This document shows positions 1 to 39,439 of a stretch of 39,439 bases of DNA, in pieces. A program made the position numbers and the translations under genes. Each line of letters opens with the position of its first letter. Within the stretch, counting starts at the first letter, position 1. Under the pieces are notes generated by a model. The model ran no database searches. It saw only the letters and a list, made by a program, of their open reading frames with translations, and was not told where the DNA came from. Source of the stretch: Ruminococcus sp. (GTDB taxonomy: Bacteria > Bacillota > Clostridia > Oscillospirales > Ruminococcaceae); the NCBI GenBank assembly GCA_017517145.1, contig JAFXAJ010000044.1, forward strand, positions 1 to 39,439, read 5' to 3'.

Positions 1-613
1 CACACTTTGGAATTTCCTCTGTACCGTATGCAAGAGCAGCAATTGCCTGAGCTCCGCCTGACATAAATACTCTGTCAACTCCGCAGATAGCAGCTGCTAC
101 AAGTATATCCTTGTTAGGTGTGCCGTCCTTTAAGGGCGGTGTTACCATAACGATTTCCTTAACTCCTGCAATTTTTGCGGGAATTGCATTCATAAGAACG
201 CTGGAGGGATATGCAGCTGTGCCGCCCGGAACATAAAGACCTACACGGGACAATCCACGTACTCTCTGTCCAAGAATTACGCCGTTTTCCTTAGGGTCAA
301 TAAATCCCTGTTCTTTCTGGCGGTTGTGGAAATCAGCAATATTTTCCTGTGCGTTGAGAAGTGCTGTTACAAATTCGGGATCAGCCTCTGTAAGAGCGTC
401 ATTTATAACCTCACGGGGTACTTCGTAATACTGGGGAAGATTTCCGTCAAATTTGAGAGTATAATTCTTTACAGCCTCATCGCCGTTCTCACGGACATCG
501 TCAATAATTGCGGAAACTGTCTCTGTTACCTTTTTATTTGTCTCTCCTGCACGCTTGTTAAGCTCTGCAAGAAATGCCTTTTCATCTGTGCCGTTTGCGT
601 ATATCTTTTTCAT
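1..613 (-). CDS. hisD: Histidinol dehydrogenase, N-terminal part (cut by window edge)
   Basis: Reading the minus strand from the ATG at 613-611 gives about 204 open codons beginning MKKIYANGTDEKAF and running off the left edge. The protein carries the histidinol dehydrogenase signatures GLYVPGGTAAYPSSVLMN and, further on, VTPP and MSGGAQAIAALAYG. HisD is the NAD-dependent, zinc-containing enzyme that performs the last two steps of histidine synthesis, from L-histidinol to L-histidine. The full enzyme is usually about 430 residues, so roughly half is present. The start codon directly abuts the hisG stop (614-616), so the two are translated from one message. Nothing looks broken in the visible part. 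Confidence 0.95.
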   Translation of the reverse strand, partial: MKKIYANGTDEKAFLAELNKRAGETNKKVTETVSAIIDDVRENGDEAVKNYTLKFDGNLPQYYEVPREVINDALTEADPEFVTALLNAQENIADFHNRQKEQGFIDPKENGVILGQRVRGLSRVGLYVPGGTAAYPSSVLMNAIPAKIAGVKEIVMVTPPLKDGTPNKDILVAAAICGVDRVFMSGGAQAIAALAYGTEEIPKC

Positions 614-1243
614 TTACAGATTCTCCTCAATAAGTGTAATAAGTCTTTCAATTTCAGCCTGTCGCATTTTAAGGCTTACTGTATTAACAATAAGACGTGC
701 AGAAATAGGTGCAACGTCCTCAATAACTTCAAGTCCGTTTTCCTTTAATGTTGTTCCTGTTTCTACTATGTCGACTATACCGTCTGCAAGATTGAGAATA
801 GGTGCAAGCTCAACAGAACCTTCAATCTTGATAATATCTGTATCCATGCCCTTTTTCTCAAAAAAGCTTCTTGCCACATTAGGATACTTTGTAGCAATTG
901 TCTTTACACCGTAACCGCTGTAAAAATCAAATCCCTTTTTAGTTGCAAGAGCAAATTTACATCTGCCGAAACCAAGATCAACAAGCTCAAAAAACTTGCC
1001 TTTCATCTCCATAATTGTATCCTTGCCTACAACTCCCATATCGCATACACCATGCTCAACGTATGTAATAACGTCATTTGCTTTTGCAAGTACAACTTCA
1101 AGATTTGCATCAGGTACGGGAAGTATAAGCTTTCTGCCCTTTTCACGTACTGCTGTACAATCAAATCCAAGCTTCTCAAGAAGTCCTACTGTATCCTTTT
1201 CAAGTCTGCCCTTTGTGAGAGCGATTCTTATCGGTTTGTTCAT
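614..1243 (-). CDS. hisG: ATP phosphoribosyltransferase catalytic subunit, short form
   Basis: This 209-residue protein begins MNKPIRIALTKGRLEKDTVGLLEKLG and contains the phosphate-binding segment DIVETGTTLKENGLE typical of HisG. It makes the first committed step of histidine synthesis, joining ATP and PRPP to form phosphoribosyl-ATP. At about 210 residues it is the short HisG form, which lacks the C-terminal regulatory domain of the long form and in known systems works only in complex with HisZ. hisZ lies immediately upstream and overlaps it by four bases. Feedback control by histidine would be expected to act through HisZ. Confidence 0.97.
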   Translation of the reverse strand: MNKPIRIALTKGRLEKDTVGLLEKLGFDCTAVREKGRKLILPVPDANLEVVLAKANDVITYVEHGVCDMGVVGKDTIMEMKGKFFELVDLGFGRCKFALATKKGFDFYSGYGVKTIATKYPNVARSFFEKKGMDTDIIKIEGSVELAPILNLADGIVDIVETGTTLKENGLEVIEDVAPISARLIVNTVSLKMRQAEIERLITLIEENL

Positions 1244-2436
1244 ATTTCATCCTCCTCGCTGTCACAGTCAACTACTACAACCTTGCCGATTCTCTTTTCC
1301 TTAGCGTATTCTCTGACAGATTCTATGTCGCTGAACAGTGCATTTTCCACAATAAATCCCTGTTCACGGAGTTCCCTTGCCTGCTTGATTGCAGCAGCTT
1401 CACAGCCTTCCTCTGCATACACTATTACATCAGGTGAGGGATCTGTGGGAAGTATTCCGTTTCTCTCAATTACCTTTGAGATTGCATTTACATTTACTGC
1501 AAATCCTACAGCAGGTATGTCGTAACCAAAATCTGAAATGAGCTTGTCATAACGTCCTCCGGAGATAACCTCCTCGCCATGTCCCTTCAGATAACCCTTG
1601 ATTATAAGTCCTGTATAATAATCAGTCTTGTTTACAAGTCCAAGGTCTACGGTGATATTTCCTTCATTGCCGCAGATTTCAGCTATATCACAGTAAATTT
1701 CACGAAGCTCATCAAGTATTCTCTTTACATTTTCATCAGGGAGAATCTCCTCTGCTTTTTCAAATACTTCTTCTCCGCCGAAAAGTGCAGGGAGCTTTTT
1801 AAGTGCAACGGTAATGCTGTTGCTGCCAAAGGTATCAAGGAAATCATTGAGTGCAGGGAAATTCTTATTCTCTATAAGCTTACGTATATAATCCTTGTCC
1901 TTTTCATCAGCGTCAAGACGTTCAACGAGCGTCTTGAATACGCCGATATGTCCGATTTCAAGAGAGAATTCCAGTCCAAATGCCTTTAAAGCGTCAACAG
2001 CTGCTGAAATTACCTCAAGGTCAGCCATTTTCATTTCAGAACCAATAAGTTCAATACCTGCCTGAACTGTTTCGTCACTTCTGCCCTTTAAGAGGGATTC
2101 ATTACGGTATACCGTCTGATTATAGCAGAGTTTCAGAGGCAGTTCAGCATCACGGAGACGAGTTGCCACAACTCTTGCAATAGGCATTGTTGAATCAGGG
2201 CGCATTACAATAAGTCTGCCCTTGCTGTCAGTCATCTTGTAAAGATTCTCCTGCGGAAAATAACGAGATTTCATATTGAATACATCGAAAAATTCAAGTC
2301 CCGGTGTTATAATTTCGCTGTATCCCCTGCTCTTGAAAAGTCTGAGCAGTGTATCTTCAATTGTTCTTCTTACAATACACTCACCGAAAAGCAGATCCTT
2401 TGTGCCCTCGGGAGTTATAAGATCATAATTTTTCAT
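1240..2436 (-). CDS. hisZ: ATP phosphoribosyltransferase regulatory subunit (HisRS-like)
   Basis: The 398-residue protein resembles the catalytic core of histidyl-tRNA synthetase: it begins MKNYDLITPEGTKDLLFGE and has the class II-type segment RPDSTMPIARVVATRL and the HisRS-like motif GLIIKGYLKGHGEEVISGGRYDKL. In organisms with short HisG this paralogue does not charge tRNA but forms the regulatory half of the HisG-HisZ complex. The start at 2436 is preferred because AAAGGAG sits about 7 bases upstream (2443-2449); a GTG at 2451 is in frame but lies inside this ribosome-binding site. It is the first gene of the his operon and overlaps hisG by four bases, which suggests translational coupling. 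Confidence 0.94.
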   Translation of the reverse strand: MKNYDLITPEGTKDLLFGECIVRRTIEDTLLRLFKSRGYSEIITPGLEFFDVFNMKSRYFPQENLYKMTDSKGRLIVMRPDSTMPIARVVATRLRDAELPLKLCYNQTVYRNESLLKGRSDETVQAGIELIGSEMKMADLEVISAAVDALKAFGLEFSLEIGHIGVFKTLVERLDADEKDKDYIRKLIENKNFPALNDFLDTFGSNSITVALKKLPALFGGEEVFEKAEEILPDENVKRILDELREIYCDIAEICGNEGNITVDLGLVNKTDYYTGLIIKGYLKGHGEEVISGGRYDKLISDFGYDIPAVGFAVNVNAISKVIERNGILPTDPSPDVIVYAEEGCEAAAIKQARELREQGFIVENALFSDIESVREYAKEKRIGKVVVVDCDSEEDEI

Positions 2437-2490
2437 AAATACTCCTTTCACGTTTAGGTATCAGACACTTTAGCGTGTTACTATGATAAT

Positions 2491-2519
2491 ATGATACCAT
2501 AACATCATAATAAAGTCAA
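2491..2519 (-). promoter_or_regulatory. Probable sigma-A promoter of the hisZ-hisG-hisD operon
   Basis: On the minus strand TTGACT (2519-2514) and TATCAT (2496-2491) are separated by 17 bases, with a TG two bases before the -10 box (extended -10). The -35 box starts two bases after the polC stop codon. The predicted leader is only about 45 bases, so there is no room for a T-box or a leader peptide attenuator; it holds a short ACAC/GTGT hairpin near the predicted RNA 5' end. Confidence 0.72.
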
Positions 2520-2520
2520 G

Positions 2521-5500
2521 TTAAAAGAATGACATCTGTGTAGATTCGGGTAAATCACCAAAAGCTCCGATGCTTTTCAGCATATCTATTGTCGTCTTTG
2601 ACACATTGCTCATCTGCTGAAATTCTTCTATGGAAATAAATCCGCCTGACTGGGCTGCTTCGTAAAGACCCTTTGCGGCATTCTCTCCTACACCGGACAT
2701 GGCTGCAAATGGTATTCTCAATTTACCGTCCTCTATAAGATAATCTACTGCATGAGATTTAAAAAGGTTTATAGGTAAAAACTCATATCCTCTCGACAGC
2801 ATTTCGTTTGTAATCAGCAATATATCGTACAAATCGCTTTCCTTTTTTGAACGGTCATTGCCCAGTTCTTTCAGTTCAGCAATTTTTGCCCGCACTGCTT
2901 CCTTGCCTTTTGATGCAAGCTCAGCATCAAAATCTTCACCTCGTACTGAAAAATAAGTGGAGTAATATTCCAATGGCTTATATAACTTGAACCAACCCAG
3001 CTTCATTGCTGCTATAACATAAGCAGCCGCATGAGCCTTAGGAAACATATACTTGATTTTCAGACAGCTTTCAATATACCATTCCGGAACATTGTGACTT
3101 TTCAGCATTTCAATTATTTCAGATGTAAACTGCTTGGAAGCTTTTCCTTTTCTTGTCCACTCCATTATCTGAAATGCCATTTTCGGTTCTACATCCTTAT
3201 AAAGCAAGTATGTCATGATACTGTCACGAGTACCGATAACCTCGGATATTGTACAAGTTCCGTTTTCAATCAGGTCTTTGGCATTTCCAAGCCATACGTC
3301 AGTACCGTGAGAAAGTCCTGAAATCTGTAAAAAGTCACTGAATCTTGATGGTTTGGCATCCAGAAGCATACCTATTGTGAAGTTCGTTCCCATTTCAGGA
3401 ATTCCCAGGCTTCCGGTTTTGCAGAAAATTTCTTCCTCTGTAACTCCAAGAACCGTACAGTCAGTGCACATTTTTATAACCTCGGAATCATAAGCTGGAA
3501 TATCCTTTATTTCAAGACCTGTTAAATCCTCCAGATGTTTATACAATGTAGGTACAACGTGTCCCAGTTCATCAAGCTTCAATATAGTATCATGGAGAGA
3601 ATTAAAGTCAAAATGGGTTGTAATTACTTCTGAATCCGCTGAATCCGCAGGATGCTGAACAGGGGTAAAATCGTATACCTCATAATCGGAAGGTACAACA
3701 ACCATTCCTCCCGGATGCTGTCCTGTTGTACGCTTGATACCGGTGCAACCTATGGAAAGCCTTGTCATCTCAGAATTGTTCAGGCTTATTCCGTTTTCTT
3801 CACAGTATTTTTTTACATAACCGAAAGCCGTTTTATCTGCAACGGCAGAGATTGTTCCAGCCTTGAAAACGTTTGACTTTCCGAACAGCTTTTCTGTATA
3901 TCTGTGGGCATAAAACTGATATTCACCGGAAAAATTAAGGTCAATATCCGGAGCTTTATCACCGTCAAATCCAAGGAATGTTTCAAAGGGAATGTCATGC
4001 CCCTCTCTGAGCATATCCGTTCCGCACTTAGGACAGTTTTTCTGTGGCAGGTCAAATCCCGAACCGCACTTTCCGTCAAGGATAAACTCACTGTATTTAC
4101 ATTCCTTATTCGGGCATATATAATGGGGCGGCAAAGGATTAACCTCGGATATTCCTGCCATTGAAGCAACAAAAGATGAACCGACAGAACCTCTTGAACC
4201 TACAAGATAGCCATTTTCAACCGAGTTCCATACGAGCTTCTGTGCGATAATATAAAGCACCGAGAAACCATGCTTGATAATTGATGAAAGCTCTCTGTCA
4301 AGCCGCTTTTCTACAAGTTCAGGCAGCGGATTTCCATATATCTCATAAGCCTTATCATGTGTGATGCGTACAAGATCATCTTCTGCACCGTCAATTGTCG
4401 GTGTAAATGTGCCCTTCGGTATAGGTCTTACAACTTCAACCATATCAGCAATAGCATTGGTATTTGTGATTACTACTTCCTTGGCTTTGTCCTCTCCGAG
4501 ATAATCAAATTCTTTGAGCATCTCATCGGTAGTGCGGAAATAGAGCATTGCCTGATTTTCCGCATCTTTAAAGCCCATACTTGCAAGAATTATCTTACGA
4601 TAAATAGCGTCTTTAGGGTCAATAAAATGTACGTCACAGGTTGCACATACAGGAATATTCAACTTTTCGCCCAAATCAACTATATACTGATTGAAACGAC
4701 GAAGTTCTTCATCGTCCGCTGCCACACCTTCACGAACCATAAATTCATTATTGCACAACGGCTGTATTTCGAGATAGTCATAAAATTCAGCCAGTTTTTC
4801 AATAGTTCCTTCGGATTTTCTGTCAAGCATAGCCTGAAATAATTCTCCGGCTTCACAGGCGCTTCCAAAAATCAGACCTTCACGATGTTCCATGAGCACT
4901 GATTTAGGAATAAGCGGCTTTTTATAGAAATAATCAAGGTTGCTTACAGATACAAGACGGTAAAGATTTTTAAGTCCTGCCTGATTTCGTACAAGAATTA
5001 TCTGATGATATGAACGAAGCTTTTTAACATCTATATCATTTACTATGTCGTTTAATTGACCAATATTTGTGAATCCCCTCTGGGATTTCAGACGATTTAC
5101 AAGTTCAATATATATCCTTGACAGCATTAACGCATCCTGGTCGGCACGATGATGCTCAAATCCGCCTAATTTCAGGGCTTTTGCAACATTATTAAGCTTG
5201 TGACGGCCCATTTCAGGAAGCATAGCCTGACATAACACAAGCGTATCAATCCAGTTATATCTGAAATCTATACTGTGACGCTTGCACACCTCATTTATCA
5301 TGGTTATATCAAAATTTCCGTTATGCGCTGCAAGTACAGGATTTTCTCCGCAGAATTCCATAAATTTCCGCAGTGCCTCATCTTCCAATGGTGCACTTGC
5401 TACAGTTTCATCAGTAATACTTGTCAGTTCTGTGATTTTTTCGGGTATATGCATCTGAGGATTGACGTATATCTCAAAGGTGTCCACATTCTGCATATTT

Positions 5501-6855
5501 TTCAGTTTGACAGCAGCAATGCTTGTCAGCCTGTCCTTTGTGAAGCTTAAACCTGTTGTTTCAACGTCAAATATTATAATCTCATCATTGAAATCACGGC
5601 TGTCAGGATTTTTAAGTATCATTTCCCTGTCAATATCATTTACAACATAAGCTTCCATGCCGTAAATAACTTTGAAATTCTTTGGCATATTATACATACA
5701 ATCAGGGAAAGCCTGTACACAGCCGTGGTCTGTAATCGCCATTGCCTGATGTCCCCACTCTGCTGCCCGTGTTATAAGCTTTACAGGGTCGGTTACAGCG
5801 TCCATTGCAGACATATTGCTATGACAATGGAGTTCAACTCGTTTTTCGGGATAATTGTCCGTTTTCGGAACTCGTTTTACCTTGATTATTGAATTGGCAA
5901 GTACACAAATATCTCTCGCATATTCGTCATAATCTATTTTTCCGGAAACAAGCAGCGACGCTCCCGATTTTATTCCATTAAGTTTTTCAAGTTCTTCTTT
6001 TTCATCTTCTTTGATGAAACACTTAACCATAAGAGAACCGCTGTAGTCTGTTATATTAAACGTAACAACGCTTTTGCCGTTGCGCAGTTCCTTTATTTCC
6101 TTTGCAAATACATCTCCGACTACTACCGTTTTTGTTCCGAGATTCTGTACTGCCTTGGATATTGACTGTGGTGTTTCTCTTATTGAACGTCCGTAAATTA
6201 TTTCTGCCGATTCACGGTCAAATACAAGATCTGCTATACTATTGTCAATCACCTGAGTAGGTACAGCTGCAGCAGCGGCTTCTAAATGGATTTCCTGCGG
6301 TGTTTTTTCCGGTATAAGCTGTTCGCTGTAATCTGGAAGTTCAGCTGCCGCTTTTTCTATTAGTTCGTCGTATACCTCGTTAGAAACTGCTTCATCTCCT
6401 CCAAGATTAATATTGAAATTAATGCCGAACTGATTATATATCAGCTGCGAAAGATGCCTTGAAAATGCACACTTTGACAGCATATCAAGTCCGCCGTGTT
6501 TCAGAATAATATCAATATTTCCGCCGTTTATGTGGATTTCTGCATCGTTGAGAAATCCGTTTACCACAGATACCTGACGTTTCAGTCGCTCTATGAGGTC
6601 ACCCATGCAGGAAATACCAAAAAGCTCTTTAGGATAACGGGGGTTAAGCGTAACTGACTCTATTTCCAGCGCTTTCGTAACTGCATTGTTAAACGCCGAT
6701 ATATCACTGTAGGGCACTATATTTTTGAATTCAGCATAAAAAGAAAAATTCTTCAAATCGTCGGAATATGTAAGCTTGTATACCCGTCCTTCACGCACAG
6801 TTTCGGGAATATCAGGACAATATTCTTTCAAGAATTCAGATAAATTTATATCCAT
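2521..6855 (-). CDS. polC: DNA polymerase III alpha subunit, PolC type
   Basis: At 1444 residues this is a full-length Gram-positive replicative polymerase. In order it shows an N-terminal region, an OB-fold of about residues 240-325, a PHP domain beginning VELHCHSNMSAMDAVTD near 340, a DEDDh proofreading exonuclease starting FDVETTG near 429 with later AHNGNFD and HHRADQDA motifs, and the polymerase core with GSRGSVGSSF and the catalytic DIDLNFSG. A four-cysteine zinc site (CPNKECKYS...CPKCGTDM) lies in the palm-side insertion as expected for PolC. It is the last gene of the pyrH-to-polC operon: its ATG overlaps the ispG stop by one base (TGATG). No terminator is visible after it, so some transcripts may read into the his operon. 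Confidence 0.98.
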   Translation of the reverse strand: MDINLSEFLKEYCPDIPETVREGRVYKLTYSDDLKNFSFYAEFKNIVPYSDISAFNNAVTKALEIESVTLNPRYPKELFGISCMGDLIERLKRQVSVVNGFLNDAEIHINGGNIDIILKHGGLDMLSKCAFSRHLSQLIYNQFGINFNINLGGDEAVSNEVYDELIEKAAAELPDYSEQLIPEKTPQEIHLEAAAAAVPTQVIDNSIADLVFDRESAEIIYGRSIRETPQSISKAVQNLGTKTVVVGDVFAKEIKELRNGKSVVTFNITDYSGSLMVKCFIKEDEKEELEKLNGIKSGASLLVSGKIDYDEYARDICVLANSIIKVKRVPKTDNYPEKRVELHCHSNMSAMDAVTDPVKLITRAAEWGHQAMAITDHGCVQAFPDCMYNMPKNFKVIYGMEAYVVNDIDREMILKNPDSRDFNDEIIIFDVETTGLSFTKDRLTSIAAVKLKNMQNVDTFEIYVNPQMHIPEKITELTSITDETVASAPLEDEALRKFMEFCGENPVLAAHNGNFDITMINEVCKRHSIDFRYNWIDTLVLCQAMLPEMGRHKLNNVAKALKLGGFEHHRADQDALMLSRIYIELVNRLKSQRGFTNIGQLNDIVNDIDVKKLRSYHQIILVRNQAGLKNLYRLVSVSNLDYFYKKPLIPKSVLMEHREGLIFGSACEAGELFQAMLDRKSEGTIEKLAEFYDYLEIQPLCNNEFMVREGVAADDEELRRFNQYIVDLGEKLNIPVCATCDVHFIDPKDAIYRKIILASMGFKDAENQAMLYFRTTDEMLKEFDYLGEDKAKEVVITNTNAIADMVEVVRPIPKGTFTPTIDGAEDDLVRITHDKAYEIYGNPLPELVEKRLDRELSSIIKHGFSVLYIIAQKLVWNSVENGYLVGSRGSVGSSFVASMAGISEVNPLPPHYICPNKECKYSEFILDGKCGSGFDLPQKNCPKCGTDMLREGHDIPFETFLGFDGDKAPDIDLNFSGEYQFYAHRYTEKLFGKSNVFKAGTISAVADKTAFGYVKKYCEENGISLNNSEMTRLSIGCTGIKRTTGQHPGGMVVVPSDYEVYDFTPVQHPADSADSEVITTHFDFNSLHDTILKLDELGHVVPTLYKHLEDLTGLEIKDIPAYDSEVIKMCTDCTVLGVTEEEIFCKTGSLGIPEMGTNFTIGMLLDAKPSRFSDFLQISGLSHGTDVWLGNAKDLIENGTCTISEVIGTRDSIMTYLLYKDVEPKMAFQIMEWTRKGKASKQFTSEIIEMLKSHNVPEWYIESCLKIKYMFPKAHAAAYVIAAMKLGWFKLYKPLEYYSTYFSVRGEDFDAELASKGKEAVRAKIAELKELGNDRSKKESDLYDILLITNEMLSRGYEFLPINLFKSHAVDYLIEDGKLRIPFAAMSGVGENAAKGLYEAAQSGGFISIEEFQQMSNVSKTTIDMLKSIGAFGDLPESTQMSFF

Positions 6856-7892
6856 CAGAGTTTTTCTACCTCCGCAAGGAGCTCAGATACTATTTCCTCC
6901 TCCTTGATTTTACGTTGTGTACCGTCTTTCTTGAAAATAACTGCACAGCCGTCTCCGCCTGCAATGCCTATATCGGCTTCTCTTGCTTCTCCGGGACCAT
7001 TTACAACACAGCCCATAACTGCTACTGTTATATCCTTTTCGGAATCAGCCAGTGCTGCTTCAACTTTCTTTGCAGTGCCGATAAGGTCAATTCTCGTGCG
7101 TCCGCAGGTAGGACAGCTTACAATCGTAACGCCCTTTCTCTTGCCAATACATTTAAGAATATCCTTTGCTGCTGCTATTTCCTTTACAGGTTCATCGGTA
7201 AGTGATACACGGATAGTTTCTCCAATTCCATCGCAAAGAAGTGCTCCTATGCCTATTGCTGACTTTATCAGTCCCATACGTTCTGTTCCTGCCTCAGTTA
7301 CACCCAGATGCAGAGGATAACTGCATTTCTCAGCGGCTAAACGATATGAAGCCAACATTCTGTTTACATCAGAGGATTTTATGGATATAACTATGTCGTT
7401 GAAATCAAATCTCTCCAGTAATGCCGCATGGTTCAATGCGCTTTCTACAAGTGCTTCGGGAGTCGGAGAACCATATTTTGCCAGAAGTTCTTTTTCAAGA
7501 GAACCTGAATTCACTCCTATGCGTATAGGAAGATTTCTTGCACGGCAAGCGTCAACAACGGCTTTTACCCTGTCAAGTCCGCCAATATTTCCGGGATTTA
7601 TACGAATCTTGTCTACTCCGGCAGCTGCGGCTTCAATTGCAAGACGATAATCAAAATGTATATCAGCTACAAGGGGAATTTTTACTGCTTCTTTGATAGC
7701 AGGAATAAGCTTTACAGCCTCCATATCTGGAATTGCTGCACGTACTATTTCGCAGCCTGCTTTTTCAAGCTCTACAGCCTGCTTTACACTGCCTTCTATA
7801 TCGTCTGAACGTACATTCAGCATTGACTGTATGTAGATATGCTTCCCATCAAGAACGCAGTTTCCGACTTTCACAGCTCTGACATTTCTCAT
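6855..7892 (-). CDS. ispG: 4-hydroxy-3-methylbut-2-enyl diphosphate synthase (flavodoxin-type)
   Basis: This 345-residue enzyme of the MEP isoprenoid pathway reduces MEcPP to HMBPP using a [4Fe-4S] cluster. The three cluster cysteines are visible at about C260 and C263 (SCPTCGRTRIDL) and C295 (MGCVVNGPGEA). The N-terminal TIM-barrel half shows PLVADIHFDYRLA and KIRINPGNIG. Length fits the compact bacterial form. The start at 7892 has a strong AAAAAGGAG site 8 bases upstream. It lies between rseP and polC as in other Clostridia, and together with dxr in the same operon supplies isoprenoid precursors for UppS. A perfect 15-bp inverted repeat stands between rseP and its ribosome-binding site. 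Confidence 0.97.
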   Translation of the reverse strand: MRNVRAVKVGNCVLDGKHIYIQSMLNVRSDDIEGSVKQAVELEKAGCEIVRAAIPDMEAVKLIPAIKEAVKIPLVADIHFDYRLAIEAAAAGVDKIRINPGNIGGLDRVKAVVDACRARNLPIRIGVNSGSLEKELLAKYGSPTPEALVESALNHAALLERFDFNDIVISIKSSDVNRMLASYRLAAEKCSYPLHLGVTEAGTERMGLIKSAIGIGALLCDGIGETIRVSLTDEPVKEIAAAKDILKCIGKRKGVTIVSCPTCGRTRIDLIGTAKKVEAALADSEKDITVAVMGCVVNGPGEAREADIGIAGGDGCAVIFKKDGTQRKIKEEEIVSELLAEVEKL

Positions 7893-7911
7893 AGTATTTA
7901 CTCCTTTTTTT

Positions 7912-7945
7912 AAATACCGTACAAAGCTGCCTTTGTACGGTATTT
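7912..7945 (-). repeat. Perfect 15-bp inverted repeat between rseP and ispG
   Basis: Arms 7912-7926 (AAATACCGTACAAAG) and 7931-7945 are exact reverse complements around a 4-base loop. The hairpin begins three bases after the rseP stop and ends just before the ispG ribosome-binding site. In the direction of transcription it is followed by A residues rather than a U-tract, so it is not a normal intrinsic terminator; an mRNA processing or stability element is more plausible. Confidence 0.7.
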
Positions 7946-7948
7946 CTG

Positions 7949-9007
7949 TTATTTTTCAAATAATCTCATAATATCATTGAAGGTTGCAAATATCATTATG
8001 CCAAATACAAGCACCATTCCCGCAAGATGGACATACCCTTCATGCTCAGGCTTCACAGGTTTTCTTCTGATAAGCTCAATAAAGCAGAAAAGAAGCCGTC
8101 CGCCGTCAAGTCCCGGTATGGGCAGTAGGTTCATGATTCCAAGATTTATTGAAATCAATGAAATCATATAGACGATATTGAATACAGCATCTTCCGTGGA
8201 TTCAGCCTGTTCAGTAGTTTCACTAATTGTTGTAACTACGCCTACAGGACCTGATACTTCATCTTTGCTGACTTTTCCTGTAAAGATATGCTTCAGCGAA
8301 AGCTCAACTACGTGCCCCATTGACACGAATATTCTGCCTGAACAATTTAAAACTCCGCCTACAGTTTTTTCCTTGTAGACAAGTCCGAAATCCATAACTT
8401 CACCTGTATTGGAATTGTGAAACTTCACATCCTTGAACTCCATTTTTTCACCGTCACGCTTTACCACTATATCATGGGTATCGTCGTTAGGGTCAAGCAT
8501 GAACATGAAATTCAGGTCAAATATACTGAAAATCGGAGTATCGTCTATTTTCACTATTACATCATCATGTCTGAGTCCTGATTTATAGCTCTCAGCATAA
8601 TATGTCGGTGTTCCGTCCTCCCCCTTTACGCCTGCAAATCCTGAAATCTGCGTTGTAGGAATTTCTGTCATCATGGACACCATGATTATTACAGCTATTA
8701 TTCCGAGGACAAAGTTCATACCTGCACCTGCAAAGAGTACAACCATTCTTTTCCACAGCTTTGCATTGCGGAAGCTTCTGGGATCATCGCCCGAACTGTC
8801 TTCACCCTCCATAGCGCAATATCCGCCGATAGGAAGTAGCCGCAGAGAATACATTGTTTCGCCCTTCTGACGCTGGATAATCTTAGGTCCCATTCCTACT
8901 GCAAATTCCAGCACCTTTATTCCGCTGAGCTTTGCACATATAAAATGACCGAATTCATGGACTGTAACTATCAGTCCGAAAATCAACAAAGCTATTACTA
9001 TACCCAT
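7949..9007 (-). CDS. rseP: RIP metalloprotease, site-2 protease family (M50)
   Basis: The 352-residue membrane protein starts with a hydrophobic segment that contains the zinc-binding HEFGH (H17, E18, H21). A central PDZ-like region of about residues 120-200 follows, then transmembrane segments with the second zinc-ligand motif NLLPIPGLDGGRL near the C-terminus. These are the hallmarks of RseP/RasP intramembrane proteases, which cut membrane-bound anti-sigma factors and signal-peptide remnants within the bilayer. It sits between dxr and ispG, the standard Firmicutes location. The anti-sigma-like single-TM protein at the right end of this window is one conceivable kind of substrate, but nothing in the sequence links them. 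Confidence 0.95.
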   Translation of the reverse strand: MGIVIALLIFGLIVTVHEFGHFICAKLSGIKVLEFAVGMGPKIIQRQKGETMYSLRLLPIGGYCAMEGEDSSGDDPRSFRNAKLWKRMVVLFAGAGMNFVLGIIAVIIMVSMMTEIPTTQISGFAGVKGEDGTPTYYAESYKSGLRHDDVIVKIDDTPIFSIFDLNFMFMLDPNDDTHDIVVKRDGEKMEFKDVKFHNSNTGEVMDFGLVYKEKTVGGVLNCSGRIFVSMGHVVELSLKHIFTGKVSKDEVSGPVGVVTTISETTEQAESTEDAVFNIVYMISLISINLGIMNLLPIPGLDGGRLLFCFIELIRRKPVKPEHEGYVHLAGMVLVFGIMIFATFNDIMRLFEK

Positions 9008-9029
9008 ATCTTATCCTTTCGCTCTCCAA

Positions 9030-10172
9030 TTAACCTATAATGCTTCTTACATACTCTCTTGCAGCAGCATCCGCAGCTGTTACATCTTCATAGCATTTTA
9101 TTTCGGTATACGGGAATTTTTCAAGAACAGAGGAAACAATTTCCCCTATCTGTATGAACTTTATTTCGTCATTGAGAAATGCTTTTACTGCTTCCTCATT
9201 AGCTGAATTTACAAGACAGGGATATGCTCCCCCTCTTGAAATAGCTTCAATTGCAGCACTGAGACACTTGAAAGTCTTATAATCAGGCTCTGCAAAAGTA
9301 AGGGTTCCGTAATCTGTCAGCGAAAGCGGTTTCGTAGGACATTCAACTCTTTCGGGATAAAGAAGTGAATACTGTATCGGTATTTTCATATCAGGAACGC
9401 CAAGCTGAGCTATAACCGCATAATCCTTATACTCAACTGCGGAATGTATTACGCTCTGACGATGCACAACTATATCAATCTGCTCAGGTTCAAGGTCAAA
9501 AAGCCACTTTGCTTCAATAAATTCCAAACCCTTATTCATGAGAGTTGCTGAATCTATGGTAATCTTGTTTCCCATATCCCAGTTAGGGTGCTTCAAAGCA
9601 TCAGCTTTTGTTACATTTTTAAGCTGTTCATAGGAATATCCGTAGAAAGGGCCTCCAGAGGCAGTAAGTATAATCTTATTGACCTGCTCAGGCTTGTTAC
9701 CCTGTAAACACTGGAATATAGCCGAATGTTCGCTGTCAACAGGATATATCTTCACACCTTTCTCCTTAGCAAGAGATGTTACAAGAGCTCCTCCTGCAAC
9801 AAGGGTTTCCTTATTCGCAAGTGCAACATCCTTACCTGCATTTATAGCTGTAAGAGTCGGAAGAAGTCCTACCATTCCAACTACTGAATTAAGAACTATA
9901 TCATTCTCATCGAGAGACGCTATATGGCAAAGACCATCCATACCGCAGAGCACAGTCACATCTGTATCTGAAAGACGGCTTTTCAATTCACCATATTTTT
10001 CCTCATTGTACACTGCAACATATTTCGGGCGGAATTTTCTTGCCTGTTCTTCAAGCATATCCACACTGCTGTGTGCGGCAAGAGCAATTATTTCCAGACC
10101 ATGTTTTTCGCAGACTTCTATTGACTGCGTACCGATAGAGCCTGTTGAACCTAAAATAGAAACCCTTTTCAT
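9030..10172 (-). CDS. dxr: 1-deoxy-D-xylulose 5-phosphate reductoisomerase
   Basis: The 380-residue enzyme converts DXP to MEP with NADPH, the first committed step of the MEP pathway. The NADPH-binding motif STGSIGTQS is at the N-terminus, followed by ALANKETLVAGG, the metal-site segment DSEHSAIFQCLQG and the TASGGPF loop. The open frame extends 43 codons further upstream, but the start at 10172 begins the family-typical MKRVSILGSTGSIG and has AAAGGAGT about 10 bases before it. It belongs to the pyrH-polC operon; a weak hairpin lies between it and cdsA. Confidence 0.97.
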   Translation of the reverse strand: MKRVSILGSTGSIGTQSIEVCEKHGLEIIALAAHSSVDMLEEQARKFRPKYVAVYNEEKYGELKSRLSDTDVTVLCGMDGLCHIASLDENDIVLNSVVGMVGLLPTLTAINAGKDVALANKETLVAGGALVTSLAKEKGVKIYPVDSEHSAIFQCLQGNKPEQVNKIILTASGGPFYGYSYEQLKNVTKADALKHPNWDMGNKITIDSATLMNKGLEFIEAKWLFDLEPEQIDIVVHRQSVIHSAVEYKDYAVIAQLGVPDMKIPIQYSLLYPERVECPTKPLSLTDYGTLTFAEPDYKTFKCLSAAIEAISRGGAYPCLVNSANEEAVKAFLNDEIKFIQIGEIVSSVLEKFPYTEIKCYEDVTAADAAAREYVRSIIG

Positions 10173-10233
10173 TAATATTATTACTCCTTTGTATATGGTT
10201 ATTCCTGCACAGATGAACCTCTTTATAAAACAT

Positions 10234-10257
10234 GAAAGGCAACCTGAGTCGCCTTTC
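10234..10257 (-). terminator. Weak hairpin between cdsA and dxr
   Basis: Arms 10234-10243 and 10248-10257 pair over 10 bases with one mismatch around a CTGA loop, and on the minus strand are followed by ATGTTTTATAA. The short, interrupted U-run suggests at most partial termination or mRNA processing within the operon. Confidence 0.35.
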
Positions 10258-10261
10258 TTGA

Positions 10262-11134
10262 TTATAAAATGTTCAGGTTGTATGATATAGATATAAGGCA
10301 ATAAAAAGTAGGCAATACAAAAAGAACACTGTCAAAACGATCCATAAGACCGCCGTGTCCGGGCATTATTTTTCCGTAATCTTTAAAGCCTATCTGTCGT
10401 TTTATCATAGATGCAGAGAGATCTCCCACTGTTCCTATGACCGCACAAAGCAATCCTGTAACAGCTACAGCAAAATAGCTTCCGATTTCCTGCTTCATTG
10501 AATTATCTGCAATTAAATTATTGTAAACCGCAAATGCTGCCACAAATACAACTGCTGTAGAAATCATACCGCCCACAAAGCCTTCTATTGTCTTTTTCGG
10601 GCTGATTTCGGGGCAAAGCTTATGCTTTCCTATTGCAACACCTGTGAAATATGCGCCTGAATCGGCTATCCATGCGCCGCAGAGTCCCATAACAAGCAGA
10701 AAAACGCCATGTTCACTATTTTCACGCTCAATGCGAACCATCGTACTCATTGCCTGCGGTATAAGAATTGTTGCAGCCAAAGCAAAAAATATCTGCTCAT
10801 AGCGTATTTTTTTATGATTAAACAGCCATGTGACAAAAATTACAAAACAACATAATACAGCAAAAGCAAAAATGAATATTTCCGTATTACCTTTGAAATC
10901 GGAAGATTCATAAAACTTATGAAAACTGTAAGCAAAAGGAACTGCTAAACCATAAGCTGCCGAGGATATAAGTACAGGGAGACATTTCTCCAGTTTTACT
11001 GCTCTCAGTAACTCAAACAGCATTACTACTGTGATGCCTGCTGTTACAAACGGCAGCGCAAGTGTATTATGTAAAATAAGCATCGTTACCATTATGACAA
11101 TGCCTACTGCCGCAGAGATAATACGTGTCAGCAA
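10262..11134 (-). CDS. cdsA: Phosphatidate cytidylyltransferase (CDP-diacylglycerol synthase)
   Basis: A strongly hydrophobic protein of about 290 residues with multiple membrane segments. The CdsA signature is in the C-terminal third: DLSASMIKRQIGFKDYGKIMPGHGGLMDRFDS, quoted here in pieces as SASMIKRQIG, KDYGKIMPGHGG and MDRFDS. It makes CDP-diacylglycerol from CTP and phosphatidate for phospholipid synthesis. The frame is open up to 11176, but the best start is a TTG at 11134-11132: the GGAGG at 11142-11146 lies eight bases upstream and the TTG follows the uppS stop by one base. An upstream ATG at 11176 would overlap uppS by about 40 bases with no ribosome-binding site. Confidence 0.93.
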   Translation of the reverse strand: MLTRIISAAVGIVIMVTMLILHNTLALPFVTAGITVVMLFELLRAVKLEKCLPVLISSAAYGLAVPFAYSFHKFYESSDFKGNTEIFIFAFAVLCCFVIFVTWLFNHKKIRYEQIFFALAATILIPQAMSTMVRIERENSEHGVFLLVMGLCGAWIADSGAYFTGVAIGKHKLCPEISPKKTIEGFVGGMISTAVVFVAAFAVYNNLIADNSMKQEIGSYFAVAVTGLLCAVIGTVGDLSASMIKRQIGFKDYGKIMPGHGGLMDRFDSVLFVLPTFYCLISISYNLNIL

Positions 11135-11135
11135 A

Positions 11136-11870
11136 TCACACACCTCCGAAGCGGCGGTTTCGTCTGCCGAACTCAATCAAAGCCTTGTCAAGCTCAGCAG
11201 GCGTAAAATCAGGCCACAATATATCTGTGAAGTAGTACTCCGCATAGGCACACTGCCATATTAGATAGTTTGAAAGGCGCATTTCTCCCGAAGGACGGAT
11301 TACAAGGTCAACATCAGGAATTCCCTTTGTATATAATTCATTGGAAATTGACTGTTCTGAAATATCCTCCGGTTTTATTTCACCGTTTACTGCTTTCTGT
11401 GCAAGAATTCTTGCAGCGTGTGCAAGTTCATCCCTGCCGCCGTAATTAACAGCCATCATCAGCGTCATTTCAGTATAATGAGCTGTATCCTGTTCAAGCT
11501 TTATCATTTTCTCCTGTAAATCCTCATCAAAGGCGGATTTATCCCCAAGAAAAATCATACGTGTGTTTTCACTGAGAAAATTACGTACATCAACGATATA
11601 TTCACGGAAAAGCTCCATTATAGTATTGACTTCGTCATCAGGTCGCTGCCAGTTCTCTGTGGAAAAAGCATAGAATGATATATTCTGAAGCCCTATATCC
11701 TTACAATAACGGACGATTTTCTTGAAGTTTTTCGCCCCTTCCTTATGACCAAAGGGACGTGGCAAGCCTCTTTTCTTTGCCCATCTTCCGTTACAGTCCA
11801 TTATGAATCCTACGTGCTGAGGAAGCTGTTCGGGAAGTGTAAGAGTTTCTTTTTTACTGAATATCGCCAT
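11136..11870 (-). CDS. uppS: Isoprenyl (undecaprenyl) diphosphate synthase, cis type
   Basis: The 244-residue cis-prenyltransferase extends farnesyl diphosphate with isopentenyl units to make the lipid carrier used for peptidoglycan and wall polymers. Family motifs are HVGFIMDCNGRWAKKRG near residue 19, SFYAFSTENW, and VDLVIRPSGEMRLSNYLIWQ. The catalytic Asp is D25. The residue after it is Cys26 where the family almost always has Gly (MDGNGRW); the DNA reads TGT. The rest of the protein is intact and its operon place is normal, so it is probably functional. The ribosome-binding site is weak (GGTGAAG), consistent with coupling to frr, whose stop is nine bases upstream. Confidence 0.95.
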   Translation of the reverse strand: MAIFSKKETLTLPEQLPQHVGFIMDCNGRWAKKRGLPRPFGHKEGAKNFKKIVRYCKDIGLQNISFYAFSTENWQRPDDEVNTIMELFREYIVDVRNFLSENTRMIFLGDKSAFDEDLQEKMIKLEQDTAHYTEMTLMMAVNYGGRDELAHAARILAQKAVNGEIKPEDISEQSISNELYTKGIPDVDLVIRPSGEMRLSNYLIWQCAYAEYYFTDILWPDFTPAELDKALIEFGRRNRRFGGV

Positions 11871-11879
11871 ACTTCACCA

Positions 11880-12434
11880 TTAAACCGTCATAATTTCCTT
11901 TTCCTTGGCTGTTACAGCATTATCAGCGTCAGCGCAGAACTTATCTGTAAGATCCTGCACCTTCTTCTCGCAATCCTTGAGATCATCCTCTGTTATTTCA
12001 GAATTTTTCTTCATTGCCTTGAGTTTATCCATTGTATCACGGCGGATTGAACGGATAGCAACCTTGCAGTCCTCACCGTATTTCTTGATGCTCTTGCAGA
12101 GCTCCTTACGTCTTTCCTCTGTAAGCTGAGGGAATGCAAGGCGGATAACATTTCCGTCGTTTGTAGGATTAATGCCGATGTCAGATGACTGAATAGCCTT
12201 CTCTATGAGCTTGAGGGAGGACTTATCCCAAGGCTGGATTACGAGGATTCTTGCCTCTGCTACGGAAATAGCTGCCATCTGGTTTACAGGAGTAGGAGCA
12301 CCATAATAATCCACCATTACCTTGTCAAGTACAGCGGGATTTGCACGGCCTGCACGTACAGCTGCAAACTCCTTATCAAGAGCACCAAGGCTCTTAATCA
12401 TTTTTTCCTTTGCATGATTAATTGTTTCTTTCAT
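11880..12434 (-). CDS. frr: Ribosome recycling factor
   Basis: This 184-residue protein releases ribosomes from mRNA after termination, together with EF-G. Its sequence has the expected long-helix, charged composition and the conserved stretches RAGRANPAVLDKV, VNQMAAISVAEARILVIQPWD and NDGNVIRLAFPQLTEERRKEL. Length matches the family (about 185). AAAGGAA lies about nine bases before the ATG. It sits between pyrH and uppS, the usual arrangement in bacteria. Confidence 0.98.
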   Translation of the reverse strand: MKETINHAKEKMIKSLGALDKEFAAVRAGRANPAVLDKVMVDYYGAPTPVNQMAAISVAEARILVIQPWDKSSLKLIEKAIQSSDIGINPTNDGNVIRLAFPQLTEERRKELCKSIKKYGEDCKVAIRSIRRDTMDKLKAMKKNSEITEDDLKDCEKKVQDLTDKFCADADNAVTAKEKEIMTV

Positions 12435-12472
12435 TTTAAAACATTCCTTTCGATATAGATATAATAATTAGT

Positions 12473-13186
12473 TTATATTTCTTCAGATACTACAGTACCT
12501 ATATTTTCACCCATTACAGCGTAATAGATGTTATCGGGACGGCTGAGGTCAAATACAAGCATCTTCTTATTGTTGTCACGGCACATCGCTGCTGCTGTTG
12601 AATCCATAACAGCAAGACCTTCGGCAATAACCTGTGAAAAGCTGAGCTTATCATATTTCTTTGCATCATCATATTTGTGGGGATCCTTGTCGTATACGCC
12701 GTCAACAAGTGTAGCTTTAAGGAATATATCAGCTTCTATTTCACTTGCACGGAGAGCAGCTGCTGTATCAGTTGAGAAGAAGGGATTTCCTGTTCCGCAG
12801 CCGAAAATAACTACTCTGCCCTTTTCAAGGTGACGTACTGCACGATTACGGATATAAGGTTCTGCAACAGCCTGCATTGCAATAGCTGTCTGAACACGTA
12901 CCTCACAGCCAAGTGATTCAAGTACGTCAGCAACAGCAAGAGCATTCATAGCAGTTGCAAGCATACCGATATGGTCTGCACGTGTTCTGTCCATAGCTCC
13001 GCTTGAACGTCCACGCCAGAAATTTCCGCCGCCTACAACGATAGCTACCTGTGCACCTGCATCAACAACCTTCTTGATACTTGTGCAGATGTCTGTAATT
13101 ACATCATAATTAAGACCGCTCTTTTTATCGCCTGCAAGAGCTTCTCCGCTGAGTTTTAATAATACTCTTTTATACATTGGTTCCAT
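12473..13186 (-). CDS. pyrH: UMP kinase
   Basis: The 237-residue hexameric kinase phosphorylates UMP to UDP for nucleic acid and wall-precursor synthesis. It shows [16 protein letters not shown] at the start, the GGGNFWRGR motif, the segment [19 protein letters not shown], and the acceptor-side motif [17 protein letters not shown]. The start at 13186 (MEPMYKRV) has AGAGAGGTG ending about 8 bases upstream; an in-frame GTG at 13195 lies inside that site. Unlike many Firmicutes, rpsB and tsf are not directly upstream. Instead pyrH is the first gene of the operon and is divergent from the tRNA-rnz unit. Confidence 0.97.
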
Positions 13187-13245
13187 AGTTAGCACCTCTC
13201 TGTTATATTTATGCTATACTTCAGCATTAAAATACTACTATATAT

Positions 13246-13274
13246 ATTTTACACTAAAATCCTTTATATGTAAA
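13246..13274 (-). promoter_or_regulatory. Probable promoter of the pyrH-polC operon
   Basis: On the minus strand TTTACA (13274-13269) and TAAAAT (13251-13246) are 17 bases apart. The predicted leader is about 55 bases. AT-rich surroundings make chance matches possible, but no better candidate lies between pyrH and the tRNA promoter. Confidence 0.5.
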
Positions 13275-13348
13275 GTCTATTTTTTAAATTTGAGATTATT
13301 TTATTTTTTTAACTTATATTGTAGCAGGCATAATTCCCTATATTCAAA

Positions 13349-13396
13349 ACATTCGTAATGTTGCATAAAAATGTTGAAATTTATTTGTGCAACATT
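13349..13396. repeat. Nested inverted repeats in the pyrH/tRNA divergent region
   Basis: ACATT-CGT-AATGT (13349-13361) overlaps a second pair, AATGTTGCA at 13357-13365 with TGCAACATT at 13388-13396, and a further AATGTTG lies between them (13369-13375). The block ends 14 bases before the tRNA -35 box and is followed on the plus strand by a run of T. It could be an operator, or a plus-strand terminator for a short unseen transcript. Confidence 0.45.
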
Positions 13397-13410
13397 TTTT
13401 TAAAATATTC

Positions 13411-13439
13411 TTGACATTTCTCAAAAACCATGGTATAAT
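13411..13439 (+). promoter_or_regulatory. Consensus sigma-A promoter of the tRNA-Ser genes
   Basis: A perfect TTGACA (13411-13416) and TATAAT (13434-13439) are separated by exactly 17 bases, with TGG directly before the -10 box (extended -10). This is the strongest promoter in the window, as expected for stable RNA. The first tRNA begins 46 bases past the -10 box. Confidence 0.92.
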
Positions 13440-13485
13440 AATAAAGCTGAAACACGAGAGTGATAAAAACAGCAAAAGAAAAAAT

Positions 13486-13574
13486 GGAGAGGTATCGAAG
13501 CGGTCATAACGAGGCGGTCTTGAAAACCGTTTGACTTAACGGTCACGTGGGTTCGAATCCCACCCTCTCCGCCA
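13486..13574 (+). tRNA. tRNA-Ser (anticodon UGA)
   Basis: GGAGAGG pairs with CCTCTCC to give the acceptor stem, followed by discriminator G and an encoded CCA (13572-13574). The anticodon stem GCGGT/ACCGT encloses CTTGAAA, giving anticodon TGA. A long variable arm (TGAC-TTAACG-GTCA) identifies a class II tRNA, and the T arm reads GTGGG-TTCGAAT-CCCAC. It would read UCA/UCG-type serine codons. Confidence 0.97.
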
Positions 13575-13601
13575 ATTTTTTTACGGCGTTAAACGCCGGT
13601 T

Positions 13602-13691
13602 GCGGATTTACCCAAGTGGTGAAGGGGCTCCCCTGCTAAGGGAGTAGGTCGGGAAACCGGCGCGAGAGTTCAAATCTCTCAATCCGCGCCA
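13602..13691 (+). tRNA. tRNA-Ser (anticodon GCU)
   Basis: GCGGATT pairs with AATCCGC, followed by discriminator G and an encoded CCA. The anticodon stem CTCCC/GGGAG encloses CTGCTAA, giving anticodon GCT, which reads AGC/AGU serine codons. The long variable arm contains GTCGGGAAACCGGC, and the T arm is GAGAG-TTCAAAT-CTCTC. It follows the first tRNA by 27 bases, with a small GC-rich hairpin (CGGCG/CGCCG at 13584-13598) between them that may guide processing. Confidence 0.97.
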
Positions 13692-13704
13692 TTCAAATAC
13701 TTTT

Positions 13705-13736
13705 GATAACCCTTGTTTTTCAAGGGTTATCTTTTT
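13705..13736 (+). terminator. Intrinsic terminator/attenuator after the tRNA-Ser pair
   Basis: An 11-bp perfect stem (GATAACCCTTG, 13705-13715, with 13721-13731) and a TTTTT loop are followed by TTTTT. The U-tract ends four bases before the RNase Z ribosome-binding site GGAGG (13741-13745), leaving no space for a separate promoter. Confidence 0.9.
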
Positions 13737-13752
13737 ATCCGGAGGTTTTTCA

Positions 13753-14655
13753 ATGATTGATGTTACCCTTGTCGGCACAGGCGGTATGCTCCCCCTCCCC
13801 GACAGATGGCTTGCAAGCTTGTGGCTGGAATACAACGGAAAAGCCTGCCTTATTGACTGCGGTGAAGGCACACAGATAGCCATTAACCAGCATAAACTCA
13901 AACTCAGTCATCTTGATATTCTTCTTATTACTCATACTCATGCTGACCATATTTCCGGTCTGCCCGGTCTGCTTCTCTCTCTTGGAAACTGCGGAAAAAC
14001 CGACACTTTGAAAATTTATAGTCACAAAGGTGTTGCTGCTGTCATAAAAAAACTGATGTGCATTTGCCCTGTATTACCTTTTGATATTGAAATCCACGAA
14101 CTTCCGCTGAATGAAATTTCTCATTTTATATGGAATGACATTGATATTTCTGCGATTCGCCTTAACCACAGTATCGACTGCCTCGGTTATTCGTTCACGC
14201 TTAATCGTAAGCCTGTATTCAATCCGCAGAAAGCAATATCGTTCGGAATTGATGTCAGATATTGGAAAAAATTACACAGCGGTGATAGTATAGAATTTAA
14301 TAATCAGATTATTACTACAGATATGGTTACGGATAATCCTCGTCTGCCCATAAAAATCACTTATATTACCGATACAAGATATTTCAGCTACCTCTCAGAC
14401 TTCGCTGAAAATTCAGATTTGCTCGTTTGCGAAGGAATGTACGGCGATGATGACTATATTGAAAAGATGCATGAAAAAGGGCACATGGTTTTTTCACAGA
14501 GTGCAAAAATTGCTCTTGATTCACACTCAAAACGACTCTGGCTTACTCATTATAGCCCTGCTCTCACAAATCCTCATGAATATAATGATTTTATACGCAG
14601 CATTTTCCCTGATACCACTATAAGTTCGGACGGCGAACACATTACATTAAAATAA
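13753..14655 (+). CDS. rnz: Ribonuclease Z-like metallo-beta-lactamase-fold nuclease
   Basis: This 300-residue protein has the RNase Z layout: N-terminal LVGTGGMLPLPDRW, then LIDCGEGTQIAI, then the zinc motif THTHADH (H61, H63, D65, H66), and near the C-terminus LWLTHYSPALTNP. RNase Z cuts tRNA precursors after the discriminator base; a related phosphodiesterase role cannot be excluded from sequence alone. Length matches the short bacterial form. GGAGG stands seven bases before the ATG. It lies directly downstream of two tRNA-Ser genes and their terminator, with no promoter of its own visible, so its expression probably depends on readthrough from the tRNA promoter. A convergent terminator follows its stop immediately. 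Confidence 0.88.
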   Translation: MIDVTLVGTGGMLPLPDRWLASLWLEYNGKACLIDCGEGTQIAINQHKLKLSHLDILLITHTHADHISGLPGLLLSLGNCGKTDTLKIYSHKGVAAVIKKLMCICPVLPFDIEIHELPLNEISHFIWNDIDISAIRLNHSIDCLGYSFTLNRKPVFNPQKAISFGIDVRYWKKLHSGDSIEFNNQIITTDMVTDNPRLPIKITYITDTRYFSYLSDFAENSDLLVCEGMYGDDDYIEKMHEKGHMVFSQSAKIALDSHSKRLWLTHYSPALTNPHEYNDFIRSIFPDTTISSDGEHITLK

Positions 14656-14675
14656 CCCCCTGCATTCGCAGGGGG
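14656..14675. terminator. Bidirectional terminator between rnz and sulP
   Basis: CCCCCTGC-ATTC-GCAGGGGG forms a perfect 8-bp GC-rich stem directly after the rnz stop. On the plus strand it is followed by TCAGTTTATTTG and on the minus strand by TTATTTTAATG, so it can serve both convergent genes. Confidence 0.8.
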
Positions 14676-14680
14676 TCAGT

Positions 14681-16387
14681 TTATTTGTTTCCTTTGTTCT
14701 TTTTTACAACATTTTCAAGCTTTTCTGCACGACGAAGCGCTGAATCAATATGGTCACAGAAATTCTCTTTGCCAACTCTCTGTACAAAACCAGCTTTTTC
14801 CATTGCGTGCATAGGCTGCTCGTTAACATGTGAAAATACAACTTCTATATTATGTTTTTTACAGCGTTTAGTAATCTTGTCCAGCATTTCAACTCCTGAT
14901 GCATCAATAGCAGGCACATTTCTCATTCGGAGAATAAGTACATCTATGCCCTTTGTATTGTCAAGAATATAGTTGAACTTGTCTGATGCTGCAAAGAACA
15001 TAGGTCCGTTAATTTCATATACTCTTGTATTATCAGGTACTTTTTTCAGTGAAATATGGTCAGGGTCTGTATCTTCATCGTCCACATAAATCCAGTCGTG
15101 ACTTTCTGTAACATCTGCCATACGCTTCATGAAAAGAAGTGCTGCAAGAACTATGCCTACACCAATTGCCACAACAAGGTCAAATACTACAGTCAGTACA
15201 AGCGTAATGAGAAGAACAGCTATATCGCTCTTAGGCGAGATTTTTATGCAATTGACAATTTCTCTCCAGCCGCACATATTATATGCCACTATAAAAAGAA
15301 TGGCTGCTATTGTAGGCATGGGAATCATTGCTGCATAAGGCATAAGCACGATAAGTATAATAAGGATAACTACAGCATGTACCATTCCTGCAATAGGTGT
15401 ACGTCCGCCGTTCTTTATATTAGCCGCAGTACGGGCAATTGCGCCTGTTGCAGGTATACCGCCGAAAAGCGCAGATGCGATATTTCCGAAACCCTGTGCA
15501 GTAAGCTCCATATTAGAACGATGCTTTGAACCTATCATTCCGTCAGCTACAACACATGAAAGCAGAGACTCAACTGCTGCGAGGATAGCTATTGTAAAAG
15601 CATTAGGTATAAGTGCCTTTACTCTTTCAAAAGATACTTCCGGAATGGCAAATGTGGGCGGTGCAGATGAAATTGTATAAAGATCACCGATTGTATTTAC
15701 ATTCATTCCGCTTATCTTTACAATTGCCGCACCAACTATTACCGCAATAAGAGATGACGGTATCTTATTCAGCTTCTTAGGCCATAAAATAAGTATTGCA
15801 AGGGAAATAATTCCAACGAAAAATGCCATAGGATTAAATGTGGATGCAGAATTGATTATTTCCGCAACTTTCTCTGTTGTTTCAATAGGAGTGCCTTCAA
15901 AAGTCATTCCGCAAAAATCTTTAACCTGTCCGACTACAATTGTGACAGCAATTCCGAATGTAAAACCAAGAGTAATTGTATTAGGAATATACTTTATAAG
16001 GCTGCCGAAGTGACATATTCCCATAACTACAAGGAATATTCCTGCCAGAATTGTTGATATTACAAGGCCGTCCATACCCTCTGTTGCCACAATTCCTGCA
16101 ACTATTGTTGCAAATGCCGCAGTAGGTCCTGCTATTTGAACACGGCTGCCGCCAAAAAAAGAAACAATAAAGCCTGCTGTGATCGCTGTGTAAAGTCCCT
16201 GTTCAGGTTTTACTCCTGATGCAAGGGCAAGGGCAATTGACAATGGCAAAGCGATAATCGCAACGATTATTCCGGATACAATATCCTTGATAAGCTGCGA
16301 TTTGTTATAGCCCTTCATGACAGAAAATAACTTTGGTTTAAGCTTTTCCTCAGTTTTTTTTACCGATGCTGATTCTTTCGAAACCAT
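14681..16387 (-). CDS. SulP-family inorganic anion transporter with STAS domain
   Basis: The protein has about 568 residues. The N-terminal four-fifths are hydrophobic with some 12 membrane segments, including LPLSIALALASGVKPEQGLYTA and the SulP hallmark region around GSRVQIAGPTAAFATIVAGI (given in parts). The C-terminal 110 residues form a cytoplasmic STAS domain with VLILRMRNVPAIDASGVEML. SulP proteins carry sulfate, bicarbonate or other anions; the substrate cannot be told from sequence and no carbonic anhydrase or sulfur gene is adjacent. The start at 16387 (MVSKESAS) has AGGAGG about six bases upstream; an in-frame ATG ten codons earlier has no such site. It is transcribed alone from a strong promoter. 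Confidence 0.93.
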   Translation of the reverse strand: MVSKESASVKKTEEKLKPKLFSVMKGYNKSQLIKDIVSGIIVAIIALPLSIALALASGVKPEQGLYTAITAGFIVSFFGGSRVQIAGPTAAFATIVAGIVATEGMDGLVISTILAGIFLVVMGICHFGSLIKYIPNTITLGFTFGIAVTIVVGQVKDFCGMTFEGTPIETTEKVAEIINSASTFNPMAFFVGIISLAILILWPKKLNKIPSSLIAVIVGAAIVKISGMNVNTIGDLYTISSAPPTFAIPEVSFERVKALIPNAFTIAILAAVESLLSCVVADGMIGSKHRSNMELTAQGFGNIASALFGGIPATGAIARTAANIKNGGRTPIAGMVHAVVILIILIVLMPYAAMIPMPTIAAILFIVAYNMCGWREIVNCIKISPKSDIAVLLITLVLTVVFDLVVAIGVGIVLAALLFMKRMADVTESHDWIYVDDEDTDPDHISLKKVPDNTRVYEINGPMFFAASDKFNYILDNTKGIDVLILRMRNVPAIDASGVEMLDKITKRCKKHNIEVVFSHVNEQPMHAMEKAGFVQRVGKENFCDHIDSALRRAEKLENVVKKNKGNK

Positions 16388-16426
16388 AATAAACCTCCTG
16401 AAATACGTAATGTACAATGCTTATTA

Positions 16427-16455
16427 ATTATAACTCTTAGATATAAAAAAGTCAA
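16427..16455 (-). promoter_or_regulatory. Promoter of the sulP gene
   Basis: On the minus strand TTGACT (16455-16450) and TATAAT (16432-16427) are separated by 17 bases. The leader is short, about 35 bases, and contains the AGGAGG site. Confidence 0.82.
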
Positions 16456-16603
16456 TAACCATTATTGTGAAAAGTTAACAAACTTTTATGTCGAATTTTA
16501 GGCAATAAAGCACATACCAGGGGATTTTTGCCGCTGAATTTTTCTCTGTCTTTCAGATTTTTTTGTTTGTTCGGTTCAATCTGCAAAAAATTCCAAAAAG
16601 CCC

Positions 16604-16632
16604 TTGCATTTCATATAAAAGTATGATATAAT
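16604..16632 (+). promoter_or_regulatory. Promoter of the fba gene
   Basis: TTGCAT (16604-16609) and TATAAT (16627-16632) have 17-base spacing, and TGA precedes the -10 box (extended -10). Transcription would start near 16639, just before a TGGGG-(7)-CCCCA hairpin at 16641-16657, so the mRNA would carry a 5'-terminal stem that may protect it from decay. Confidence 0.82.
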
Positions 16633-16682
16633 ATTAACGATGGGGTTAATTGCCCCAACTGAAAATTCAGGAGGAATATATA

Positions 16683-17546
16683 ATGTTAGTTTCAGCTACA
16701 GAAATGCTTAAAAAAGCAAGAGAAGGCAAGTACGCAGTAGGTCAGTTCAACATCAATAACCTTGAGTGGACTAAGGCTATTCTCCTTACAGCTCAGGAGT
16801 GCAACTCCCCTGTTATTCTCGGTGTTTCCGAGGGTGCTGGTAAGTACATGACAGGCGTTGAGACAGTTGCTGCTATGGTTGCTGCTATGGATAAGTCACT
16901 CGGAATTACTGTTCCTGTTGCACTTCACCTCGACCACGGTTCATACGAGGGCTGCTACAAGTGCATCAAGGCAGGCTTCACTTCTATCATGTTCGACGGT
17001 TCACACTTCCCTATCGAGGAGAATGTTGCTAAGACAACTGAGCTCGTTAATGCTGCTCATCACCTTGGTCTTTCTATCGAGGCAGAGGTTGGCGCTATCG
17101 GCGGCGAAGAAGACGGCGTTGTTGGTAAGGGTGAGTGCGCTGATCCCGCAGAGTGCAAGATGATCGCTGATCTCGGCGTTGATTTCCTTGCTGCTGGTAT
17201 TGGTAACATCCACGGTGTATATCCTGACAACTGGGAAGGTCTCAGCTTTGAGACTCTCGAAGCTATCAACAAGACTGTTGGCGAGATGCCTCTCGTTCTC
17301 CACGGCGGTACAGGTATCCCCGACGAGATGATTTCAAAGGCTATCTCCCTCGGCGTTGCTAAGATCAACGTTAATACAGAGTGTCAGCTCGTATTTGCTG
17401 AGGCTACAAGAGGATACATTGAAGCAGGTAAGGATCAGTCCGGTAAGGGCTTTGACCCCAGAAAGCTTCTCGCTCCCGGATTCGAGGCTATCAAGGCTAA
17501 GGTTAAGGAGAAGATGGAGCTCTTCGGAAGCGTTAACAAGGCTTAA
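16683..17546 (+). CDS. fba: Class II fructose-bisphosphate aldolase
   Basis: This 287-residue zinc enzyme of glycolysis/gluconeogenesis cleaves fructose 1,6-bisphosphate to DHAP and glyceraldehyde 3-phosphate. The catalytic and zinc-binding HLDHG is at residues 82-86, followed by AEVGAIGGEEDG, the second zinc region GIGNIHGVYPDNW, and VLHGGTGIPDEMISKAI with the third histidine. The start at 16683 has AGGAGG eight bases upstream; the 11-codon upstream extension lacks one. Codon choice differs from its neighbours: AAG, CTC and GCT are favoured and the region is clearly more GC-rich, which fits very high expression rather than foreign origin. It forms a single-gene unit with promoter, 5' hairpin and terminator. 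Confidence 0.97.
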   Translation: MLVSATEMLKKAREGKYAVGQFNINNLEWTKAILLTAQECNSPVILGVSEGAGKYMTGVETVAAMVAAMDKSLGITVPVALHLDHGSYEGCYKCIKAGFTSIMFDGSHFPIEENVAKTTELVNAAHHLGLSIEAEVGAIGGEEDGVVGKGECADPAECKMIADLGVDFLAAGIGNIHGVYPDNWEGLSFETLEAINKTVGEMPLVLHGGTGIPDEMISKAISLGVAKINVNTECQLVFAEATRGYIEAGKDQSGKGFDPRKLLAPGFEAIKAKVKEKMELFGSVNKA

Positions 17547-17561
17547 TCAAATTCATATATT

Positions 17562-17596
17562 ATTAATCCCGATACAAAAGTATCGGGATTAATTTT
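17562..17596 (+). terminator. Intrinsic terminator of fba
   Basis: A 14-bp perfect stem (ATTAATCCCGATAC, 17562-17575, with 17580-17593) and an AAAA loop are followed by TTT, closing the fba transcript 15 bases after the stop. Confidence 0.88.
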
Positions 17597-17632
17597 ATCA
17601 AAAATTAAAACAAAATATTTCCAACAAACACA

Positions 17633-17659
17633 AATCCCCTGTACTGAACACAGGGGATT
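17633..17659 (-). terminator. Intrinsic terminator of the DUF1292 gene
   Basis: On the minus strand a 10-bp stem (arms 17650-17659 and 17633-17642) with a 7-base loop is followed by a T-rich run, 14 bases after the stop of the DUF1292 gene. Confidence 0.75.
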
Positions 17660-17673
17660 AATTATGTATTATA

Positions 17674-17982
17674 TTATTCTTCATCCTCATCAGAAAATTC
17701 CATTGCTTCTTCCATTCTCTCAAGGAATATGCTTGAAACTTCCATAAATTCCTCATCATCGTCGATTGAAGCAAGGATTTCTTCTCCGTCCTCAAAAATA
17801 GACTTCAGTATTACAAGGTCACAATCCTCATTAAGGAAATTTTCATCCTCAATTGCAGGAACCATTGCAAAATACTGCTCGCCGTTGTGCTCCAATGCGT
17901 CGATAAGCTCAAAATTTTTCTTGTTTCCTTCACCGTCAATAAGCTCAAAAAGCTCAGGTGTATATTCGTTCATCTCTGACAT
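17674..17982 (-). CDS. DUF1292 family small acidic protein
   Basis: A 102-residue, very acidic protein of the DUF1292 (YrzB-like) family. Typical features are FELIDGEGNKKNFELIDALEHNGEQYF near the start, an NEDCDLVILK segment, and the DDDEEFMEVSSIFLERMEE tail (given in parts where long). Its molecular role is not known; homologues are small cytoplasmic proteins found widely in Firmicutes. The start at 17982 (MSEMNEYTP) is chosen because GGAG stands seven bases upstream; ten extra codons are open before it but extend over this site. It has its own promoter and terminator, so it is probably a single-gene unit despite lying downstream of nrdG. Confidence 0.85.
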   Translation of the reverse strand: MSEMNEYTPELFELIDGEGNKKNFELIDALEHNGEQYFAMVPAIEDENFLNEDCDLVILKSIFEDGEEILASIDDDEEFMEVSSIFLERMEEAMEFSDEDEE

Positions 17983-18023
17983 ATTTTTTCTCCAATCCGG
18001 CATATCTGCCATTTGATATATCT

Positions 18024-18052
18024 ATTATACACTATTTCGCAATAAATTGCAA
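18024..18052 (-). promoter_or_regulatory. Promoter of the DUF1292 gene
   Basis: On the minus strand TTGCAA (18052-18047) and TATAAT (18029-18024) are spaced by 17 bases, lying in the gap between nrdG and the DUF1292 gene. Confidence 0.72.
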
Positions 18053-18060
18053 GCAGAAAT

Positions 18061-18561
18061 TTATGGCTCAATTTCAACTGCCCTGCCCTCTGCAAGACTT
18101 GCAGGACAATCAATATATCTTTGATTACTGCTGCCACGAAACTTCTTTGACCAGTCCTTCTTTTCAATTTCAAATGGTCCGTCTACCAGATAATCCGTAA
18201 CTGCAAGCAGTTCCCCCCAGCTGTTATTGCTGCGTTTTTCGTAGAGTTCTTCAAAAGTATAACCCGTATAAGTTACAATGTTAAGCCCAAGAGATTTGAT
18301 TTTTTTTCCCAGAACAGCAAGAACTTCCGCCTGAGCAAAAGGTTCCCCCCCACTGAATGTCACGCCGTCAAGAAGCGGATTTGCCTTGATTTTTTCAAGA
18401 AGTTCATCTGTTTCAACATCTCTGCCTCCCTCAAAATCATGAGTTTCGGGATTGTGACAATCCTTGCAGCGGTGAGGACATCCCTGAGTAAATATGGTGA
18501 ATCTAATCCCCGTACCGTCAACTATTGAGTCATTGACTGTTCCTGCTATTCGTAATTTCAT
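18061..18561 (-). CDS. nrdG: Anaerobic ribonucleoside-triphosphate reductase activating protein
   Basis: This 166-residue radical SAM enzyme uses a [4Fe-4S] cluster and S-adenosylmethionine to form the glycyl radical on NrdD. The cluster motif is FTQGCPHRCKDCHNPE with C28, C32 and C35 (CxxxCxxC), followed by the SAM-contact segment GVTFSGGEPFAQ. Length is normal for NrdG. AAAGGAG lies about nine bases before the ATG. It follows nrdD by 50 bases in the same direction, so the two are very likely cotranscribed. Confidence 0.97.
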   Translation of the reverse strand: MKLRIAGTVNDSIVDGTGIRFTIFTQGCPHRCKDCHNPETHDFEGGRDVETDELLEKIKANPLLDGVTFSGGEPFAQAEVLAVLGKKIKSLGLNIVTYTGYTFEELYEKRSNNSWGELLAVTDYLVDGPFEIEKKDWSKKFRGSSNQRYIDCPASLAEGRAVEIEP

Positions 18562-18611
18562 TTCTGCTCCTTTATATAAGTCGTGGCGTTAATACCGAAT
18601 ACGTGTATTTT

Positions 18612-20930
18612 TCAGACTGTGTGTTTTACTCTGTCATGCTCCTCGGCACGTTTACCATTGTTGAAACGGTCAAGCGTACCTACAAGATAGCCTGTAATAC
18701 GTCTTATACGGTCAAATGCCATTGCCCCCTGATGTTCCTTTCTGCCGCAGCAGGGGCAAACTTCGCCGATTATTCCTGTATAACCGCAGCAAGGATCACG
18801 GTCAACAGGGTGATTAATTGCTCCATAGCCTATTCCTGATTCTTTCATGCAGCGGACAATCTTCTCAAATGCTGAAAGATTCTCCAGAGGATCACCGTCA
18901 AGCTCAATATAGCTTATATGACCTGCATTTGTAAGCTCATGATAAGGAGCTTCAATTTTAACCTTTTCATAAGCGCTTATGGGATAATATACAGGCACAT
19001 GGAATGAATTTGTATAATAATCACGGTCTGTTACACCTTCGATTATGCCGTATTTCTTTGCATCCATACGTACAAATCTGCCCGAAAGTCCCTCGGCAGG
19101 TGTTGCAAGAAGCGAGAAATTAAGACCTGTACGCTTTGATTCTTCATCAAGACGCTGTCTCATTGCTGTTATAATTTCAAGTCCAAGCTCGCGTGCATCC
19201 TCACTTTCGCCGTGATGACTTCCGATAAGTGCTTTAAGAGTTTCCGCAAGTCCTATAAATCCGACAGAAAGGGTACCATGTTTAAGCACTTCTCCTACTG
19301 TATCATCGGGATTAAGCTTGTCAGAATCTATCCATATCCCCTGTCCCATAAGAAACGGATAATTTCTTACACGCTTCTGCGCCTGTATGCGGTAACGGTG
19401 CATAAGCTGCTCTATTGCAAGATCCATCATATCTTCGAGCATATCAAAGAAAAGACCTACATTATGATTAGCCTTGATCGCAAGTCTTGGCAGATTGATT
19501 GATGTAAAGCTAAGATTTCCTCTGCCTGTAACGATTTCTTTTTCTTTATCATAATTATTGCCTATAACTCGTGTACGGCATCCCATGTATGCTATTTCAG
19601 TATCAGGCTGCCCCTCCTTGTAATACTGGAGGTTAAATGGGGCATCAATAAATGCAAAATTCGGGAAAAGTCTCTTTGCTGATACACGGCAGGCAAGCTT
19701 GAATAAATCGTAATTTGGATCAGTGGGATCGTAATTCACGCCCTCTTTTATCTTGAAAATGTGAATGGGGAATATTGGCGTTTCGCCATTTCCCAGACCT
19801 GCTTCCTGTGCAAGCAGAACATTTTTTATAACCATGCGTCCTTCGGGAGTTGTATCTGTACCATAGTTAATTGAACTGAAAGGAGTCTGCGCTCCTGCAC
19901 GGCTGTTCATGGTATTCAGGTTATGTATAAGAGCTTCCATTGCCTGATATGTTGCCCTGTCTGTTTCCTTTTCTGCATTCCTTTTTGAAAATTCCTGTAT
20001 TTTTTCAGCTGTTTCCTTATCAACATAGGAAAGAAGCAACTCAAATTCCTTGGAAAGATATTCAGCATCATCTGCAAGAGCAGGAATGAGGTTGTACTTT
20101 TCAAGCATCTCTGCCTTGATTGACTTTGACACTTCAATTCCATTGTCAACTCCGCCTATAAGTTCAAGTGCTCGTCCCACGTTCTGAATATATTTTGCAG
20201 CATAAGTCTTTTTTACGCCGTCTGCCATAGCATAGTCAAAAGTAGGAATACTCTGTCCGCCGTGCTGATCGTTCTGATTGGACTGTATTGCAATACAGGC
20301 AAGAGCTGAATAGCTTGAAATATCATTTGGTCTTCTGAGAAAACCATGTCCTGTGGAAAATCCGTTTGAAAACAGCTTTTTCAAATCAATCTGGGTGCAG
20401 GTTGTAGTCAGCGTATAAAAATCAAGGTCGTGAATATATATATCACCGTTGCGGTGTGCTTTGGAATGTTTGGGATCAAGAACATACATTCCATAATATT
20501 CTTTAGCAGATACAGAACCGTATTTCAGCATGGTACCCATTGCTGTGTCGCCGTCAATATTCGCATTTTCACGCTTTATATCGCTATCCTTTGCATCACT
20601 GAAAGTCAGTTCATTGAGAACGCACATGAGATTTGTTTTCATCTCTCTTGAACGTGTTCTCTCATAACGATAGAGAATATATGCCTTTGCTGTTTTGGCA
20701 TGACCTTTTTCTATAAGAACCTTTTCTACCAGATCCTGTATTTCCTCAACAGTGGGTATTTTATTTCCGTTCTGTTCCTCATAAAGACTGCATACCTCCC
20801 CGGCAATTTCCATTGCTGTTGTCATATCAGTACCGCCGCAGGACTGTGCTGCCTTAAAAATAGCATTCGCTATCTTTTCTACATTAAAAGGAACTTTACG
20901 CCTGTCCCTCTTTATAATATGAATTATCAT
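18612..20930 (-). CDS. nrdD: Anaerobic ribonucleoside-triphosphate reductase, class III
   Basis: The 772-residue enzyme makes deoxyribonucleotides without oxygen. An N-terminal ATP-cone (about residues 3-90, beginning IIKRDRRKVPFNVEKIANAI) gives allosteric activity control. The body has NLTSINLPRLA-type segments, here GNLSFTSINLPRLAIKA. The C-terminal zinc site shows paired cysteines in DPCCGYTG and CPCCGRKE, and the glycyl radical motif RRITGYLVGTLDRFNNGK places the radical glycine at about G747. GGAGG stands about ten bases before the ATG. It leads an nrdD-nrdG operon and supports an anaerobic lifestyle; no oxygen-dependent reductase is in the window. Confidence 0.98.
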   Translation of the reverse strand: MIIHIIKRDRRKVPFNVEKIANAIFKAAQSCGGTDMTTAMEIAGEVCSLYEEQNGNKIPTVEEIQDLVEKVLIEKGHAKTAKAYILYRYERTRSREMKTNLMCVLNELTFSDAKDSDIKRENANIDGDTAMGTMLKYGSVSAKEYYGMYVLDPKHSKAHRNGDIYIHDLDFYTLTTTCTQIDLKKLFSNGFSTGHGFLRRPNDISSYSALACIAIQSNQNDQHGGQSIPTFDYAMADGVKKTYAAKYIQNVGRALELIGGVDNGIEVSKSIKAEMLEKYNLIPALADDAEYLSKEFELLLSYVDKETAEKIQEFSKRNAEKETDRATYQAMEALIHNLNTMNSRAGAQTPFSSINYGTDTTPEGRMVIKNVLLAQEAGLGNGETPIFPIHIFKIKEGVNYDPTDPNYDLFKLACRVSAKRLFPNFAFIDAPFNLQYYKEGQPDTEIAYMGCRTRVIGNNYDKEKEIVTGRGNLSFTSINLPRLAIKANHNVGLFFDMLEDMMDLAIEQLMHRYRIQAQKRVRNYPFLMGQGIWIDSDKLNPDDTVGEVLKHGTLSVGFIGLAETLKALIGSHHGESEDARELGLEIITAMRQRLDEESKRTGLNFSLLATPAEGLSGRFVRMDAKKYGIIEGVTDRDYYTNSFHVPVYYPISAYEKVKIEAPYHELTNAGHISYIELDGDPLENLSAFEKIVRCMKESGIGYGAINHPVDRDPCCGYTGIIGEVCPCCGRKEHQGAMAFDRIRRITGYLVGTLDRFNNGKRAEEHDRVKHTV

Positions 20931-21071
20931 ACGCTCTTACCTCCAACACAAAATATTTCCCCAAAAACTTAATATATTTTTAAAAGTCAAATTGACGGGG
21001 TTATAGCATTTTGTTTATCCTCTCAGAATAATCTGTCTGTTCACACTATATTTATCAGAAAATTCCTGCTA

Positions 21072-21101
21072 AAACAGACTACAATGTTACGCAGTCCGTT
21101 T
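21072..21101 (-). terminator. Possible weak terminator after the SGNH-like gene
   Basis: On the minus strand AAACGGACT and AGTCTGTTT form a 9-bp stem with one G-U pair around a 12-base loop, followed by TTAG. The stem begins nine bases after the stop at 21111. The U-run is short. Confidence 0.35.
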
Positions 21102-21110
21102 CAGAGTATT

Positions 21111-21971
21111 TTATGATGCAACATGAGTAAGGATATACTCCTTTACTTTATCGTATCCCTTTTCTGAAAGAGTAAGGGTTTCGTAAGACCAATAATCTTC
21201 ATTAAGTTTTCCGACTTCTGATTTCAATGGTGTATTTGTATCAATGCAGTGAATTCCCAATGTATTGCACATGGTCAGGAGTCTGTTGTTATAATCATTT
21301 ACCATATCGTTTGTCAGAGTATCCGAATCATAAAGCACAGGAGGATACTGCATAACATAAATATTAACATCAGGAACTGCGGATAAAATGCTGTTGATAA
21401 AATTAGTATATTTTTCAATCATGCTATCAGCAGGTTCTTTTTCCAGCTCGCTGCCGAACATCAAATATAAAACTGACGGTTTCTTCTGCTTAATAATTTC
21501 ATAAGCTGAAAGTGTACCGAAACGGCTTTCCTGCTTTTCAGTCATTACATTAGAAAGGTTAATGCCTTCGCCGCCGAATAAATTATCCTCTGTGAAAGCT
21601 TTTCCTTTCATTCCTGCAAGAGTCACATCGGTCACAAGGCTGCATCCTTCAAGATACAAATCATCATACAACTCCGACTGCGGCACAGGATTTGTTTTTC
21701 CTGCTGACGGAATAGCGGATTCATCTGAATTTTCATTTATACTCTTTGAAGATTGGCTTACTTCATTATTCTCATCCTCTGATACACTTTCAATCGTACC
21801 GACTTCACGTTCAAGAAAACTATCGTCTGAATTTGCCATTACCATAAAAATTGTAAAACAAAGAGCGAATGACAATATAAAAATTGTCACGACAGCACCG
21901 ACTCTGAAACGCAGTTTTGGCCGCATTTTTTTATTTTTACTGTTATGATGAACACTTTTCTTTTTTTCCAT
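21111..21971 (-). CDS. Membrane-anchored SGNH/GDSL-like protein, probably catalytically degenerate
   Basis: The 286-residue protein has a basic N-terminus, one membrane segment at about residues 24-46, an acidic Ser/Glu/Asn-rich stretch to about 97, and then an SGNH-hydrolase-like domain outside the cell. The fold is suggested by LYLEGCSLVTDVTLAG (block I), VLYLMFGSELE (block III position), VNIYVMQYPPVLYDSD and the C-terminal LTLSEKGYDKVKEYIL. In active relatives block I reads roughly GDSxT and the last motif has an Asp and His before L(S/T)xxGY; here they appear as EGCSLVTD and YETLTLSEKGY, so the His position is Thr. I infer a binding or structural role rather than esterase activity. It has its own promoter. 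Confidence 0.6.
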   Translation of the reverse strand: MEKKKSVHHNSKNKKMRPKLRFRVGAVVTIFILSFALCFTIFMVMANSDDSFLEREVGTIESVSEDENNEVSQSSKSINENSDESAIPSAGKTNPVPQSELYDDLYLEGCSLVTDVTLAGMKGKAFTEDNLFGGEGINLSNVMTEKQESRFGTLSAYEIIKQKKPSVLYLMFGSELEKEPADSMIEKYTNFINSILSAVPDVNIYVMQYPPVLYDSDTLTNDMVNDYNNRLLTMCNTLGIHCIDTNTPLKSEVGKLNEDYWSYETLTLSEKGYDKVKEYILTHVAS

Positions 21972-22025
21972 AATAACACTCCGAATGATTTATAGCAAGC
22001 CCGATTTCTAAACGAGCCTTATTAT

Positions 22026-22054
22026 ATTATACCCTTTTTCAACATAAATTTCAA
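22026..22054 (-). promoter_or_regulatory. Promoter of the SGNH-like gene
   Basis: On the minus strand TTGAAA (22054-22049) and TATAAT (22031-22026) are 17 bases apart, 55 bases before the ATG at 21971. Confidence 0.7.
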
Positions 22055-22110
22055 GTCTTTTTTAATTTTTAAATAAATTTTACTATACCGTTTCCCTGTG
22101 AGGCAGATTT

Positions 22111-22908
22111 TTAGAGGCTCCCTATTGTTATTTCTGAACCGTAGCCCATAAGAAAGCGTTTTTTGTACTTCATGCGAGCGTACTGGGATATACTGTTCAT
22201 GTATATAACATCATAAGCACCGCCGACTGCTCCGACTATCGGTACACCCTGAAGAAACTTCATATACAGCAGTTCTGTTGACAACATTCTGCTGGTGCTG
22301 AGTATGCGCTCTGTACGGTTGTAATTATCAGGAAGCGTTGGATTTTCTATAAATTTATCAATCCTGCCATTCACATCCTCAAGATGTTTCCCATAAGAGA
22401 CAGCGCCCTCTATAATGAGTAAAATAAAATATTTTTCTTCTTCTGTTTCGTAATTGACACCGTATCTGATAGCTGTTTCATATACGCATCTGAGTATCAT
22501 TCCGGTAAAAACCGGTATGTCGGGAAGTCCCATACCCAGAAGTCCCATACCAATTCCTGAAACGCCTGATACTGCCAGATTTATTCCTCCAGAAACATCA
22601 GCTTTTGTCGAGAGCTTTTTCAATGACTTACGTGTGCCTCTTATTCTTGCTGAATACAGGTCAACCTGAAAATCTTTTTCCAGTTCTTCTTTCTTGTATG
22701 TCAGTTCAATCAGTTGTGTGCCTTTATCAAAAATTAGTGCAAAAGCTTTGGAAAATGCCGTATTTATGCTGCTTTGAAGCTTTTCAGGCACTTTGTCTGC
22801 AAGAAAACGATTTATAACCGACTCTTTTTTTGAACGTCTTTTTGCAAGAAAACGCTGCTCTTTAGAAATAAGCTGCTTCAATTCCCTTTCATGATGTGAT
22901 CTGTTCAT
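22111..22908 (-). CDS. EcsC family protein
   Basis: A 265-residue protein of the EcsC family. The typical core is SGIGMGLLGMGLPDIPVFTG followed by LRCVYETAIRYGVNYETEEEKYFIL (shown in parts), then VPIVGAVGGAYDVIYMNSISQYA near the C-terminus, where a glycine-rich amphipathic segment recurs. EcsC was named from the Bacillus ecs operon, but this family occurs alone in many genomes and its biochemical role is unsettled. The start at 22908 (MNRSHHERELK) has AGGAGGGGG just upstream; 62 further codons are open before it but carry the promoter. A transcript of its own is likely. Confidence 0.85.
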   Translation of the reverse strand: MNRSHHERELKQLISKEQRFLAKRRSKKESVINRFLADKVPEKLQSSINTAFSKAFALIFDKGTQLIELTYKKEELEKDFQVDLYSARIRGTRKSLKKLSTKADVSGGINLAVSGVSGIGMGLLGMGLPDIPVFTGMILRCVYETAIRYGVNYETEEEKYFILLIIEGAVSYGKHLEDVNGRIDKFIENPTLPDNYNRTERILSTSRMLSTELLYMKFLQGVPIVGAVGGAYDVIYMNSISQYARMKYKKRFLMGYGSEITIGSL

Positions 22909-22941
22909 AATCCCCCTCCTGTTACTTGACAATATATTTCT

Positions 22942-22970
22942 ATTATAACAGAATCTTATAAAAAATGCAA
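22942..22970 (-). promoter_or_regulatory. Promoter of the EcsC-family gene
   Basis: On the minus strand TTGCAT (22970-22965) and TATAAT (22947-22942) have 17-base spacing, 34 bases before the start codon. Confidence 0.72.
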
Positions 22971-23050
22971 TATCCTGACTGATGTAAAACATTTTAAATA
23001 TTAGAAAAATCACTTTATATATTAAATTATTTATAAATTTCCAACGGTTA

Positions 23051-23079
23051 TTGAAATTTTCGTGAAAGTATGTTATTAT
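23051..23079 (+). promoter_or_regulatory. Promoter of the plus-strand two-TM protein / nnr unit
   Basis: TTGAAA (23051-23056) and TATTAT (23074-23079) are separated by 17 bases, with TGT preceding the -10 box (extended -10). The start codon of the first gene is at 23118. Confidence 0.65.
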
Positions 23080-23117
23080 ATATATTAAGAACAAATTTAC
23101 GTCAGGAGAAACATATT

Positions 23118-23690
23118 ATGGATAATTTCGCAGAACAGCTCGTTAAAAAAAATCCCACAGGATCTGAAAAAACAAAAAATATACTCATAGTTGCAACAGG
23201 AATTGCAGTTACTCTGGGTTCTGCCGCTTACAGCCTTTTCTCAATAGGCAGAGGTATCGGAACTTTCCTTATGATTATGGTCGCTGCCGCTGCGGGCTTT
23301 GCTACATTTTTCTTTTATAAAAATACTAAAGTCGAATATGAATACACTTTTACAAACGGCGAACTTGATATTGATAAAATAATTGCGCAGACTAAGCGCA
23401 AAGAAATGATTACTGTTCAGGTCAGCAAATTTACCGCTTTTGGCAGATATGACCAGAATACTCCGGAAGAAACTGCTGATATGACGGTTATAATGGCTAC
23501 AGATAATATAGCTGAACATGAGTTCTATGCTGACTTTCAGCATGAGGATTATGGAAATGCACGACTTGTTTTTGTACCCAACGAAAGGGTTATTTCAAAT
23601 ATTATTAACAGCCTTCACCCTTCTATAAGAAGCAAAGTAAAACAGGAGCTTCAATCCTCCTATATTTCAGATTTGTCCTCAGATATTTAA
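23118..23690 (+). CDS. Two-TM membrane protein of unknown function
   Basis: This 190-residue protein begins MDNFAEQLVKKNPTGSEKTK and has two adjacent hydrophobic segments (about 21-43 and 49-66) joined by a short glycine turn, then a soluble domain of mostly beta-like sequence ending in an acidic tail. It resembles the small DUF6106-type proteins of Clostridia as I remember them, but I cannot confirm this. AGGAG stands about nine bases before the ATG at 23118; an earlier in-frame start at 23070 lies within the promoter region. It precedes nnr by 20 bases and is likely cotranscribed with it. No function can be assigned. Confidence 0.75.
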   Translation: MDNFAEQLVKKNPTGSEKTKNILIVATGIAVTLGSAAYSLFSIGRGIGTFLMIMVAAAAGFATFFFYKNTKVEYEYTFTNGELDIDKIIAQTKRKEMITVQVSKFTAFGRYDQNTPEETADMTVIMATDNIAEHEFYADFQHEDYGNARLVFVPNERVISNIINSLHPSIRSKVKQELQSSYISDLSSDI

Positions 23691-23710
23691 CAATTAAGGA
23701 ATGATAATTT

Positions 23711-25270
23711 ATGCAGATCGTTAATACAGAACAAATGTTAAAAATTGAAAAACAATCAGAAAATCTCGGCGTTTCCCGTAAAGAACTTATGCAGAACGCA
23801 GGTGTTGCTATTGCTAAGCGTGTATTGCAGATATGCAAGCCTATGGATTATCTTACGGAATGCGCTAAAATAGTTTTTCTCGCCGGTAACGGAAATAACG
23901 GAGGTGACTGCTTTGCCGCCGCTAAAATTCTGTCATCACGAGGATATATCAGCGTTACTGTTATAAATCTTGTGAAAAAACCGTCAACTGAACTTGCTAA
24001 AGAACAGTTTTCACTGCTTCCTGACAGAGTGAATGTCATAACAGGCTATAATCCGGACAATTTATCCTTTGTCCGTTCTGCCATTGCAAATGCAGATGTA
24101 CTTATAGACGGCGTTTTCGGCACCGGCTTCAAAGGTTCTCTTGACCACGAATTAATTGAAATATTCTCTTTCGAAACAAGAGCTTACAAAATAGCTATTG
24201 ACATACCCAGCGGTGGAAATGCTTCCTCTGGCAATGTTTCAGAGGGATGTTTCATTGCAAATGAAACTCTTTGCCTTGGCTGTCTTAAATTTGGTATGAC
24301 TCAATATCCGTTAAAAAAATACTGCGGTAAAATCATTATCACCGATATAGATATTCCTTTGGATGCGTATTCGGTTGTTGACAACGAGCGTGGATATTTT
24401 CTTCTTGATAAAACCAGTCTGGCTGGATTTCCTCGCAAAAGATCAAATGACGCTCATAAAGGCTCGTTTGGCACTGCCCTTGTTATCGGCGGCTCAAATT
24501 CAATGCGTGGTGCTGCTGCTTTAGCTGCCCTTGGTGCTCTCCGCAGCGGTGCAGGACTGGTGAAAGTGGCTTCTGTGGGAAAATGTATTGATACTGTAAG
24601 CACCCTCGCTCCTGAATCAACTTACATAGAAATAAACAGTGACCGCGATGGATTTATGAGTCTTGATGCCGATACAAAAAAATTACTTTTAAAAGCAATA
24701 AAAAAATCAACTGCTATCGTTGTTGGTATGGGAATGGGTGTTACAAACGATACTAAATATATTGTTCGCTTTGTACTTGAAAATGCTCTTTGCCCTGTTA
24801 TTGTTGATGCAGATGGAATAAATTGCATTGCCTCTGACATAAATATATTATCGGACAGAAAGTGTGAGGTTATTCTCACGCCACATCCCGGAGAAATGGC
24901 AAGACTTATGAAATGCTCCGTTAAAAGCATTGCTGAAAATCGTCTTGAATCTGCGGAAAAATTTGCTGCAACTCATGGCGTAACAGTTGTTCTTAAAGGA
25001 GCAGGTACTATTATTGCTGATAAAAACAGCACCTCTGCAAATCACACCGGAAATCCCGGTATGAGCAAGGGCGGCAGCGGTGATGTTCTTGCTGGTATTA
25101 TTGCCTCAGCAGCTGCTCAGGGTATTCCTACCTATAGTGCTGCCTGTGCAGGTGTATACATACATGGTCTTGCCGGAGACAAAGCTGCTGAAAAATACGA
25201 ACAGGAAGCTATGCTCCCACGGGATATTGTAAACTGTCTATCTGATGCGTTCAGAATTCTGAAAAAATAA
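23711..25270 (+). CDS. nnr: Bifunctional NAD(P)H-hydrate epimerase / ADP-dependent dehydratase
   Basis: The 519-residue fusion repairs NADHX and NADPHX, damaged hydrated forms of the cofactors. The N-terminal YjeF_N epimerase domain (about 1-210) shows LAGNGNNGGDCFAAAK at 58-73. The C-terminal ribokinase-like dehydratase domain (about 230-515) shows LVIGGSNSMRGAAALAALGALRSGAG in parts, LTPHPGEMARL, and the catalytic motif GGSGDVLAG at 454-462 with D458. AAGGAA is a fair ribosome-binding site. It follows the two-TM gene by 20 bases. Both halves look intact. Confidence 0.96.
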   Translation: MQIVNTEQMLKIEKQSENLGVSRKELMQNAGVAIAKRVLQICKPMDYLTECAKIVFLAGNGNNGGDCFAAAKILSSRGYISVTVINLVKKPSTELAKEQFSLLPDRVNVITGYNPDNLSFVRSAIANADVLIDGVFGTGFKGSLDHELIEIFSFETRAYKIAIDIPSGGNASSGNVSEGCFIANETLCLGCLKFGMTQYPLKKYCGKIIITDIDIPLDAYSVVDNERGYFLLDKTSLAGFPRKRSNDAHKGSFGTALVIGGSNSMRGAAALAALGALRSGAGLVKVASVGKCIDTVSTLAPESTYIEINSDRDGFMSLDADTKKLLLKAIKKSTAIVVGMGMGVTNDTKYIVRFVLENALCPVIVDADGINCIASDINILSDRKCEVILTPHPGEMARLMKCSVKSIAENRLESAEKFAATHGVTVVLKGAGTIIADKNSTSANHTGNPGMSKGGSGDVLAGIIASAAAQGIPTYSAACAGVYIHGLAGDKAAEKYEQEAMLPRDIVNCLSDAFRILKK

Positions 25271-25350
25271 GGCAATACGCATTTTACGCCGAATTGCCCT
25301 GAAAATAACGGATGTTAAAAGGATATTTTAATTTGATCGGAGATTTTACC

Positions 25351-25971
25351 ATGAAAAAACTTTTAACATCCGTTTGTGCATTTTTATGCGTATTTTCCCT
25401 TGCCTCATGCAGCAATCCCATGTCAGCTTCTGTTAAACGACCAAATAATCTTGGAAATTCATTTACAGCAAAAATGAATATTTCACTGGATAAGCTTAAC
25501 GCTGAGGGCACTGTCACTCGTCACGGTGATAATATGTGGACAGCTGAATTTAATTCGCCTAATACACTCAGCGGCGTTACTCTTAATTTTGAGGAAAATA
25601 TTGTTAAGGCAAGCTATAAGGGACTTGATTTTTCTGTTCCTAAATCGGCTCTCCCTGTTAAGGCAATGCTTTCAAATCTTATTGAGGCTGTTGATACCGC
25701 TGCAAATTCCGAAGAACTCACAGGCACGGAAAATGAAGGTCTTCTCCTTATAGAAGGCTCCCTTGACGGCGGTGATTATGTAATTTCTGTTGATTCCAAC
25801 GGAAATCTCTGCCGATTTGAAATGCCTAATAATCTCCTTGATATTTCGTTTTCTGAAATATCAGCTTCTGCCCATTTGACTACTACAGTGGAATTTATCA
25901 CTACTTCCTGCGATACCGCAGTAACTGCCACCACAACTACTACTTCAGCGATAACGACTGTAGTTGAATAA
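25351..25971 (+). CDS. Lipoprotein of unknown function with Thr-rich C-terminal tail
   Basis: The 206-residue protein starts MKKLLTSVCAFLCVFSLASC, a lipoprotein signal peptide with lipobox LASC and the lipidated Cys at position 20. A beta-rich domain follows (about 35-175; GTVTRHGDNMWTAEFNSP, VKASYKGLDFSVPKSAL), which loosely recalls LolA-like carrier folds but is not clearly homologous by eye. The last 30 residues are rich in Thr, Ser and Val (TAVTATTTTTSAITTVVE). A threonine-rich stretch at the C-terminus is unusual for a lipoprotein and resembles the linkers in the dockerin and E/T-rich proteins nearby. The start at 25351 has GGAG eight bases upstream. Confidence 0.8.
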   Translation: MKKLLTSVCAFLCVFSLASCSNPMSASVKRPNNLGNSFTAKMNISLDKLNAEGTVTRHGDNMWTAEFNSPNTLSGVTLNFEENIVKASYKGLDFSVPKSALPVKAMLSNLIEAVDTAANSEELTGTENEGLLLIEGSLDGGDYVISVDSNGNLCRFEMPNNLLDISFSEISASAHLTTTVEFITTSCDTAVTATTTTTSAITTVVE

Positions 25972-25988
25972 TTACATTTATGGAATAT

Positions 25989-26033
25989 AAAAGCCATTTG
26001 CAGAAAACGTAAAAATTACTGCAAATGGCTTTT
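25989..26033. terminator. Bidirectional terminator between the lipoprotein and M16 peptidase genes
   Basis: A perfect 15-bp stem (AAAAGCCATTTGCAG, 25989-26003, with 26019-26033) around a 15-base loop ends in TTTT on both strands. It closes the plus-strand unit and the long minus-strand surface operon. Confidence 0.88.
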
Positions 26034-26035
26034 CG

Positions 26036-28912
26036 TTATATCTTCTTTATATCAAATTTTCGTTCAGGGAATTTTTTTGTTGTCTGCTTTATAACTTCCT
26101 CTGAGCCGATTGCACAGCTGTAAAATGTTTTTTGCAAATCATCGCAGGCACATATCAGCTTTTCTGCTGTCATTGAAAGCATTTCACTGCGAAGCTTTCT
26201 GCGGCTTTCATAAGTTATGCCTCTGAAATACATTCCGTCAGATGCATCAGCATATTCCGCATCTGTAAGAAGCGGTTCACCGGAGGCTATACTGCTGATA
26301 ATATATGACGTAATATCAGGATTATTATTGCAGTATTCCATAAGGAAATCTGCTGATTTCTCAAATATTTCCAAACTATTCATCGGTGATGGGTCACAAT
26401 AAGAATGAAAACAAGCTTCTTTCATGTTGTTTACATTACAGCCTGAACCATAAGCACCGCCTTTTACTCGTACTTCATTCCATAAATATTCATAAGTAAT
26501 TATTGTTGAAGCTACAGACCATACAGCTTTGTCGCCTGTTCTTTCACTTGTTACAGCTCCTGAATATGCTGTTGCTGAGGGGATTATAATACAGCTGTTT
26601 TCAGGAATGTCAGCTGTAAATTTCATTTCTTCGACTGTGCAAGGCTCCCCTGTCGGCAGCATATCGGTAAGCGAAGATATGTCAATATCCCCTGCTGTTC
26701 CTGCACTGACCGTCATTCGGGATTTACAGAATATACGCTTTGCAATTCCGTTTATCTCATGGAGCAGCTCGGAAAAATCATCTTCTGAAAGCTGATTCAC
26801 ACGACGCAATGCCTCATAGGCTTCATATCCACGTATATACTCAATCATCGCAGATTCAGCTGATGTACGGGCTGTTGTACGTCTGACAGAAAAACAATGT
26901 CCTTCTGAAATAATCTCCTGTTTCATATCCTCTTCGTCCTGTCGCAGCTGCATTGACGCTGTATCAAGATGATTGTACTCAGTTTCAAGGAGAAGCTCTG
27001 CAATAAGTTCAAGTGCTTCTGTAGTATTTCTTGAAAGGAATCGGGTTTTTACTTCAAAGAATACACGGCATTTTTCCGGTGTATTTTCTTTGCCCATTGG
27101 AATTATGTTTGTTGAAAGATTTCCCAGAGTACCAATAATTCTTCTTTGAAGCTCCTGTCCGCTGCTTTTTTCAGTCGGCAGTTCAGCTATAAGTTTGTCA
27201 AGAATCAGAAGCTTCTGGATTTCTTCAATTGAAAAATCACTGACATCAAAGAAAAGTGTCATTACTGTAATTTCTGGTTCACGGACAGGATGACTGAGTA
27301 TTTTTACACCATTTCTTTCTATTTCTTCCGTAATAAAATCAATGGGTTCAGCTGATATTTCTGACAGTGATAATCTCGGCAGCGTTAATATTGCTTCTTC
27401 GCTGTCAGGGGTACTCTGCCATTCTGTAAGACGACGGTTAAGTTCAATGAGTTCTGTCTTTTCATCCTCGCTCATAGCGGATATTTCCGCCAAAACACGC
27501 TGACGTTCTTTTTCAGCCTGTTCCTCTCCATAAGTTTCAGATGGCAGCATATACAGCACAGAACGTCCGCTTTTATCAAGTAACCATTCAGATAAAAGTT
27601 CTTCAAAATATTTGCTGTCCAGTTTTTTTCTGAGATTATCGAATACTTCGCTTCTGTCAATATACATCAGCGGATCTCCGCCATAAAGCCATGATGACAT
27701 TGAATCAATACAGCGTGTAAGACCTTTTGGTTCTTCGGATTCTCTGTATCTGAATTCGCAGCGATTTATTGCAGCTTCAAGAATATCTCTGCCTATCCCC
27801 TGTTCTGCAAGTTTTTCTGCGGATTTTTCAGCTGCTTCAATTAATGCACTGCCGTTTTCACGCTCAATATTATTGAATTTAAGCACTCCCACAGGCTGTA
27901 AAATTCCATCTGAAAAAGTAAGATCAAGGTCAAGACACATTTTTGTATCAAGAATATCTTTTTTGAACGGAGCGTCATTGCAGCCTGCTATTGCTTCGCA
28001 CAATACACCGAAAGCTGCATTTTTCTCCCTGTCTTTCCATGAGGAAAGTATCTTTCCGATTGCAAGAAACGCTTTTGAATCGCTTTCATCGTCACCTGAG
28101 GAATCATAGTAAAGTTCCCTGACAGTACCGTCAACCGGCTTCTGAAAAGCAATTTCGTGTTTTTCGCCGTTGCTGTCATACTCCGAAAGATAACTGTCAA
28201 TAAGTGAAAGTATCTCGTTCAGGTCAACTGCTCCGTCAAGATATATATACGAATTTGAAGGATGATAAAAGCGTTTGTGAGTATCCAGAAACTGCTCATA
28301 TTCCAGATCCGGAATCTCCGTGGGAAGCCCGCCGAACTCATACTGATATGATGTATCAGGAAAAAGAAGCCTGTTCATTTCACTTTCGATTCGCTCATGA
28401 ACACTGGAGATATACCCCTTCATCTCATTGAAAACAACACCCTTGTACACAGCTTCTTCAGGGTTTCCATTATATTCTGTGTGATGCCCCTCCTGATAGA
28501 AAATATCGGGAACAGTATATATCAGCGGCTTGAAAACTGCATCAAGATAAACTTCCGCAAGATTCATAAAATCCTTGTTATTGCGGCTTGAAACAGGATA
28601 CATTGTCATATCAGGATATGTCATTGCATTGAGAAATGTATTCATTGAACCTTTAAGAAGATACAAAAAGGGTTCTTTTACAGGATATTTCTCTGAACCG
28701 CCAAGAACAGAATGTTCAATTATATGAAATACACCTGTATTATCTTCCGGAACTGTTTTAAATGTTATGCAGAACAGTTTATTCTCCTCGCCGTTATTCA
28801 TCCATGCAAGAGGTGCTCCTGTCTTATCATGAAGCATTTCTACAAATTCGCCCTTATCGCACTGACGTATGTTTTTTATTGTGAAACCGTATAACTTTTC
28901 ATTTATTCTCAT
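26036..28912 (-). CDS. M16C family zinc metallopeptidase (presequence protease/insulinase type)
   Basis: The 958-residue protein has the inverted zinc motif HxxEH in VFHIIEHSVLGG (H63, E66, H67) and the distal Glu in VVFNEMKG (about E163), so the active site is intact. Two-halves architecture and length match the M16C group, which degrades short peptides inside a closed chamber. No signal peptide is seen, so it should be cytoplasmic. A start at 28912 (MRINEKLYGF) is favoured; the in-frame ATG at 28927 overlaps the dockerin stop. The ribosome-binding site is weak, so translation may be coupled to the dockerin gene, six bases upstream. It is the last gene of the surface operon. Confidence 0.9.
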   Translation of the reverse strand: MRINEKLYGFTIKNIRQCDKGEFVEMLHDKTGAPLAWMNNGEENKLFCITFKTVPEDNTGVFHIIEHSVLGGSEKYPVKEPFLYLLKGSMNTFLNAMTYPDMTMYPVSSRNNKDFMNLAEVYLDAVFKPLIYTVPDIFYQEGHHTEYNGNPEEAVYKGVVFNEMKGYISSVHERIESEMNRLLFPDTSYQYEFGGLPTEIPDLEYEQFLDTHKRFYHPSNSYIYLDGAVDLNEILSLIDSYLSEYDSNGEKHEIAFQKPVDGTVRELYYDSSGDDESDSKAFLAIGKILSSWKDREKNAAFGVLCEAIAGCNDAPFKKDILDTKMCLDLDLTFSDGILQPVGVLKFNNIERENGSALIEAAEKSAEKLAEQGIGRDILEAAINRCEFRYRESEEPKGLTRCIDSMSSWLYGGDPLMYIDRSEVFDNLRKKLDSKYFEELLSEWLLDKSGRSVLYMLPSETYGEEQAEKERQRVLAEISAMSEDEKTELIELNRRLTEWQSTPDSEEAILTLPRLSLSEISAEPIDFITEEIERNGVKILSHPVREPEITVMTLFFDVSDFSIEEIQKLLILDKLIAELPTEKSSGQELQRRIIGTLGNLSTNIIPMGKENTPEKCRVFFEVKTRFLSRNTTEALELIAELLLETEYNHLDTASMQLRQDEEDMKQEIISEGHCFSVRRTTARTSAESAMIEYIRGYEAYEALRRVNQLSEDDFSELLHEINGIAKRIFCKSRMTVSAGTAGDIDISSLTDMLPTGEPCTVEEMKFTADIPENSCIIIPSATAYSGAVTSERTGDKAVWSVASTIITYEYLWNEVRVKGGAYGSGCNVNNMKEACFHSYCDPSPMNSLEIFEKSADFLMEYCNNNPDITSYIISSIASGEPLLTDAEYADASDGMYFRGITYESRRKLRSEMLSMTAEKLICACDDLQKTFYSCAIGSEEVIKQTTKKFPERKFDIKKI

Positions 28913-28917
28913 ATTTA

Positions 28918-29985
28918 TCAATCCCATGAAGGTGTTCCGCCTGTGGATACCTTTGAATAGTATACAAGTATTGCTGACGCATCAGATGAATCTATTGCTC
29001 TGTCATTATTTACATTCGCTGCCGCAATCTGCTTTGAACTAAAGGATGTTTCTCCTCCTGTAGAAAGGACTGCATATTCCGAAAGTACAAGTGACGCATC
29101 GGAAGCGTCAACTATGCCGTCCATATTGACATCGCCTTTCATAACATTATTGAGATGTACAGCTATTTCCTTTTTATTCTCTGCATCATTCACAACATTC
29201 CATGATACATCTGAATCCTTGTCATCTACAGTGAATTTGTACATTATTTCACGATAGCTGTCGGGATTGTCGTTGCCGTCAGGAATTGTAAAGCTGTCAG
29301 AATAGCTGTCGGCAGTAATATTGTACTTTCCGCCGCTGAGAATCACGGATATTTTGTAAATGCGATAATCTCCGTCAACAGAATCACGTCCCTCAACGTC
29401 AAAACCATAAGTTTTTCCGCCTCTGAGAGTTGCTTTATAATACTCATGTGCATCATATTCAGGAGATTCATATACTATTGTAACATCCGCAGAAACACCT
29501 GCCGGAATTTCTACTAAAACTCTGCCGTTTATATCAGCTTTATTTATATGCTCACATACTGCTGTTACTTTTTCTGCCTGAATAGCAGGTTTGGTTGTAG
29601 TTGAAGAAGTAGTGGTTGTACCTGTAGTTGATGTAGTTTCTGTTGTAGTGTTTTTTGCTGTAGTGGTTGTTGTCTCTGTAGTGAATACAGAGGTAGTTGT
29701 AGCAGTGGGCTGATTCTTTGTTGCTGTAGTCTGGCTTGCTGTTGTTAAATCAGCAGCTGTTACCAATGTTGTTGTAGTGCTTGTTTCAGTTGCAGTGCTT
29801 GGTCTCGTTGATGTAGTCGATAAATTTTTTGTTTCAACAAGAAATGCAGAGTTATCAATCTCAATAATAGAATTATCAGATATGTCGTTAGCCTTTAAAT
29901 TTCCCTCTGCATAGGCATTGATTGATGCGGGGGCTGCTGCAAGTGCAGCAGCTGTAATAAGTGATAAAAATTTTCTATGTCTCAT
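28918..29985 (-). CDS. Secreted dockerin type I protein with Thr-rich linker
   Basis: The 355-residue protein has a signal peptide (MRHRKFLSLITAAALAAAPA...AYAEG), a Thr/Ser/Val-rich linker at about 53-135, an uncharacterised beta-rich domain of about 140-280 (CEHINKADINGRVLVEIPAG), and a C-terminal dockerin from about 284. The first calcium loop DVNMDGIVDASD is canonical; the second, NVNNDRAIDSSD, has Asn at position 1 and Arg in place of the usual Gly. Dockerins bind cohesins in cellulosome- or amylosome-like complexes; no cohesin is in this window. Start M3 (29985) has AGAGG eight bases upstream. No catalytic domain is recognised. It lies between the DHHW and M16 genes with almost no gaps. 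Confidence 0.88.
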   Translation of the reverse strand: MRHRKFLSLITAAALAAAPASINAYAEGNLKANDISDNSIIEIDNSAFLVETKNLSTTSTRPSTATETSTTTTLVTAADLTTASQTTATKNQPTATTTSVFTTETTTTTAKNTTTETTSTTGTTTTSSTTTKPAIQAEKVTAVCEHINKADINGRVLVEIPAGVSADVTIVYESPEYDAHEYYKATLRGGKTYGFDVEGRDSVDGDYRIYKISVILSGGKYNITADSYSDSFTIPDGNDNPDSYREIMYKFTVDDKDSDVSWNVVNDAENKKEIAVHLNNVMKGDVNMDGIVDASDASLVLSEYAVLSTGGETSFSSKQIAAANVNNDRAIDSSDASAILVYYSKVSTGGTPSWD

Positions 29986-29996
29986 TGTCATTACCT

Positions 29997-31391
29997 CTAA
30001 TTATTAAAATCAGTGTAAACTGCTCTGCCATTTTCATTGAGAACAGTTATTCTTATGTTGTCTGTATTTGTCTCCGCTGGAAGATATGCGGCAAATCCTC
30101 TGTTTGTATACTCATATTCCTCCAGAAGATTTTCTTCAAAGCATTGAAATGCCTCATAGCATTTTCCATCACATTCTGCAATTATTCTGTATCTGCTGTT
30201 ATCAAAAAATTCTTCCGTCAGGAAACCGTATATATGCTTCATTCCGTTATTGTCAATAGATTTTATAACAGCTTTGCTGCTGTCCGCATATTCAGCGGCT
30301 GTATCTGTTATTTCACATTCAGGTGCTTCCATAACAGCTGCCGATTTCAGCAGGTTGCCAAGATTTCTCTCTACAAGCTCGATTATAACAGTATCATCGC
30401 TGTTTACGTTGTCAAGCCTGTACGGTACTGCTCTTGAAAATTCCGCTGTTTCAAACATCTCCGCCATATATGGCAGTATAGCCTCGCCGTAGGAATCGCG
30501 GTACATCAGCAGATTTCCCTTAGAATGGGGATTTGATGTTGTGATTGATATATCGTCAAGTCCTCTGAAACGGCTTGTATATTCATAACTGTACTCGTAA
30601 TCGTTATGAAGCTGCATATCTTTTGCATCTTCAGCTGGGTAAAGCATTGCTGCAAGGTCTCCCAGACGGTCATATTCGATATGCCAGCCGCTGCCCGTTC
30701 CGCATGAACCTCTGCCAAGCTTATTCATCAGCATAGTGTGAGCTGCGTAAGCTCCGAAATTATTCCAGTGAGTATCCGTCTTGTGATAAAGCGGCGTGGG
30801 AGATTCAAGTCCCATAAGCGCCGATTTCATATCAAAATAGAAATCATCCTCCGAAATCTCTGCTGTAAGCCTTTCAAGGTTACTTTCATTGTCAGAAGGA
30901 ACATAGTTGTAAGGCATATTTTCGGGATAAACTGTGTTTTTATTCGGAGCAGCAAAAAATATAAATTCTGCGCCCTTTTCTGTACAATACTTCTCCATTA
31001 TACGAAGATTGCTTGCTATACTGCCAATCTCCATTTCGCTGAGCGTATCAAGTCGAAGAAAATCATTGATAGTTTCTCCGTAGTAAAGCCAACCGTCTTT
31101 TCCCACTATAACATCATCGTCAGCTGAGGTTGCTGTCAGCGCTGATTTAAGCCGTCCATCAGCATTGACAAGCTGCTGTCGGAATGCAAAATGCTCTGAG
31201 AAATATGATTCAAATTCATCAAAAAAATCAAAATTTATACCGCCCTCTTCTGCCTTTACAGAGGGAAATTCCGCAAGCTGACGTTTTTCTTTTGAAGCGT
31301 CATTCTTTACAAATGGCGTACATACCGCAGGTACAAGACATAAACCGAAAAATGCGTCAGTATATATTCTGTAAAAAATATTTTTTTTCAT
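29997..31391 (-). CDS. DHHW/AlgX-like SGNH acetyltransferase partner of MBOAT
   Basis: The 464-residue protein has one N-terminal membrane segment or uncleaved signal (about 7-27) and an extracellular AlgX/AlgJ-type SGNH domain. The Asp-x-His-Trp motif is DTHW at 206-209 and the nucleophile Ser is S300 in LMYRDSYGEAILPYM, so the catalytic residues appear intact. A C-terminal beta domain of about 390-464 may bind the polymer. Family members pass acetyl groups, delivered across the membrane by an MBOAT protein, to extracellular polysaccharides. The MBOAT gene lies 12 bases upstream, a very common pairing. GGGAGG lies upstream of the start at 31391. Confidence 0.9.
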   Translation of the reverse strand: MKKNIFYRIYTDAFFGLCLVPAVCTPFVKNDASKEKRQLAEFPSVKAEEGGINFDFFDEFESYFSEHFAFRQQLVNADGRLKSALTATSADDDVIVGKDGWLYYGETINDFLRLDTLSEMEIGSIASNLRIMEKYCTEKGAEFIFFAAPNKNTVYPENMPYNYVPSDNESNLERLTAEISEDDFYFDMKSALMGLESPTPLYHKTDTHWNNFGAYAAHTMLMNKLGRGSCGTGSGWHIEYDRLGDLAAMLYPAEDAKDMQLHNDYEYSYEYTSRFRGLDDISITTSNPHSKGNLLMYRDSYGEAILPYMAEMFETAEFSRAVPYRLDNVNSDDTVIIELVERNLGNLLKSAAVMEAPECEITDTAAEYADSSKAVIKSIDNNGMKHIYGFLTEEFFDNSRYRIIAECDGKCYEAFQCFEENLLEEYEYTNRGFAAYLPAETNTDNIRITVLNENGRAVYTDFNN

Positions 31392-31403
31392 ACCCTCACC
31401 TCC

Positions 31404-32807
31404 CTAAAATCTGAAATATATAAACGGATTGTAGGACGCTGAGGACAAGGATAATATACAAAGTCCCAAAAGTACCATGGATATGCCATATACGCTGTAT
31501 TCATATACCGCAGCTGATTTGGCAGATTTTGCTGTGCTTTTGATTTTCTCCATAACAGGCATGGAAAATACAGCCGCAAATACAAATGTTATTAGATAAA
31601 GCGGTGTCAGCTGACTCATAAACATTGCCCATTGTTCTGAATTTCCCGACGGAACAAACATACGACCTATATATTTGCAGGCATCTGTCAGATTTTCAGC
31701 TCTGAAAAATACAAATGCAAGGGTTGTTACAAATATAGCATATATATGTCTGAATGGTCTGTACCACTTTTCTGTGTTGATTATCTTATATGACTCTATC
31801 ATGAGGAATACTCCATTAATAAGTCCCCACACAATAAAATTCAGACTTGCTCCATGCCATAACCCTGTACAGAAAAATACTATCAGTTTGTTCAGGGCTG
31901 TTCTTACTTTTCCCTTTCTGTTTCCGCCAAGGGGAATATACAGATATTCCTTGAACCATGTGGAAACTGATATATGCCATCTTCTCCAGAATTCCTGCAT
32001 ACTCTGCGATATATAGGGATAATCGAAGTTTTCCTTGAAGGTAAAGCCGAACATTGCTCCAAGTCCGATTGCCATATCACTGTATCCGCTGAAATCAAAA
32101 TATATCTGGAAAAGATATGATAATGCTCCCAGCCATGCCAACGGAATTGAAAGCTCCGACATTTCAAGACTGTATACATAATCAGCTGCATACGCCATGG
32201 TATTGGCAATAAGCAGCTTTTTTGATAGTCCTGTTATAAATCGTTTTATGCCCTCTGCTGTCATCTGCGGCGTTACTGTACGATTATCTATCTGGTCTGC
32301 AAAATCGTAATACTTTACAATTGGACCTGCTACAAGCTGAGGGAAAAATGTAATGTACAATGCCAGCTTATAAAGATTTTTCTGAATATAATCAGGTGAT
32401 TTATACGCATCTATGACATAGGACATCGCCTGAAATGTATAAAAAGATATACCTATGGGCAAAGCTATATTCGGCACTGTCACGTTAAGAAACGGAAGCT
32501 TATTCAGCATATCCGCACCAAAACCTGCATATTTGAATATACCCAGCATTAAAAGATTTGCCGTTACGGCAGCGGAAAGACACAGTTTCCTGTGCTTGTT
32601 TCCGCTTTTCATTGCAAGTCCGAATACATAATTCATCAGTATTGATATAAACATCAGAATTACTGCTTTGGGTTCGCCGTAAGTATAGAATAATATACTG
32701 AATAACAGTAATATTACGTTTTTTATGGTAATATTCGGTATAATTCTGTAGAGAATATATACCGCTGTCAGAAATATAAAGAGGAATACAGGACTGCTGA
32801 ATACCAT
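31404..32807 (-). CDS. MBOAT family O-acyltransferase (AlgI/DltB-like)
   Basis: The 467-residue polytopic membrane protein has about ten or more membrane segments. The AlgI signatures are visible: FFPQLVAGPIVKYYDF, YFDFSGYSDMAIGLG, EFWRRWHISVSTWFKEYLYI (H278) and FFCTGLWHGASLNFIVWG with the active-site H318. It transfers acetyl groups from a cytoplasmic donor across the membrane. Its size and the adjacent DHHW gene point to polysaccharide O-acetylation rather than D-alanylation, since no dltA or dltC is present. AAGGAG stands seven bases upstream, overlapping the stop of the lipoprotein gene. Confidence 0.95.
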   Translation of the reverse strand: MVFSSPVFLFIFLTAVYILYRIIPNITIKNVILLLFSILFYTYGEPKAVILMFISILMNYVFGLAMKSGNKHRKLCLSAAVTANLLMLGIFKYAGFGADMLNKLPFLNVTVPNIALPIGISFYTFQAMSYVIDAYKSPDYIQKNLYKLALYITFFPQLVAGPIVKYYDFADQIDNRTVTPQMTAEGIKRFITGLSKKLLIANTMAYAADYVYSLEMSELSIPLAWLGALSYLFQIYFDFSGYSDMAIGLGAMFGFTFKENFDYPYISQSMQEFWRRWHISVSTWFKEYLYIPLGGNRKGKVRTALNKLIVFFCTGLWHGASLNFIVWGLINGVFLMIESYKIINTEKWYRPFRHIYAIFVTTLAFVFFRAENLTDACKYIGRMFVPSGNSEQWAMFMSQLTPLYLITFVFAAVFSMPVMEKIKSTAKSAKSAAVYEYSVYGISMVLLGLCILSLSSASYNPFIYFRF

Positions 32808-32816
32808 GAATTCTCC

Positions 32817-33533
32817 TTATACAATTGTATAGAATACAAGTTCTGCTGCAGCGCCGCCGTCATACTTTACATCAAGCTCTTTTTCACCGCTGTAGTAAAT
32901 TGTATATGCGCCTGCTGCTTCACCTGCTCCGTATATTGCTTCTACGTCTGCCTGTGAACTTCCAATTGTAATTCCTGTATCTGTTGAATAATTGCTACTT
33001 GTAATTGTAACGCAGTTTATCTTTTCAATTCCGTCAAGAACATAGCATTCAATAACAATTCCGTCGTATGTATATATCTTTGAATCTGCGCCATTTGAAA
33101 AACAAGCAGGCGCTGTAGTTACATTTACAGGTTCACCAAGAGCAGAAATAATTCCGCCTGCTTCACTGTGAAGTGTATCAAAACTAAATGTTACATTCTG
33201 CGGCTCAGGTGAAGGCTCGGGCTCCTCCGGTTCAGGCTCTGCTTCTGTTTCTTCTTCTGTAGCTTCTTCTGTGGGAGCTTCTGTTGTCTCCTCTGCTCCT
33301 GTAGTAGTTTCAGTAGTTTCAGCTGTTGTTGTTTCTGCCTCTGTTTCAGCTTCTGTTGATGCCTCTGTAGTTACCTCTGTTTCAGCTTCTGTTATTGATT
33401 CTTCGGTAGTATCTGCCTCGGTTGAGAGAACAGGAAGATCAGGAACTGTATTTTCTTCTGCCTTATCACATGATACTGCTGCTAATGACATAATTGCTCC
33501 GAGAGCAAGGAGGAATGCTGTTTTCTTCTTCAT
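32817..33533 (-). CDS. Lipoprotein with long Thr/Glu-rich stalk
   Basis: The 238-residue protein has a lipoprotein signal peptide (MKKKTAFLLALGAIMSLAAVSC, split here only for length; Cys22), then a low-complexity region of about 30-115 made of Thr, Glu and Ala ending in a PEPEEPEPSPEP proline stretch, then a compact C-terminal domain of about 118-238 with STDTGITIGSSQADVEAIYG. That last segment, a G(I/M)xIGSSxxDVxxxYG pattern, is like the repeats of small secreted domains that recall SmpA/BLIP-type folds. I read it as a membrane-tethered binding domain held away from the cell surface by the stalk. It stands between the cell-wall-repeat gene and the MBOAT gene, with gaps of 22 and 9 bases. Confidence 0.85.
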   Translation of the reverse strand: MKKKTAFLLALGAIMSLAAVSCDKAEENTVPDLPVLSTEADTTEESITEAETEVTTEASTEAETEAETTTAETTETTTGAEETTEAPTEEATEEETEAEPEPEEPEPSPEPQNVTFSFDTLHSEAGGIISALGEPVNVTTAPACFSNGADSKIYTYDGIVIECYVLDGIEKINCVTITSSNYSTDTGITIGSSQADVEAIYGAGEAAGAYTIYYSGEKELDVKYDGGAAAELVFYTIV

Positions 33534-33555
33534 TTTTTATTTATCCTTTCAAAAA

Positions 33556-34341
33556 TCAATAATATTTCGGGTATACGTACTGATAGAACGTATAGTTCTG
33601 TGACTGGAGATAGCTGAATGATACTCCGCAATAGCCGTTGCAGGTGTCATAGTTAATCCATGTCTTTGTCTTTGAATCGTAAACCTGATTCCAGTAATGG
33701 TCACCTGTACCTCTGCCTGTACCATATACTATTCGGCATTTAAGCCCTGCCTGCTGGAAAAGAAGGTCTGTTACTGCTGCAAAATAGTAACAAACAACAT
33801 ATCTGTTGTCCAGTGAATAGTTTGCGAAATATGCCCAGCCCTTCTTGTTAATCTGGTCAAGAGTTCTTGTTGACTCAATATGACGATACATATTATTTTT
33901 AGTTACATAGTTGTATATCTTCACGGGATCTTTTCCTGTGGAATTAATTATTGTCTGTGCACGTTTCTGAACAGCTGAAAGAGGAACAGCCATGCCATCT
34001 TCGTTAAGATTGTATCCATCATGCACCTTATTTGTTACAAGCTTGCCGTTAGCCTGACTGAAATAATACTTGTTTCCTCCGATTGTATTCCAGCCTGTTA
34101 CCATTATACCGTTTTCGCCGAAGAAATATTTTCCGTCCTCAAGTGTCACCCAGCCCATTACCATTGCGCCGTCGTCACCAAAATAGTGCTTGTTTCCGTC
34201 AACTATAAGCCTGCCCTTCATCATAAGAGCTGTATCAGGATGAAGATAATATTTCTTTCCGTCAATTTCAGTTATACCTGTGGCTGCTTTCCCGTCTTCC
34301 TTAAAGTAATATTTTCCTTCTTCACGTTCAAGCCAGCCTGT
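33556..34341 (-). pseudogene. C-terminal part of the cell-wall-repeat protein, with transglutaminase-like domain, after an amber codon
   Basis: This stretch continues in the same frame as the gene upstream after a TAG at 34342-34344. It holds further cell-wall repeats (GKYFFGENGIMVTGW, NKYYFSQANGKLVTN), then a transglutaminase/cysteine-protease-like domain of about 130 residues. The triad is visible: Cys in RYVVCYYFAAV, His in GTGDHYWNQVY, Asp in INYDTCNG, at about codons 635, 666 and 683 of the joined frame. Without readthrough it would not be made: the first in-frame ATG pair (34224) has no ribosome-binding site and would lack a signal peptide. It ends 22 bases before the lipoprotein start. 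Confidence 0.8.
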
Positions 34342-35694
34342 CTACATTGTACCGTCTGTACCGAAATAATACTTTCCGTCATCATCAACAACAGTATCTT
34401 TAACCATGACAGATTTCTGAGGGTCAATGTAATATTTTTTTCCGTCTGACTCTACAATTCCCGATGCAGCTGTACCGTCCTCGTTGAAATAATATTTGCC
34501 ATCATCAAGTTCTACCCAGCCTGTCTGCATTGTACCGTCATCGGGACTGAAATAATACTTCTTATCATTAATAAGACGCTTTCCGGTGAGCATTTCGCCT
34601 GTTTTCGTATCAAAACAGTAATATTCCCCGTTATAAGACTGTTTACCCTTGAGCATTGAAAAATCTTCACCGAAAAGATATTTCTTTCTGTCTAATTCAA
34701 GGATTCCGGAATATGCTGAGTAATCATCACCAAAATAGTATTTTACATCGTCAATTTCAGCAAGTCCTTTATTTAACACGCCCTGTTCGTTGGTATAATA
34801 AAGCTTGTCCTCATATTTGCAAAGTCCTGTCATACGATTTCCTTTTTCATCGAAAATATATGACTTGCCATTTATTTCAGTAACACCGCTGGCATATTTT
34901 CCGTCGGGATAAAAATACTTTATGTTTCCGTTTATTTCAAGCAGACCTGTCTGAAGCTTTCCTGTTTCTTCAGCAAAGAAATACTCAACACCTTCAATCT
35001 CGGTTACGCCTTCTTTTTTACCGTTTTCAACATCTACATAGTAACAGTCGTTTCCGATATTAAAGAATCCCAACTTGATTTCGCCGCTGACAGTATCGTA
35101 ATAGTATTCCTTACCATCGACATCAACCCAGCCAACCATTTCCTTGCAGTCTGTGCCAAAAACATAAGGGGCTTTGTCAATTATGATTTTGCCAGATGCA
35201 AGACTTCCGTCTGCTGTTACATAGTATACGGAATCATCCTTTGTGACAAATCCCTGTTCATCTATAACAGCACCTTTTTTGTCAGTGATATACTTATAAC
35301 CTTTATCATCTGTATAGACAGAATCTGTTATTTTTCCGTTTTCAGGCTCAACATAGAATTTATCGCCGCACTCCTCTATTTTTCCATAGACAGCCTTACC
35401 CGTTTTATGGTCATAGTAGCGTCTTTTTCCGTTAACTGTTCTCCAGCCTGTTTTCAGAACGCCGTTTTTAGAAAAAAGGTAATATTCACCGTCTATTTCC
35501 TGTTCTCCGGTGAGCATTGTGCCGGATTCATTATAATAGTATATTTTTCCGTCTGTATCAGTCACCCACTGAGAAATATAGGTGCTGCCGGATGATTCAT
35601 CACCTTCCGCAGCAAAAGTAACAGCGGGAACTGAGACAGCAAAACATAATGCCGCTGATGTCGCTGTTATCATAATTTTCTTATGTACCTTCAT
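34342..35694 (-). CDS. Secreted choline/glucan-binding-type repeat protein (N-terminal part before amber stop)
   Basis: The first 450 codons encode a signal peptide (MKVHKKIMITATSAALCFAV...TFAAEG) and a long run of roughly 20-residue cell-wall-binding repeats of the PF01473 kind, each with an aromatic core and a turn, for example GWVELDDGKYYFNEDGTAASG-like units (shorter form: KYYFNEDGTAASG). Such solenoids bind choline, glucans or wall polymers. The stop is TAG at 34342-34344 within a repeat reading GTM-stop-TGW; the equivalent place in another repeat is GTMQTGW, so a single CAG to TAG change explains it. The start at 35694 has AAAGGAGG upstream; 53 more codons are open but hold the promoter. 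The first gene of the surface operon. Confidence 0.88.
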   Translation of the reverse strand: MKVHKKIMITATSAALCFAVSVPAVTFAAEGDESSGSTYISQWVTDTDGKIYYYNESGTMLTGEQEIDGEYYLFSKNGVLKTGWRTVNGKRRYYDHKTGKAVYGKIEECGDKFYVEPENGKITDSVYTDDKGYKYITDKKGAVIDEQGFVTKDDSVYYVTADGSLASGKIIIDKAPYVFGTDCKEMVGWVDVDGKEYYYDTVSGEIKLGFFNIGNDCYYVDVENGKKEGVTEIEGVEYFFAEETGKLQTGLLEINGNIKYFYPDGKYASGVTEINGKSYIFDEKGNRMTGLCKYEDKLYYTNEQGVLNKGLAEIDDVKYYFGDDYSAYSGILELDRKKYLFGEDFSMLKGKQSYNGEYYCFDTKTGEMLTGKRLINDKKYYFSPDDGTMQTGWVELDDGKYYFNEDGTAASGIVESDGKKYYIDPQKSVMVKDTVVDDDGKYYFGTDGTM

Positions 35695-35754
35695 AGTTTC
35701 CTCCTTTTGTCGTTTACATACGTTTATACCAGTCACATAGACCGATACATATTT

Positions 35755-35783
35755 ATTATACATCTTATGAAGATAAAAGTCAA
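35755..35783 (-). promoter_or_regulatory. Promoter of the surface operon
   Basis: On the minus strand TTGACT (35783-35778) and TATAAT (35760-35755) are separated by 17 bases, 61 bases before the start at 35694. No other promoter or terminator is evident between the genes down to 26036, so it may drive all six. Confidence 0.8.
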
Positions 35784-35851
35784 TGGTTTTTTCGTGAAAA
35801 TACATAAACCTGACAGTTGAAAAAATACCAGATTCACCAAAAAAATTAACC

Positions 35852-35897
35852 AAAAAGACTATGGCTATCTTTAAAAGAATATCGCCATAGTCTTTTT
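35852..35897 (-). terminator. Intrinsic terminator of the TetR operon
   Basis: A 14-bp perfect stem (AAAAAGACTATGGC at 35852-35865 with 35884-35897) with an 18-base loop is followed on the minus strand by GGTTAATTTTTTT, 11 bases after the TetR stop. Confidence 0.85.
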
Positions 35898-35908
35898 AGA
35901 ATACTTTA

Positions 35909-36526
35909 TTAATTTTCACTGTTTAATAAACTTTTTAAATCTCCGTTAAGTCCGAATATACACTCCTGAATTATTCTGGAAATACATTGTATTGGTTTAT
36001 AACAATCATCCTTAATCCATTGTACTACAACAGCATTTATGCCGCTAAGATAATAAATCATAACGTATTTTCTGTCTTCAACAGGATAATTAAAGCGTTG
36101 AAGAATTGGCTCAAATATATTTGCATACATACGATTAAATATCTTTTCAAATCCGAATATTCCTGAATTTGAAAGAACTGTAGAAAATATACAATGATTA
36201 TCTTTTATAAACGAAAGATAAGGATTAAGATATTCTTCAGTGATATAATTTAATTCATTAAGCTTGGAATCAGAAAAACTGAAAGCAATCATCTCTGTAT
36301 TAATTGAGTAATAGGAAAGAAAGCTGTCAATTAAATAATGCATTGTCTCGTCAAGCAGGTCGCATATATTTTCGTAATGAAGGTAAAATGTGGAGCGATT
36401 AACACCTGCTTCCTTGCAGACTTCGCTTATGCTTATATATTCAAATGGTTTCTTTTCAAGCAGCTTCATCAAAGCTTTATCCATTTTTACAGCAGTATTG
36501 AAATACTTACTTTCCGATTTGTTCAC
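35909..36526 (-). CDS. TetR/AcrR family transcriptional regulator
   Basis: The 205-residue protein has an N-terminal helix-turn-helix typical of TetR: FEYISISEVCKEAGVNRSTF followed by YLHYENICDLLDETM at about residues 29-62. The C-terminal part is helical and of the clostridial type found in many TetR proteins with unknown ligands. The likely start is a GTG at 36526 with GAGG six bases upstream. It is the second gene of a two-gene unit, 13 bases after a small membrane protein, so it probably controls its own operon and that protein; the ligand is unknown. Confidence 0.92.
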   Translation of the reverse strand: MNKSESKYFNTAVKMDKALMKLLEKKPFEYISISEVCKEAGVNRSTFYLHYENICDLLDETMHYLIDSFLSYYSINTEMIAFSFSDSKLNELNYITEEYLNPYLSFIKDNHCIFSTVLSNSGIFGFEKIFNRMYANIFEPILQRFNYPVEDRKYVMIYYLSGINAVVVQWIKDDCYKPIQCISRIIQECIFGLNGDLKSLLNSEN

Positions 36527-36539
36527 TGTACACCTCGGC

Positions 36540-36890
36540 TTACTGTTCGCTTATTTGTTTTGCAAGTTCAACTATTTCAAAGGCATATTTTGCTTTGCAT
36601 TTTTCAAGATATTTCTTGTAAAGGGGATAATTTACACCGCATCCTATAAATCCAATGATTCCAATAATTATACCTGCAACAACGGCACCTGTTCCGCTGC
36701 CTAAAACCTGCATTGCAAGGCACATACCTGTACCAACAACGAGTGATGATATTATTCCAAGAGTGTAAGTAAAAATCGTTGCCGGAAGCTTTGCTTTTCG
36801 GTCAAGTTTTTTTAATGCAACTATTTTTGAGCTGCTCTTGGAAATATAATCCTTTGCTATTGACTCCGCTAAAATCTTGTCTGTGTTCAT
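36540..36890 (-). CDS. Small two-TM membrane protein, unknown function
   Basis: This 116-residue protein begins MNTDKILAESIAKDY, has a basic stretch (KKLDRKAKLP) and two hydrophobic segments (about 38-60 and 67-87) with glycine-rich spacing, then a charged C-terminal helix. Similar short proteins are common beside TetR genes in Clostridia, and some databases label them, probably wrongly, as reductases. AAGGAGG stands upstream. Being first in a TetR operon, it may be the regulated product, for example a membrane stress or efflux accessory, but this is inference. Confidence 0.82.
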   Translation of the reverse strand: MNTDKILAESIAKDYISKSSSKIVALKKLDRKAKLPATIFTYTLGIISSLVVGTGMCLAMQVLGSGTGAVVAGIIIGIIGFIGCGVNYPLYKKYLEKCKAKYAFEIVELAKQISEQ

Positions 36891-36910
36891 TTCATGTTCC
36901 TCCTTGATTT

Positions 36911-36945
36911 ATCCCTCAGGGATTTTTTATTACAATATTATTATA
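36911..36945 (-). promoter_or_regulatory. Possible promoter and operator of the TetR operon
   Basis: On the minus strand an extended -10 box TGATATAAT ends at 36940; no convincing -35 box is seen. Downstream, at 36911-36923, ATCCC-TCA-GGGAT is a perfect 5-bp inverted repeat lying in the leader, a plausible binding site for the TetR protein of this operon. Confidence 0.35.
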
Positions 36946-37055
36946 TCATAACAACAACTTGAAATGGAACAACATATATTGCTGAAAGTGTCGATTTTAT
37001 TTTGGGCTTATCTAAAAAGCAAAATTTAAAGCCGCAAGGAAGTTTTTCAGTAGTC

Positions 37056-37805
37056 TTATTCAGTATTATTAATGTAGGCAGGCAGGCGATACTTCTTTTT
37101 ATATTCATTAGGCGTCATACCCATAATTTTCTTGAATATCTTTATAAAATAACTCTGTGAACTGAAACAAAGCAGATTGCTTATCTCCAGATCAGTATAG
37201 TCGGAATACCTTAAAAGTCCTGTTGCTTCCTCGATTTTTCGGCGATTGACATATTCCGAAAATGCCATTCCAGTCTCAGATTTAAAAAGCCGTGATAAAT
37301 ACGATGGCGTTATGTGAAGCGCTTCCGCCGTTTCTTCAATCAGTACACGGCTATGAAGATGCTCACTGATATACTCAACCGCTCTCAGTATACGCTTTGA
37401 ATACATTCTGCTGCCAAGTATCCGCATCTGTTTTGTATATTCCTCTGTCATTTCATAATGTACTGAGCGCACATCATCTATACTTGTACACTCATCAGCT
37501 CTCATTATAAAAATATCACTGAGACTATATGCCTGTTCAGGCGTCATTCCGCTTCCCACACAGAAGCGTGCTATCATGGCTGTGGATATAGTGAAATGAT
37601 ATTTCATATTTTGCAGAGGATCACGGCTCAATGTGCCGCAGCCTTCACAAAACAGCGGTTCGGAAAACATTTTTACAAGCTCCATATTCCCTGAACAGAT
37701 ACTCTCATAAAATGCCATTTTCTTGTCAAACGATGCATACTCAAAATTTTCTTCACGATGACTGAAAAAATGGGATATAACATTATTTTCACGAATACCA
37801 GACAT
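37056..37805 (-). CDS. AraC family transcriptional regulator
   Basis: The 249-residue protein ends in an AraC/XylS DNA-binding domain (about 145-245) with two helix-turn-helix units: VLIEETAEALHITPSYLSRLF and YTDLEISNLLCFSSQSYFIKIF (each slightly shortened), then the family motif KIMGMTPNEYKKKY. The N-terminal part has no cupin signature I recognise and contains CEGCG, so its ligand is unknown. The start at 37805 (MSGIRENN) is preferred because AAAGGAG stands about seven bases upstream. It is transcribed alone from its own promoter; no obvious target gene is adjacent. Confidence 0.93.
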   Translation of the reverse strand: MSGIRENNVISHFFSHREENFEYASFDKKMAFYESICSGNMELVKMFSEPLFCEGCGTLSRDPLQNMKYHFTISTAMIARFCVGSGMTPEQAYSLSDIFIMRADECTSIDDVRSVHYEMTEEYTKQMRILGSRMYSKRILRAVEYISEHLHSRVLIEETAEALHITPSYLSRLFKSETGMAFSEYVNRRKIEEATGLLRYSDYTDLEISNLLCFSSQSYFIKIFKKIMGMTPNEYKKKYRLPAYINNTE

Positions 37806-37828
37806 ATACGGCACTCCTTTTTTTATGT

Positions 37829-37857
37829 ATTATACCACACATTTATTAAATTGTCCA
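37829..37857 (-). promoter_or_regulatory. Promoter of the AraC-family gene
   Basis: On the minus strand TGGACA (37857-37852) and TATAAT (37834-37829) are 17 bases apart, with TGG before the -10 box (extended -10), 24 bases before the start codon. Confidence 0.78.
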
Positions 37858-37980
37858 GCAAAATAACACAAAACAATAAAAAGTATCATAAATTAATTTT
37901 ATAATTTCAAAACTGTTTGCTCAACCATATTGAGGGAATTTTTAAAGAATCCCCCATCGTAATTTTTCTATGCTGTTTTC

Positions 37981-38019
37981 AAAAAAATCATCGCACAGGA
38001 CTTTCGTCCCATGCGATGA
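37981..38019 (-). terminator. Intrinsic terminator of the anti-sigma-like gene
   Basis: On the minus strand a 14-position stem with two central mismatches (TCATCGCA...GGAC with GTCC...TGCGATGA, 37988-38019) and a 4-base loop is followed by TTTTTTT. It begins 14 bases after the stop at 38034. Confidence 0.88.
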
Positions 38020-38033
38020 AACATAATGTCACT

Positions 38034-39437
38034 TTATTTCTGTTCAGAATCTTTGAGAAGGTTTTTGTATTCCTCCTCTGCAAGCCTCTCCTGCTCTCTT
38101 ATTTTTTGATAAGCCTCAGCTTCGAGAGATGACATTTCTCCGATACGTTCATTCAGAATTAATTCCTTTGCTGTTTCTGACATAAGCACATCATCTTTAA
38201 AATAAATCGTCTTTGTACCGTTTTTGTCATAATAAGCTCTTATTCCAATGTTGTCGTCCTCATCAAATATTGAAGTCGGAATATAAACTTTCAATGTCAA
38301 TAAAGCTTCATTATCAACAGGTACAGGAATACTGCTGAAAAAACTGCTCACTTCATCTTCTGAGACCGTGAACATATCCTCTGAAAAGTCGGGGAGCTGC
38401 TCTCCGGTCACATAAGGATAAACAAAGCTGAAATCTTCTGCTTTTGCTTCTGTTTCTGCAAGACTGCTGAATATATCCGTTCTGATAAAGCGTGAGCCGG
38501 ACTCCTTCGGGAATGATATATTACCATTGAAATACACAGAATTTTTCCACATTTCATCACGGGATATATTTTCCGTTTCGCCGTTATACGTCAGCATATC
38601 CCAGAAATATTCCGAATCGCCACTGTGACCGATAATTATTTCAGAAGATATTTTCTTTATGCCCTGTTCACTCTTTACTATTGTGCTGTTGATGAAAGAG
38701 GCTGCTGATACGTCACTTCCATTGCTGTCCTTAATCATCCCCGTTTCGTCGGTACTGAAATATACTTCCACAGCCGTTTCCGCTGAATTAAGAAAAGAAT
38801 ATTCTCTGTCATACTCTGCTGCCATTTCCTTAGGTGTAAATTTGTGTTTTGATTCTGCCGCTGCTATAAAGTTATTCTCCGTGTATGTTCCGCTGTACAG
38901 AACTGCATACACCTGCGTCGTTTTAATTCCGTCAATCTGCTTGGTAAAGATTCTTACATTTGCATCTTCTCTGTCACATTCCTCGAAAGGGCAACAGAAA
39001 AGCGGTGTGACAAGTATGTCGTTTTCAATGTAATAATCCAGCGGTACATCACTATAACTGTAATTGTCACCGTTTTTTTCAAGCTCTCTGTCAAGCTCTT
39101 CAATAATTTCCGTAAAAACGTCATTCTGCGTACTGTTACGTAAATTGAAGAATATATGTCTGCCTATGCTGGTCTGAGGTATTACAGCAACTGCGGCTGC
39201 CGCTGCTGCTGCTGCCGCCACCCATTTGATTATACGGGGTGCACGGGATTTCCCTGTTATATTTTCCACATCGGAAACTACATCACCCTCATCAGATAAA
39301 TCAAATTTGTTTTCTGCAAATACCCTTTCGGAAATTCTGTCAAAGCAGTCAACAGAGTCTGAAAGTTCGTTCATTTTTTTTCTGAGAATTTCTTCTATTT
39401 CATTTTTTTCCGTATCTACGATTTTTTCATCCTTCAC
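38034..39437 (-). CDS. Single-TM anti-sigma-like membrane protein, start at or beyond the window edge
   Basis: The readable part is 467 residues: an acidic cytoplasmic N-terminus of about 68 residues (EEILRKKMNELSDSVDCFDRI), one alanine-rich membrane segment at about 69-87 with nine Ala in a row, and a large extracellular domain of about 380 residues with no recognised family. This cytoplasm-TM-exterior plan, with a long outer domain, is typical of anti-sigma factors such as RsgI-like sensors, but the short N-terminal anti-sigma signatures are not clear. The in-frame GTG at 39437 overlaps a TGA in another frame (GTGA), which would fit coupling to an upstream gene such as an ECF sigma factor outside the window. 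The true start may lie beyond the edge. Confidence 0.6.
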   Translation of the reverse strand: MKDEKIVDTEKNEIEEILRKKMNELSDSVDCFDRISERVFAENKFDLSDEGDVVSDVENITGKSRAPRIIKWVAAAAAAAAAVAVIPQTSIGRHIFFNLRNSTQNDVFTEIIEELDRELEKNGDNYSYSDVPLDYYIENDILVTPLFCCPFEECDREDANVRIFTKQIDGIKTTQVYAVLYSGTYTENNFIAAAESKHKFTPKEMAAEYDREYSFLNSAETAVEVYFSTDETGMIKDSNGSDVSAASFINSTIVKSEQGIKKISSEIIIGHSGDSEYFWDMLTYNGETENISRDEMWKNSVYFNGNISFPKESGSRFIRTDIFSSLAETEAKAEDFSFVYPYVTGEQLPDFSEDMFTVSEDEVSSFFSSIPVPVDNEALLTLKVYIPTSIFDEDDNIGIRAYYDKNGTKTIYFKDDVLMSETAKELILNERIGEMSSLEAEAYQKIREQERLAEEEYKNLLKDSEQK

Positions 39438-39439
39438 TG

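What the first reader, a model, noticed from the sequence alone, without database searches (positions are those of the whole stretch)
26036..35694. Six-gene surface operon joining wall-binding/transglutaminase-like, lipoprotein stalk, O-acetylation pair, dockerin and M16 peptidase
Seen: the genes run in one direction with gaps of 22, 9, 12, 11 and 5 bases, a strong promoter in front and a bidirectional terminator behind, with none visible between. Known: MBOAT plus DHHW/AlgX-like proteins O-acetylate extracellular polysaccharides in systems such as alginate and peptidoglycan modification; dockerins join cellulosome-type complexes. Inference: the operon builds or decorates a surface-anchored complex, possibly acetylating the wall polymer that the repeat protein binds. 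I know of no described system with this combination.
Basis: partly seen in the sequence, partly recalled or inferred. Interest (0 to 1): 0.7.

Follow-up and report, generated by a model that had tools for sequence, protein, structure and literature searches.

The report
Surface acetylation and transglutaminase-like gene operon
A gut bacterium related to fibre digesters carries a conserved set of surface genes that pairs enzymes likely to acetylate wall sugars with a wall-bound enzyme and a cellulosome-type docking protein, a combination that I did not find described.

Summary
Gene A (choline-binding repeats + transglutaminase-like domain) is split here by an in-frame TAG at 34344-34342. The conserved unit is five genes, A-B-C-D-E: the M16 gene F adjoins E in 15 of 74 genus loci and does not follow the cassette across 125 genomes.

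A-B-C-D-E keeps its order in 69 of 74 loci; the other five end at contig edges. R. flavefaciens FD-1 has it. Terminator-like sites follow E in 23 of 52 loci, but A, B, C or D in 1-3 of 66-73.

Outside the genus, D relatives lie near a transglutaminase gene in 31 of 53 loci and a B-domain gene in 38 of 53; other MBOAT loci in 1 and 0 of 25. At class level it was 5 and 8 of 12. Fusions join AlgX to B, AlgX to SLH-transglutaminase, and dockerin to A. B-C-D can be missing as a block from A-E.

Best reading: B-C-D O-acetylates a wall polymer on which A docks, and E connects A to cohesins. Polymer and substrates are inferred.

The parts
33556..35694 (-). Gene A: signal peptide (by eye), choline-binding-type wall repeats, C-terminal transglutaminase-like domain; split by an in-frame TAG at 34344-34342
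   Evidence: frame and stop; Pfam on the two pieces apart; Cys and His in 114 of 114 domains, Asp in 108 of 114
34342..34344 (-). In-frame TAG, codon 451 of gene A
   Evidence: TAG ends genes C and D in this window
32817..33533 (-). Gene B: lipoprotein with Thr/Glu-rich linker and a conserved C-terminal domain without Pfam or NCBIfam match over cut-off; lipobox Cys22 and domain Cys144
   Evidence: the domain Cys is kept in 116 of 116 aligned sequences
31404..32807 (-). Gene C: MBOAT acyltransferase ending in the acyl-shuttle motif FIYFRF
   Evidence: FXYXXF fits 74 of 74 genus and 39 of 39 outside loci
29997..31391 (-). Gene D: AlgX/DHHW-type SGNH acetyltransferase with D206/H208 and S300
   Evidence: profile match to B. 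cereus PatB1, E 1.9e-17
28918..29985 (-). Gene E: secreted protein (signal by eye) with Thr-rich linker, a domain without Pfam match, and a type I dockerin
26036..28912 (-). Gene F: M16C/PreP-type peptidase, no visible signal peptide; a local neighbour, not part of the conserved unit
35755..35783 (-). Promoter TTGACT-17-TATAAT in front of gene A
25989..26033 (.). Two-way terminator-like hairpin, 15 bp

Best explanation
A-B-C-D-E is one transcription unit for a cell-surface module. C (MBOAT) takes acetyl from acetyl-CoA and loads it on the tyrosine of its own C-terminal FIYFRF tail. The tail hands the acetyl to Ser300 of D, an AlgX/PatB1-type SGNH transferase outside the membrane, which puts it on a wall glycopolymer. 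B is the membrane-anchored partner of that pair. A is a wall-docked enzyme with a transglutaminase-like Cys-His-Asp triad that binds the wall through its repeats, and E, a dockerin protein, connects A to a cohesin scaffold. Acetylation by B-C-D would set where or how firmly A, and with it E, sits on the wall. Shown by sequence and gene order: the unit, the motifs, the partnerships, the block-wise absence of B-C-D. Inferred: the acyl group, the polymer, the substrate of A, the role of B, binding of E to a cohesin.
For: Order kept in 69 of 74 genus loci, the other 5 truncated by contig ends. B occurs in all 74 genomes with C, and strongly only in two more: G115 (its contig ends inside C) and G018 (A-B-E). 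Outside the genus: transglutaminase in 31 of 53 and B in 38 of 53 loci, against 1 of 25 and 0 of 25 other MBOAT loci. Fusions: AlgX+SLH+transglutaminase in one frame (L227); AlgX+B domain (L213, L214); dockerin inside A (L185, L188, L189, L190, L225). The anchor on A varies while the enzyme domain stays: choline-binding repeats, ChW (L212), SLH (L228, L229). Catalytic motifs are complete. The acyl-shuttle mechanism is shown for PatAB (passages of PMC12148441). Acetylation of secondary wall polymer, the work of the DHHW protein PatB1, is described as an essential step for S-layer assembly (passages of PMC9487903), and PatB1 is D's best solved relative. A-E persists without B-C-D in 7 loci. Cohesin matches were found in 124 of 125 genus genomes, over the family cut-off in 121.
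Against: No polymer, acetylation or binding was measured. In this very genome A is split by a stop. The transglutaminase is missing near 22 of 53 outside loci: ten loci of one genus (g216) all have B but only one a transglutaminase, 3.4 kb away; eight loci with weak D matches (110-155 bits) have neither partner; three more are cut by contig ends. At class level it is near only 5 of 12, though B is near 8 of 12. A-E existing alone shows that A does not always need the acetylation unit. Conserved order shows linkage, not a shared substrate.
Confidence: 0.45

Rival explanations
1. A is the main actor: its Cys-His-Asp domain crosslinks or trims wall peptides or surface proteins (a covalent anchoring or wall-remodelling enzyme), and acetylation by B-C-D only protects or gates the substrate.
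For: Triad Cys and His in 114 of 114, Asp in 108 of 114. A-E stands without B-C-D in 7 loci. Papain-like relatives include peptidases, transglutaminases and acetyltransferases (passages of PMC10318531).
Against: Outside the genus the transglutaminase protein often travels with C-D (31 of 53) and is fused to D in L227, so acetylation seems more than an accessory. The profile match to solved transglutaminase-like proteins is too weak to tell crosslinking from hydrolysis (best E 0.0026).
Confidence: 0.26
2. B-C-D acetylates glycans on the Thr-rich linkers of B, E and other surface proteins rather than a wall polymer.
For: B carries a long Thr/Ser/Glu-rich linker in the sequences I looked at, and so do E of the window and of some relatives.
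Against: E of FD-1 (L163) and of some other loci has no such linker; A of the window has none. The MBOAT-SGNH pairs listed in PMC12148441 (passages) act on polymers. Glycosylation of these linkers was not tested.
Confidence: 0.08
3. The gene order is ordinary neighbourhood conservation with no joint function.
For: Related genomes share order by descent; M16 gene F shows that a neighbour can ride along. At longer range the transglutaminase is often absent.
Against: The association recurs in several families with gene-order changes (B before C or after D), with three kinds of fusion, and is nearly absent at other MBOAT loci (1 of 25 and 0 of 25). B-C-D is missing as a block between A and E.
Confidence: 0.06

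Closest known systems
PatA1/PatB1 of Bacillus cereus (secondary cell wall polysaccharide O-acetylation)
   Same: MBOAT plus DHHW/AlgX-type SGNH pair; D's profile finds PatB1 first among solved chains (E 1.9e-17), and D has the D-x-H-W and [RK]DS motifs
   Different: The passages seen mention no transglutaminase, B lipoprotein or dockerin partner for PatA1/PatB1; ALGX scores above DHHW for D in Pfam
AlgI/AlgJ/AlgX/AlgF alginate O-acetylation
   Same: MBOAT plus circularly permuted SGNH transferases and a further protein of unknown function, AlgF (passages of PMC9487903)
   Different: Gram-negative exopolysaccharide system; B was not compared with AlgF directly and got no family match over cut-off; no alginate genes were sought here
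DltB/DltD/DltX teichoic acid D-alanylation
   Same: MBOAT-to-SGNH acyl transfer with an FXYXXF shuttle (passages of PMC12148441)
   Different: The shuttle lies on the MBOAT itself; the NCBIfam DltB score of 140.9 is far below its cut-off of 375
Dockerin proteins with transglutaminase-like domains in R. flavefaciens FD-1 (PMC2930009)
   Same: Same genus; dockerin joined to a transglutaminase-like domain, as in A of L185, L188-L190 and L225
   Different: Those lie in a tandem array ORF01263-01267 (the text gives five; its table labels four transglutaminase-like and one LRR); the passages seen mention no wall repeats and no MBOAT/SGNH partner

Membership tests
MBOAT-SGNH O-acyltransferase system | MBOAT protein adjacent to an SGNH-type extracytoplasmic protein | tested here: met
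   C and D adjacent, gap 12
MBOAT-SGNH O-acyltransferase system | C-terminal acyl-shuttle motif FXYXXF on the MBOAT | tested here: met
   FIYFRF in the window protein; the motif fits in 74 of 74 genus and 39 of 39 outside loci
MBOAT-SGNH O-acyltransferase system | Ser-His-Asp catalytic residues of the SGNH partner | tested here: met
   D-x-H-W and [RK]DS in 73 of 73 and 40 of 40; columns
MBOAT-SGNH O-acyltransferase system | Acetyl transfer to an extracellular polymer | not testable with these tools
   needs biochemistry
DltB/DltD D-alanylation | DltB equivalog score over cut-off | tested here: not met
   140.9 bits against 375
Transglutaminase-like superfamily (PF01841) | Profile match over cut-off with Cys-His-Asp triad | tested here: met
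   37.5 bits against 23 on the downstream piece of A; Cys and His 114 of 114, Asp 108 of 114
Transglutaminase (crosslinking enzyme) | Glutamine-lysine crosslinking activity | not testable with these tools
   the profile alone does not separate it from peptidases; best solved match E 0.0026
Cellulosome component | Type I dockerin | tested here: met
   E 32.9 bits against 22.9
Cellulosome component | Cohesins encoded in the same genome | tested here: met
   2 matches in the window's own genome, best E 6.7e-15; 124 of 125 genus genomes, 121 over cut-off
Cellulosome component | Binding of this dockerin to a cohesin | not testable with these tools
   needs a binding assay
Choline-binding protein | Choline-binding-type repeats over cut-off | tested here: met
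   PF19127 141.8 and 74.4 bits on the two pieces, cut-off 27
Choline-binding protein | Binding to choline on teichoic acid | not testable with these tools
   ligand unknown; the TIGR04035 glucan-binding repeat score is below cut-off on both pieces

The most novel reading that the evidence does not exclude
An extracytoplasmic acyl relay with two cysteine stations. The acetyl (or other acyl) group moves from the MBOAT tyrosine to the serine of D, then to the invariant cysteine of lipoprotein B as a thioester, and the transglutaminase-like Cys-His-Asp enzyme A takes it to acylate an amine or sugar in the wall at the spot where its repeats dock, while E ties that spot to the cohesin scaffold. B's domain cysteine is kept in 116 of 116 sequences (they were gathered with a profile that includes it, so this is partly circular). 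The arylamine N-acetyltransferase profile matches transglutaminase-like domains of several relatives at 19-24 bits, over its cut-off of 22.8 in L202 and L266 only (others L212, L228, L225, L191). Proteins joining D to B and D to A domains exist.
Probability: 0.1. Interest if true: 0.87.

Novelty: new variant of a known kind. Interest (0 to 1): 0.62.

Why it matters
MBOAT-SGNH pairs are known acetylators of wall and matrix polymers. If this module works as proposed, it links that chemistry to how surface enzymes, and through a dockerin possibly parts of the cellulosome system, are placed on the wall of fibre-digesting gut bacteria. It gives testable partners for two conserved domains without a match over cut-off in the libraries searched (the B domain and the E domain) and for a wall-bound transglutaminase-like enzyme, in strains such as R. 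flavefaciens FD-1.

Tried and rejected
M16 as a member: rejected; next to E in 15 of 74 loci, independent of the cassette across 125 genomes (of 62 with F, 32 have C and 30 do not; Fisher P 0.10), no visible signal peptide.

TAG read as an amino acid: not favoured; TAG ends genes C and D here.

DltB/DltD membership: not met.

B as a known family: no Pfam or NCBIfam match over cut-off; the only solved match was E 0.044, taken as chance.

With the repeats included, the search mostly returned other proteins with such repeats, bacterial toxins among them; this likeness of repeats says nothing about a toxin function, and the Pfam scan of A shows no other domain than repeats and Transglut_core over cut-off.

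A first count outside the genus used 40 of 53 matching loci (transglutaminase 29, B 32).

Class-level expectation that most loci would have a transglutaminase nearby: not met, 5 of 12.

Gain or loss of B-C-D: the tree leaves most rows without B-C-D at open or weakly supported forks. It counted changes only among labelled rows, with the 73 cassette rows unlabelled, so I claim only that absence looks secondary because the four outgroup rows carry A-B-C-D.

Printed descriptions: searched open-licence full texts. None joins a bacterial transglutaminase-like protein to an MBOAT/SGNH pair in what I saw: listings (12 of 31 papers, 10 of 43, all found in the others) and passages of PMC2930009, PMC3573020, PMC9487903, PMC12148441, PMC5301203 and PMC10318531. 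Most subscription papers are not in that library.
Full report
What is there. The six genes lie as described at 26036-35694 on the minus strand, with gaps of 22, 9, 12, 11 and 5 bases. A promoter stands in front (TTGACT-17-TATAAT, 35783-35755) and a two-way hairpin behind. The first gene is not intact: its frame from ATG 35694 meets TAG at 34344-34342. The two pieces searched apart show wall repeats on both and the transglutaminase-like domain on the second. The window is the whole of one contig of a draft genome of 1.96 Mb, 80% complete.

Does the order hold? The MBOAT gene found a relative in 124 of 125 genus genomes and a close orthologue (over 700 bits) in 74, own included, at 70-89% identity outside the own genome (counted). 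I fetched all 74 loci outside the own genome (73 genomes, one twice). A-B-C-D-E follows in that order in 69 of 74. The other five lack A (L043, L070, L106) or E (L077, L100) where the contig ends (first pass). Some A or E frames are themselves cut at contig ends. A scan of named genomes with a D profile kept 80 of 339 loci, R. flavefaciens FD-1, R. flavefaciens YRD2003 and Anaerotruncus sp. MC2020 among them, each of these three with A-B-C-D-E. These overlap the unnamed set and are not counted again.

Transcription. Terminator-like sites within 150 bases 3' of each gene: A 1 of 66, B 3 of 73, C 2 of 73, D 1 of 71, E 23 of 52 (loci with F left out), F 3 of 15. The promoter pattern TTGAC[AT]-N15..18-TATAAT lies upstream of A in 18 of 64 loci, against 0.05 expected from shuffles. 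So the unit probably runs from A to E in loci without F; in the window it probably runs on into F.

M16 is a passenger. F follows E in 15 of 74 loci. It occurs in 62 of 125 genomes, one of them by a marginal match. 32 of these have the cassette and 30 do not, while 42 cassette genomes lack F (Fisher P 0.10).

Co-occurrence. The B domain was found in 79 of 125 genomes, one match each but for G072 with two: all 74 genomes with C, plus G115, G018 and three weak matches, G102, G089, G110. G115 is a cassette cut at a contig end inside C, and G018 has A-B-E without C-D. The three weak ones lie in another neighbourhood. The transglutaminase profile found 89 of 125 genomes at E 1e-8, a part of them only by weak matches (under 50 bits).

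A-E without B-C-D. Of nine strong transglutaminase copies (over 170 bits) outside complete cassettes, leaving out G115, seven are A directly followed by E (L252-L258; E of L256 is interrupted by undetermined bases), two of them then by F, and one is A-B-E (L259). The ninth (L292, G086) ends at its contig's end and tells nothing. Since outgroup genera have A-B-C-D, absence of B-C-D in the genus looks secondary. The tree is too poorly resolved to count losses.

Beyond the genus. The D profile found 35 of 297 family and 27 of 394 order genomes at E 1e-30, own genus included. That makes 53 loci outside the genus, all fetched in the end. Within 4 kb and on the same strand a transglutaminase domain was present in 31 of 53 and a B domain in 38 of 53 (29 and 32 of 40; 2 and 6 of 13). 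The misses are not random: eight loci with weak D matches (110-155 bits) have neither partner; ten loci of genus g216 all have B but only one a transglutaminase, 3.4 kb away; L200, L205 and L210 are cut by contig ends; L204 has one just beyond 4 kb; L198 has none. The comparison set was 25 other MBOAT loci, 23 from relatives and 2 from the own genome, picked by hand from the weaker matches listed, neither at random nor strictly by rank; five of them (L107-L111) I had read before: 1 of 25 and 0 of 25. Fisher P was 1.6e-6 and 2.7e-10, counting loci as independent, which related genomes are not. At class level 14 of 391 genomes matched at E 1e-60; the 12 outside the family gave transglutaminase 5 of 12 and B 8 of 12. 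B is the steadier partner at long range.

Fusions and swaps. L227 has ALGX, SLH and Transglut_core in one frame. L213 and L214 carry D and the B domain in one frame. Dockerins sit inside A in L185, L188, L189, L190 and L225. The anchor of the transglutaminase protein is choline-binding repeats in the genus, ChW in L212, SLH in L228 and L229; L211 shows no anchor domain in Pfam. So different wall-binding parts serve one enzyme domain.

Active sites. MBOAT tails fit FXYXXF in 74 of 74 and 39 of 39. Most MBOATs of the comparison set fit it too, so this marks the mechanism, not the module. D has D-x-H-W and [RK]DS in 73 of 73 and 40 of 40. The transglutaminase Cys and His are kept in 114 of 114 and the Asp in 108 of 114. 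B has one domain cysteine kept in 116 of 116, short matches left out and the gathering profile including that cysteine. Cysteines of D kept in the genus are mostly not kept outside it (8 of 39 and 1 of 39, and 32 of 39 for the one in its N-terminal segment), so a fixed disulphide between B and the outer part of D is not indicated.

How it probably works. PatAB work shows acetyl passing from the MBOAT to its C-terminal tyrosine, then to the SGNH partner and on to the polymer (passages of PMC12148441). C and D carry the same motifs. D is closest among solved structures to PatB1, whose SCWP acetylation is described as essential for S-layer self-assembly (passages of PMC9487903). In our set SLH anchors also occur on the transglutaminase protein. 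I therefore propose that B-C-D acetylates the polymer on which A docks, and that E ties A to cohesins. In FD-1, group-4 dockerins bind the surface cohesin ScaE (passages of PMC5301203); the group of E's dockerin was not tested. The polymer, the acyl group, the substrate of A and the role of B remain inference.

Known or new. Each enzyme family is known, and dockerin-transglutaminase proteins are known in FD-1 (passages of PMC2930009). In the searches made I saw no description of the joined module. I rate it a new variant of the MBOAT-SGNH kind.

Noticed in passing
L266:2993-6312: In a genus member without the cassette (G096), a dockerin + SH3 + transglutaminase-like protein is followed by a protein that begins like a lipoprotein and by an Acyl_transf_3 protein: a possible look-alike using another acyltransferase family.
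   Followed up: partly
L109, L110, L111: Other MBOAT genes in the genus, each followed by a DHHW-like gene by eye, have their own Thr/Glu- or Ser/Glu-rich lipoprotein directly upstream, without the B C-terminal domain.
   Followed up: partly
L090, L095, L098 (L147, L164, L148): An extra protein of 127-223 aa lies between A and B, with a weak match to the full-length B profile.
   Followed up: no
L191, L230: The transglutaminase/AlgX/B genes lie beside a protein that looks like a VanY-type peptidase and one that looks like a repeat protein of the RCC1 kind (names recalled from the sequences).
   Followed up: no
L227:6932-9532: One frame joins AlgX, SLH and transglutaminase-like domains.
   Followed up: yes
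g216 loci L218-L220, L223, L224, L285-L289: Ten loci of one genus keep MBOAT, AlgX and B together, with a transglutaminase domain near only one of them: a natural variant in which B stays and A is absent nearby.
   Followed up: partly
L187:11830-15561: In one subclade the cassette, with a long E of 773 aa, is followed by a penicillin-binding transpeptidase protein and a GH26 enzyme with a dockerin-like stretch below cut-off.
   Followed up: partly
L163:10333-12771: In R. flavefaciens FD-1 the gene after E is a GH5 cellulase with binding modules.
   Followed up: no
window 35909-36526: A TetR-type regulator gene lies upstream of gene A on the same strand; it is also next to A in L034 and L036.
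   Followed up: partly
window 25312-25971: A small lipoprotein facing F, next to the gene at 23711-25270 (looks like an NAD(P)HX repair enzyme, recalled); the pair is kept downstream of F in several close relatives.
   Followed up: no
window 13486-13688: Two tRNA genes on the plus strand.
   Followed up: no
G072:C46 and G072:C55: The same cassette with identical scores occurs on two contigs of one draft genome, probably an assembly duplicate.
   Followed up: no
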